Below are positions 1-41,202 of a stretch of DNA of 41,202 nucleotides, piece after piece; within the stretch, counting starts at the first letter, position 1, and each line of letters opens with the position of its first letter. The position numbers were made by a program, and so were the translations under genes. The notes below the pieces were generated by a model, which saw only the letters and a list, made by a program, of their open reading frames with translations, was not told the origin of the DNA and searched no databases. Location: positions 73,297 through 114,498 of the forward strand of contig MWEF01000002.1 of assembly GCA_002070905.1 (NCBI GenBank), given 5' to 3'. The stretch is from Tenericutes bacterium ADurb.Bin087. Lineage in GTDB: Bacteria > Bacillota_I > Bacilli_A > RFN20 > CAG-826.

Positions 1-542
1 CCTTTGTTGCGCGAAATATTAATAATATGGCCATCACTGTTTAAATCATAAATCGTGCGACCAATAAATTCATTGCGGGCATTTTTCACTCGTTGATATA
101 CCGCCGTGACTTTTGACTTTTTAGCAATATGTTGCTTTATAATCGGTCTAAAATCAAGTGGTAGTACAAAGTAACTTGGCGCCACAACAATATAATTAGG
201 ATCTGCTTGTTCTAAAATCCAGTCGTTAAATTTAATATTAGCGACATCGGTATTATAGCGCGGTCCAGCTTTCGATCCACCTTCATTATAGGCAATAATT
301 TCTAAGCCAAGCTTAGTGTTAATATTAAACGTATTACGACTGCCAAAATGTTTTAATACTGAATGCGGATGCGTGTCAACTAAAGTCGCAATTCGGTCAA
401 ACCCAGAGTTACTAAAGTTACTTAACATAAAGTCCATAATGGCATAACGGCCAAGGAAACTAACAACAGCGGTGGAACGATTTGTGGTAAGCGCTCCAAG
501 TCGTGGGGCATTGTGTAAATTAAGATATGCTAAAACTTTCAT
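1..542 (-). CDS. glgD: Glucose-1-phosphate adenylyltransferase regulatory subunit GlgD, partial (C-terminus outside window)
   Basis: About 180 residues can be read before the left edge. The N-terminus MKVLAYLNLHNAPRLGALT is followed by RYAIMDFMLSNFSNSG, the GlgD version of the nucleotidyltransferase fold. GlgC has the glycine-rich AGGKGTRL loop where this protein has LHNAPRLGALT, which is how the GlgD subunit normally differs from GlgC. In Firmicutes GlgD pairs with GlgC to make ADP-glucose for glycogen and modulates the catalytic subunit. The ATG overlaps the glgC stop by four bases (ATGA), so the two are translationally coupled. The assignment is firm. What lies downstream, such as glgA or glgB, is not visible. 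Confidence 0.93.
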   Translation of the reverse strand, partial: MKVLAYLNLHNAPRLGALTTNRSTAVVSFLGRYAIMDFMLSNFSNSGFDRIATLVDTHPHSVLKHFGSRNTFNINTKLGLEIIAYNEGGSKAGPRYNTDVANIKFNDWILEQADPNYIVVAPSYFVLPLDFRPIIKQHIAKKSKVTAVYQRVKNARNEFIGRTIYDLNSDGHIINISRNK

Positions 543-1669
543 TGCACTACTCCTTCATGGATGAGTAATACTTTCTCACCCTCTTCGTTATATCGTGAAT
601 CATTAGGTAACGCTAAATCGTTAGCGACAATTGCTTTATTCACATACGCATTACGGCCAACAGTAACACCAGGCATGATGACACTATCTTTAACAACAGC
701 GCCAACTTCGATAAACACTTCGTTACTAATAATTGAGCCGTCAACCTGCCCTAAAATAATTGCCCCTTGGTTGACGATGCTATTAGTAACTTTTGCTTTT
801 TTACCGATATATTGGGGGACACTATTTGTGTCTTCACTAAATAAGCGGAAATAATTTTTATCGGAGGCATAAAAGTCTTCATCCATCATGTTTATGAGAT
901 CCATATTGGCTTCCCATAATGAATCAATCGTGCCAACGTCCTTCCAATAACCTTCAAAGCGATGGACAAATAAGCGATTATTATTTGCTAACAGTGTTGG
1001 AATAATATTTTTGCCGAAGTCATGGTCACTATTTTCATCAGCGGCATCGTTCACAAGCGCTTCACGAAGTACTTTATAGTTAAAAATATAAATACCCATG
1101 CTTGCTAAGGTTGATTTAGGTTCAGCTGGTTTTTCCACGAATGCCGTAATCCGACCATCTTCATCAGCGCTTAAAATACCAAAGCGTTTTGCTTCTTCAA
1201 GCGTTACTTCAATAACGGAAATTGTTAAGTCAGCGTTATTCTCTAAATGTGTTTCAAGCATTTGCGCATAATCCATTCGGTAAATATGATCGCCACTTAA
1301 AATAAGGACATTTTCTGGATTATATGAATCAATAAATTCAAGGTTTTGATATATCGCGTCCGCTGTTCCAATAAACCAATTGCTTCCGCTATCGGTTTGG
1401 CGTGGTGCGATGGTAACGGTACTACTTCTAATCCCGTTTAACCCCCATTTCTCGCCGTTACCAATATAACGACTTAGACTAATTGACTCATATTGCGCTA
1501 AGACACCAACCGTATCAATCCCACTATGGGCGCAGTTACTTAAGGCATAGTCAATAATGCGGTACTTGCCACCAAAGTGGACTGCGGGCTTGGCGTCTTT
1601 GCGTGTCAACTCGTAGAGACGCGTACCTTTACCTCCCGCTAAAATCATTGCGATTAGCTCCTTTGCCAT
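539..1669 (-). CDS. glgC: Glucose-1-phosphate adenylyltransferase (ADP-glucose pyrophosphorylase) GlgC
   Basis: Makes ADP-glucose from ATP and glucose-1-phosphate, the committed step of bacterial glycogen synthesis. At 376 residues it is close to the usual ~380. Near the N-terminus lie the nucleotide loop ILAGGKGTRL and the motif KPAVHFGGKYRIIDY. The central motifs ILSGDHIYRMDY and the sugar-phosphate region FVEKPAEPK follow, then a C-terminal left-handed beta-helix (GAIILGQVDGS and similar repeats). I chose ATG 1669 because a strong AAAGGGGG lies 9-16 bases before it, inside the end of the upstream gene. An in-frame TTG at 1687 would place that ribosome site inside the coding region. It is the fifth gene of the jet operon and is coupled to glgD. 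Confidence 0.95.
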   Translation of the reverse strand: MAKELIAMILAGGKGTRLYELTRKDAKPAVHFGGKYRIIDYALSNCAHSGIDTVGVLAQYESISLSRYIGNGEKWGLNGIRSSTVTIAPRQTDSGSNWFIGTADAIYQNLEFIDSYNPENVLILSGDHIYRMDYAQMLETHLENNADLTISVIEVTLEEAKRFGILSADEDGRITAFVEKPAEPKSTLASMGIYIFNYKVLREALVNDAADENSDHDFGKNIIPTLLANNNRLFVHRFEGYWKDVGTIDSLWEANMDLINMMDEDFYASDKNYFRLFSEDTNSVPQYIGKKAKVTNSIVNQGAIILGQVDGSIISNEVFIEVGAVVKDSVIMPGVTVGRNAYVNKAIVANDLALPNDSRYNEEGEKVLLIHEGVVQ

Positions 1670-1670
1670 C

Positions 1671-2528
1671 TTACTTCCCCCTTTCAAGCATCGCTAACAT
1701 CAAGGCTTGTAGCAATTGCAAACTTGTCAAAAGCCGCTTATAATGTTCATTATCATATTTTTCACCTAGACGTAAGCGCCCTGGTGAAGCTAGGCCCTCC
1801 ACTTTCAGAAATTCATCAGTGTAGGTGGTGACATATTGATACGTCGCAACGTGTATTTTTAAAAATTTCACAAAGCGCGTTTCATTTTCTTTTCGTAAAT
1901 ATATTTTAGCATTTGTGGCACTGCTTGAGGCATAGTATTGCAACTTATATGGCGAAACATACGCAATTTTTACAATTGATGTATCTTCATATGTTTCTGG
2001 TGGCGCAAAATTACCATTATTAATTTGAATATAGTAGGGACATTCAATTGCCGGCAAATGAATAATCGCACTTTCTTTTTCGCCGTCATGCATATAAATA
2101 ACATTAAAGAGACGCTTGTTAAATTCATAAAGGGCGACACCCTTGATGCTCCCTGTTTTAACATTTAAGCCCGCATTATTTAAAAGCGGATAATAATCAA
2201 ACTTAGTACCACCTAACGGATTAGGAATTAGCATCAGTTTAACAACACGTGCGTCACTAAAAAATTGTAAATTAAGTGCTTTTTGCAGCCTTTTAAAACG
2301 CAACGGGAAATAAATGATAATAAATAAAAGAAACACTAATAAAAGTGCACCAAACATAATGGGCACATAGAAGGGTTCACGTAAGTTTACATCTGTTAAT
2401 AAATCAACAACGATAAGGGTGAGTATTACGGCAAGCAAAACGCTAATGGTCACGAAAAGTTCCACTAAATAATGGCGGCGTAAGCGCATATGATAGGCTC
2501 TTATTCCGTCAATAAATTTTGCTTCCAT
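1671..2528 (-). CDS. Two-helix membrane protein of unknown function between jetC and glgC
   Basis: 285 residues that I do not recognise. Residues ~22-45 and ~55-77 are two hydrophobic helices separated by a short loop (DVNLREPFY), flanked by basic segments (RLRRHY before, RFKRLQK after). The remaining ~200 residues are soluble and probably cytoplasmic, beta-rich in character, with a helical end. The general plan (two N-terminal helices, then a mixed domain) resembles DUF3137-type proteins such as the larger one at 38299, but I cannot claim homology. The ATG has a good site (GAAAGGAAG). The gene starts 21 bases after the jetC stop and ends one base before glgC, so it is co-transcribed with both. 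It occupies a place where a jetD nuclease could be expected, but it has no Toprim or nuclease motif that I can see. Confidence 0.8.
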   Translation of the reverse strand: MEAKFIDGIRAYHMRLRRHYLVELFVTISVLLAVILTLIVVDLLTDVNLREPFYVPIMFGALLLVFLLFIIIYFPLRFKRLQKALNLQFFSDARVVKLMLIPNPLGGTKFDYYPLLNNAGLNVKTGSIKGVALYEFNKRLFNVIYMHDGEKESAIIHLPAIECPYYIQINNGNFAPPETYEDTSIVKIAYVSPYKLQYYASSSATNAKIYLRKENETRFVKFLKIHVATYQYVTTYTDEFLKVEGLASPGRLRLGEKYDNEHYKRLLTSLQLLQALMLAMLERGK

Positions 2529-2549
2529 ACTACTTCCTTTCGTTAAATT

Positions 2550-5500
2550 TTATGTTAAATCCTCTTCACGCGCAAATAACTGCACAGTGCTATGATTTTT
2601 ACCACGTAACACAACTAACGTCTCATCCACTAGCGGACTAATATCGGCGACTTTATCACTTGGCGCACTAATGATTGCTTGTAAGCCAAAGCGCCGCAAT
2701 AAGCGAATCGACTCTTTAATCCGGCCACTATCCATTTTACTGAAGGCTTCGTCAAAGATAATAAGGCGGGCACTATTGCTTAATTCACCTGGTTCATTAA
2801 CACGATAGAGATAGGCAAAACTAGCAAGGACACTAATGTAGAATGGCGTTTGTGTTTCACCACCCGACTTCTTCATTAATACGCGTGAGAGTCGTTGTTC
2901 TTGTCCATCTTTATTACGGACGATTAAGTCAAAGTCTAAATAGTTGCGGTAGTCGGTAAATTTCTCGACGTTTGCTAAGACTGCCGCATTTTTATCACCA
3001 TCACCCGCTAATACGATTTGGGCAAATAAATCTTTCATCACATCGTCATATTTGTGGAAGAATTCACTATCATCATCCGTCACCTTTAGTAATAAATCAT
3101 CTTTAATCATGTCATAATATTGGCGATAAACCGTGCTTGGTTTAACGGTAAATTGATAAGAGTCTTCACCAAATGTTGACATGCTAAGTGCTTCATTAAG
3201 CTCAGCGATTTGATCTTCAACAGTTTCAATCGCATTGCGTAACTTCGAAATGAAGTCATCTTTAAATTGTTTAACCGCTTTGCGATAAGCATCGTTAATT
3301 TTTTCTTCATATTCAGGAAGTTTGACATCTAAGAGATCATTTAATTCCATTTGGAAGTCATCGTTATGGAGCGATTCAACGTCATAAGTTAAACGATAAT
3401 CAACAACATACTCTTTCCGTAACTTCTTCACTTGATTAAAGACACTATTTGATAAGTATAAAGCGTTACTAAATGCTTGGCGGTATTCCGCATTAATATC
3501 TAACGGATTTTTTCCTTCCGCAATTAAGTTTTGGAAGAAAGGCTCAGCGACATCATTAATGAAGAAAGCATCATAATTTTCATCAAGTTTACTTTGTCTT
3601 TCTTTAATAATCGCTTTTGTTTCAGGCATCCGTTCATTCTTTAAGATTTGCATGTTCGTCGAAATCTTACCGCGCTCTTCAACGAGGCTTGATTTTTGAT
3701 CCTCAATGCCTTTAATATCACTTTCCACTAACCCAATGCGGCGATGAATGCCTTCAATTAGTGTCAAATCATGACGCCCGAGTTCTTCATCGTAGAACGC
3801 AATACTTTCTTCCAGACTTGGTAATTCTTGAATGCGTTTGACTTGGCTCCCAAGCGCAGCGATTTCGTTCGTGTTTACAATTTCAACATCATTGCCGGGT
3901 AAGAGTACTTGTAAGAGTTCTTGATAAGTACGTAATGTTTCCGCGTGCGCGGCAAGTTCAGCTTTTTTAGCATTAACATCAGCTTCTTCAACACGGCGCC
4001 CAATATATTTTTGTTGATATAACCGCGGATTAATCCGGCCAAAAGTAAAGTTCCGATATAAATCGGTATCAGGCGTAATCCCGTTACCACTATTGCGCGC
4101 TTCTTGAATCGTTTGACACTTTTGTAAGCGTCCAAGTAAGAAATCAGCGTAGGCCCGCGCGCCAACGTGATCAGTCAATATTTCTTCGGCAACTGAATTT
4201 GGCATCGCACTAAAGCGCCGTTCAATAATGGCATCAACGTCAACTAAATTAGTGCCATAAAAATTATATTGTTGTAAAAGGCCCTTTAAGAGTTCATAAG
4301 CATCAAGGAAATATTGACCTTCGACAAAAAGATGGAAGCGTTGGCCACCTAAATAGCCTTCAATCGCATTTGTCCATTTCGCATCGCGAATATCAATTAA
4401 GTCACTAAAGATACTAACTTCCACTTTATGACCATATTTCGCGGATAATTTATTTTGTAATTCGTTTCGTATTTGCACGAGACTATATTCATATGGTTTA
4501 CCACCACCCCGCAAATCAAGTTCTTGTTGTTTAAGGATCGCTTCATTTACTTGATAATCATTAATTAAGCGCCCTAAACTTAAGGTAAAAGCCCCTAAAT
4601 GTTGTTTAAATTTAGCCTGCGCATTGCGCCAATCACTAAGCATTGTCTCACTAAGATCATTAATATCTTTATTTAAAACAGCGGTAATTTTGTGGTTTTC
4701 TTTAATGATGGCACTTGCACTTTCTAAAAGTTCTTCGCGGGCATATAATCCGTCTTTTTTAAGCCGCTTTTCATCCATTTCACTAACTTTTTCGAGAACC
4801 TCATTTGCGAGTTTATCAAACGTTAAGACATAATTTTCCAAGTCATTCCGCACTTGCATATTAAGGAATTTAAGACTCTTAATTTTTTCTTCGGCAACTT
4901 TTTTATGTTCATTAATTTCGTCAGTGATGCGATAAGTATCATTACTTGAACTATCTTGAATGAGTTTGACGCGGCGCTTATTGAGCTCGGCAAGATCAAC
5001 ATCTAAGTCCGCTAATTCACTTTCAATATCCGTTAACCGTTTTTGGTAACCAAGGTATTGATTATCATATGTCGCTAACCGATTTAAGTCATTTTGGAGC
5101 GTGGCCTTTTCAAGCACATATTCAAAAAGCGTTAATTGATCCTTATGACCTTTATAAACTTCATAGTTTTTCGCGATTTCATTTAAACGTTCAACTTTAA
5201 ACCGCATTAATGCCGCTTCATCTTCTAACTTCTTATATTGCAAAATATTTTCTTGCATCGGGGCAATATCGATATTACCTTGGGCTTCGGTGACATATTC
5301 AGTAATAAAAGTCGTAATGTCGGTAATAGGTGAAAAGCTCACGGCTTTTTTTAAGAGACTGAAGTATTTATCCTTTAAGTTCCCAAGTTTACGTTTTAAT
5401 GCATCTTGATATTGCCGATTTGTGTCAAAAAATTTAAATTTATTTGGATAATGTTCTTGGAAAAATAAATTCAAATCTTTATATTCAAGCGGTACACTAT

Positions 5501-5924
5501 CAACGATAAATTCATTTTCCGGCATTTTAGCGTCTAACAGGAAAAATCGATGATCAATTCCGCCATCATCAAAGACATCAAACACAATTCCTAAATTAAA
5601 GTGATCATCATTAACATCGTCATAAAACTCTAACACAATGTAAGATGTAAAGCGGCCGTTCCGTAAATAATGGAATCCACCTTCAAGCGAATCACCAAGT
5701 TCGCCACGTAAATACCCGCGTAATGTCCGGTTTGATTTCTCCGCTGCTGCTTTATTAAAGTGCCGCCCCGAAGTATCACCAAGAAGGACAACTTGCATCG
5801 CGTCAATCAGTGTCGACTTCCCACTGGCGTTGACCCCAGTTAAGAACACAATTTGTTCAATATTTAACGTTTGATTCCAAAAATAGTGCCAGTTAATAAT
5901 TTTGACCGTTTTTAAAAGTTTCAT
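2550..5924 (-). CDS. jetC: SMC-like ATPase JetC/MksB (Wadjet-type condensin)
   Basis: 1124 residues with the full SMC-type ATPase layout. The Walker A is GVNASGKST at residues 30-38. Long coiled coils flank a central globular hinge-like region (around VSIFSDLIDIRDAKW and EGYLGGQRFHLF). The ABC signature KSGGE is at ~1019-1023 and the Walker B LIIFDEA has its D/E at ~1058-1059. All ATP-hydrolysis elements look intact. In Wadjet and MksBEF systems this subunit forms a ring with the JetA kleisin and JetB KITE proteins that extrudes DNA loops. With the JetD nuclease such rings cleave small circular plasmids. The start overlaps the jetB stop by four bases (ATGA). It could equally be a chromosome-maintenance MksB, since no jetD is next to it. 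Confidence 0.88.
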   Translation of the reverse strand: MKLLKTVKIINWHYFWNQTLNIEQIVFLTGVNASGKSTLIDAMQVVLLGDTSGRHFNKAAAEKSNRTLRGYLRGELGDSLEGGFHYLRNGRFTSYIVLEFYDDVNDDHFNLGIVFDVFDDGGIDHRFFLLDAKMPENEFIVDSVPLEYKDLNLFFQEHYPNKFKFFDTNRQYQDALKRKLGNLKDKYFSLLKKAVSFSPITDITTFITEYVTEAQGNIDIAPMQENILQYKKLEDEAALMRFKVERLNEIAKNYEVYKGHKDQLTLFEYVLEKATLQNDLNRLATYDNQYLGYQKRLTDIESELADLDVDLAELNKRRVKLIQDSSSNDTYRITDEINEHKKVAEEKIKSLKFLNMQVRNDLENYVLTFDKLANEVLEKVSEMDEKRLKKDGLYAREELLESASAIIKENHKITAVLNKDINDLSETMLSDWRNAQAKFKQHLGAFTLSLGRLINDYQVNEAILKQQELDLRGGGKPYEYSLVQIRNELQNKLSAKYGHKVEVSIFSDLIDIRDAKWTNAIEGYLGGQRFHLFVEGQYFLDAYELLKGLLQQYNFYGTNLVDVDAIIERRFSAMPNSVAEEILTDHVGARAYADFLLGRLQKCQTIQEARNSGNGITPDTDLYRNFTFGRINPRLYQQKYIGRRVEEADVNAKKAELAAHAETLRTYQELLQVLLPGNDVEIVNTNEIAALGSQVKRIQELPSLEESIAFYDEELGRHDLTLIEGIHRRIGLVESDIKGIEDQKSSLVEERGKISTNMQILKNERMPETKAIIKERQSKLDENYDAFFINDVAEPFFQNLIAEGKNPLDINAEYRQAFSNALYLSNSVFNQVKKLRKEYVVDYRLTYDVESLHNDDFQMELNDLLDVKLPEYEEKINDAYRKAVKQFKDDFISKLRNAIETVEDQIAELNEALSMSTFGEDSYQFTVKPSTVYRQYYDMIKDDLLLKVTDDDSEFFHKYDDVMKDLFAQIVLAGDGDKNAAVLANVEKFTDYRNYLDFDLIVRNKDGQEQRLSRVLMKKSGGETQTPFYISVLASFAYLYRVNEPGELSNSARLIIFDEAFSKMDSGRIKESIRLLRRFGLQAIISAPSDKVADISPLVDETLVVLRGKNHSTVQLFAREEDLT

Positions 5925-6559
5925 AAGTCACCTCCCTCGCTCCCTACGTCGCGTAAGGCAAGTTTTTCGAGCGCTTCGCTAATTGCGACAATTTTTTCAT
6001 TATCGACCGCAAAAGTAATTGATGGTAATAAGTAGAAAGTAACATTCCCTTCATCATAACTGCCTGAAACGCGGGCAATAATATTATGCGCCGCTATTTC
6101 TTTTAAACAGCGACCAATTAAGCGTCCACTTAGGCGCTTATTTGGAAATCCAATTCCGCGGTCATGCATAATTTTCATTACCAATGGTGTTGTTAAATAA
6201 ACTGAATCACCAACGTGGCCGCCTTCTTTACGTTCTTCTTCATAAATTAAACGAAGGACAAATAATACTAAACTTACTTCGCGGTCGAACCGTAAGCGAT
6301 TATGACTATATTCATTGACGAGACTAAAGACCCCAAGAATTAAATCTTTATCCACTCTCCAGCCCGCAAAACTTAAATAATCGTTAATTAAGTCAAAATG
6401 ACGTTCAATGAAACGATAAGTCGGATTAATTTTAATTGTTTTTTCGCGGCGGTCGAATTCATCACGCACAATAAAACTATTGAGTAATAATTCGTTAATC
6501 GCTTTGGCGAATGCATCTTGATCGGCTCTTGTTAATTGTAAAAAGGCTTCTTCAAACAT
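5921..6559 (-). CDS. jetB: JetB/MksE-like KITE subunit of the condensin complex
   Basis: 212 residues lying between jetA and jetC. The sequence looks like tandem winged-helix segments (for example YLTTPLVMKIMHDRGIGFPNKRLSGRLIGRCLKEIAA split by short strands), as expected of a KITE subunit such as JetB/MksE, DUF4194- or DUF6063-type. KITE dimers bind the kleisin and DNA and help close the ring. The call rests as much on gene order as on sequence. A site AAAGGAG lies about 13 bases before the ATG. The ATG follows the jetA TAA after a single base and the stop overlaps the jetC ATG, so stoichiometric coupled expression is likely. No residues look missing, but I have no per-residue reference for this fast-evolving family. 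Confidence 0.78.
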   Translation of the reverse strand: MFEEAFLQLTRADQDAFAKAINELLLNSFIVRDEFDRREKTIKINPTYRFIERHFDLINDYLSFAGWRVDKDLILGVFSLVNEYSHNRLRFDREVSLVLFVLRLIYEEERKEGGHVGDSVYLTTPLVMKIMHDRGIGFPNKRLSGRLIGRCLKEIAAHNIIARVSGSYDEGNVTFYLLPSITFAVDNEKIVAISEALEKLALRDVGSEGGDL

Positions 6560-6560
6560 G

Positions 6561-7976
6561 TTATAAGGTAATCTCCTTTCGTACGAATGTTAAATTTGGT
6601 AAGCGATATCCATAACTACTCACACTACCTGGATCAGTTTGGATTAAATAAAAACATTGTTCATCATTTGTTTTAATCGTCGCTAAAATTAAAAGTAAGA
6701 AAGCATCAAAAGATGGGAGTGCGATGTCACTGATGTGCACTTCACTTTCATCATCAAACGCAATATCCATAAATTCAAAGATCGCGTCATTAGAAAATTG
6801 GCTACTTGTTTCATCAAGGAACCCTTGCATTAACATATCGCGCACATCATCAAAGTCTGTTAGTGACATTGGAATACTTTCAGCGCGTAATTGACGCACA
6901 ATCGGTAATGTTAATGAATCTGGGGTAATATAACCGTGTTGTTGGAAGGTAATTGATTGATTGATACCATTAAGAATCGGGGTCACACTTTCACCTTTAC
7001 TTAAAGTTTCAGCGTATGTTTTAAAGATATAGTCTAAGTGACCTTTAATCGATTTATCCGCGGCATTAAGATAAAGAATCTTTGAAGCACTAGCTTTTGT
7101 ATATTCATAGTGCTTATTATCAATTTCACCAATTGTGTCACTAACACGTTCGTACATATCGGCAATGTAATTAATTTTATTAATAATATCGGCTTCAGCG
7201 GCTTTAGCGTCTTTATTGCGACTCCACATTAATGATTGTGCCACTAATTGTTGGCGAATATCATCATCATAGAGCCACTTTTGTAAAATTTGTAAAATCG
7301 GGCGCTTAAATTTAGCGACACTATCAAACGTTTTCAGCGGGTGATAATAACGATCACTCACGCGCGTTTTATATAGGTCGAAATAATCGCTTAATATATT
7401 ATTAGTGCTAAATACTTTGCCTAAGCGATTTTGGAAAATACGAATACTATGCGCTAGTGTAATTAATTCAACATTAAGGCGCTTTGTATTTTCAAAAGCG
7501 CGCACAAGAGTCGCATACATAAATTCGTCCCGCATGTCGTCTTCTAGTTTTAATTCGCTATATGTCGCATGCACGAGCGACACGTATTCAGCGGTACTCT
7601 CTTTTACTAATTCATGAAGCAATGAAATAACATTAATGCTATAACTTGGTAAAGCGATGTATTCTTCAAAGTTATCAGGATTAACTTCAACATCAATCCA
7701 GCCACACTCTTCTAAACGCCGCACAATAAAAGCGGCCTTATCGCTATGATTAACGATCTCATCTTCATCGCCTTCTTCCTCATCATCAAAATCAACGTTA
7801 AGCGCAAGCTCAGTTAAACGATCACGAAGATTTCGGGTAAAGTCACGTTTCTTAATCAGCAATTCATTATCTTCAATTGAAGAGTGCAACAAAAGAAGCG
7901 CTTCGGCATATATCTCTTTATTCTTACTCGCGAGAATGGAGAAGAAATTACTAGGAATGATTGCAAATAAACTCAA
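6561..7976 (-). CDS. jetA: JetA/MksF-like kleisin subunit (Wadjet JetA, DUF5716-type)
   Basis: 471 residues. The N-terminus (PSNFFSILASKNKEIYAEA) and the following LEECGWIDVEVNPDNFEEYI match what I recall of the Wadjet JetA/DUF5716 family: an N-terminal winged-helix region, an acidic linker (FDDEEEGDEDE, ~64-74), a long helical middle and a C-terminal domain. As the kleisin it would bridge the two heads of the JetC dimer and carry JetB. The start is TTG 7976, supported by AAAGGAG ten bases upstream. No ATG lies at that end. It is the first gene of the operon and diverges from the DUF5677-like gene at 8102. The type II label comes from the family resemblance and has not been checked by a profile search. 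Confidence 0.82.
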   Translation of the reverse strand: MSLFAIIPSNFFSILASKNKEIYAEALLLLHSSIEDNELLIKKRDFTRNLRDRLTELALNVDFDDEEEGDEDEIVNHSDKAAFIVRRLEECGWIDVEVNPDNFEEYIALPSYSINVISLLHELVKESTAEYVSLVHATYSELKLEDDMRDEFMYATLVRAFENTKRLNVELITLAHSIRIFQNRLGKVFSTNNILSDYFDLYKTRVSDRYYHPLKTFDSVAKFKRPILQILQKWLYDDDIRQQLVAQSLMWSRNKDAKAAEADIINKINYIADMYERVSDTIGEIDNKHYEYTKASASKILYLNAADKSIKGHLDYIFKTYAETLSKGESVTPILNGINQSITFQQHGYITPDSLTLPIVRQLRAESIPMSLTDFDDVRDMLMQGFLDETSSQFSNDAIFEFMDIAFDDESEVHISDIALPSFDAFLLLILATIKTNDEQCFYLIQTDPGSVSSYGYRLPNLTFVRKEITL

Positions 7977-7995
7977 AAAAAATATTCTCCTTTGG

Positions 7996-8019
7996 TTATA
8001 TGTTTATATTATCATATAA
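7996..8019. promoter_or_regulatory. Inverted repeat in the jetA upstream region
   Basis: TTATATG (7996-8002) and CATATAA (8013-8019) are perfect 7-base inverted arms around a 10-base AT spacer. They sit just upstream of the jetA ribosome site at 7985-7992. On the minus strand the repeat contains -10-like sequences (TATGAT, TAATAT), so it either overlaps the jetA promoter as an operator or forms a weak hairpin in the 5' leader. The region is AT-rich, so chance is possible. Confidence 0.4.
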
Positions 8020-8084
8020 AAAAAGGAAATGGTATTAAACTTGTATAATAAAAGTGAAAATTTTAAAATCAGATAAAATATAAG

Positions 8085-8090
8085 TAGAAT
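8085..8090 (+). promoter_or_regulatory. -10 box of the DUF5677-like gene at 8102
   Basis: TAGAAT lies 11 bases before the ATG at 8102. There is no recognisable -35 and no Shine-Dalgarno in between. The expected start point at 8097-8098 leaves a leader of four or five bases, so the mRNA would be nearly leaderless. Confidence 0.45.
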
Positions 8091-8101
8091 GGCGGCAAAA
8101 T

Positions 8102-9172
8102 ATGGCAAATAACTTCCCCCTTAGTCGTGAAAAAGTGCGAAGCATCCTAAGTGATGATGTCCACATTTCGCCGATTACTAATGAAAAGCTTGACTACTTT
8201 CGTAATGCGATAAGAAATGCCTATCCTGATTATCGCCGTAAATTTGGTGAACGGGCACTCAACCCACAAATATTTGCCGAAAATATTATTAAACGCCATA
8301 ATCACACAATCAAATTGTACAGCATTAGTTACCAACAAAATTACTATAAAAATGACCAACACATTAAGCAAATAATTGACGATTTTATTAATGCCGAAAA
8401 TGCTAAACAAGACCCTGAACATACCTTTACACGCGATGCTTATATTGATCCGCTGATCTTAAAATTTGAAAACTTAATTGATAGTCGCTACCAAAAATTA
8501 AAGGCATTTGATATCGCCAAAATAAAAGATCCACAGTTAACGTTATATAACTTGACAGTGCGCTACTTCCAAGAACTAGTTTCTGGAATAATGCTTTTAG
8601 AACGCGAGTTTTATAATGATGCTTTCATCGTGTGGCGCAGTTTATTAGAAACAACAGTTACCTTATTAATTCTTTATAATAACGCAAATTTAGTGGGCAA
8701 ATTTAATGAACGGCGTAATATTGCTTTAATGCGTGTCAAGGTTTTAGGTACTAGTCGCCAAGCACAAAAAGATAAAGCGAAGGAAACAAAACAACAACTT
8801 GGTTTTAAGGGTGTTCCTGATTATATCGCTGAGCGTTATGGCTGGGCGGGTGAATTAATTAAATCACGTGAATATTCGCTGCGAACACTACTTGAAATAA
8901 TTAATATGGTTGACCTCTATCCCCATTATGCTTTTGCCTCATTATTTGTTCACGAATATTTAATTAGTCCCGAAGATTTACGATTAGAGATTGATTTTGA
9001 AAAATATTTATTAACGTTATACTTTAAATTATATGAGGCTGTTCGCGTTAACATCAATGACTTCACAAATGATCTTGATGCCGTTAAAAAATTAGAACAA
9101 GGAGTGCGCAAAGAAGTAAACAATTTTAAAGCACAATTTAATGACTTTAGTGCGCGAATTCAAACAACATGA
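8102..9172 (+). CDS. DUF5677-like helical protein, paralogue 1 (next to the jet operon)
   Basis: 356 residues, mostly helical, with no signal peptide or clear membrane helix. The core AFIVWRSLLETTVTLLIL (W178, R179, E183) and a later conserved-looking histidine (SLFVHEYL) fit the DUF5677 pattern, in which an R-x3-E helix and a histidine are characteristic. The gene at 24393-25481 shares WRSL, the E and the TLxLL segment at nearly the same residue numbers and is almost the same length (362), so the two are paralogues. The biochemical role is unknown. A HEPN-like helical bundle is a possibility I cannot confirm. It diverges from jetA and overlaps the next gene by four bases (ATGA). It has no Shine-Dalgarno. 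Confidence 0.7.
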   Translation: MANNFPLSREKVRSILSDDVHISPITNEKLDYFRNAIRNAYPDYRRKFGERALNPQIFAENIIKRHNHTIKLYSISYQQNYYKNDQHIKQIIDDFINAENAKQDPEHTFTRDAYIDPLILKFENLIDSRYQKLKAFDIAKIKDPQLTLYNLTVRYFQELVSGIMLLEREFYNDAFIVWRSLLETTVTLLILYNNANLVGKFNERRNIALMRVKVLGTSRQAQKDKAKETKQQLGFKGVPDYIAERYGWAGELIKSREYSLRTLLEIINMVDLYPHYAFASLFVHEYLISPEDLRLEIDFEKYLLTLYFKLYEAVRVNINDFTNDLDAVKKLEQGVRKEVNNFKAQFNDFSARIQTT

Positions 9173-9618
9173 CGGAGAAAAGAATTTATACAAGTTTTAA
9201 AGGCTTACTCTTAATTTACCTCCCGATTTATTTATTGATGACGATCGTCTTCTATTTAATTGTAGGTATTAAATTTCCGCCTACTTTAAACCATTATCTT
9301 GCCGTAGGCGGGTGGACTATTATTACGATAATTTATTTAATTTTTGGGTATCGCAATAGTTATTATGAAATTAAAAAGCATGAAATAATTCACCACAAAG
9401 GGAGTAATGTTCTTTATTACAAATTCGATGACATTATTTATATTGATCAAGTTTATTCCGCTAAAAAATTAAGTATTCGCTTCTTCACCCGTGTCGGTGA
9501 TGAACGCTATTTAGCGCATGACCCACACAAAAAAGTCTATAACGCCATGCTTGAACGCTGCCAAAATTTAGTGGATAAAGATGAATTATTACGGCGTTTT
9601 CCTAAAATTAACTTCTAA
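9169..9618 (+). CDS. Small membrane protein with two helices and a PH-like domain
   Basis: 149 residues. Helices at ~12-32 (LLLIYLPIYLLMTIVFYLIV) and ~43-60 are followed by YYEIKKHEIIHHKGSN, then a run of short alternating strands and a closing helix (HKKVYNAMLERCQNLV). This is the layout of bacterial PH-like (bPH, YdbS/YdbT-type) domains: a membrane hairpin, a beta-barrel half and a C-terminal helix. Function is unknown. It is translationally coupled to the upstream DUF5677-like gene, so the two probably work together, perhaps with the latter held at the membrane. That last point is inference. Confidence 0.62.
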   Translation: MTEKRIYTSFKGLLLIYLPIYLLMTIVFYLIVGIKFPPTLNHYLAVGGWTIITIIYLIFGYRNSYYEIKKHEIIHHKGSNVLYYKFDDIIYIDQVYSAKKLSIRFFTRVGDERYLAHDPHKKVYNAMLERCQNLVDKDELLRRFPKINF

Positions 9619-9642
9619 AACAACAAAATTATTCATTTATAT

Positions 9643-9671
9643 TTGCAAATTTATAACATAAATGTTATCTT
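9643..9671 (+). promoter_or_regulatory. rpmB promoter with an overlapping palindrome
   Basis: TTGCAA (9643-9648), a 17-base spacer and TATCTT (9666-9671) form a plausible sigma-A promoter. A perfect palindrome, ATAACAT-AA-ATGTTAT (9653-9668), fills the spacer and enters the -10 box, where a bound repressor would block RNA polymerase. Confidence 0.55.
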
Positions 9672-9702
9672 AATGTAGCATTTATTGAATGGGGAGGAAA
9701 TT

Positions 9703-9894
9703 ATGGCAAGACATTGTCCAGTATCAGGCAAAGGACCCTTAAGTGGCAATAAACGCAGTCACTCACTTCGTGCAACTAGACGGCGCTGGGGCGTAAACTT
9801 ACAAAACTACAAAGTTGAAGTTGATGGCCAACTCCAAACCGTCCGGATGTCAGCTCGAGCGTATCGCTCACTTAATAAGTCCGCCAAAGTATAA
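9703..9894 (+). CDS. rpmB: Large-subunit ribosomal protein L28
   Basis: 63 residues, the usual L28 length. MARHCPVSGKGPLSGNKRSH is the family N-terminus and the basic RATRRRWGVNLQ core follows. It has a single cysteine rather than the paired CxxC sets, so it is a zinc-free form. L28 is a small basic protein of the 50S subunit. ATG 9703 is preceded by GGGGAGG. An in-frame TTG 18 bases earlier would put that site inside the gene and is rejected. As in Bacillus subtilis, rpmB lies convergent to the end of the rsgA-rpe cluster. It is monocistronic, with its own promoter and terminator. Confidence 0.96.
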   Translation: MARHCPVSGKGPLSGNKRSHSLRATRRRWGVNLQNYKVEVDGQLQTVRMSARAYRSLNKSAKV

Positions 9895-9924
9895 AAAAAG
9901 CTCACAACACAGTGAGTTTTTTTT
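9893..9924. terminator. Bidirectional intrinsic terminator after rpmB
   Basis: CTCAC (9901-9905) and GTGAG (9912-9916) pair around AACACA. The stem is extended by a G-U pair and by an A-run facing a run of eight T. With A on one side and T on the other it can stop both rpmB and, in the reverse direction, the membrane-protein gene ending at 9946. Confidence 0.85.
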
Positions 9925-9945
9925 ATTAATCCGCTCCTTCTGCTC

Positions 9946-10596
9946 TTACACAAAAAGATAAGCATACATAATAATCATTAGTAAAAACTGCGCAGCAATA
10001 AAACCCCATTCATAAAGCGCAAGCAAGAAATAACGGGGTCGTAAAATTAAGACCGTGCCATCTTGCTGTAACACTTTATCCATAATGGGCCATTTACTAA
10101 GTTTGGGGTTAAGAAGCACTAAAATACCAAATACCGCAAAAATATAGCCGACGATTCCAAACACAATATTTTGTTTGCCAAATGGGCTAATATGGGCATA
10201 TAAACCAAACGCAAAATAACTAGTGACGACAGTTAAAGCTTGGATAATTACGACAATGATATGTTTTTTTATTTCATATACTTTTACAAAGAATAAGAGA
10301 TAGAGCATAATCGAGCTAAGCGCCAAGGCACCAACGAGTAAATATTCATACCAACTATAAATATGTTGCAAATATTTGAAAGCAAATAATAAATTAGCAA
10401 TCGTGACTAAAAAGAGTAAAACATAATGATAATTTATAAACTTTATATCCGCCCCTTGCACTAATTCAAAGGGTAATTCATTACGGAAGGAATATTTCCG
10501 ATCTTGTTTATAACGATAAAGTGATAATTGGAAAATTAACGTAATAATAAATAATGATAAAGACGCAAAAAAAGCAATATGAATGATGTTATCCAT
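9946..10596 (-). CDS. Polytopic membrane protein of unknown function (in the thiN position)
   Basis: 216 residues, strongly hydrophobic, with about six membrane helices (IAFFASLSLFIITLIF, YVLLFLVTIANLLFAF, then four more). I recognise no motif that gives a function. I start it at ATG 10596, which overlaps the rpe stop (ATGGATAA). AAAGGA lies 15 bases upstream, rather far. The alternative ATG at 10608 is only three bases from that site. It is the last gene of the minus-strand cluster, at the place where Bacillus has thiN (yloS), but it is unrelated to that soluble kinase. Coupling to rpe suggests low-level constitutive expression. Confidence 0.65.
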   Translation of the reverse strand: MDNIIHIAFFASLSLFIITLIFQLSLYRYKQDRKYSFRNELPFELVQGADIKFINYHYVLLFLVTIANLLFAFKYLQHIYSWYEYLLVGALALSSIMLYLLFFVKVYEIKKHIIVVIIQALTVVTSYFAFGLYAHISPFGKQNIVFGIVGYIFAVFGILVLLNPKLSKWPIMDKVLQQDGTVLILRPRYFLLALYEWGFIAAQFLLMIIMYAYLFV

Positions 10597-11254
10597 TACG
10601 TAAGCCATTAATCCTTTCCGCAATATCTTCTTTACCAAATAAATAAGAACCAGCGACTAAAATATCGACACCAGCGGCCACACATTGTGCTCCCGTCTCC
10701 GCATTTATCCCGCCATCAACTTCAATGACATATTGATATCGATACTTTTTCCGTTGTTCATCAAGCCATTCAATTTTAGGGAGCGCACTCCGTAAAAAGC
10801 CTTGCCCACCAAAGCCAGGTTCGACCGACATCACAAGCACTAAATCTAAATCTTTTAAAATTGGTGCTAAGTCTTCAACGGGTGTATTTGGTTTAACACT
10901 AATACCAACTTTGACACCCATCAGTCTTAACTCTTTAATCAGTTTAATGACATCATTACCCGTCTTCATCGCTTCAAGATGGAACGTAACGATATCGGCA
11001 CCAGCTTCGGCAAATTTAGGAGCGATAAACTCGGGATTACTGACCATTAAGTGCACATCATAAATGAATTTATAGTGCGGTTTAAGTGCTTCTAAAATCG
11101 GAATACCAAATGACAAATTCGGTACAAAATGGCCATCCATAACATCAAAATGTAAATATTTAACCTTGTTTTGCTGCAAAATTAATAATTCGTTATGTAG
11201 ATTTCTAAAATCAGCGGCTAATAAAGATGGGGCAACATAAACTTTCTTTTTCAT
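10589..11254 (-). CDS. rpe: Ribulose-phosphate 3-epimerase
   Basis: Interconverts ribulose-5-phosphate and xylulose-5-phosphate in the pentose phosphate pathway. 221 residues, full length. The TIM-barrel family motifs are present: APSLLAADF at the start, LHFDVMDGHFVPNLSFG with the metal-binding His and Asp, IYDVHLMV, LVMSVEPGFGGQGF and EVDGGINAE. The ATG overlaps the rsgA stop by four bases and has a GTGAGGA ribosome site. The rsgA-rpe neighbourhood is the standard Firmicutes order. Nothing looks degenerate. Confidence 0.96.
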   Translation of the reverse strand: MKKKVYVAPSLLAADFRNLHNELLILQQNKVKYLHFDVMDGHFVPNLSFGIPILEALKPHYKFIYDVHLMVSNPEFIAPKFAEAGADIVTFHLEAMKTGNDVIKLIKELRLMGVKVGISVKPNTPVEDLAPILKDLDLVLVMSVEPGFGGQGFLRSALPKIEWLDEQRKKYRYQYVIEVDGGINAETGAQCVAAGVDILVAGSYLFGKEDIAERINGLRNG

Positions 11255-12111
11255 TTATAATCCTCACTAAAAAACTTTAATTCTGCACTTATCATAACAT
11301 AATTGTTATAACTTTCTTCACTAATAAGCCCCGCACTAACATCGGCTTTAACACTACAACCAATTTCATTAACATGTAGACAATCATTAAACTTACATGT
11401 ACCAATATACTTTTTAAACCCGGGAAAATTTTCCGCGAGGTCTCCCTTGGTCAGTGGTAATTCAAAGGAAGAAAACCCTGGAGTGTCCACTAAATAACCA
11501 GCATTAAAGGGCAGCATAATCACTTCTTTTGTAACGTGCCGACCACGATTAATATTAATCGAAAACTTTCCAACTTCACGATCATAATCAGTTAACGCAT
11601 TAATAAAACTTGATTTACCAACCCCTGATTGCCCCATGAGCGCAACGACTTTACCATGCAGATATTTCCGCACTACATCAAGTCCTTCACCGCTCTTATT
11701 ATTAACAACATAATTTTTAACGTGGAGCTTATCAAGACTTGCTTGAATGTTACTCAGTAACTCATAACTATCAAGCTTATCTTGCTTAGTAATGATGACA
11801 AGTGGTTTAATTTCCGCAAAATTAGCGTAACTTAAAAACTTTTCAACAAGAAATAAACTAAAATCAGGTTGAACCATCGACATCACAATTAAGACGATAT
11901 CAACATTAGCAATTGGGGGCCTAATTAAAAAATTACGGCGTGGTAAAAGCTCACTAATTAAGTTATTTTCCGTATCAATTTCAACATAATCACCAACATA
12001 AATCGTTTGCCGTGATTTAATTAAATTACCACTAGGTTTAGTGACATACGTTTCACCATTCTTGGCGACGATAAAACTTGATTTCTGTTTATTGATAACA
12101 AGTCCTGGCAT
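11251..12111 (-). CDS. rsgA: Ribosome small-subunit GTPase RsgA
   Basis: A circularly permuted GTPase that checks late assembly of the 30S subunit. 286 residues. An N-terminal OB-fold (~1-60) is followed by the G domain in permuted order: G4 (ITKQDK), G5-like VNNKSGEG, G1 GQSGVGKSS, then G3 DTPGF. The C-terminal zinc site CKFNDCLHVNEIGC has three cysteines and a histidine. All hallmark residues are intact. Its ATG directly follows the prkC TAG, with GAGG just upstream. The prpC-prkC-rsgA grouping is conserved and PrkC is known to phosphorylate RsgA in Bacillus. Confidence 0.96.
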   Translation of the reverse strand: MPGLVINKQKSSFIVAKNGETYVTKPSGNLIKSRQTIYVGDYVEIDTENNLISELLPRRNFLIRPPIANVDIVLIVMSMVQPDFSLFLVEKFLSYANFAEIKPLVIITKQDKLDSYELLSNIQASLDKLHVKNYVVNNKSGEGLDVVRKYLHGKVVALMGQSGVGKSSFINALTDYDREVGKFSININRGRHVTKEVIMLPFNAGYLVDTPGFSSFELPLTKGDLAENFPGFKKYIGTCKFNDCLHVNEIGCSVKADVSAGLISEESYNNYVMISAELKFFSEDYK

Positions 12112-12999
12112 CTAATCCTCAGACACAAATCCAAACCAGCGCACCCAAATGGATTGGCGCGGACGCAATAATTTCGGATTTGTTTTTAACATTAAAATGT
12201 CTTGTTGTAATGATTCAACATCTTGATAACGTTCACGCGGATTTTTCTTACAACATCTTTTAATTATTTTTTCAATTGCCTTTGGCGTGTTTTTTACATA
12301 TTTACGCGGACTTGGAAACTTCTCTTTAATTTGTTTGACCGCAATTGCCACGTTTGAATCACCATCAAAGGGCACATGACCAGTAATTAATTCAAAGAAA
12401 TTAATACCTAGGGCATAAATATCGCTTCGCGGTGAAGCTTCACCACCCCGGCAAACTTCAGGTGCTAAATAGTGGGCGCTACCAACGATATTTGTGTTGC
12501 TGGTAACACGTTTTGAATCGCTATAACGCGCGATTCCAAAGTCCCCAAGCTTAACGAGTCCTTCTTTAGTAATATAAATATTACTTGGTTTAATATCACG
12601 GTGAATGACCCCATTTTTATGCGCTAAACTAACAGCGTTACATAATTGATCAATAATATCAGCGGCTTCTAAAAATGTGTAGCGACCACGCGATTGAAGT
12701 TCGTCTTCTAAATTATTGCCAATAATTAATTCATTAACCATATATGGGAGATTTTCATATTTACCAACACTGATGACACGGACAATATTTGGATGATTAA
12801 GTGTCGCGGTCGCTTTCGCTTCAATTTCAAAACGGGCGAGGTTTACTTTATCACGGGCCACATTCGCTTTTAAAAACTTTAGCGCAACATTACGTTTAGT
12901 AATAATGTCGACCGCTTCGTAAACTGTCCCCATCCCTCCTTCACCAAGTAAGCTTACAATCCGATACCGATTGTCAATTAAATCACCTATTCTAATCAT
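12112..12999 (-). CDS. prkC: Hanks-type Ser/Thr protein kinase PrkC, soluble form without PASTA domains
   Basis: 295 residues, essentially only the kinase domain. The glycine loop LGEGGMGTVYEA, Lys41 (VALKF), the alpha-C glutamate near 60, HRDIKPSN (Asp135), DFG (153-155), APE and the later GxxxFELxTG segment are all present, so it should be active. Typical PrkC/PknB proteins of walled Firmicutes run to ~650 residues, with a membrane helix and extracellular PASTA repeats that bind peptidoglycan. Here the chain ends after a short basic tail (RPRQSIWVRWFGFVSED) with no membrane helix. Mollicute kinases are similarly short. It overlaps prpC by eight bases, so kinase and phosphatase are made together. 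Confidence 0.93.
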   Translation of the reverse strand: MIRIGDLIDNRYRIVSLLGEGGMGTVYEAVDIITKRNVALKFLKANVARDKVNLARFEIEAKATATLNHPNIVRVISVGKYENLPYMVNELIIGNNLEDELQSRGRYTFLEAADIIDQLCNAVSLAHKNGVIHRDIKPSNIYITKEGLVKLGDFGIARYSDSKRVTSNTNIVGSAHYLAPEVCRGGEASPRSDIYALGINFFELITGHVPFDGDSNVAIAVKQIKEKFPSPRKYVKNTPKAIEKIIKRCCKKNPRERYQDVESLQQDILMLKTNPKLLRPRQSIWVRWFGFVSED

Positions 13000-13744
13000 T
13001 GTCTGGCTCCCATAATGCTACTCCTATATTGTCAGCTCCACCGCGATGATTGGCGAGAGCGACGAGTGCGTCTACTTTAAATTCCACCGTTTGTGTTGTA
13101 CGTAATATGCCTAAAATGTCTTCGCTATCTAACATATTGTAAAGGCCATCACTGCACACTAAAATACGTTCCCCGCGATATTGAAACTTACGAAAATCAA
13201 AAGTGACCGTCGGCATTGTTCCAAGAGCATTTGTTAAGATATGACGTTTTGGGTGCACGAGTGCTTCTTCAGGGGTAATTTGATTCGTGCGCACTAAATA
13301 ACCAACAACAGTCTGATCTTCACTCATCAAATACATTTCATCATCGGTGCATAAATAAAAGCGACTATCACCAATATTGACATTGCATAACTTTGAGCGC
13401 GTTAACACAACCGCATTTAATGTCGTGGACATATTGTTCATATCTTCCGATAAAATACTTTCTTCAAAGATTGCTTTATTGATTGAGCGAATATTTTTAT
13501 TAAAGAAGCGTTTGATGCTATTTGTTGTTAAAAACCCGCGATTATTAGCAAAAGCCGTCATTAACATATCAATCGCTAACTTAGAAGCAAAGTCTCCTTT
13601 ATTATGACCACCAAGACCATCGCAAACAACAAAGAGTAAATCACCCTTTTGATTTAAAAGCACCGCAGCGCGGTCTTCATTATGAAGCCGCACTAAGCCA
13701 CGATCACTTTTAGCCGCAAATGTACCTTTAACGGTTGTTGCCAC
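12992..13744 (-). CDS. prpC: PP2C-type protein phosphatase PrpC
   Basis: Removes phosphate from targets of the adjacent kinase. 250 residues, the normal PrpC/Stp size. The metal-binding PPM motifs are all present: KSDRGLVRLHNED, VCDGLGGH, IGDSR, CSDGL and GGADNIG. I start it at GTG 13744 because GGTGGAG lies seven bases upstream and the protein then begins VATTVKGTFAAKSDRG, as in relatives. The longer open frame upstream only shadows rlmN. It overlaps the rlmN end by 17 bases and the prkC start by eight. Confidence 0.95.
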   Translation of the reverse strand: MATTVKGTFAAKSDRGLVRLHNEDRAAVLLNQKGDLLFVVCDGLGGHNKGDFASKLAIDMLMTAFANNRGFLTTNSIKRFFNKNIRSINKAIFEESILSEDMNNMSTTLNAVVLTRSKLCNVNIGDSRFYLCTDDEMYLMSEDQTVVGYLVRTNQITPEEALVHPKRHILTNALGTMPTVTFDFRKFQYRGERILVCSDGLYNMLDSEDILGILRTTQTVEFKVDALVALANHRGGADNIGVALWEPDND

Positions 13745-14792
13745 GTTTCTTCTCCACCTTCGCCCGCAGTTGTCCGCAAGCAGCATCGATATCACTACCA
13801 AACTCTTTGCGCACTGTTGTTTGTACACCCATTGTTTTAAGATAGTTCGCAAACTTATACACATGATCACGTGTCGATGGTTCGTAATCAAATTCTGCAA
13901 TCGGGTTATAGGCAATTAAATTAACAAACCCATTCGTCCCTTTGACAAGATTTGCTAGTGCGCGAGCATCATCAAGCGAATCATTAAAGTCATTGAGCAT
14001 AATATATTCATAAGTGACACGTTTATTTGTCTTACTTTCATAGTATTTCACAGCAGAAAGCACTTCTTTTAGCGAATAAGCCTTATTAATCGGCATTAAT
14101 TCATTACGTTTCTCATCAGTGGCTGCATGTAGCGATATCGCTAATTTTACTTGTAACTTAAGGTCAGCGAATTCTTTCATTTTAGGGACTAATCCACACG
14201 TCGATACCGAAATATGCCGCGCACCAATCGCCAGTGATTTTGGATTATTTAATAAGTCAATAAAATCAAGAATATTCGTAAAGTTATCAAATGGTTCCCC
14301 TGTGCCCATCAGCACAACATGCGTTGTTAGTTTCGGTTCACCCTTTTCCTTTAAGTAATTATTAATCATCAACACTTGCCCAAGCATTTCACCTGGAGTC
14401 AAGTCGCGCTTCTTCTTCAGAAGACCAGAAGCACAAAAGCGACAACCCATATTACACCCGACTTGTGTGGAAACACAAACCGAATTACCATATCGATAAC
14501 GCATTAATACTGTTTCCACAAGTGAGCCATCACCTAACTTTAATAAAAGCTTAACTGTTCCATCATCACTTTCTTGAATCTCATTAATTACTGGTAATTC
14601 AAAAGTAAAGTTATTGATCATAAAATCACGGGTCATTAATGCGAGATTACTCATTTTATTAAAGTCTAACTCATCTTTTAAATATACCCATTCAAACATT
14701 TGGGTTGCACTATATTTTTTAAACCCCTCACTGATTAAAAAACTTTGGAGTTTAGGTAATGGATAATCATAAAAATTAAGCTTCTTCAACAT
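13728..14792 (-). CDS. rlmN: Dual-specificity 23S rRNA/tRNA adenine C2-methyltransferase RlmN
   Basis: A radical-SAM enzyme that methylates A2503 of 23S rRNA and A37 of some tRNAs. 354 residues, typical. The 4Fe-4S motif CNMGCRFC, preceded by the usual CVSTQVG, GTGEPFDN, SVSTCG and ISLHA follow in order. The second catalytic cysteine is in the C-terminal stretch DIDAACGQLR. ATG 14792 is preferred, with AAAGG five bases upstream. A GTG six bases earlier is in frame but would bury that site. It overlaps the upstream rsmB-like gene by 17 bases. Confidence 0.96.
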   Translation of the reverse strand: MLKKLNFYDYPLPKLQSFLISEGFKKYSATQMFEWVYLKDELDFNKMSNLALMTRDFMINNFTFELPVINEIQESDDGTVKLLLKLGDGSLVETVLMRYRYGNSVCVSTQVGCNMGCRFCASGLLKKKRDLTPGEMLGQVLMINNYLKEKGEPKLTTHVVLMGTGEPFDNFTNILDFIDLLNNPKSLAIGARHISVSTCGLVPKMKEFADLKLQVKLAISLHAATDEKRNELMPINKAYSLKEVLSAVKYYESKTNKRVTYEYIMLNDFNDSLDDARALANLVKGTNGFVNLIAYNPIAEFDYEPSTRDHVYKFANYLKTMGVQTTVRKEFGSDIDAACGQLRAKVEKKRGNNR

Positions 14793-15993
14793 GGACACCT
14801 TTCTTCAGAAGGGCAAAGTAGAGCGTTTCATTATTTGGCGTGAAATGAAAATGTTGTTTTTCTAGTTTTAACTCAAACTCAGGATAATCACGCACAAATG
14901 CAACCGCTTGCAGATGTGTTTCAAAACGTAGCACTGTTGTTGTAATGAACATTAGGTATCCATCGTCCGCCACATAATCTTTTAAATCATCGAGTTCTTC
15001 ACGACCCTTAGCAGCAAAGAATTGCAAATTTTCGGGAAGCCGGAAGTAAAAATCACGATGGCGAATATCACCATTAATATTTGAACTTTGGAGTGTTGTG
15101 AGCACAAAATCATAAGTTTGCGTAATTTTATCAATATAAGTAACATTTTCTAAAGCGAATTTGCGCACTAAATGGCGCACGATATACCGCGATCGATTAT
15201 CATCCTTATAGAAATGAATTTGTATTTCGGGATATTTAAGTGCCAAAACTAACATTAAAGAAGTATCTTCATGTTGCACAAATAATAATGTTTTAGGTTT
15301 TGTGCCTTCAATAATATCGACAACATCTAATAATGTTTGGCTTGCGATTACAATTTCATTATTATTGTACGCTGGTGTTTTTTTAATATAATCTTTGCCC
15401 TTGTATTCAAATTCGCCCGGTTTAAAACCACGGGTAAAAAGTTGCATTTTTGCGAAGAATTCGTCATCACTGATTACCGCATGATTAATAAGGCCATAAG
15501 TTTCTCGATAACGATTTGTGAGGAACTTAAGCAAGTTTTTACGACCAATATCTGATAGTAATTGTTCAACGACAGGTAAGGGAATGCTAAAGCGGGCCGC
15601 TAAAGAGAGCGCTTGATTCTCACTATGAAAATGCTTAGGAATTTTAATTGGGAAACTTGAATCTGGATATTCTTCTTCAAATTTAACTTGTGTTTCAGTA
15701 GGTAAGGCGGCTAAAAAGTCTTCATAACTAAGCGGCATAACTTTTTTCTCGCGATTAAAACTAAAAAGACCTAACGCTAATAGTTCATCGCATTTCAAAG
15801 TTGATTCTTCGCCTTCAGTTAATGAATATAGATAACGAAAATAGCGATTTAAAAGGGCATTCACAAGTGTACGAATTTGATGTTTTTCTGCTTGTGAGTA
15901 TGTTGTGTCTTGCTTTAAATCCTTGCTAAATTGTTGATAAGCAAGACTACCATCAATAATTTTTTCTGTTGTGTTTAAAATGTGTTTTATCAT
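14776..15993 (-). CDS. RsmB-like protein, probable methyltransferase pseudoenzyme
   Basis: 405 residues, in the place where Firmicutes carry rsmB (16S rRNA m5C967 methyltransferase), directly upstream of rlmN. The N-terminal ~80 residues look NusB-like (KHQIRTLVNALLNRYFRYL). IPLPVVEQLL begins the segment that leads into the methyltransferase fold. The order of secondary structure is kept but the active site is not. Where RsmB has the SAM loop DxCAAPGGKT this protein reads TLLFVQHEDTS. The DAPCSG position reads TTLQSS and the YSTCS position reads ITTTVL. The only cysteine of the whole protein is near residue 68, in the NusB-like part. It is therefore unlikely to make m5C. ATG 15993 has AGGTAGG upstream. 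A GTG six bases earlier is less likely. Confidence 0.75.
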   Translation of the reverse strand: MIKHILNTTEKIIDGSLAYQQFSKDLKQDTTYSQAEKHQIRTLVNALLNRYFRYLYSLTEGEESTLKCDELLALGLFSFNREKKVMPLSYEDFLAALPTETQVKFEEEYPDSSFPIKIPKHFHSENQALSLAARFSIPLPVVEQLLSDIGRKNLLKFLTNRYRETYGLINHAVISDDEFFAKMQLFTRGFKPGEFEYKGKDYIKKTPAYNNNEIVIASQTLLDVVDIIEGTKPKTLLFVQHEDTSLMLVLALKYPEIQIHFYKDDNRSRYIVRHLVRKFALENVTYIDKITQTYDFVLTTLQSSNINGDIRHRDFYFRLPENLQFFAAKGREELDDLKDYVADDGYLMFITTTVLRFETHLQAVAFVRDYPEFELKLEKQHFHFTPNNETLYFALLKKGVHVEEA

Positions 15994-16034
15994 ATGCACC
16001 TACCTATATTAGTATATCACTCTTTGTAAAGGTG

Positions 16035-16052
16035 TTTCTAATTAATTAGAAA
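16035..16052. promoter_or_regulatory. Perfect 18-base palindrome upstream of the rsmB-like gene
   Basis: TTTCTAATT followed by AATTAGAAA is a perfect inverted repeat without spacer, one base beyond the stop of the DUF1904-like gene. On the minus strand it overlaps the -35 area (TAGAAA, 18-base spacer) of a possible extended -10 promoter (TGA-TATACT) driving the rsmB-rlmN-prpC-prkC-rsgA-rpe genes. An operator fits best. It lacks the T-run of a terminator. Confidence 0.5.
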
Positions 16053-16053
16053 A

Positions 16054-16485
16054 TTATTCGTCTTCTTCATCGTCCCAATCTTCATCAAGGTCTTCGTTTT
16101 CGTCTTCGTAGTAATTACCATGTGAATAAACTTCAACCATCGTCTCATTAAATACTTTAAAATCAGGATTTAAGATTTTCACAATGTTTTCTTTTTGCAC
16201 ATAATCATATTTAATCATTAGGTGCACACCATAATTACTAAAAACTTCCAATAAAACCTTACTTAACGCATCTTGTTTATGTTTTAAGTTCGCTGGTAGT
16301 GAAACTTCTAAATACGTAAACCAGCTTACTTGATCAACTCCTTCAGCAATTAATGCTCCATCACTGCCAATGATAAAAACATCTTCTTTGGTTAATCCTA
16401 AACTCTTGGCAATTTCATCAGCATATTTAACACTGATTTCCGCAGCGACATAGACGTCTTGCGAGTAAATTTTAATAATGACCAT
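16054..16485 (-). CDS. DUF1904-like protein with a long acidic tail
   Basis: 143 residues. Residues 1-105 look like DUF1904, a small tautomerase-like fold: one helix after the first strand (AAEISVKYADEIAKSLGLT), then the strand-rich VSWFTYLEVSL and a second helix-strand unit ending GVHLMIKYDY. The last ~20 residues are almost all Glu and Asp with tryptophan, like the tail of the RNA-polymerase delta subunit, although no delta domain is present. I do not know its function. It sits between priA and rsmB where most Firmicutes carry def and fmt. AAAGGAAAAAG precedes the ATG. Confidence 0.6.
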   Translation of the reverse strand: MVIIKIYSQDVYVAAEISVKYADEIAKSLGLTKEDVFIIGSDGALIAEGVDQVSWFTYLEVSLPANLKHKQDALSKVLLEVFSNYGVHLMIKYDYVQKENIVKILNPDFKVFNETMVEVYSHGNYYEDENEDLDEDWDDEEDE

Positions 16486-16499
16486 AATCTTTTTCCTTT

Positions 16500-18689
16500 C
16501 TATACATCATATGGATCAACATTTATATGCACATATAAGGAGGATTGCTCCCTAAATGGACTTAATGTGTGGATAAGTGCAGGTTTTATCTTAAAATAAT
16601 TTTTATACCGCACTATAAGTGTTTGATTGAATGATTTACCGCTCGCTGGATAAAAAGTAGCGGTGGGACCAATCACACTTGCATCTTCTCCTAATGCTTT
16701 TACTAAATTGATACGTAATGTTTCAATCGTATTCATCAATGTCTTTTCATCTTGATGACTCATGGTAATTGATAAAAGAAAATGAAACGGAGGATTTTGG
16801 GTAAAATATCGTTGCCTAATCTCAGCATCATAAAAGCCAAAATAATCTTGAGCTTTAGCATATTTAATCACGTAATGATCGGGCATCATTGTTTGCACAA
16901 TTGCCTTTCCCGTAATTTTCTCTCTACCAGACCGACCAACTGCTTGCGTTATAAGTTGGAAAGTTCGCTCGCTGCTACGAAATGAAGGAATGGATAAACT
17001 TGCATCTGTTCCAATTACACCGACAAGGCTGACGAGTGGAAAATCATGGCCCTTAGCAACCATTTGTGTTCCAATTAATATATCCGCTTCATACTTCATA
17101 AATTTATCTAACACAACTTGTGGTGTTTTATCACGCCGACTAACATCACTATCTAATCGAAGTAGTCGTGCTTCAGGAAACATTTTTTGAATATCTTCTT
17201 CTGCTTTCTGTGTCGCAAACCCTGTATATGAGAACTTTTCGCCGCCACATTTAAGACAAGGCTCATTTATTGGGAAAGAAAGGCCACAGTGATGGCATTT
17301 TAGCACATTTCCTACTTTATGATAGGTAAGAGATATCGCACAGGTAGGGCACTTTTTCGCTTCCCCACAATGACGACAACTTACAAAAGTGGCGTACCCC
17401 CGTCGGTTTACTAATAAAATCACTTGTGTTTTGGCATCAAGCGCTTTTCTAATTTCTTTTGCCAATAAGTTAGAAATATACGGTGACGCCTGTGTTAAAT
17501 TTTTATAATCTAGCATATTAACAATAGTTGTTTCTGGTAGTGGTTGTAGATTAATTCGCTCTCCAAGATAGTAATAACCATACACCTCTTTTTTGGCCCG
17601 TGCCATTGTTTCGACACTTGGTGTTGCACTGCCTACTACCACTTTTGCATTGAAACTTTTAGCGCGCATTTGCGCTACAGTTAAGGCGTGATAAAACGGG
17701 GCGACATCTTGTTTATATGTTTCAGAATGTTCTTCATCAAGAATAATTAACCCAATGTTTTGTAATGGAGCAAAGATAGCGCTTCTAGCACCAACAACAA
17801 TATCAACTTCCCCATTACTAATCCGCCGATATTCATCAAACTTTTCAGCTGGCGTTAATTCACTATGTAATATGGCAATTTTCTTGCCAAAGCGACGATA
17901 AAAATTAGCTAACATTGTCCCAGTAAGTGCAATTTCAGGCACTAACATAATAACTTGCTTTTGTTGTGACAAGTAGTGAGCCGCAAGCGTTAAATAAACT
18001 TCTGTTTTTCCACTTCCAGTAATACCATGGAGTAAAAATGTTTCTTTATAATCATTTAAAATTGATTGGACGGCTTCTTTTTGTGCTGTTGTTAATGTGT
18101 GCGGTTCTTCAAGCGGATAGTCTTCATATCTTAGTCTGTATTTCTCAATTTCTTCAATAAGTACCGCACCCTTGTTTAATAATTGTGTGATTTGGGGCCG
18201 ATTTTTAGAGGTTTGCAAAACACTACCAAGCGTGATAATTTCATTTAATAAGCCGTTTTGCTTATCAGTTAATTTATCGAATGCATTAAATTCGGGGTTA
18301 AAAGTAACTCTTTTTTGTGTAGCAATCTTTGGCGCCGTTAAACTACCTTTACTCGGACGGAGTGATGGTGGCAGCATCGCATTCAAAACACTAATTCGAT
18401 TTGTTAAGTAATATGCCGTAACATTTTCACTTAACTCCATTAATTCGTTAGTAAGTAATGGCTTATCATCTAATTTTTTTGTAATTTTAACAAGTTCAAA
18501 ACCAAGTCGAGCGCTAGCTTCGGCCCTTGTTTCGGTTGTTGATTTCACACTAGTTACATAACCAACAATCTCCCGATTATTGAAATCAGTAAGTACTCTA
18601 ACACCTACTTTTAAATCATTACCATCATAATAAAAAGTAAATGGTTTATTTAATTTAGAATACTGTGTGAAAACTTCAATAAGTTGCAT
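16500..18689 (-). CDS. priA: Primosomal replication restart helicase PriA
   Basis: Reloads the replication machinery at stalled forks. 729 residues, slightly shorter than the ~800 of Bacillus. The N-terminal DNA-binding domain is followed by Walker A GITGSGKTEVYL, the DEEH box, later helicase motifs (GSATPS, GTQMVAKGHDFP, QAVGRSGR) and a two-zinc cysteine insert (CRHC, CPTC, CHHC, CLKC; eight cysteines). All key parts are intact. It follows gmk with only two bases between, where other Firmicutes have rpoZ (and sometimes coaBC) in between. The ribosome site is weak: GGGGG lies some 18 bases upstream of the ATG. Confidence 0.96.
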   Translation of the reverse strand: MQLIEVFTQYSKLNKPFTFYYDGNDLKVGVRVLTDFNNREIVGYVTSVKSTTETRAEASARLGFELVKITKKLDDKPLLTNELMELSENVTAYYLTNRISVLNAMLPPSLRPSKGSLTAPKIATQKRVTFNPEFNAFDKLTDKQNGLLNEIITLGSVLQTSKNRPQITQLLNKGAVLIEEIEKYRLRYEDYPLEEPHTLTTAQKEAVQSILNDYKETFLLHGITGSGKTEVYLTLAAHYLSQQKQVIMLVPEIALTGTMLANFYRRFGKKIAILHSELTPAEKFDEYRRISNGEVDIVVGARSAIFAPLQNIGLIILDEEHSETYKQDVAPFYHALTVAQMRAKSFNAKVVVGSATPSVETMARAKKEVYGYYYLGERINLQPLPETTIVNMLDYKNLTQASPYISNLLAKEIRKALDAKTQVILLVNRRGYATFVSCRHCGEAKKCPTCAISLTYHKVGNVLKCHHCGLSFPINEPCLKCGGEKFSYTGFATQKAEEDIQKMFPEARLLRLDSDVSRRDKTPQVVLDKFMKYEADILIGTQMVAKGHDFPLVSLVGVIGTDASLSIPSFRSSERTFQLITQAVGRSGREKITGKAIVQTMMPDHYVIKYAKAQDYFGFYDAEIRQRYFTQNPPFHFLLSITMSHQDEKTLMNTIETLRINLVKALGEDASVIGPTATFYPASGKSFNQTLIVRYKNYFKIKPALIHTLSPFREQSSLYVHINVDPYDV

Positions 18690-18691
18690 AA

Positions 18692-19264
18692 CTAGCTATT
18701 AATTTTCCCCCGAATTAAGGCTTTAACTTCGTCAATACAAGTTTGTAAATCATCATTAATAATAGTCCATTGATATAGATCTTTGTATTTAACTTCTTCC
18801 TTAAAGCGTTCTGCGCGTTGCATGATTGTTGCTTCATCTTCAGAGCCGCGATGGCGCAATCGTTTAATCAAATCTTCAACAGTAGGGGGCATTATATATA
18901 AGGAAAGAACTTGGTCTTTCGGTACACTATTTAACAATTGACACGCACCATCTACTTCAATTTCAACAAGCACATTCTTCCCTTTATTTAACAATGTATA
19001 GACATAATCTCGGGGTGTGCCATAGCGGTTACCCACAAATTGTGCATGTTCCAAGAAGTTATTACGTTCAATATTTTCGAGAAAAGTTTCATGACTTACG
19101 AAAAAATAATGAACGCCATGTTTTTCATTTGGGCGCGGCTTTCTTGTTGTCATTGATACACTAAAAGTCAAATTTAAAGATTTATCCGCGAGTAAGCTAT
19201 TTATTAATGTGCCTTTCCCAACACCAGAAGGTCCGCTTATTAAAACAATAAATCCCTGTTTCAT
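18692..19264 (-). CDS. gmk: Guanylate kinase
   Basis: Phosphorylates GMP to GDP. 190 residues. P-loop SGPSGVGKGTL near the N-terminus, the GMP-binding segment FSVSMTTRKPRPNEKHGVHY, ENNFLEHAQFVGNRYGTP-like residues and the lid RLRHRGSEDE are all typical. The start has an unusually strong ribosome site (AGGGGGAG). It is the promoter-proximal gene of the long minus-strand housekeeping cluster and diverges from rqcH, the same arrangement as in Bacillus. Confidence 0.96.
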   Translation of the reverse strand: MKQGFIVLISGPSGVGKGTLINSLLADKSLNLTFSVSMTTRKPRPNEKHGVHYFFVSHETFLENIERNNFLEHAQFVGNRYGTPRDYVYTLLNKGKNVLVEIEVDGACQLLNSVPKDQVLSLYIMPPTVEDLIKRLRHRGSEDEATIMQRAERFKEEVKYKDLYQWTIINDDLQTCIDEVKALIRGKINS

Positions 19265-19340
19265 AAATTCTCCCCCTAAATTTACTGAATAAATTGTATC
19301 TTATTTACTACTAAATAACAAACTTGGCACAATCTTGTTG

Positions 19341-19346
19341 TAGAAT
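19341..19346 (+). promoter_or_regulatory. -10 box of rqcH (leaderless start predicted)
   Basis: TAGAAT ends six bases before the ATG at 19353, which would put the transcription start on the A of the start codon. No usable Shine-Dalgarno exists: AAAGG lies one base from the ATG, too close to serve. No good -35 is visible at 16-18 bases. Confidence 0.5.
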
Positions 19347-19352
19347 AAAGGC

Positions 19353-20729
19353 ATGCAAAGACTTTATCCGAATGATTTACAAGACTTGATCACCGCTAAC
19401 AAACATTATGTGGGACTATTTCTTGAGCGAGTTAGACAATTAAGTTTAGTTGATTTTGTCCTTGATTTTAGTCACGGGAAAAACCTTTTCATTTCGCTTA
19501 ATAGCAGGACTCCATTCATTGTGTTTAACGCGGATTTGGGCGCCTTTCCTGATGGAGGAGAACTACATAGTTTTGCGATTAATTTAAGACAATCATTACG
19601 AGGTCGTTTAGTGTCGTTAGAACAACCTAATAATGATATGATTTTAGCGCTTGTGTTTGAGCAAAGAAATAATATTTTAGAGCTAGAAAAAGTAACGCTT
19701 TTTGTTGAACTAATCCCATATCATCCACAGGCGGTTTTAGTAAATGAAGATAACACAATATTAACAGCCTTTCGCTATCATCAAGAACGGGCCAAGGATG
19801 GCCGATTTATGAGGGGCGGAAACAAATATTTTTTACCAGAAAAAAGCGAGTTCATTTCGCATACAACTTCGCTGCAAACAGATTATTTAAAAGCATATTT
19901 AAGTGAGCATCGCGAGCGTATCAAAAAGCAAAATTTCCGTGATGTTTATGTGTATTTGGAAACAAATTTAAAGCGCGCTAGACGACTAATTAAAAACTAT
20001 GAAAAGGATTTAGAAAAGCTCGATAACCTTGCAGATTTGTATCATAACGCCAATCTATTATTAACATATAAGCCTGCAATTTACGATTATTTCGTGCAAA
20101 TTGACGGTAAAACTATAGAAGTTGATCCGCGCTATGATGCATTAGTAAACGCCGAAATCCTTTTTAAAAAGGCGAAGAAAATTAAAAAATCGGAACAAAT
20201 TTTACAATCCAAAATTACGGAAACGATAGATAAAATTAAGTATCTTGAAGGAATAGAAAGTCATCTTAATAACTTAGAATCCGCTGGTGAGATATTTCAA
20301 ATTTATGAAGAATTAGATCTCTTAAAAAGGCGTGACAAACGTCAAATAATTTCTAAACTTAATCCCTATATTATCAATTATAAAAACATCGACATTTTAT
20401 TTGGTAAAAACAATAAACAAAATGACTTTTTAACCTTCAAAATAGCACGTAAAAATGATACTTTTATGCACATCGTAAATCGGCCTGGTTCACATATCAT
20501 TATTAGAGCGGAAAAGCCGGCAAAAGACGTGATTCAATTTGCTGGAATGCTATGTTTATTTTTAGCTAAACAAGTTGATGCTGAAATCATGTATTCCGAC
20601 GTGGTTAACATAAAAAAAGGTGTCTTTCCTGGTCAAGTAATCGCGCGAAAATATGAAACTTTCTTTTTGAGATTTAACGATGAATTTAAAGAATTATTCA
20701 AGAACGATATTAAGCGCTTTTATAAATAG
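19353..20729 (+). CDS. rqcH: NFACT-family protein, shortened RqcH homologue
   Basis: RqcH binds obstructed 50S subunits and adds alanine tails to stalled chains. Here 458 residues, against ~570 in Bacillus. The NFACT-N domain (~1-165) ends in RAKDGRFMRGGNKYFLPE. A basic coiled-coil block follows almost at once (LKRARRLIKNYEKDLEKL), then VDPRYDALVNAEILFKKAKKIKK, then the NFACT-R domain (ILFGKNNKQNDFLTFKIARK, NRPGSHIII). The helix-hairpin-helix domain normally between NFACT-N and the coiled coil appears to be missing. The tRNA-binding DR pair required for tailing reads Asp95-Met96. Position beside gmk supports orthology. Its end overlaps the trmL end by ten bases. Confidence 0.85.
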   Translation: MQRLYPNDLQDLITANKHYVGLFLERVRQLSLVDFVLDFSHGKNLFISLNSRTPFIVFNADLGAFPDGGELHSFAINLRQSLRGRLVSLEQPNNDMILALVFEQRNNILELEKVTLFVELIPYHPQAVLVNEDNTILTAFRYHQERAKDGRFMRGGNKYFLPEKSEFISHTTSLQTDYLKAYLSEHRERIKKQNFRDVYVYLETNLKRARRLIKNYEKDLEKLDNLADLYHNANLLLTYKPAIYDYFVQIDGKTIEVDPRYDALVNAEILFKKAKKIKKSEQILQSKITETIDKIKYLEGIESHLNNLESAGEIFQIYEELDLLKRRDKRQIISKLNPYIINYKNIDILFGKNNKQNDFLTFKIARKNDTFMHIVNRPGSHIIIRAEKPAKDVIQFAGMLCLFLAKQVDAEIMYSDVVNIKKGVFPGQVIARKYETFFLRFNDEFKELFKNDIKRFYK

Positions 20730-21223
20730 TCATCACCTTTAATAATTTCGCTTGTGGCAAGATTATAAAACCCTTGTTGGCGTAATATTTCATAACTGAC
20801 AATAGCAACCGCATTACTAAGATTTAAACTTCGTGCCGATGCGACCATTGGAATACGGACTGTTTTTTCTTTATGTTGCCGTAAAAGCTCTAACGGCAAG
20901 CCATAAGACTCATTGCCGAACATAACAAAAACCTCGTCATCAAAACGACCATAATCAACGTCAGTATAATTGTTGCTACTATAGCGCGTGACATAGACAA
21001 TATTTTTATCGTGATGTTTTTTAATGAAATCAGCAAGTGATTCATAAATAAAAAATGATAAGTCTTTTACGTAATCCATTCCAGCACGTTTTAAGTTCTT
21101 ATCATCAAATTTAATTGGGGTGGGACCAATAATATGGAGCGTAGCGTCAATTGCGACCACTGTACGCATCACGTTGCCAACATTCGCTGGCATTTCTGGT
21201 TGATAAAGAATAATATGGAGCAT
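20720..21223 (-). CDS. trmL: tRNA (cytidine34/uridine34-2'-O)-methyltransferase TrmL
   Basis: A small SPOUT-class enzyme that methylates the wobble ribose of tRNA-Leu species. 167 residues, full length. The knot-forming motifs NVGNVMRTV, VMFGNESYGLP and IPMVASARSLNLSNAVAI are all present, and these are the three diagnostic TrmL motifs. Its ATG shares one base with the ppa stop (TAATG). Its 3' end overlaps that of convergent rqcH by ten bases, leaving no room for a terminator between them. Confidence 0.93.
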   Translation of the reverse strand: MLHIILYQPEMPANVGNVMRTVVAIDATLHIIGPTPIKFDDKNLKRAGMDYVKDLSFFIYESLADFIKKHHDKNIVYVTRYSSNNYTDVDYGRFDDEVFVMFGNESYGLPLELLRQHKEKTVRIPMVASARSLNLSNAVAIVSYEILRQQGFYNLATSEIIKGDDYL

Positions 21224-21759
21224 TATTTATTATCGCCAAATATTTCTCTATATTTAGCCATAGATTGTTCAATAATTTTAATGGCGTTTTCACGTCCTTG
21301 AACGTGGTGAACGACTGTTTCTTTACCTTCTAACGTTTTATAAACTTGGAAGAAGTGGCGGATTTCTTGAAAAACATGTTGCGGAATTTCACTTGTCGAT
21401 TCGTAAGAAGCATATGTTGGATCATTTTCTGCGATAGCAATAATCTTTTCGTCTAACTCTCCATTATCGACCATCCGCACTGCGCCAATTGGAATGCAAG
21501 TCACAATCGTCATTGGGCCAAGTGGCTGCGAACATAAAATTAAAACATCAAGTGGGTCATCATCATCAGCGTATGTACGTGGGATAAAGCCATAATTTTG
21601 TGGGTAGTGCGTGGAAGTAAAAAGCACGCGATCGAGACGAATTAATCCCGTTTCCTTATCTAATTCATATTTTGATTGTTGGCCCCGGCTAATTTCAACG
21701 ACAGCATCAAAGCGTTCGCTAGTGATGCGGTCTGGGTTCATGTCATGCCAAATATTCAT
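21223..21759 (-). CDS. ppa: Inorganic pyrophosphatase, family I
   Basis: Hydrolyses pyrophosphate from biosynthetic reactions. 178 residues, like E. coli Ppa (176). It carries VVEISRGQQSKYELDKETG, YPQNYGFIPRTYADDDDPLDVL with the metal-binding aspartates, and KETVVHHVQGRENAIKII. It starts at an ATG with AAGGAG 9 bases upstream. Many Firmicutes use the unrelated manganese family II enzyme instead, so the family I type is a mild marker of lineage. It is co-transcribed with trmL. Confidence 0.95.
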   Translation of the reverse strand: MNIWHDMNPDRITSERFDAVVEISRGQQSKYELDKETGLIRLDRVLFTSTHYPQNYGFIPRTYADDDDPLDVLILCSQPLGPMTIVTCIPIGAVRMVDNGELDEKIIAIAENDPTYASYESTSEIPQHVFQEIRHFFQVYKTLEGKETVVHHVQGRENAIKIIEQSMAKYREIFGDNK

Positions 21760-21795
21760 AATAGTTTAACTCCTTAAAAATAGTAATCTTCACAA

Positions 21796-21824
21796 TTGTT
21801 GTCTTGTTATTATTATGGTTTAAT
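21796..21824 (+). promoter_or_regulatory. Promoter of the thioredoxin-fold lipoprotein gene (leaderless start predicted)
   Basis: TTGTTG (21796-21801), a 17-base spacer ending in the extended element TGG, and TTTAAT (21819-21824). Six bases separate the -10 from ATG 21831, so transcription should begin at the start codon. No Shine-Dalgarno is present. Confidence 0.6.
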
Positions 21825-21830
21825 TATAAT

Positions 21831-22589
21831 ATGAAAAATGAAAAATTATTAGTGATTTTACTACTTATTTGCATTCCTAGCATTTTTTTGAACGGATGTA
21901 GCAGCGATAACCCCAATCAAATACTTGTCTCAAAGCGAACAGAAGATACCATAACGAGCGAAAATTATAGAATTAATATGACCCGTGCATACCATGAAGC
22001 ATTTACTAAAGGTAACAAAAACTTTGTGTTATATTTTGGTAGTCATCGCTGTCAATATTGTTTAGAACTTGAACCACTATTATTAAATTACATTCAAAAA
22101 ACAAAAGCTGAACTTTATTATATTGATCTCTATAGTCAGGAATATGGCAATAATCGTGATTATTATATCGAAACAACGAATGTCACTGGCGCACCTAATA
22201 TCTTAATTTATCGCGATGGTAAGATGATTTATCGGGAGCGTGGCGCTAATAATTTAAAAACACAAGTAGATGTTAATACATTCTTTAAAAAACATATAAG
22301 GACCGCTAATTTATTCACGACAGATAATAAAGAAACGATTAAACCAACAGTAAACAAATATGTAACTTTTTCTTACAATTTCAATAACGCTACTCATCAC
22401 GAACTAATCAACAAATATTTCTTCCCGTATTTTGAAAATAAGAGTTATGTTAATTACTTATATAATAGTCTAAATAATTTAGAAACACCGCTTCTTACAT
22501 ACGACGATAATGAAAATGGGATATCATTACCAAACAACCCTGAAGAACTTGAAGTTATTGTTAAAGCGTATAAAACGTACTTTGCATAA
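21831..22589 (+). CDS. Thioredoxin-fold lipoprotein
   Basis: 252 residues. The N-terminus is a lipoprotein signal: MKNEK, a hydrophobic run LLVILLLICIPSIFL and the lipobox LNGC, with cysteine ~23 as the lipidated residue. Residues ~55-150 form a thioredoxin-like domain with the redox pair CQYC, preceded by FVLYFGSHR, and a cis-proline strand TGAPNILIYRDG. The C-terminal ~90 residues are of unknown type. It would be anchored on the outer face of the membrane, as a thiol reductase or an electron carrier for another protein. No partner gene is adjacent. I chose ATG 21831 over an upstream in-frame TTG because it starts the signal peptide directly and the promoter lies upstream. Confidence 0.8.
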   Translation: MKNEKLLVILLLICIPSIFLNGCSSDNPNQILVSKRTEDTITSENYRINMTRAYHEAFTKGNKNFVLYFGSHRCQYCLELEPLLLNYIQKTKAELYYIDLYSQEYGNNRDYYIETTNVTGAPNILIYRDGKMIYRERGANNLKTQVDVNTFFKKHIRTANLFTTDNKETIKPTVNKYVTFSYNFNNATHHELINKYFFPYFENKSYVNYLYNSLNNLETPLLTYDDNENGISLPNNPEELEVIVKAYKTYFA

Positions 22590-22681
22590 TTCCACCTTAG
22601 AATTGTTATTTCTTTAGGAAAAAAATACATTGTTGTATATAATTAATTTACATATTTAAGCAAGCAATAGAAGGAGAATCT

Positions 22682-24340
22682 ATGACAAACAAAAAACCAA
22701 AAAGTTTTAATGTCGTTTTTAATGGAAAAATGACAACTCACGATAAACCAACTCGGATTGTAGATATTGTTGGTAAAGACAAGAATTTAATTTGTGCTTA
22801 CGTCAATGGCCGTGTTCGCGAACTCAATTTTATTTTAAATCAAGACTCGACCATTGAAACCAAAACACTTGATGATAGTGAAGGGATTCGTATCTATCAA
22901 ACATCGCTCCGTTTTGTGGCAGCGATGGCGATGAAAAGAATACGGCCTGAATTAAATGTCCGGTTTTCGTATAACGTATCACGTTCGATCTTTATCCAAG
23001 TAACAAACAAAGGTGTTACTGTAGATCGCTTGTTAGTCGAAAAATTACAGCGTGAAATGCGTAATATTGTCGACGCTGATCTCCCGTTTAAACGTACTAA
23101 AATTACGATTGAAGAAGCGAAGGAATTATACCAACGTTTAGGTTATAAAGATAAACTTGAAATCTTGAAATATCGTCCAGAACCGATGGTCCATATCTAT
23201 GAATGTGATGGTTATGAAAACTATATGTATGGCTATATGGTTCCTTCTTCAGGATATTTAAAGAACTTTATTATTAGACCATACTCACCAGGGATGTTAC
23301 TTCAATATCCGCGCAGTGAAACAAAAGGGGAAATTCCAGAATTTAAAGATGCACCGATGTTTGGGAAAGCCCTAAAAGCTAGCCATAACTGGGCCAAATT
23401 AACAAACCTTGATAGTGTGGCAAATATTAATTCCTACATTGAAAAGGGTAATATCGTCGAATTAATTAATATTGCCGAAGCTAAACATTATCAAATGTTA
23501 AGTGAACTAGGCCATCGCATTTTAGAAGATTCCGAAGACATCCGTCTCATATGTATTGCGGGACCAAGTAGTTCAGGTAAAACAACGTTCGCTAATAGAC
23601 TACGTACTGAGCTGATGAGCCGTGGACTTAATGCGATTCGTTTATCAATTGATGACTATTATTTACCACGTGAATTAGCGCCACGTGACGAACATGGTAA
23701 TATTGACTTAGAATCAATTTATGCTCTTGATATCGAATTATTTAATAAAAATATGCTCGATTTAATTAATGGTGAAGAAGTTGAATTACCAAAATTTGAT
23801 TTCAAACTTGGCAAACGTGTTGCGGGTCGTAAACTTAAAGTCGCCGCTAATCAACCAATCATCATCGAAGGAATTCATGCCCTTAATGAACAACTAACAA
23901 GTTATATTCCAAAGCATCAAAAATATAAAATATATATTGCACCACAAGCACAAATTAACATTGATGACCATAACCCAATTAGTCTCACTGACTTACGCTT
24001 ACTCCGGCGGATTGTGCGCGACCATAAATATCGTAATGCCAGTGCAAAAGAAACAATGGCAATGTGGCCTAGTGTTCGTGCTGGAGAATTTAAATGGATT
24101 TATGATACGCAAGAAGAAGCTGATTATGTCTTCAATTCACTGCTTTCTTACGAACTCGCGGTTATGAAAAAATATGCCTTCCCATTACTATTACAATTTG
24201 ATTATTTAAGCGAAGACTTCCCAATCGCTGAACGATTAATTCGGATGCTTAAATACTTCCTAGATATGGATGAACAATGGGTGCCATCCAATTCATTACT
24301 CCGTGAATTCATCGGCGGCAGCTGCTTTGAAGACGTATAA
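22682..24340 (+). CDS. Nucleoside (uridine-type) kinase with TGS-like and ThrRS-like N-terminal domains
   Basis: 552 residues. Residues ~1-65 resemble a TGS domain. Residues ~70-250 resemble the second additional domain of threonyl-tRNA synthetase (AMAMKRIRPELNVRFSYNV, EAKELYQRLGYKDKLEIL). From ~290 follows a phosphoribulokinase/uridine kinase domain with Walker A GPSSSGKTTF, LSIDDYY and EGIHALNE. This three-part nucleoside kinase is widespread in Firmicutes. The kinase part should phosphorylate uridine/cytidine or a related substrate. The role of the tRNA-synthetase-like half is unsettled. It has a strong ribosome site (AAGGAGA) and a TATAAT at 22638-22643, and is followed by a terminator, so it is monocistronic. 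Confidence 0.9.
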   Translation: MTNKKPKSFNVVFNGKMTTHDKPTRIVDIVGKDKNLICAYVNGRVRELNFILNQDSTIETKTLDDSEGIRIYQTSLRFVAAMAMKRIRPELNVRFSYNVSRSIFIQVTNKGVTVDRLLVEKLQREMRNIVDADLPFKRTKITIEEAKELYQRLGYKDKLEILKYRPEPMVHIYECDGYENYMYGYMVPSSGYLKNFIIRPYSPGMLLQYPRSETKGEIPEFKDAPMFGKALKASHNWAKLTNLDSVANINSYIEKGNIVELINIAEAKHYQMLSELGHRILEDSEDIRLICIAGPSSSGKTTFANRLRTELMSRGLNAIRLSIDDYYLPRELAPRDEHGNIDLESIYALDIELFNKNMLDLINGEEVELPKFDFKLGKRVAGRKLKVAANQPIIIEGIHALNEQLTSYIPKHQKYKIYIAPQAQINIDDHNPISLTDLRLLRRIVRDHKYRNASAKETMAMWPSVRAGEFKWIYDTQEEADYVFNSLLSYELAVMKKYAFPLLLQFDYLSEDFPIAERLIRMLKYFLDMDEQWVPSNSLLREFIGGSCFEDV

Positions 24341-24361
24341 TTAAAGTTTCTCGCTAGACTA

Positions 24362-24392
24362 AAAGGGCCACTCGCTTGGGTGGCCCTTTCGT
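24362..24392 (+). terminator. Intrinsic terminator after the nucleoside kinase gene
   Basis: AAAGGGCCAC (24362-24371) pairs with GTGGCCCTTT (24380-24389) around an eight-base loop, followed by CGTTT. The ten-pair stem is the most GC-rich hairpin in the window. With A on the left and T on the right it may also serve the convergent gene ending at 24393. Confidence 0.9.
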
Positions 24393-25481
24393 TTATGCTT
24401 TACTTAAACGACTGCGAACAAGCTTAATATCATCAAGATAAATAGCACGTGTTATCGCATATAATTCATTTTCATTTTTATCAGCGTTTTGGACGTATAA
24501 CTCAGCAAAAAGGGCTTCAATTGTTAAAAATGAACTATAAAGATTATCAAGTACAAGATTTAAATAATAATATCTTTTGGTAAATAAAGTAAGGGCGGAG
24601 CTATGTGTAACTTCACTAGCAATTTGATAGACATGGCGTTTATCACTCATGTTAGCAATCGCTTGCACACCATCGCGGAAATTAAATTTATGCACGTTAA
24701 CATCAAAGTCTTTATGCTTTAAAAGCCAACCATATTCAATAAAACGCTTGGTGTCTTTACTCTTTAGTTTCAAATCTTTCAGTTTAGTTTTAATTTCAAG
24801 AAAAACTTTATCGGCTTCTGCTTTAGCAATTAGTTTATTAAACGCTAATGCATAAAGAATATGCTGATTATATTCAACGAGCACTTTTTGGTCCGTAAGT
24901 AAAGTAAGTGTTGCTTCTAATTCGTGTAATGAACGCCAGGTAGCTAGGGCTTCTTTTTCAAACCCACGCACAATTAATTCGGTAATTGTTTGGACGTAAG
25001 AAAAAGCGTTTTTAAGTAACTCAGCAAATAGTTCAATACTTTTATTCTTGCGCGGGATATTAGGTAATTTAAGCATGATGAAATTTAAATAAACATTAAT
25101 CGTTGATATTTCCATCGAATACTGTGTCAAGTATGTTCCTGAATCATATTTAAAGAAAGCAGTGCTCCCATATTTATCCACTACGACACTAATTAATGTA
25201 TTACGAAACTTCTCATCTTTCAATAGTGCTTGTCGTTTGACAAATTCCAGTCCACGCATTCGATAATCATAATCGTGAATAAGGAGGAGAATTAGCCGTT
25301 GATGGTCAAGCGTGACATAAGGAATATTTTCAAAGAGTTCATGGTGTAAAGTTAAAAGTTCAACACATTCATTATAAAGTTCATATAAAATATGGTCTTC
25401 TTGTGATTCAGGAATTTTATATAATCTCAATAGTCTAATAAAATGCTCTTCATTTATTGGTATATATTGTTTTTTATCCAT
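24393..25481 (-). CDS. DUF5677-like helical protein, paralogue 2 (last gene of the addBA operon)
   Basis: 362 residues, soluble and almost all helical. The core EALATWRSLHELEATLTLL (W182, R183, E187) matches the paralogue at 8102-9172 in sequence and position. The later EVTHSSALTLF carries the histidine typical of DUF5677. Function is unknown. A strong ribosome site (AGGGAGGT) and an eight-base overlap with the addA stop place it firmly in the addB-addA transcript, as the third gene. That association hints at a role linked to DNA-end processing, but I see no nuclease or nucleotide-binding motif. Confidence 0.72.
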   Translation of the reverse strand: MDKKQYIPINEEHFIRLLRLYKIPESQEDHILYELYNECVELLTLHHELFENIPYVTLDHQRLILLLIHDYDYRMRGLEFVKRQALLKDEKFRNTLISVVVDKYGSTAFFKYDSGTYLTQYSMEISTINVYLNFIMLKLPNIPRKNKSIELFAELLKNAFSYVQTITELIVRGFEKEALATWRSLHELEATLTLLTDQKVLVEYNQHILYALAFNKLIAKAEADKVFLEIKTKLKDLKLKSKDTKRFIEYGWLLKHKDFDVNVHKFNFRDGVQAIANMSDKRHVYQIASEVTHSSALTLFTKRYYYLNLVLDNLYSSFLTIEALFAELYVQNADKNENELYAITRAIYLDDIKLVRSRLSKA

Positions 25482-28400
25482 TTATTTTTACCTCCCTATA
25501 TTCTAGCTTTATAATGCTTACTAAATAGCCTTCCACAGGTAAATTAAATACCTTTGCTAAATATTTCGCATAATTTGATACTTGTAAATCATAGAGCGGA
25601 TCATCAATATTGGAGAGCTTAAAATCAATAATAACGATTTTATGTCCATAATTGATGAAGCAGTCAATTGCATATGTTTTTCCTGAGTCTTCATCAATAA
25701 ATTCATATTCGCGGAAAATATTATCGTTAGTAACATTCCTAAAAAATGGTAATGTTAGTAAATCTCTAATGTGCTTACGATCTTTAGCTTCACTAATATA
25801 ATCAAGATTTTGCTTGTCAAAGTCATATTCTTCAAAATAGCGATGCAATAGTGTACCTCGCGCTAAGACTTTATCATCGACTTCTTTCTTATCATCACTT
25901 GTAATTAAGACTTGCGATTGTTTAAATGCATAATTTAATTTATGCAATGAATACTTATCGTCATATTTAAGCGGAACATCAATATCACTCATTGTTGATG
26001 ATACTTCTTCAATAGTAACAACTTTCCGCACACTATCATAATAAGGAGATTGGAGAAGAAGTGTTTTAAAAGTGTTGACTTTATCAAAGGTATAAAATTT
26101 TTCGCCACTTTCTTTTATGTCATGAATGATCACCATCAATTCTTTCGCCCGTGTTAGTGCAACATAGAGCAGTCTTATCTTTTCGGATAATGTTTCTTTT
26201 GAAGTATAGATGTTAGCTAAAAAACCAATAAAGCTCCGCCTTGTTTTATAAGCGGGTTCTGGTAACACAAAACCATATTTAGGACATACTTTCAGTGGTT
26301 GGCGCCGATTTGCGCGATAGAAATTTGAGTCAAGTTCCATATAATAAACAATGGGAAACTCTAAGCCTTTTGAACGATGAATCGTCATAATTGTTACCGC
26401 ATCACGCTCTAATTTGACACGCTTTAATTCCGTTTCAATACCCGCTACTTCACGTTCATTAAGATAATTTACAATGGCTTCTAGATTTAAACCTAGATTA
26501 GCTAAATTTTCTATTTCTGCTAATTTACTCGACAATTTCATTGTATTTTGGGTTAAATCACGAATATGATTTAGTGAACCATATATGTCAAATTCACTTA
26601 CTAACCGATTAACTATTTCCATTACTGGAAGTTGATCGATTGTTTTAGCATACTTCTTAATCTTGCTAATAATATGGTCTCGACTAAAATCCCAATTTTT
26701 ATCCTTTAATAAGTTTAACAGTTCTGCATCACTATATTTATTAACAAAACCGCGCAAGAAACTAGCGACCGCCAAACGAAATTCGTAGCTTTGCGGTTCA
26801 TCTTTCTTTGTATAGGCAACAAAGATAGTTAAAAGTTTATTTATCGCAATATTGATATTATTCTCTTTCGCCTTTTCATCACGATCAACATAAACGGGAA
26901 TCCCCGCTCTAACAAAGCGTTCCTCAATACGATTAAAGTTTGTTCCTTCCGCAATTAATATTGTAAAGTCGCCATAACGGACATCTCGTAAACCACTTTT
27001 TTTATCGTATACTTGGTATTTCTCATGAATTTTTTGTTCGATGTCATTAATAATATAATCAACTTCATAGTCAAGTTTCTCACGGATAATAACATCGTCG
27101 TCATCATTCTTTTTGGGTACAACATAATTAATTACTTCTAATCCAACTTTCTGTTTTGGATTTTTAAAATTATTGTATGTTAAATTACCATGATTAATCA
27201 GGTGGTCTTTTTGATAATTAGCGCCCCCAAACTCATCACTCATGATGTCACTTAAGATGGCATTAATTGCTGAAAGAACTTCTGGACGACTCCGATAGTT
27301 ATCGTTTAAGTCAACTTTTCTTCCACCTTTATTCTTTTGATACTTAGCATATTTTTCACGAAATATATCACAATTAGCGTTCCTAAAACCATAAATACTT
27401 TGTTTAATATCACCAACCATATAAACATTGTTATTAGCGATTTTATTAATTAATTGTTCTTGAATGTCACTCGTATCTTGATATTCATCAATTAAAATAT
27501 AATCGTATTGGTTTTTTAATTCTTGTTGAACTTCGGGAATACTTACTAATTCATAGGCACTACGCGCAATATCACTAAACGTATATGCTGCCTTTGCTTT
27601 TTTAAATGCCCTTAGTTTATCTCTAATTTGTTTATATATACCCACAACAAACTCAGCATGACCTTTATTTTCCATAAAAACATCATACATTGTGTCTTTT
27701 GTTCCAAAATTTAGTAATTCTTTTAAATCTGCAATTAAAATTTTCACCTCTTCGGCATAAGGCGTATCTTCTGGATGTTCATCAAGTGTTTTACGGGGCC
27801 TAGTTTGATAAGCAAATTTATCTAAATTATTCATATAATCTTCAAACGATAACACTGCTCCGTAATGGTCAAGAAAAGTTTCGTATACCTTAAGGTGCCT
27901 TTCACAAGTAAAATGTTTAATGGCATTAGCAATTTTACGGAGTGTATTTACGACATATTTATCAAGTTCTTTGGCAATTTCCTCAAACTTGCTATCAGAG
28001 TAAAAAGTTTCGATGTAATGTTCTAGATACGTATCAGGATTTAATTGTAGATTCACTTGTCGATCTAAACTTTGCACTAATTTAAATAAGGCATCATCAT
28101 CCTTCGATAAGAAGCGCTTCGCAAACATTTTAAGCGCTAGCGGAGGGTTATTATAATATTCCATCATAATTTCATCAAAATACTGTTTCATTAACACCAT
28201 TTCGAAACCGACATCAAGATTAGTGATATCAGTTTGCATATCAGGATGCATATAACCGTATCTTCGTAAAATCTTTAATGAATACGCATCTAGTGTCGTA
28301 ATATCAGCGTTATCAACCGCAAATGCTTTATGCGCATGGTTTTCGCTTTTTAACAATGATTGTTTAATCCGTTTTTTAAATTCTTCCGCTCCCGCATTAG

Positions 28401-28593
28401 TAAAGGTCAGCACAAGGATACGATCAAGTGGGATTTCCTTTTGCGTTAAGATACGAATGATACGCTCAACTAAAACAGCGGTCTTGCCACTCCCTGCTCC
28501 AGCGGAAACTAACATATTTTCTTTAGTTAAAGATAGTGCTTCCTCTTGTTTAGGGCTATAGACAATTTCATTACTATTAGCTTTCTTCGTCAT
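25474..28593 (-). CDS. addA: ATP-dependent helicase/nuclease subunit AddA
   Basis: The motor and one nuclease of the AddAB complex, which resects double-strand breaks for recombination and degrades foreign linear DNA. 1039 residues, against ~1230 in Bacillus. Superfamily-1 helicase motifs are complete: VSAGAGSGKTAVLV, LIDEYQD, GDIKQSIYGFR, TIMTIHRSKGLEFP and LLYVALTRAK. A RecB-type nuclease domain closes the protein, with HRYFEEY, AIDCFI and VIIDFKLS. ATG 28593 has GAAGAGG six bases upstream. The two earlier starts in frame put that site inside the gene. It overlaps the addB end by 17 bases. Confidence 0.95.
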   Translation of the reverse strand: MTKKANSNEIVYSPKQEEALSLTKENMLVSAGAGSGKTAVLVERIIRILTQKEIPLDRILVLTFTNAGAEEFKKRIKQSLLKSENHAHKAFAVDNADITTLDAYSLKILRRYGYMHPDMQTDITNLDVGFEMVLMKQYFDEIMMEYYNNPPLALKMFAKRFLSKDDDALFKLVQSLDRQVNLQLNPDTYLEHYIETFYSDSKFEEIAKELDKYVVNTLRKIANAIKHFTCERHLKVYETFLDHYGAVLSFEDYMNNLDKFAYQTRPRKTLDEHPEDTPYAEEVKILIADLKELLNFGTKDTMYDVFMENKGHAEFVVGIYKQIRDKLRAFKKAKAAYTFSDIARSAYELVSIPEVQQELKNQYDYILIDEYQDTSDIQEQLINKIANNNVYMVGDIKQSIYGFRNANCDIFREKYAKYQKNKGGRKVDLNDNYRSRPEVLSAINAILSDIMSDEFGGANYQKDHLINHGNLTYNNFKNPKQKVGLEVINYVVPKKNDDDDVIIREKLDYEVDYIINDIEQKIHEKYQVYDKKSGLRDVRYGDFTILIAEGTNFNRIEERFVRAGIPVYVDRDEKAKENNINIAINKLLTIFVAYTKKDEPQSYEFRLAVASFLRGFVNKYSDAELLNLLKDKNWDFSRDHIISKIKKYAKTIDQLPVMEIVNRLVSEFDIYGSLNHIRDLTQNTMKLSSKLAEIENLANLGLNLEAIVNYLNEREVAGIETELKRVKLERDAVTIMTIHRSKGLEFPIVYYMELDSNFYRANRRQPLKVCPKYGFVLPEPAYKTRRSFIGFLANIYTSKETLSEKIRLLYVALTRAKELMVIIHDIKESGEKFYTFDKVNTFKTLLLQSPYYDSVRKVVTIEEVSSTMSDIDVPLKYDDKYSLHKLNYAFKQSQVLITSDDKKEVDDKVLARGTLLHRYFEEYDFDKQNLDYISEAKDRKHIRDLLTLPFFRNVTNDNIFREYEFIDEDSGKTYAIDCFINYGHKIVIIDFKLSNIDDPLYDLQVSNYAKYLAKVFNLPVEGYLVSIIKLEYREVKING

Positions 28594-30901
28594 ACTCATC
28601 CTCTTCAAGTACAGCACTATATGGTAAGAAACTTATTTCTTTATAGCGGGAATTTTGGGCACTGCTTTTGTTTGCGATTTTCTTATCCTCAACGCGAAAA
28701 TCGTTATTAATAATCCCTTCATATGTTTCCATAGCTTTTGCTCTAGCAAGTGTAATATATGATTGATATTGTTCAGGACTTACTAAGCCAACTAATTGTT
28801 TAACTTTACCACGTCCACCTGTCGCAAAGAAAGGACGCTCAACATTTGCTTCCGCACTAATCATTTTAAGTTTTGTTTCATCGGCGACAAGTAGGCCACT
28901 AAAACGCACATCATTAATAATTGCTTCTTTAAAGCTTTCATCACTACCTGCACTATAAGTTGAGGAGAGCTTAATCATATTAAGGACAAGCCCCGCAACT
29001 TCATAGTCTCTATATTCGTCACTCTCAGCAAGAAGTAGTCCATAGAGCGGTAATTGTAAATCTAAACCATATTCATAATTCTTTGGATTACTTGTAGCGT
29101 TAAATGTTTTAAAGTCCATAACAAAAGCAATTTTCTGTTCATCTTCTTCGAATAATAGCACACGATCCATTCGACCATTTAGCACACAATTCGCGGCAAA
29201 AGGGACGTTAATTTCAATTTCGGAATGTTTTTGGATTGGTAAGGTAGTCTCTAAATATCGTTTATTAAAACGAAATGCCTCGGCAATTAATTCACGATCA
29301 TTTTCAATGAAAAAGCGATCTTTAGCATTAAACTCCATTGCATCAAGATAATGACTAAAACAAACCTGAAACGTTTGTTCATCAACGCTATTTTCGAGAA
29401 CACTATGCACGAAAGTGCCATAATCCCAATTTATATTTGGCCGATTATCAACAACGTGTAATAAGTATTTTACAAAGTAATCAAATGGTAGTCTTTGATA
29501 TAAATTAATCCGAGTCGGTGATAAGAAGAGCATTCTATGGTCATACTCAATACCCTTAAAGCGATAGTCAAAACTACCATAAGCATTTGCCTGTGCATTA
29601 GCCGCTAAAAGCGCTCCATAATTTTCATCAACCTTTTTATAAAAATTGTGTTTATCAGCCGCAATACCTGTTAAATAGTTTAAATATTGCTGACTATATA
29701 GTTGTGGGGGAATAACATACTCTTCGTGGGCGATTTTAAGTTTGGCCGCGAGTGTACTTAATTCGTAGTTGCTTTCTTCAAAAATACTCGCAAATGAAAG
29801 ATGCAAATTTTCATTATTTTGGAGTGCCGTTAATAGTCGTTCTTCGGCAAGTAACGCTGTTGTTTCATCATCTAATAACCCAAGTTCTCGTCGTTCATTA
29901 TTACTCAAATAAGGATTTAATGTTCTAACGGTTGGTGCTCTTCCATTAGCGAAATTTAAATAAAAATAATGTGTTTCTTTCGCGCTAAATAAGGGCAGCT
30001 CATCAATAAATTCAATCCCGTCATTTTGTTCAAGAGTGATGAACTCATGCTTAATTTTATCCTTTAAAATTTGATAATGGTGTTTATCATTCACACTATC
30101 AAAGTTAATGGTAAGCACTAGGTTATAAAGGGCAATAAGTGCTGGATTATTATTCATCGCTAGTGTCCGAATAAGCGGTCCATTTATATCTATGCGTTTA
30201 TTTCTAAATTGATCAACAGAAGCAACGACTTCAGGAAAGGCACTGAGTGGAAACGATTCGGGTTTAAGTACAATATCAAATTGCGGCGCTAGTCGGCGCA
30301 GCATTTTTTCATAGATACTTTCGGGCTTTAATATTTTAATAGCAGACGCAGGAACGCCATTTGCTAATAACATTGCAATATTGTTGAGCACCGCATAAAC
30401 TTCATCAACGCCAGTGTGAAAAATAGTAATTTTATGATTGTAATTATTAACACAATCAAAATACGAAACTAATGAACCAGCGCTATTTAATAAATTAATT
30501 AGTAAATAATGATTGCCTAAGTACTTTGGCAAAAGCACTCTTCTATTTTTAAAACTATAACGAATTAACGAATCACCATCCAAAAAATTTAACCCTTTTA
30601 AAGTTTGTTGATAACTACTTAGTGCTATGATTTTAGTGGTTGTGTCTTGCAGCTTAGGAAAAATTATCGTTTGATTAATGGTTTTTGCGTGTTCATAAGT
30701 TAATGAATCATATTTTTCCAGTAGCGCAAATAAACTATGGTCATCGGCGACACCTAAAAACTTACCAACAAGTTCATCGACAGTGAGAATTTTGAAAGCT
30801 AAACGCGGATAATTAACCCGCATCTTTAAAAGTTCAATTTTAGTTGTATAATCAACGATAACGTAATCTGTTTTCTCTAAGGCATTTAAAAGCGTATTCA
30901 T
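28577..30901 (-). CDS. addB: ATP-dependent nuclease subunit AddB, reduced form
   Basis: 774 residues, about two-thirds of Bacillus AddB (~1166). The call rests on coupling to addA and on the C-terminal RecB-type nuclease: GRMDRVLLF, then FVMDFKTFN, then QLPLYGLLLA, with Asp and Lys catalytic residues intact. The helicase-like N-terminal half has no P-loop. The Fe-S cysteines that normally follow the nuclease (pattern CxxC, then YxxIC) are replaced: that stretch reads SAQNSRYKEIS, and only three cysteines exist in the whole protein. It should still cut DNA and bind AddA, but without the iron-sulphur staple. ATG 30901 is predicted leaderless. An upstream in-frame TTG at 30928 lies before the -10 box and is rejected. 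Confidence 0.9.
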   Translation of the reverse strand: MNTLLNALEKTDYVIVDYTTKIELLKMRVNYPRLAFKILTVDELVGKFLGVADDHSLFALLEKYDSLTYEHAKTINQTIIFPKLQDTTTKIIALSSYQQTLKGLNFLDGDSLIRYSFKNRRVLLPKYLGNHYLLINLLNSAGSLVSYFDCVNNYNHKITIFHTGVDEVYAVLNNIAMLLANGVPASAIKILKPESIYEKMLRRLAPQFDIVLKPESFPLSAFPEVVASVDQFRNKRIDINGPLIRTLAMNNNPALIALYNLVLTINFDSVNDKHHYQILKDKIKHEFITLEQNDGIEFIDELPLFSAKETHYFYLNFANGRAPTVRTLNPYLSNNERRELGLLDDETTALLAEERLLTALQNNENLHLSFASIFEESNYELSTLAAKLKIAHEEYVIPPQLYSQQYLNYLTGIAADKHNFYKKVDENYGALLAANAQANAYGSFDYRFKGIEYDHRMLFLSPTRINLYQRLPFDYFVKYLLHVVDNRPNINWDYGTFVHSVLENSVDEQTFQVCFSHYLDAMEFNAKDRFFIENDRELIAEAFRFNKRYLETTLPIQKHSEIEINVPFAANCVLNGRMDRVLLFEEDEQKIAFVMDFKTFNATSNPKNYEYGLDLQLPLYGLLLAESDEYRDYEVAGLVLNMIKLSSTYSAGSDESFKEAIINDVRFSGLLVADETKLKMISAEANVERPFFATGGRGKVKQLVGLVSPEQYQSYITLARAKAMETYEGIINNDFRVEDKKIANKSSAQNSRYKEISFLPYSAVLEEDEYDEES

Positions 30902-30908
30902 ATATTCA

Positions 30909-30917
30909 ATTATAGCA
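30909..30917 (-). promoter_or_regulatory. Extended -10 promoter of addB (leaderless start predicted)
   Basis: Read on the minus strand, TGC-TATAAT, followed by seven bases and then ATG 30901. A TTGATT 19 bases upstream may be a weak -35. No Shine-Dalgarno lies between the box and the start codon. Confidence 0.65.
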
Positions 30918-30947
30918 AAAGACAGCAAAGATAAATCAACTTTTTCA

Positions 30948-30979
30948 ATAGTTTAATTAACTATAGTTAATAAAACTAT
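30948..30979. promoter_or_regulatory. 32-base near-perfect palindrome upstream of addB
   Basis: Outer arms ATAGTTT (30948-30954) and AAACTAT (30973-30979) enclose the palindrome TTAACTATAGTTAA (30957-30970). Thirty of the 32 bases obey the symmetry. It lies between the alcohol dehydrogenase terminator and the addB promoter, centred roughly 50-60 bases before the predicted addB start. It has little G or C and no T-run, so an operator is more likely than a terminator. Confidence 0.6.
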
Positions 30980-30985
30980 GAATAT

Positions 30986-31016
30986 TTAAAAACCGTTGAA
31001 TCATAGACTCAACGGT
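30986..31016 (-). terminator. Intrinsic terminator of the alcohol dehydrogenase gene
   Basis: On the minus strand ACCGTTGA (from 31016) pairs with TCAACGGT (to 30992), leaving a nine-base loop, and is followed directly by a T-run (TTTTTAAAT). It stops transcription from the gene ending at 31048 before it enters addB. Confidence 0.88.
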
Positions 31017-31047
31017 GCTCTAACTTTTTGTCTAATAAAGTATATTG

Positions 31048-32010
31048 TTATTCTTCGTAAACTGCAACAAGACGCCCTTGGACTTTACCTTGCTCTAGCA
31101 TCAAAATTCCATCGGGAATTTCACTTGGTTTAATGATTGTTAATTTCGGCGTTAATTTGCCCGCACTAATAAGTTCATAAATGGCCGCAATATCTTCCTT
31201 ATCGCCACCATTAGAGCCTAAAACACGTTTTTGCCCAACAATAAAGTCGGTGACATTAACTTTAAATTCTAAACGACCCATTCCGACTAAAACAACTGTT
31301 CCATTCCGAACGACCGTTTCTAGTGCTTCAGTAGTAGTAACACCAAAACCAGCAAAATCAACAACTAAATCTAAGTTTTTATCTTTTAAATCCTTGATAT
31401 TGCGTACGACTTCTTTCGCTCCTAGTTTTTTTGCTAACGCTATCGCGTCATCGCGGACATCAACAGCGTACACATTTTTAAACCCAGAAGCAATCAGTGC
31501 TTGTAAACCAACTTGACCTAACCCACCAATTCCAATTAAGGCCACATTCATTTCTTTTCTTGCTTTCCCAATTGTAAAAATAGCGTGGTAAGAAGTCATG
31601 CCAGCATCCGTTGCCATTGCCGCTTCCGCCATCGTTAAATTATCAGGAACTCTCACTAAGTCTAATGCATTCGCGACTACATGTGTACCAAACCCACCAT
31701 CATATAAATAACCAGGCGCCCCTTTACCAGAAGGACCTGTTGGACAAATAGCGACACGATCACCAACTTTAAAGTCTTTTACACCTTTACCAACTTCAAT
31801 AATAGTTCCTGCGCATTCATGTCCCATAATAACAGGGAGTTTCATCATCGTCAGCCAGCCTTCATCACGCATCACACCAACATCACTATGGCATATTCCG
31901 CAGGCTCCTGTTTTAATGATAACTTCACCTGGCGCAGGTTTTGGAATTTCCTTCTCTACTAAAGTAAGCGGCACATTAGTTTTAGTAAATAACCAACCTT
32001 TCATCATCAT
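31048..32010 (-). CDS. Zinc-dependent alcohol dehydrogenase (medium-chain family)
   Basis: 320 residues. The catalytic zinc ligands lie in CGICHSD and GHE, followed by VKDFKVGDRVAI. The Rossmann motif GIGGLGQVGLQAL and an acidic residue after the next strand (YAVDVRD) suggest NAD(H). The four-cysteine lobe that binds the structural zinc in most bacterial alcohol dehydrogenases is absent. In its place stands CPTGPSGKGAPGYLYDGG. The substrate cannot be told from sequence. ATG 32010 (three ATG codons in a row) has AGGAGG seven bases upstream. The ATG eighteen bases earlier includes this site and is rejected. It is monocistronic, with an extended -10 and a terminator. Confidence 0.9.
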   Translation of the reverse strand: MMMKGWLFTKTNVPLTLVEKEIPKPAPGEVIIKTGACGICHSDVGVMRDEGWLTMMKLPVIMGHECAGTIIEVGKGVKDFKVGDRVAICPTGPSGKGAPGYLYDGGFGTHVVANALDLVRVPDNLTMAEAAMATDAGMTSYHAIFTIGKARKEMNVALIGIGGLGQVGLQALIASGFKNVYAVDVRDDAIALAKKLGAKEVVRNIKDLKDKNLDLVVDFAGFGVTTTEALETVVRNGTVVLVGMGRLEFKVNVTDFIVGQKRVLGSNGGDKEDIAAIYELISAGKLTPKLTIIKPSEIPDGILMLEQGKVQGRLVAVYEE

Positions 32011-32029
32011 AATAATTCCTCCTGACATT

Positions 32030-32038
32030 ATTATATCA
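32030..32038 (-). promoter_or_regulatory. Extended -10 promoter of the alcohol dehydrogenase gene
   Basis: TGA-TATAAT on the minus strand, 19 bases before ATG 32010, with AGGAGG in between. No clear -35 is visible. Unlike the leaderless promoters, this one leaves room for a short leader with a Shine-Dalgarno. Confidence 0.65.
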
Positions 32039-32139
32039 GTAATTATTTCCCGATTGCTATATTATTTTTGCAATAGTAAAAAATAAATAATATTTAGTTA
32101 GAAATTATGACCATGCTATACGCATTTATATGAATGATT

Positions 32140-33624
32140 TTATTCTTCTTCGCTAAATGTTAGTACGGCTTTAACTGCTTTTTTCCACCCAGCGTATTTC
32201 GCTTCACGAACTTTTTCGTCCATTTTAGGATTATAAGTTCTTGTATATTCATGAATTTTGGTAATCGCTCGAATTGAGGGGAAGAACCCGCTGTGTAATC
32301 CCGCAAGATAACATACACCAAGTGATGTTGTTTCATAAACTTTCGGTACGCGAATCGTCGTATTTAAGATATCGGCTTGGAATTGCATTAAATAATTATT
32401 GACGGAAGCCCCGCCATCAACACTTAATACTTTTAAATCTTGCTTTGATTCTTTAATCATCACATCAAAAACGTCCCGTGATTGATAAGCGATTGCTTCA
32501 AGGGTGGCTCGTGCTAATTCAAGGCCTCCCGCTTCACGGGTTAAGCCAAAGACAGCACCACGCGCGTTGTCATCCCAATATGGTGTCCCTAAACCAACAA
32601 AGGCGGGAACAAAGTAAATATTATCATGTTGATGGGCCGCATAAGCCATTTCTTCAGTTTCCGCAGCATTTTTAAATAGTTTAAGTTGATCGCGAAGCCA
32701 CTGCACACTAGCGCCACCCATAAACACACTGCCTTCAAGGGCATAAGTAACTCTGCCATCTATCTTCCACGCGACTGTCGTGAGTAGCCCTTTTTTGGAT
32801 AGTTGAACTTTATCACCAATGTTCATCAGCATAAAGCATCCTGTTCCGTATGTATTTTTCGCATCTCCTGGTTTTAAACACATTTGACCAAATAACGCTG
32901 CTTGTTGGTCACCAGCAACACCAGTAATTGGAATTGTATTGTGGAAGTAGCTTGTTTGCCCAAAATCATCAGCGCTTGCTAACACTTCGGGTAACATGCT
33001 TCGCGGAATATTGAATAACTTTAAAATATCGTCATCCCATTCTAAAGTGTTGATGTTAAATAACATTGTCCGTGAAGCATTAGTAATGTCAGTAACGTGG
33101 CGTGTTTCATTTGTCAATTTATAAATTAACCATGTATCAACCGTCCCAAACATTAATTCACCAGCGTCAGCGCGCGCTTGTCCGTTTGGTAAGTGGTCTA
33201 AAATATAGCGAATCTTACTAGCGCTGAAATAAGGATTAATTAATAACCCTGTTTTCTTATGAATCATTGCTTTATGTTTACTTAACGCATTACAAATATC
33301 CGCACTTTGCCGACTTTGCCATACAATTGCGGGTGCGACAGGCATCCCTGTATTTCGGTCCCATACAATCGTTGTTTCGCGTTGATTAGTAATCCCCATT
33401 GCCACAATATTATAGAATGTCAAATTAGCCTTAATTAAAACTTGATTAATAACACTTAAAACACTAAGCCATAATTCAATTGCATCTTGTTCAACATAGC
33501 TTGGTTTAGGATAATAGCACTTAATCTCTTCTTGGGCAATAAACGCAATCTCGGCATTTTTATCAAAGAGCATTGCTCGTGTTGAAGTCGTTCCCTGGTC
33601 AATTGTTAAAATATATTTTTCCAT
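32140..33624 (-). CDS. glpK: Glycerol kinase
   Basis: Phosphorylates glycerol to glycerol-3-phosphate, feeding lipid synthesis and glycolysis. 494 residues, the family length. DQGTTSTRAMLFD at the N-terminus, ITNQRETTIVWDR, WQSRQ, GTVDTWLIYKLT, GVAGDQQAALFGQ and the C-terminal SVDGGASVNNYLMQFQAD are all intact. The ATG overlaps the pepP stop by one base (TAATG), with GGAGA upstream. No glpF or glpO gene is adjacent, so glycerol uptake must be encoded elsewhere. Confidence 0.97.
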   Translation of the reverse strand: MEKYILTIDQGTTSTRAMLFDKNAEIAFIAQEEIKCYYPKPSYVEQDAIELWLSVLSVINQVLIKANLTFYNIVAMGITNQRETTIVWDRNTGMPVAPAIVWQSRQSADICNALSKHKAMIHKKTGLLINPYFSASKIRYILDHLPNGQARADAGELMFGTVDTWLIYKLTNETRHVTDITNASRTMLFNINTLEWDDDILKLFNIPRSMLPEVLASADDFGQTSYFHNTIPITGVAGDQQAALFGQMCLKPGDAKNTYGTGCFMLMNIGDKVQLSKKGLLTTVAWKIDGRVTYALEGSVFMGGASVQWLRDQLKLFKNAAETEEMAYAAHQHDNIYFVPAFVGLGTPYWDDNARGAVFGLTREAGGLELARATLEAIAYQSRDVFDVMIKESKQDLKVLSVDGGASVNNYLMQFQADILNTTIRVPKVYETTSLGVCYLAGLHSGFFPSIRAITKIHEYTRTYNPKMDEKVREAKYAGWKKAVKAVLTFSEEE

Positions 33625-34838
33625 TAACTAACAATCTCCTTTATTTCTTTTGGAATACTAATTGATAAGTTTTCCGCTCCTTTGTCGGTCACTAATACAT
33701 TATCTTCAATGCGCACACCAATCCCATACTTTGCAAAGTAGAGTCCCGGTTCAACGGTAATCACATTACCTTTTTCAAGTGGTAAACTCCGGTCTGCAGG
33801 GTCATGCGTATCAAGGCCAAGGTGATGACTAACACCATGATAATAGTAGTTACTAATATCTTCATCAGCAGTCATTAACTTCGCTTTCACAAGGCGCTCT
33901 TTTAAAAATTCTCGTGTAAACGTTTGTAAATCCGCGATTGTTTTACCAGGTTTAATAAAATTAATTACCGCTTTATTACACGCTAAAACAATTTCATAAA
34001 TTGTGATTTGCAATGGGGTAAATTTACCATTAACTGGCACAGTCCGCGAAATATCAGCGGTATACATGTTATTATTATGACCACCTAAATCAAGCAGTAG
34101 TAATTCACCAGTTTCAAGTTTAGAATTTAAATCAGGATAATGAAGAATGACCGCATTAGCGCCAGTTGCGGCAATTGTGCTAAAACCGAGCTCACCGTGA
34201 ACTTTTTTAATCTTATATTCAAAGGCAGCGGCCACTTCGTACTCATACGCTCCTGGTTTAACCTTACTAATCGCAAAATCAAGCGCCTTTTTCGTTAGCG
34301 CAATACTTTCCCGAATTAAAGCAATTTCAGCTTCATCTTTCACCATCCGCAGCCGCATAATTAACGGATAAACATTTTCAACTTTAACTTTTGCAAGATT
34401 AGTAATTTGCTCACTAAAACGACTCACTAACATCCCAGTATTGGTAAAAATACCTGGTTCTAAATCAAGATAAATCGTCTTAACCTTCGCGAGTGTCATT
34501 TGTTGTAAAACTTCCCATTCAGCAGTCGTTTTATAGTCGGTAATCCCGCTAATCATAGTGACTTCTTCGGGTTTTAAGCGTCGGCCTGTCCATATTTCTT
34601 TATGCGCATCATATGGACTCGTTAAGATTGTTTCTTTTATCTTATTTTTCGATTTCGTCACAACTAAAATCGAACCTTCTTGTTTAATGCCCGTTAAGTA
34701 AAAGAAGTTTCGATTCACTTCAAAATCATAAAAAGCGTCCGCGCTTTTTTTAATTTCACAGCCACTAAAAAGAATAAGGGCACTATTATCTGTAAGTGCT
34801 TTATATAATCGTTCGCGTCTAATCTTATATTTATTCAT
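33624..34838 (-). CDS. pepP: Xaa-Pro aminopeptidase (M24B family)
   Basis: Removes N-terminal residues that precede proline. 404 residues: an N-terminal AMP_N domain (LILFSGCEIKKSADAFYDFEVNRNFFYLTG) and a C-terminal pita-bread metalloprotease. The metal ligands are visible: two Asp in LLLDLGGHNNNMYTADISR, His in YHGVSHHLGLDTHD, Glu in TVEPGLYF and Glu in GIGVRIEDN. AAAGGAG lies eight bases before the ATG. It overlaps mrp by eight bases and glpK by one. Confidence 0.94.
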   Translation of the reverse strand: MNKYKIRRERLYKALTDNSALILFSGCEIKKSADAFYDFEVNRNFFYLTGIKQEGSILVVTKSKNKIKETILTSPYDAHKEIWTGRRLKPEEVTMISGITDYKTTAEWEVLQQMTLAKVKTIYLDLEPGIFTNTGMLVSRFSEQITNLAKVKVENVYPLIMRLRMVKDEAEIALIRESIALTKKALDFAISKVKPGAYEYEVAAAFEYKIKKVHGELGFSTIAATGANAVILHYPDLNSKLETGELLLLDLGGHNNNMYTADISRTVPVNGKFTPLQITIYEIVLACNKAVINFIKPGKTIADLQTFTREFLKERLVKAKLMTADEDISNYYYHGVSHHLGLDTHDPADRSLPLEKGNVITVEPGLYFAKYGIGVRIEDNVLVTDKGAENLSISIPKEIKEIVS

Positions 34839-35595
34839 TGTTTAACTCCTTTAGCAGTGATTCAGTAATCAGTGTAAATTCACTTGTGTCTGTTACCTCT
34901 ATTTTACCTTCATCCACAAGTTTTGTGTTAACCGGTAAAAAGGGAAGTGACCCTAAAATATTAATTGGAAATGTTTTTTGCAAGTCTTCCAATTTATTTT
35001 GACCATATAAATAATACTTTTCCGCTGTATTAGGTAATTTAACATAGGCCATATTTTCAATGACACCGAAGAGTTTTACTTTCATCTCTTCCGCCATTTT
35101 ATATGTTTTTTTGACAATTTGTTGCACCATTTGTTGCGGGGTAGTAACAAGTACAATCCCGTCCACTGGAATATTTTGGAATGCACTAAGGGCAACATCA
35201 CTCGTTCCTGGCGGGAAATCAATGAGTAAAAAGTCTAATGCACCCCAATTTACAAGCGTATAAAACTGCGTCACCAAACTACCAATCAGGGGGCCGCGCC
35301 ACATAATCGGATCTTCATCATGGGCTAGAAGAAGCGCACTCGAAATAATTTTAATTCCTAATATATCACTTGTGGCGGGATAAATAATTTCTTGATCACC
35401 ATACACTCCGCTATTAATGTTAAACATATGCGGGATAGAAGGACCAGTAACGTCACCATCTAAAATCCCAACACGATAACCTTGCTTGGCAAGTGTTACA
35501 GCGATTGAACCAGTTACATAGCTTTTACCGACACCGCCTTTTCCTGAAACAATGCCGATTATATGCTTAATATTTTTATCATTAATTTCCTTCAT
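34831..35595 (-). CDS. mrp: Mrp/NBP35-family P-loop ATPase lacking all cysteines
   Basis: Mrp/ApbC proteins carry Fe-S clusters on a CxxC pair at a dimer interface and transfer them to target enzymes. 254 residues. The deviant Walker A GKGGVGKSYV, LDGDVTGPS, MWRGPL, LIDFPPGTSD and VTTPQQ are typical. Where Mrp has CPxC, after ENMxY, this protein reads VKLPNTAEKYYLYG. No cysteine occurs anywhere in the chain. The ATPase core looks active but cluster binding cannot follow the usual mode. ATG 35595 with AAAGGAG is favoured over the GTG at 35598. It overlaps yigZ by 14 bases. Confidence 0.9.
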   Translation of the reverse strand: MKEINDKNIKHIIGIVSGKGGVGKSYVTGSIAVTLAKQGYRVGILDGDVTGPSIPHMFNINSGVYGDQEIIYPATSDILGIKIISSALLLAHDEDPIMWRGPLIGSLVTQFYTLVNWGALDFLLIDFPPGTSDVALSAFQNIPVDGIVLVTTPQQMVQQIVKKTYKMAEEMKVKLFGVIENMAYVKLPNTAEKYYLYGQNKLEDLQKTFPINILGSLPFLPVNTKLVDEGKIEVTDTSEFTLITESLLKELNNE

Positions 35596-36190
35596 CACTG
35601 CACTCCTTTAACATGACTGCCTCACTTTTACTAACCACATTATAGCGATTTTCAAATGCTTCACTAACTTCTTTACTTGCGCGCACGCACACTTTTACAT
35701 CCAAACTACTAAAATCAGCGTCATCAATTATAAATCCGTCTTTTTCTAAATAATGGCGTGTTCGTTCAAAGTCACTAATCGGGACCACTATTTCATATTT
35801 AAAAGCGGGAACTTCCAGGAACTTTTTAGCTTCGTTTATGACGCGATTACCAGCGTCAACATATGTGCGTAGTAATCGTCCTGCGCCAAGCTTTTTCCCA
35901 CCAAAATAACGGACAACAATAACCGCTGTATTTACTAAATCATGATTTTTTAGTAAGTTTAAAAGCGGTAATCCCGCTGTATTTTGCGGTTCGCCATCAT
36001 CACTAGCGCGCTCAAGATTACGATAGCGAAAGGCATATGTATAGTGTCGTGCATCTTTATATGTTTTTTTTGCTTCAGCAAGATACTCATCAAATGCTGT
36101 TTCACTGCTAAGTGGATGCAAAAGGGCAATAAAGCGCGATTTTTCCACGACTATTTCATTTATGTAACTCTTATCGACGACATAACTCAT
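35582..36190 (-). CDS. YigZ/IMPACT family protein
   Basis: 202 residues of the UPF0029 family. KSRFIALLHPL at the N-terminus, ARHYTYAFRY, SDDGEPQNTAG and VVRYFGGKKLGAGRLLRTY are the signature segments. The last ~70 residues are a ferredoxin-like DUF1949-type domain. Relatives are linked to translation in eukaryotes (IMPACT). The bacterial role is unsettled. It is the first gene of the yigZ-mrp-pepP-glpK operon and diverges from the CPBP protease gene with only 76 bases between. The ATG has no Shine-Dalgarno and sits six bases after a -10 box. Confidence 0.93.
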   Translation of the reverse strand: MSYVVDKSYINEIVVEKSRFIALLHPLSSETAFDEYLAEAKKTYKDARHYTYAFRYRNLERASDDGEPQNTAGLPLLNLLKNHDLVNTAVIVVRYFGGKKLGAGRLLRTYVDAGNRVINEAKKFLEVPAFKYEIVVPISDFERTRHYLEKDGFIIDDADFSSLDVKVCVRASKEVSEAFENRYNVVSKSEAVMLKECSDEGN

Positions 36191-36196
36191 AGTTTA

Positions 36197-36205
36197 ATTC
36201 TATCA
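36197..36205 (-). promoter_or_regulatory. Extended -10 promoter of yigZ (leaderless start predicted)
   Basis: TGA-TAGAAT on the minus strand, then six bases (TAAACT) and the ATG. The spacing puts the start point on the A of the start codon. No Shine-Dalgarno and no clear -35. Confidence 0.65.
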
Positions 36206-36249
36206 AGAATTATTCAGTTTATGCTTTTATAACGCAAAAATGGTGATAA

Positions 36250-36258
36250 TGTTATAAT
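36250..36258 (+). promoter_or_regulatory. Extended -10 promoter of the CPBP protease gene (leaderless start predicted)
   Basis: TGT-TATAAT, a full consensus extended -10, eight bases before ATG 36267. No Shine-Dalgarno lies between. It is divergent from the yigZ promoter 45 bases away. Confidence 0.68.
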
Positions 36259-36266
36259 CTAAATGT

Positions 36267-37091
36267 ATGGACGAACAAGAAAAAGTTACTAAAGAAGCAA
36301 ACGTAACGCCAGTTGATGCTAATTACGGCCTCCTTATTGTCAGTGAAGAGTCCCCAAGTTACAAGCGACTCAAATCCCCTGGTTTTTCTTATGCACTATT
36401 TTTTGCTAGTATCGTCTTAATGTTTTTCTCATCATTTATTATTCAGACGATTGCTCAAGCCATCCTTGGTGAAACAGACGACGCTGCTGCTTTTGCGTTC
36501 GTTAACTTTTGGACTTTTGTCTTAACTTTTAGTCTCATTGTTGTGTTTTTAGCGGTGTCTAAAACATTACCTGCTTTAATTAAAAAATTCCTTAAACTAC
36601 GGCCATACATTACTGGTGTATTTTATGGTTTTATTGTTATTATGACATCTGTTATCACAACACTTGTAATGCAAATTATTTTTGGCCAAGCCGATGAGAA
36701 TCTTAATCAACAAATAATTAACCTCGTCTTGTCACGATATCCAGTGAGTTCCTTTTTCTGGATTGTTTTTCTTGGGCCACTTGTTGAAGAATTGACGTAT
36801 CGTGCTGGGTTATTTAACGCGCTCTCAAGGCGCAACCGCATCTTAGCGTATGTCGTTAGTTCCGCTATTTTTGGGTTTATGCACTTTAACATTCCCTTTG
36901 ATGCGGAAGGAGCAATCGATAAAGCTAAACTTATTGAAGAATTCATTAACATTCCTAGTTATATAGTAAGCGGGGTTGTCTTTGGTTTTATTTATGAGAA
37001 AGAAGGGTTCGCGGGTTCAAGCGTGGCCCATATTACAAACAATTTAGTGTCATATATTCTTTCAATTATAAATATCTATGCGGGAAAATAA
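36267..37091 (+). CDS. CPBP-family intramembrane metalloprotease
   Basis: 274 residues with about seven membrane helices. The catalytic motifs of the CPBP/Abi (CAAX protease-like) family are present in order: PLVEELTYRAG (EExxxR), FGFMHF and AHITNN (HxxxN type). Bacterial members act on membrane proteins or peptides. Some confer immunity to bacteriocins and others process regulators. The substrate here is unknown. A soluble N-terminus of ~40 charged residues precedes the first helix. It is the first gene of a plus-strand group and overlaps the TraX-like gene by 14 bases. Confidence 0.92.
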   Translation: MDEQEKVTKEANVTPVDANYGLLIVSEESPSYKRLKSPGFSYALFFASIVLMFFSSFIIQTIAQAILGETDDAAAFAFVNFWTFVLTFSLIVVFLAVSKTLPALIKKFLKLRPYITGVFYGFIVIMTSVITTLVMQIIFGQADENLNQQIINLVLSRYPVSSFFWIVFLGPLVEELTYRAGLFNALSRRNRILAYVVSSAIFGFMHFNIPFDAEGAIDKAKLIEEFINIPSYIVSGVVFGFIYEKEGFAGSSVAHITNNLVSYILSIINIYAGK

Positions 37092-37920
37092 ACATTTATT
37101 ATTAAACGCATTTACCCTTAAGCTTGTGGCGATGAGTGCGGTCATAATTGATCACGTTGCCCTGCTTTTTATTAATCCGGCGCTCCCACTTTATACATTC
37201 ATGCGCGTGATTGGTCGCATTGCCTTCGTCCTTTATGCTTTTTTTATTAGTGAGGGTGTTATTTATACTAAAAACACGAATAAATACTTGTTACGCATAT
37301 TCTATTTATATCTAATCCTGCAAGCATTAATTATCGGTGTCTTACTCTATGACCCCGTCTATGAACTTAAAAATATTTTTGCCACACTGCTTGCGGGCGC
37401 TAGTTTGCTCGTATATTTTGAACGTAAGGAATGGCAAAAAGTATATTATTTATTACCATTTGTCGTTTTAGTTACAATTAACCTTCTCGCGCATTTTACT
37501 AAACACGCATGGCTCATCGCGTTTGCGGGGGACGGCGGTCTTTTTGGCCTTGCAATGATTACTAGTTTCTATGTCGCACGCAAATTAGCAGTATATTTAT
37601 TAAAACGCTATCCGCTGCATGACACAGACGCGGAAAATGAAACCGCAAATAGTGGCCAAAAAAGTGCACAGCATATGTATAATATTGGATGTTGCGTTTC
37701 TCTTTTATTCATTGCGCTCATTTGGTATATTTTAAGCGTATACAATAGCGATATGCCTGATGGAGCGCTGCAAAGTTTCTCGCTCATAAGTATCCCGCTG
37801 TTGTTACTTTACAACGGACGCTTAGGACATAGTAGTAAAGCATGGCGTATCATCTATTATGCCTTTTATCCCGTCCATGTCGTGCTACTCGTTGTAGTAT
37901 TCATCATCATTAATTTATAG
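37078..37920 (+). CDS. TraX-like polytopic membrane protein
   Basis: 280 residues, about eight membrane helices. The N-terminus LNAFTLKLVAMSAVIIDHVALL, then VIGRIAFVLYAFFISEG and KYLLRIFYLYLI, follows the TraX family (related to membrane acyltransferases), which often begins LKxIAxxxMxxDH and GRxAFPxFAFLxxEG. F-plasmid TraX acetylates pilin, but chromosomal relatives in Firmicutes have no known substrate and no conjugation gene is near. The ATG lies inside the end of the CPBP gene and lacks a ribosome site, so translation is coupled. A charged loop (~180-200) separates the last helices. Confidence 0.8.
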   Translation: MRENKHLLLNAFTLKLVAMSAVIIDHVALLFINPALPLYTFMRVIGRIAFVLYAFFISEGVIYTKNTNKYLLRIFYLYLILQALIIGVLLYDPVYELKNIFATLLAGASLLVYFERKEWQKVYYLLPFVVLVTINLLAHFTKHAWLIAFAGDGGLFGLAMITSFYVARKLAVYLLKRYPLHDTDAENETANSGQKSAQHMYNIGCCVSLLFIALIWYILSVYNSDMPDGALQSFSLISIPLLLLYNGRLGHSSKAWRIIYYAFYPVHVVLLVVVFIIINL

Positions 37921-37929
37921 GAGGTCTTT

Positions 37930-38238
37930 ATGATTACACACTTAGAAAACGCTGCTCAATTTAAAGAAATTATTAAAGGTGGAACCGTATTAGTCGACTT
38001 TTACGCTGATTGGTGTGGGCCGTGCCGGATGCTTGGCCCAGTGCTAGAGAAATTAAGTAAAGAACGGAGTGATGTCACCGTCTTAAAAGTTGACGTTGAT
38101 ACTTTTGGGGCACTTTCACAACAATATAGCGTCTTTTCCATTCCTACAATGATTCTTTTTAAAGGCGGTAACCCTGTTGGTAAACAAGTTGGCTATAAAG
38201 CTTATTCCCAACTTGTGGATTTTATCGATAATAATTAA
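37930..38238 (+). CDS. trxA: Thioredoxin
   Basis: 102 residues, the standard thioredoxin size. The active site is ADWCGPCRML, preceded by TVLVDFY. The cis-proline follows in FSIPTMILFKGG and the C-terminal helix ends the fold. A cytosolic general disulphide reductase. GGAGGT overlaps the stop of the TraX-like gene and lies five bases before the ATG, so it is in the same transcript. Thioredoxin reductase is not in the window. Confidence 0.97.
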   Translation: MITHLENAAQFKEIIKGGTVLVDFYADWCGPCRMLGPVLEKLSKERSDVTVLKVDVDTFGALSQQYSVFSIPTMILFKGGNPVGKQVGYKAYSQLVDFIDNN

Positions 38239-38283
38239 TTTTTGAATTTTATATAAATTAATAAATGTTTATTAAACAACGTT

Positions 38284-38292
38284 TGTTATAAT
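38284..38292 (+). promoter_or_regulatory. Extended -10 promoter of the DUF3137-like gene (leaderless start predicted)
   Basis: TGT-TATAAT, then six bases and ATG 38299. No Shine-Dalgarno. No -35 at normal spacing can be picked out from the AT-rich upstream stretch. Confidence 0.68.
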
Positions 38293-38298
38293 TAATTT

Positions 38299-40146
38299 AT
38301 GAGTAAACTAATTTTTGACCCACTTGAAGAATATCGTGACAAGTTTAAAGGGTTGCATGACCAAAATGTAAACCGGTTTTTTGATGAACTAGTGCAAAAA
38401 AGCGGCATTAATATTCCCGAAAATGATTTAACGGTTAAAGAAATCAATGCTTTAAATATCAAAATCGATGATGAAGAGAAAGTATTAAGACGCGCCCGGC
38501 GTTTACGCGGCTTTCTCTTATTTTTATTTATCGCAGCCTTAGTTGTGTTCATTTTATTTGTCGTCGCCGCCTCTGAGGGGGCAGATAGTTCACTAACCAT
38601 TAGTGTTGGCGCGAGAATTCTTATCGCTATCGGCGTCATCGCTTTTGGTGTTGGAATGCTTTTAATCGTGATCATGGTTTTACGACCACGGATTAGAGAT
38701 TCGCAAAGTCGTTTAAATGAATTAATTAGTAAGCGTGATGAAAAAATTAAACTAGCGTGGGCGCAAGTTAATCCGCTGAATGATTTATTTGACGCTAATA
38801 TGACACCGATGCTCGTTGAAAAGACGATTCCGCTTTTAAAAATGGATCCCTTTTTTGATTCCAAACGCCTTGATTACTTAGTGCGTAAATATGAATTAAG
38901 TGATTTTACGCCTGATAATGAATCCGCTGAATTTGTGCAATCAGGGGAAATTCAAGGTAACCCATTTATTTTAGCGCGAACACTCGTGATGGATATGGGC
39001 ACTAAAACATATACCGGGACCCTTACTGTTTCTTATACTGTTACTGTTTACGTTAACGGTAAAGCCCAACGGCAAACACGCACAGAGACATTGCGCGCTA
39101 GTGTGAATAAACCGTGTCCATATTACAACAATGATACATATATCATCTACGGAAACGAAGCCGCCCCGAATTTAATCTTTAGCCGCTATCCGCAACTCCC
39201 ACTTGATTGGAATGAAAGAAGTCTGCGCCGTTTTGTGGAAAAAGAAGAAAAAGAAATGCAAAAACTTAGTGAAAAAGCACTAAAACAAGGCAAACAATTT
39301 ACGCCGATTGGCAATAGTGAATTTGAAGCTCTCTTTAATGCTTATGACCGTAACCATGAATTAGAATTCAGGCTCTTATTTACCGCTTTAGGCCAAAGTG
39401 AAATCTTAGATCTAATTAAAGATAAAACGGTGGGCTTTGGTGATAATTTCCAATTCTTTAAAAATAAAAACTTAAATCTTGTGCGTTCGAAACATTCACA
39501 AGCTTTCGATTATAGTGGCAATCCGCGCAATTATTATCACTATGATAATAAAGAAATTAGAAAACGTTTCGTTGATTATAACAACAATTATCTCCATCGT
39601 TTCTACTTTAATATGGCGCCAGTTTTAGCAATCCCGCTTTATCAACAACATAAACCACATGAATTTATTTATCAAACGGAATATAAATCACACCTCGCAT
39701 TTTATGAACACGAATCAACAGTGAACCAATTCCCAAGTAGTGCGTTTGCGCACCCCGATAGTCATACGCAAAACATCTTAAAAACAAAGGTTGTGCAAAA
39801 AGGTAAAGACTTTGATACTGTCAGTGTAACAAGTCACGGTTTTACAACTTTTGAACGTGTCGATTACATCCCCAAAATGGCGGGCAATGGTACCGTCCAT
39901 AATGTGCCTGTCTACTGGACTGAATATATTCCTGTTGAACGCGAATCGCACGCGACAATTAAAGTGCTCAATGAAGAAAATGCTAAAAAGACACAAAATG
40001 ATTCATTCTTTGACAAAATTGGTGAATATTTAAGCAAATATACACCTGATCATAAACCTGTCACCGGCCGCCATGTCATGGCTTTCCTCGTCGCTAGTAA
40101 ATTCGCTGATGACGATAATGAAGGCCTTGACAAACTTTTTAAGTAA
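38299..40146 (+). CDS. Large two-helix membrane protein, DUF3137-like, paired with LemA
   Basis: 615 residues. After ~70 cytoplasmic residues come two membrane helices (~70-90 and ~103-128) separated by a short loop. A large soluble part follows. GNSEFEALFNAYDRNHELEFRLLFTALG resembles the C-terminal signature of DUF3137, where an F-x2-xF-xVY stretch leads into a helix. The region TYTGTLTVSYTVTVYVNGKAQ is beta-rich. DUF3137 proteins very often lie next to lemA and the gene here does too (48 bases apart), which supports the call. Function is unknown. The last ~30 residues look helical and acidic. Confidence 0.7.
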   Translation: MSKLIFDPLEEYRDKFKGLHDQNVNRFFDELVQKSGINIPENDLTVKEINALNIKIDDEEKVLRRARRLRGFLLFLFIAALVVFILFVVAASEGADSSLTISVGARILIAIGVIAFGVGMLLIVIMVLRPRIRDSQSRLNELISKRDEKIKLAWAQVNPLNDLFDANMTPMLVEKTIPLLKMDPFFDSKRLDYLVRKYELSDFTPDNESAEFVQSGEIQGNPFILARTLVMDMGTKTYTGTLTVSYTVTVYVNGKAQRQTRTETLRASVNKPCPYYNNDTYIIYGNEAAPNLIFSRYPQLPLDWNERSLRRFVEKEEKEMQKLSEKALKQGKQFTPIGNSEFEALFNAYDRNHELEFRLLFTALGQSEILDLIKDKTVGFGDNFQFFKNKNLNLVRSKHSQAFDYSGNPRNYYHYDNKEIRKRFVDYNNNYLHRFYFNMAPVLAIPLYQQHKPHEFIYQTEYKSHLAFYEHESTVNQFPSSAFAHPDSHTQNILKTKVVQKGKDFDTVSVTSHGFTTFERVDYIPKMAGNGTVHNVPVYWTEYIPVERESHATIKVLNEENAKKTQNDSFFDKIGEYLSKYTPDHKPVTGRHVMAFLVASKFADDDNEGLDKLFK

Positions 40147-40194
40147 TAAGTTTATTTATTTTAATAGTATAATTAAAGAAAGGAGAAAAGTACT

Positions 40195-40857
40195 ATGGCA
40201 AATGAATTAGACGAACTAACTGGACCAGTTAATAAAGAAGGTCAGGATATTAATGTAATTAGTAAACAACTAAAAATTAAGGTTGGCTGGGGTTCAACAC
40301 TCTTTGAAGTGTTACTTTGGTTCCCGTTTATTATTCCGGGAGTTATCTTCTTATTTAAGAAAATTCAAGCGAAGAAACATTTCCAACAATTACAACAACG
40401 GATTCAACACCACGCTAGTCAAATCGATAACTATTTAGAACAACGCGTCGTAATCCTCAATAACGTTGTTGGCTTAGTTAATCGCGCTGTCGCGCTTGAC
40501 AAAGACACCTTTACCACTATCGCTGCTGCACGCAGTGGTGCTAGCCTTGATGAAAATCGGAACGTTGTCGCGGGCCAAGTGGGTGACGTGACAAATAAAC
40601 TTAACATCGCCTTTGAAAACTATCCAGAACTCAAAGCCCATCAAGCCATTCAAGATGCAATGCAACAAAATAGCTATCTCCAACGCGAAATTACCGCGGC
40701 GCGTGAACTTTACAACGACGTCGTCAATCGCTGGAATAGTGATGTTTATGCATGGCCAACCAAGATGATTGTTGCCGCACGTGAAGGTTATACAACCCGT
40801 ATTCCATTCTCAACATCGGCAGAAATGAAAGCTGAAGCTCGTAAAACTTTCTTCTAG
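40195..40857 (+). CDS. lemA: LemA family protein
   Basis: 220 residues. One membrane helix (~36-54, LFEVLLWFPFIIPGVIFLF) is followed by a helical domain: QQLQQRIQHHASQIDNYLEQR, VVILNNVVGLVNRAV, LNIAFENYPELKA, and the LemA-typical end YNDVVNRWNSDVYAWPTKM. The biochemical function of the family is not settled. A TATAAT (40168-40173) and AAAGGAG lie just upstream, so it may be transcribed on its own as well as with the preceding gene. The longer N-terminal segment before the helix (~35 residues) is more than in many LemA proteins. Confidence 0.93.
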   Translation: MANELDELTGPVNKEGQDINVISKQLKIKVGWGSTLFEVLLWFPFIIPGVIFLFKKIQAKKHFQQLQQRIQHHASQIDNYLEQRVVILNNVVGLVNRAVALDKDTFTTIAAARSGASLDENRNVVAGQVGDVTNKLNIAFENYPELKAHQAIQDAMQQNSYLQREITAARELYNDVVNRWNSDVYAWPTKMIVAAREGYTTRIPFSTSAEMKAEARKTFF

Positions 40858-40878
40858 AAAGAAACTTATAGAAAAGGG

Positions 40879-40906
40879 AAAACCAACCTCATCGTTGGTT
40901 TTTCTT
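40879..40906 (+). terminator. Intrinsic terminator after lemA
   Basis: AAAACCAAC (40879-40887) pairs with GTTGGTTTT (40894-40902) around CTCATC and runs into TCTTTTT. It separates lemA from the tRNA promoter. Confidence 0.9.
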
Positions 40907-40923
40907 TTTATAAATAATAAGAC

Positions 40924-40951
40924 TTGATATTAATCGTAATTTTAATATAAT
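40924..40951 (+). promoter_or_regulatory. Promoter of the tRNA pair
   Basis: TTGATA (40924-40929), a 16-base spacer and TATAAT (40946-40951), 11 bases before the first tRNA. It is one of the few promoters here with a good -35, as expected of a strong stable-RNA promoter. Confidence 0.82.
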
Positions 40952-40962
40952 AGTAGGGCAAT

Positions 40963-41038
40963 GGACCAGTAGTGTAGTGGTTAACATGTCTGCCTGTCAC
41001 GCAGAAGATCGCGGGTTCGAGTCCCGTCTGGTCCGCCA
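40963..41038 (+). tRNA. tRNA-Asp (anticodon GTC)
   Basis: 76 bases including an encoded CCA. The acceptor stem GGACCAG pairs with CTGGTCC. The anticodon stem TCTGC/GCAGA encloses the loop CTGTCAC, giving anticodon GTC. The T arm contains GGTTCGAGTCC. All arms are normal. Confidence 0.97.
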
Positions 41039-41047
41039 GTGACGTAT

Positions 41048-41121
41048 GCAGGTGTAGTTCAATGGTAGAACATTAGCCTTCCAAGCTAAATACGCGGGTT
41101 CGATTCCCGTCACCTGCTCCA
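41048..41121 (+). tRNA. tRNA-Gly (anticodon TCC)
   Basis: 74 bases including an encoded CCA. The acceptor stem GCAGGTG pairs with CACCTGC. The anticodon stem TTAGC/GCTAA encloses CTTCCAA, giving anticodon TCC. It lies nine bases after tRNA-Asp and is transcribed with it. No terminator is visible directly after it. Confidence 0.97.
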
Positions 41122-41133
41122 TCTTAGTGAAAC

Positions 41134-41178
41134 TTCCCCCAAAATTTTGCTCAAAGAGAGTAAAATAAAAAGGGGGAA
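41134..41178 (+). promoter_or_regulatory. Inverted repeat that could mask the ribosome site of the right-edge gene
   Basis: TTCCCCC (41134-41140) is perfectly complementary to GGGGGAA (41172-41178), which contains the Shine-Dalgarno of the ATG at 41186. The loop is 31 bases. If the RNA folds this way, translation of the next gene would be reduced until the pairing opens. Confidence 0.4.
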
Positions 41179-41185
41179 TTTTTAA

Positions 41186-41202
41186 ATGAAACACACAATC
41201 TC
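41186..41202 (+). CDS. Start of an unidentified gene, cut by the right edge
   Basis: ATG 41186 lies nine bases after AAGGGGG. Only the first five codons (MKHTI) are visible, so nothing can be said about the product. It is called on the strength of the ribosome site, the absence of any other gene here and its place after the tRNAs. Confidence 0.45.

Follow-up and report, generated by a model that had tools for sequence, protein, structure and literature searches.

A jetABC operon without jetD in a lineage of Bacilli that appears to lack SMC-ScpAB: most likely a condensin of Wadjet ancestry

Pseudomonas aeruginosa carries SMC in addition to MksBEF (PMC7485682), and in the enterobacteria Smc-ScpAB has been replaced by MukBEF (PMC10586767). 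In the Wadjet systems, an IFDR motif at the N terminus of JetB has been tied to the binding of JetD (PMC10586767), which is a nuclease of the Toprim/DUF2220 type and was sought here using the profile PF09983 (JetD_C). A survey of the reduced orders of Bacilli is silent on SMC and condensin (PMC10868615). We found no paper in the open-access literature that describes a replacement of SMC-ScpAB by JetABC in Bacilli, though others could exist.

The window, by which we mean the whole stretch of 41,202 nucleotides analyzed here, contains adjacent jetA, jetB and jetC genes, whose family matches lie far beyond chance (Table 1). The operon spans positions 7976 to 2550 of the minus strand. The start codon of jetA is a TTG, located behind AAAGGAGAA; jetA and jetB are separated by 1 nt, jetB and jetC overlap by 4 nt, and the gene for a membrane protein of 285 residues follows 21 nt after jetC. 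The ATPase motifs of JetC are intact (Walker A GVNASGKST, signature KSGGE, Walker B LIIFDEA), and a Pfam scan of JetC gave a match to SbcC_Walker_B (PF13558) with an E-value of 5.7e-26. Coordinates, Pfam and PADLOC hence agree with the original prediction that the kleisin, KITE and SMC subunits are adjacent and coupled and have intact motifs. It was also correct that jetD lies neither before jetA nor after jetC, as the region contains no jetD, and that the slot after jetC is occupied by the 285-residue membrane protein and then by glgC, for which an internal ATG (MAKELIAM) is a possible start that would remove the overlap with the membrane gene. Of the features by which Wadjet type I is recognized, the adjacency of jetABC and an intact ATPase are therefore present; an encoded JetD is not.

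Table 1. Features of the window in and around the jetABC operon, with the matches on which their assignment is based.
Feature	Position	Strand	Matches
149-aa membrane protein, divergent from jetA	9169..9618	+	family matches: none of weight
DUF5677 protein, between jetA and the 149-aa gene	8102..9172	+	PF18928 E 4.1e-11
jetA / mksF, kleisin subunit, 471 aa	6561..7976	-	PF18982 E 1.5e-89; PADLOC JetA1 425 bits
jetB / mksE, KITE subunit, 212 aa	5921..6559	-	DUF4194/JetB PF13835 E 3e-16; PADLOC JetB1 213 bits
jetC / mksB, SMC-like ATPase, 1124 aa	2550..5924	-	PADLOC JetC1 1095 bits; PF13558, PF13555, MukB PF04310
Membrane protein of 285 aa with two TM helices, putatively a divergent relative of DUF3137/TtfA	1671..2528	-	AlphaFold2 model; TtfA 6t84 Z 11.5; PF11335 in relatives; leave-one-out profiles
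glgC, first of the downstream glgC-glgD-glgA (context, outside the complex)	539..1687	-	

The search of the whole genome for JetD that had been proposed with the original prediction was run with PF09983. It gave no match in the genome of the window (1.09 Mb in 50 contigs, 88% complete), and none in three other sampled genomes of its genus or in the neighborhoods of window-type operons; a JetD in these genomes could be too diverged for this profile. Among the 196 genomes of the family (f1), profile searches found JetA in 60 and JetD_C above the cut-off in 17. Every one of these 17 JetD lies on the contig of, and adjoins, a second and different JetA/JetC that scores below the window type, and eleven of these operons were examined directly (L067, L075–L082, L084, L085). 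The suggestion that JetD is encoded elsewhere therefore finds no support. Both kinds of operon occur in 11 genomes (G005, G026, G036, G105, G148, G154, G160, G176, G181, G185, G189). Genus g27, to which ‘Candidatus Onthovivens’ (L011) belongs, has 22 genomes with a window-type jetC, and only nine of these also carry a JetD-bearing Wadjet. The JetD-bearing Wadjets of the family are thus separate, patchy operons. The IFDR motif is absent from orphan JetB and equally absent from the JetD-bearing JetB of the class, and is therefore uninformative on JetD binding in this class. We note that some other jetABC operons of the family (L081, L084, L087, L088, L089) have an open reading frame of roughly 1365–1947 aa directly upstream of jetA, and that two of them (L087 and L089) also have no recognized jetD.

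Window-type jetC was found in 40 of the 196 family genomes, and its occurrence is all-or-none by genus: among the 96 genomes tallied, 11 genera have it in all of their genomes and 24 others in none. The gene order rsgA-rpe-...-(149-aa gene)-jetABC-(membrane gene)-glgC-glgD-glgA is shared, entirely or partially, by the related loci and the family neighborhoods compared, down to a JetC identity of about 45%; we therefore conclude that the window-type jetABC sits at a fixed chromosomal address and not in a defense island. In family f2 and in 24 of 36 window-type loci, a homologue of the 149-aa protein is encoded upstream of jetA in divergent orientation; this gene is linked to jetABC at least as much as the 285-aa gene is. 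A DUF5677 gene at jetA was seen only in the genus of the window among the loci compared. In a JetC tree made by a quick method (SH-aLRT support only, with long branches flagged), all 37 window-type sequences fall into a single clade (99) that follows taxonomy and is sister to four orphan, that is JetD-less, sequences from the neighboring family f2 (100). The JetD-less sequences of families f2, f4, f10, f20, f21 and f22 form one clade per family, which points to vertical inheritance of the JetD-less jetABC, and the JetD-bearing sequences are scattered. Comparison with a congener gave dN/dS values of about 0.04 for jetA, jetB and jetC, similar to rsgA (0.036); jetABC is under strong purifying selection. 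Two features of an MksBEF-type complex are thus found together: a chromosomal core inheritance rather than a mobile distribution, as seen in the synteny, the clade that follows taxonomy and the all-or-none occurrence by genus, and an SMC/kleisin/KITE trio with no nuclease.

The profile of the SMC hinge (PF06470) matched in only two of the 196 family genomes, in both at about 28 bits and within JetC, so that neither is a true hinge, and ScpB (PF04079) was above its cut-off in none of the 196. The same profiles were positive in 10–11 of 14 control genomes (10 of 14 for the SMC hinge). Candidate ScpB matches in G056 and G190 were rejected, being of 18–20 bits and in frames of about 430 aa. Judged from the SMC hinge and ScpB profiles, the whole of family f1 appears to be without SMC-ScpAB. 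Across the class, the SMC hinge was found in 90 of 179 genomes, and JetA and SMC are anticorrelated: SMC occurs in 9 of 48 genomes with JetA versus 79 of 131 without it (Fisher 6e-7, uncorrected for relatedness). The SMC-negative families f2, f4, f10, f20, f21 and f22 carry JetD-less jetABC; of all their genomes, only one, a member of f21, yielded a JetD, which belongs to a second, JetD-bearing operon. Family f8 has SMC alongside both JetD-less and JetD-bearing jetABC operons, and in its combination of SMC with JetD-less jetABC resembles P. aeruginosa, with SMC and MksBEF (PMC7485682). The f8 loci with JetD-less jetABC and SMC are L095–L098 and L100; in G235 and G244 the operon and the match to the smc hinge are some 15–17 kb apart.

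ParB is present in the genome of the window (G000:C7:34426-34929) and in 60 other genomes. It occurs in 21 of 22 genomes with jetABC versus 36 of 74 others (p 4e-5 by genome and 0.02 by genus, uncorrected for relatedness), which suggests a link between ParB and jetABC. About 135 of the 196 family genomes, including 65 of the 116 of high quality, gave no match to SMC-ScpB, JetA or a full JetC with the profiles used. JetABC is therefore not irreplaceable, and a condensin seems to be dispensable in family f1; it follows that the absence of SMC is no proof that JetABC does the job of SMC.

We propose, with a probability of roughly three in four, that this JetD-less, Wadjet type-I-like JetABC is an MksBEF-type condensin that acts on the chromosome. 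Packing of the chromosome is the most likely role because jetABC is a stable, JetD-less core gene set in bacteria without SMC-ScpAB. The original prediction had included a chromosome-organizing MksBEF among its possibilities, and this one gains support from the all-or-none occurrence by genus, the fixed position, vertical inheritance, purifying selection and the family-wide loss of SMC-ScpAB. The complex most likely descends from a Wadjet, in bacteria from which SMC-ScpAB has gone. Dimers of JetC, with JetA as the kleisin that bridges them and with JetB KITE dimers attached, would extrude DNA loops using ATP; with no JetD to cut when extrusion ends, the loops would compact the chromosome and aid its segregation, so that JetABC would take the job done in other Bacilli by SMC-ScpAB. 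We infer loop extrusion on the chromosome and the replacement of SMC-ScpAB; ParB may also load the complex, and the downstream protein may tether it to the membrane. The wider scenario, that in several lineages of Bacilli JetABC lost JetD, became the sole condensin and works with ParB-parS, and in some genera with a TtfA-like anchor, is tentative, with the odds somewhat against it as a whole.

The structure of the 285-aa protein was predicted alone using AlphaFold2, as had been proposed (pLDDT 83.9, pTM 0.80). The model has a helical hairpin (residues 2–44 and 54–96), in accordance with the earlier description of a two-helix membrane protein, followed by an alpha/beta domain. This C-terminal domain aligns with mycobacterial TtfA (6t84) in VIA-align with a Z score of 11.5 over 152 residues (3.3 Å, 9% identity; not significant in Foldseek), and the model also matches one chain of the multipass translocon, which we take to be CCDC47, with a Z score of 8.6. 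A Foldseek search of the model against the PDB gave no significant match. DUF3137 (PF11335) is matched by 4 of 13 homologues, with a best E-value of 2.2e-8; the protein of the window itself gave no match. Pooled leave-one-out profiles join the very divergent membrane proteins encoded after jetC into one family; pairwise profile comparison did not link the group of the window to the other groups. Weak matches of these proteins to ABC2_membrane_5, ArtM and MARVEL were judged to be due to chance. The protein may resemble the membrane adaptor domains of DUF3137, TtfA and CCDC47 in having a membrane anchor and a similar alpha/beta domain, and differs from them in its identity of only about 9%, in falling below the PF11335 cut-off and in its linkage to jetC.

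The membrane protein had been suggested to be a new effector. How often its gene follows jetC decides one part of this suggestion: the gene is missing from 24 of 37 window-type operons, either because glgC comes directly after jetC or for other reasons, and in g27 from every operon with a readable slot. The protein is therefore no required effector. That it replaces JetD in a Wadjet-like anti-plasmid system, for instance by attaching the ring to the membrane or by permeabilizing the latter, is also hard to reconcile with a fold that resembles adaptor-type domains such as those of TtfA and CCDC47 and has neither a nuclease nor a pore signature, with a gene whose rate of evolution is five times that of jetABC (dN/dS 0.21 versus 0.04), and with the retention of jetABC as a core gene when defense systems are patchy; we consider this reading very unlikely. 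The other part of the suggestion stands, in that clades with the gene show a genuine link to jetC. Apart from the short spacing, strong matches to the pooled profile are confined to 13 family genomes that carry window-type jetABC, and each lies just downstream of jetC (one displaced by two genes); the gene stays at jetC where glgC is not adjacent (L030, L036); and four loci of family f2 have homologues in the same slot. The common ancestor of f1 and f2 probably had the gene, with several losses since. We conclude that the 285-aa protein is an optional partner of jetABC and no substitute for JetD, and that it may have a part in tethering the complex or in its regulation. A condensin that is anchored or regulated at the membrane by a DUF3137/TtfA-like partner in some genera would be compatible with a chromosomal condensin, and is consistent with the two-TM hairpin, the possibly TtfA-like domain of the model and a co-localization that is solely with jetC in the 13 genomes and the f2 loci. 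We regard it as possible but doubtful, since g27 and several other genera have lost the gene and kept jetABC, and the slot could reflect synteny alone.

That the family also has JetD-bearing Wadjets, which share a genome with a window-type operon in 11 cases, might indicate a defense system that uses JetD in trans, or a Wadjet without JetD that is decaying and on its way out. However, the JetD of the family have their own JetA/JetC and most genomes with a window-type operon have no JetD, and a decaying jetABC would hardly be intact, conserved at a dN/dS of 0.04 and all-or-none by genus; either version is improbable. Somewhat less so, though still unlikely, is that JetABC serves some other process on DNA, for example repair or the management of replication forks, and not the global organization of the chromosome. 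Most of the family has no condensin recognized by profiles, so global condensation need not be required of JetABC, but the precedents of MksBEF and MukBEF, the class-wide anticorrelation with SMC and the association with ParB argue for the chromosomal condensin.

If a chromosomal condensin is indeed what jetABC encodes, nature would here have disarmed a defense machine and turned it to housekeeping as a condensin, in the class that includes Bacillus subtilis and in parallel with enterobacterial MukBEF. The proposed route from Wadjet to condensin is testable because JetD-bearing and JetD-less JetABC share genomes. Matches to jetABC in such genomes are a warning against calling them plasmid-defense systems, and the neighboring genera with no recognizable condensin raise the question of how their chromosomes stay ordered.

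The locus resembles Wadjet type I (JetABCD, MksBEFG or EptABCD) in its subunit families, the order jetA-jetB-jetC and the ATPase motifs, but its operon has no JetD and is a vertically inherited core locus, whereas Wadjet is a patchy defense operon. Enterobacterial MukBEF is a related complex and has replaced Smc-ScpAB (PMC10586767), as we propose for JetABC; the two belong to different phyla and subfamilies, and ParB is kept in the lineage of the window. As in the MksBEF of P. aeruginosa, which organizes the chromosome without MksG, a kleisin/KITE/SMC trio of the JetABC kind is found with no nuclease; unlike P. aeruginosa, SMC-ScpAB appears to be gone, and the trio is of the PADLOC JetA1/B1/C1 type and is found in Bacilli.
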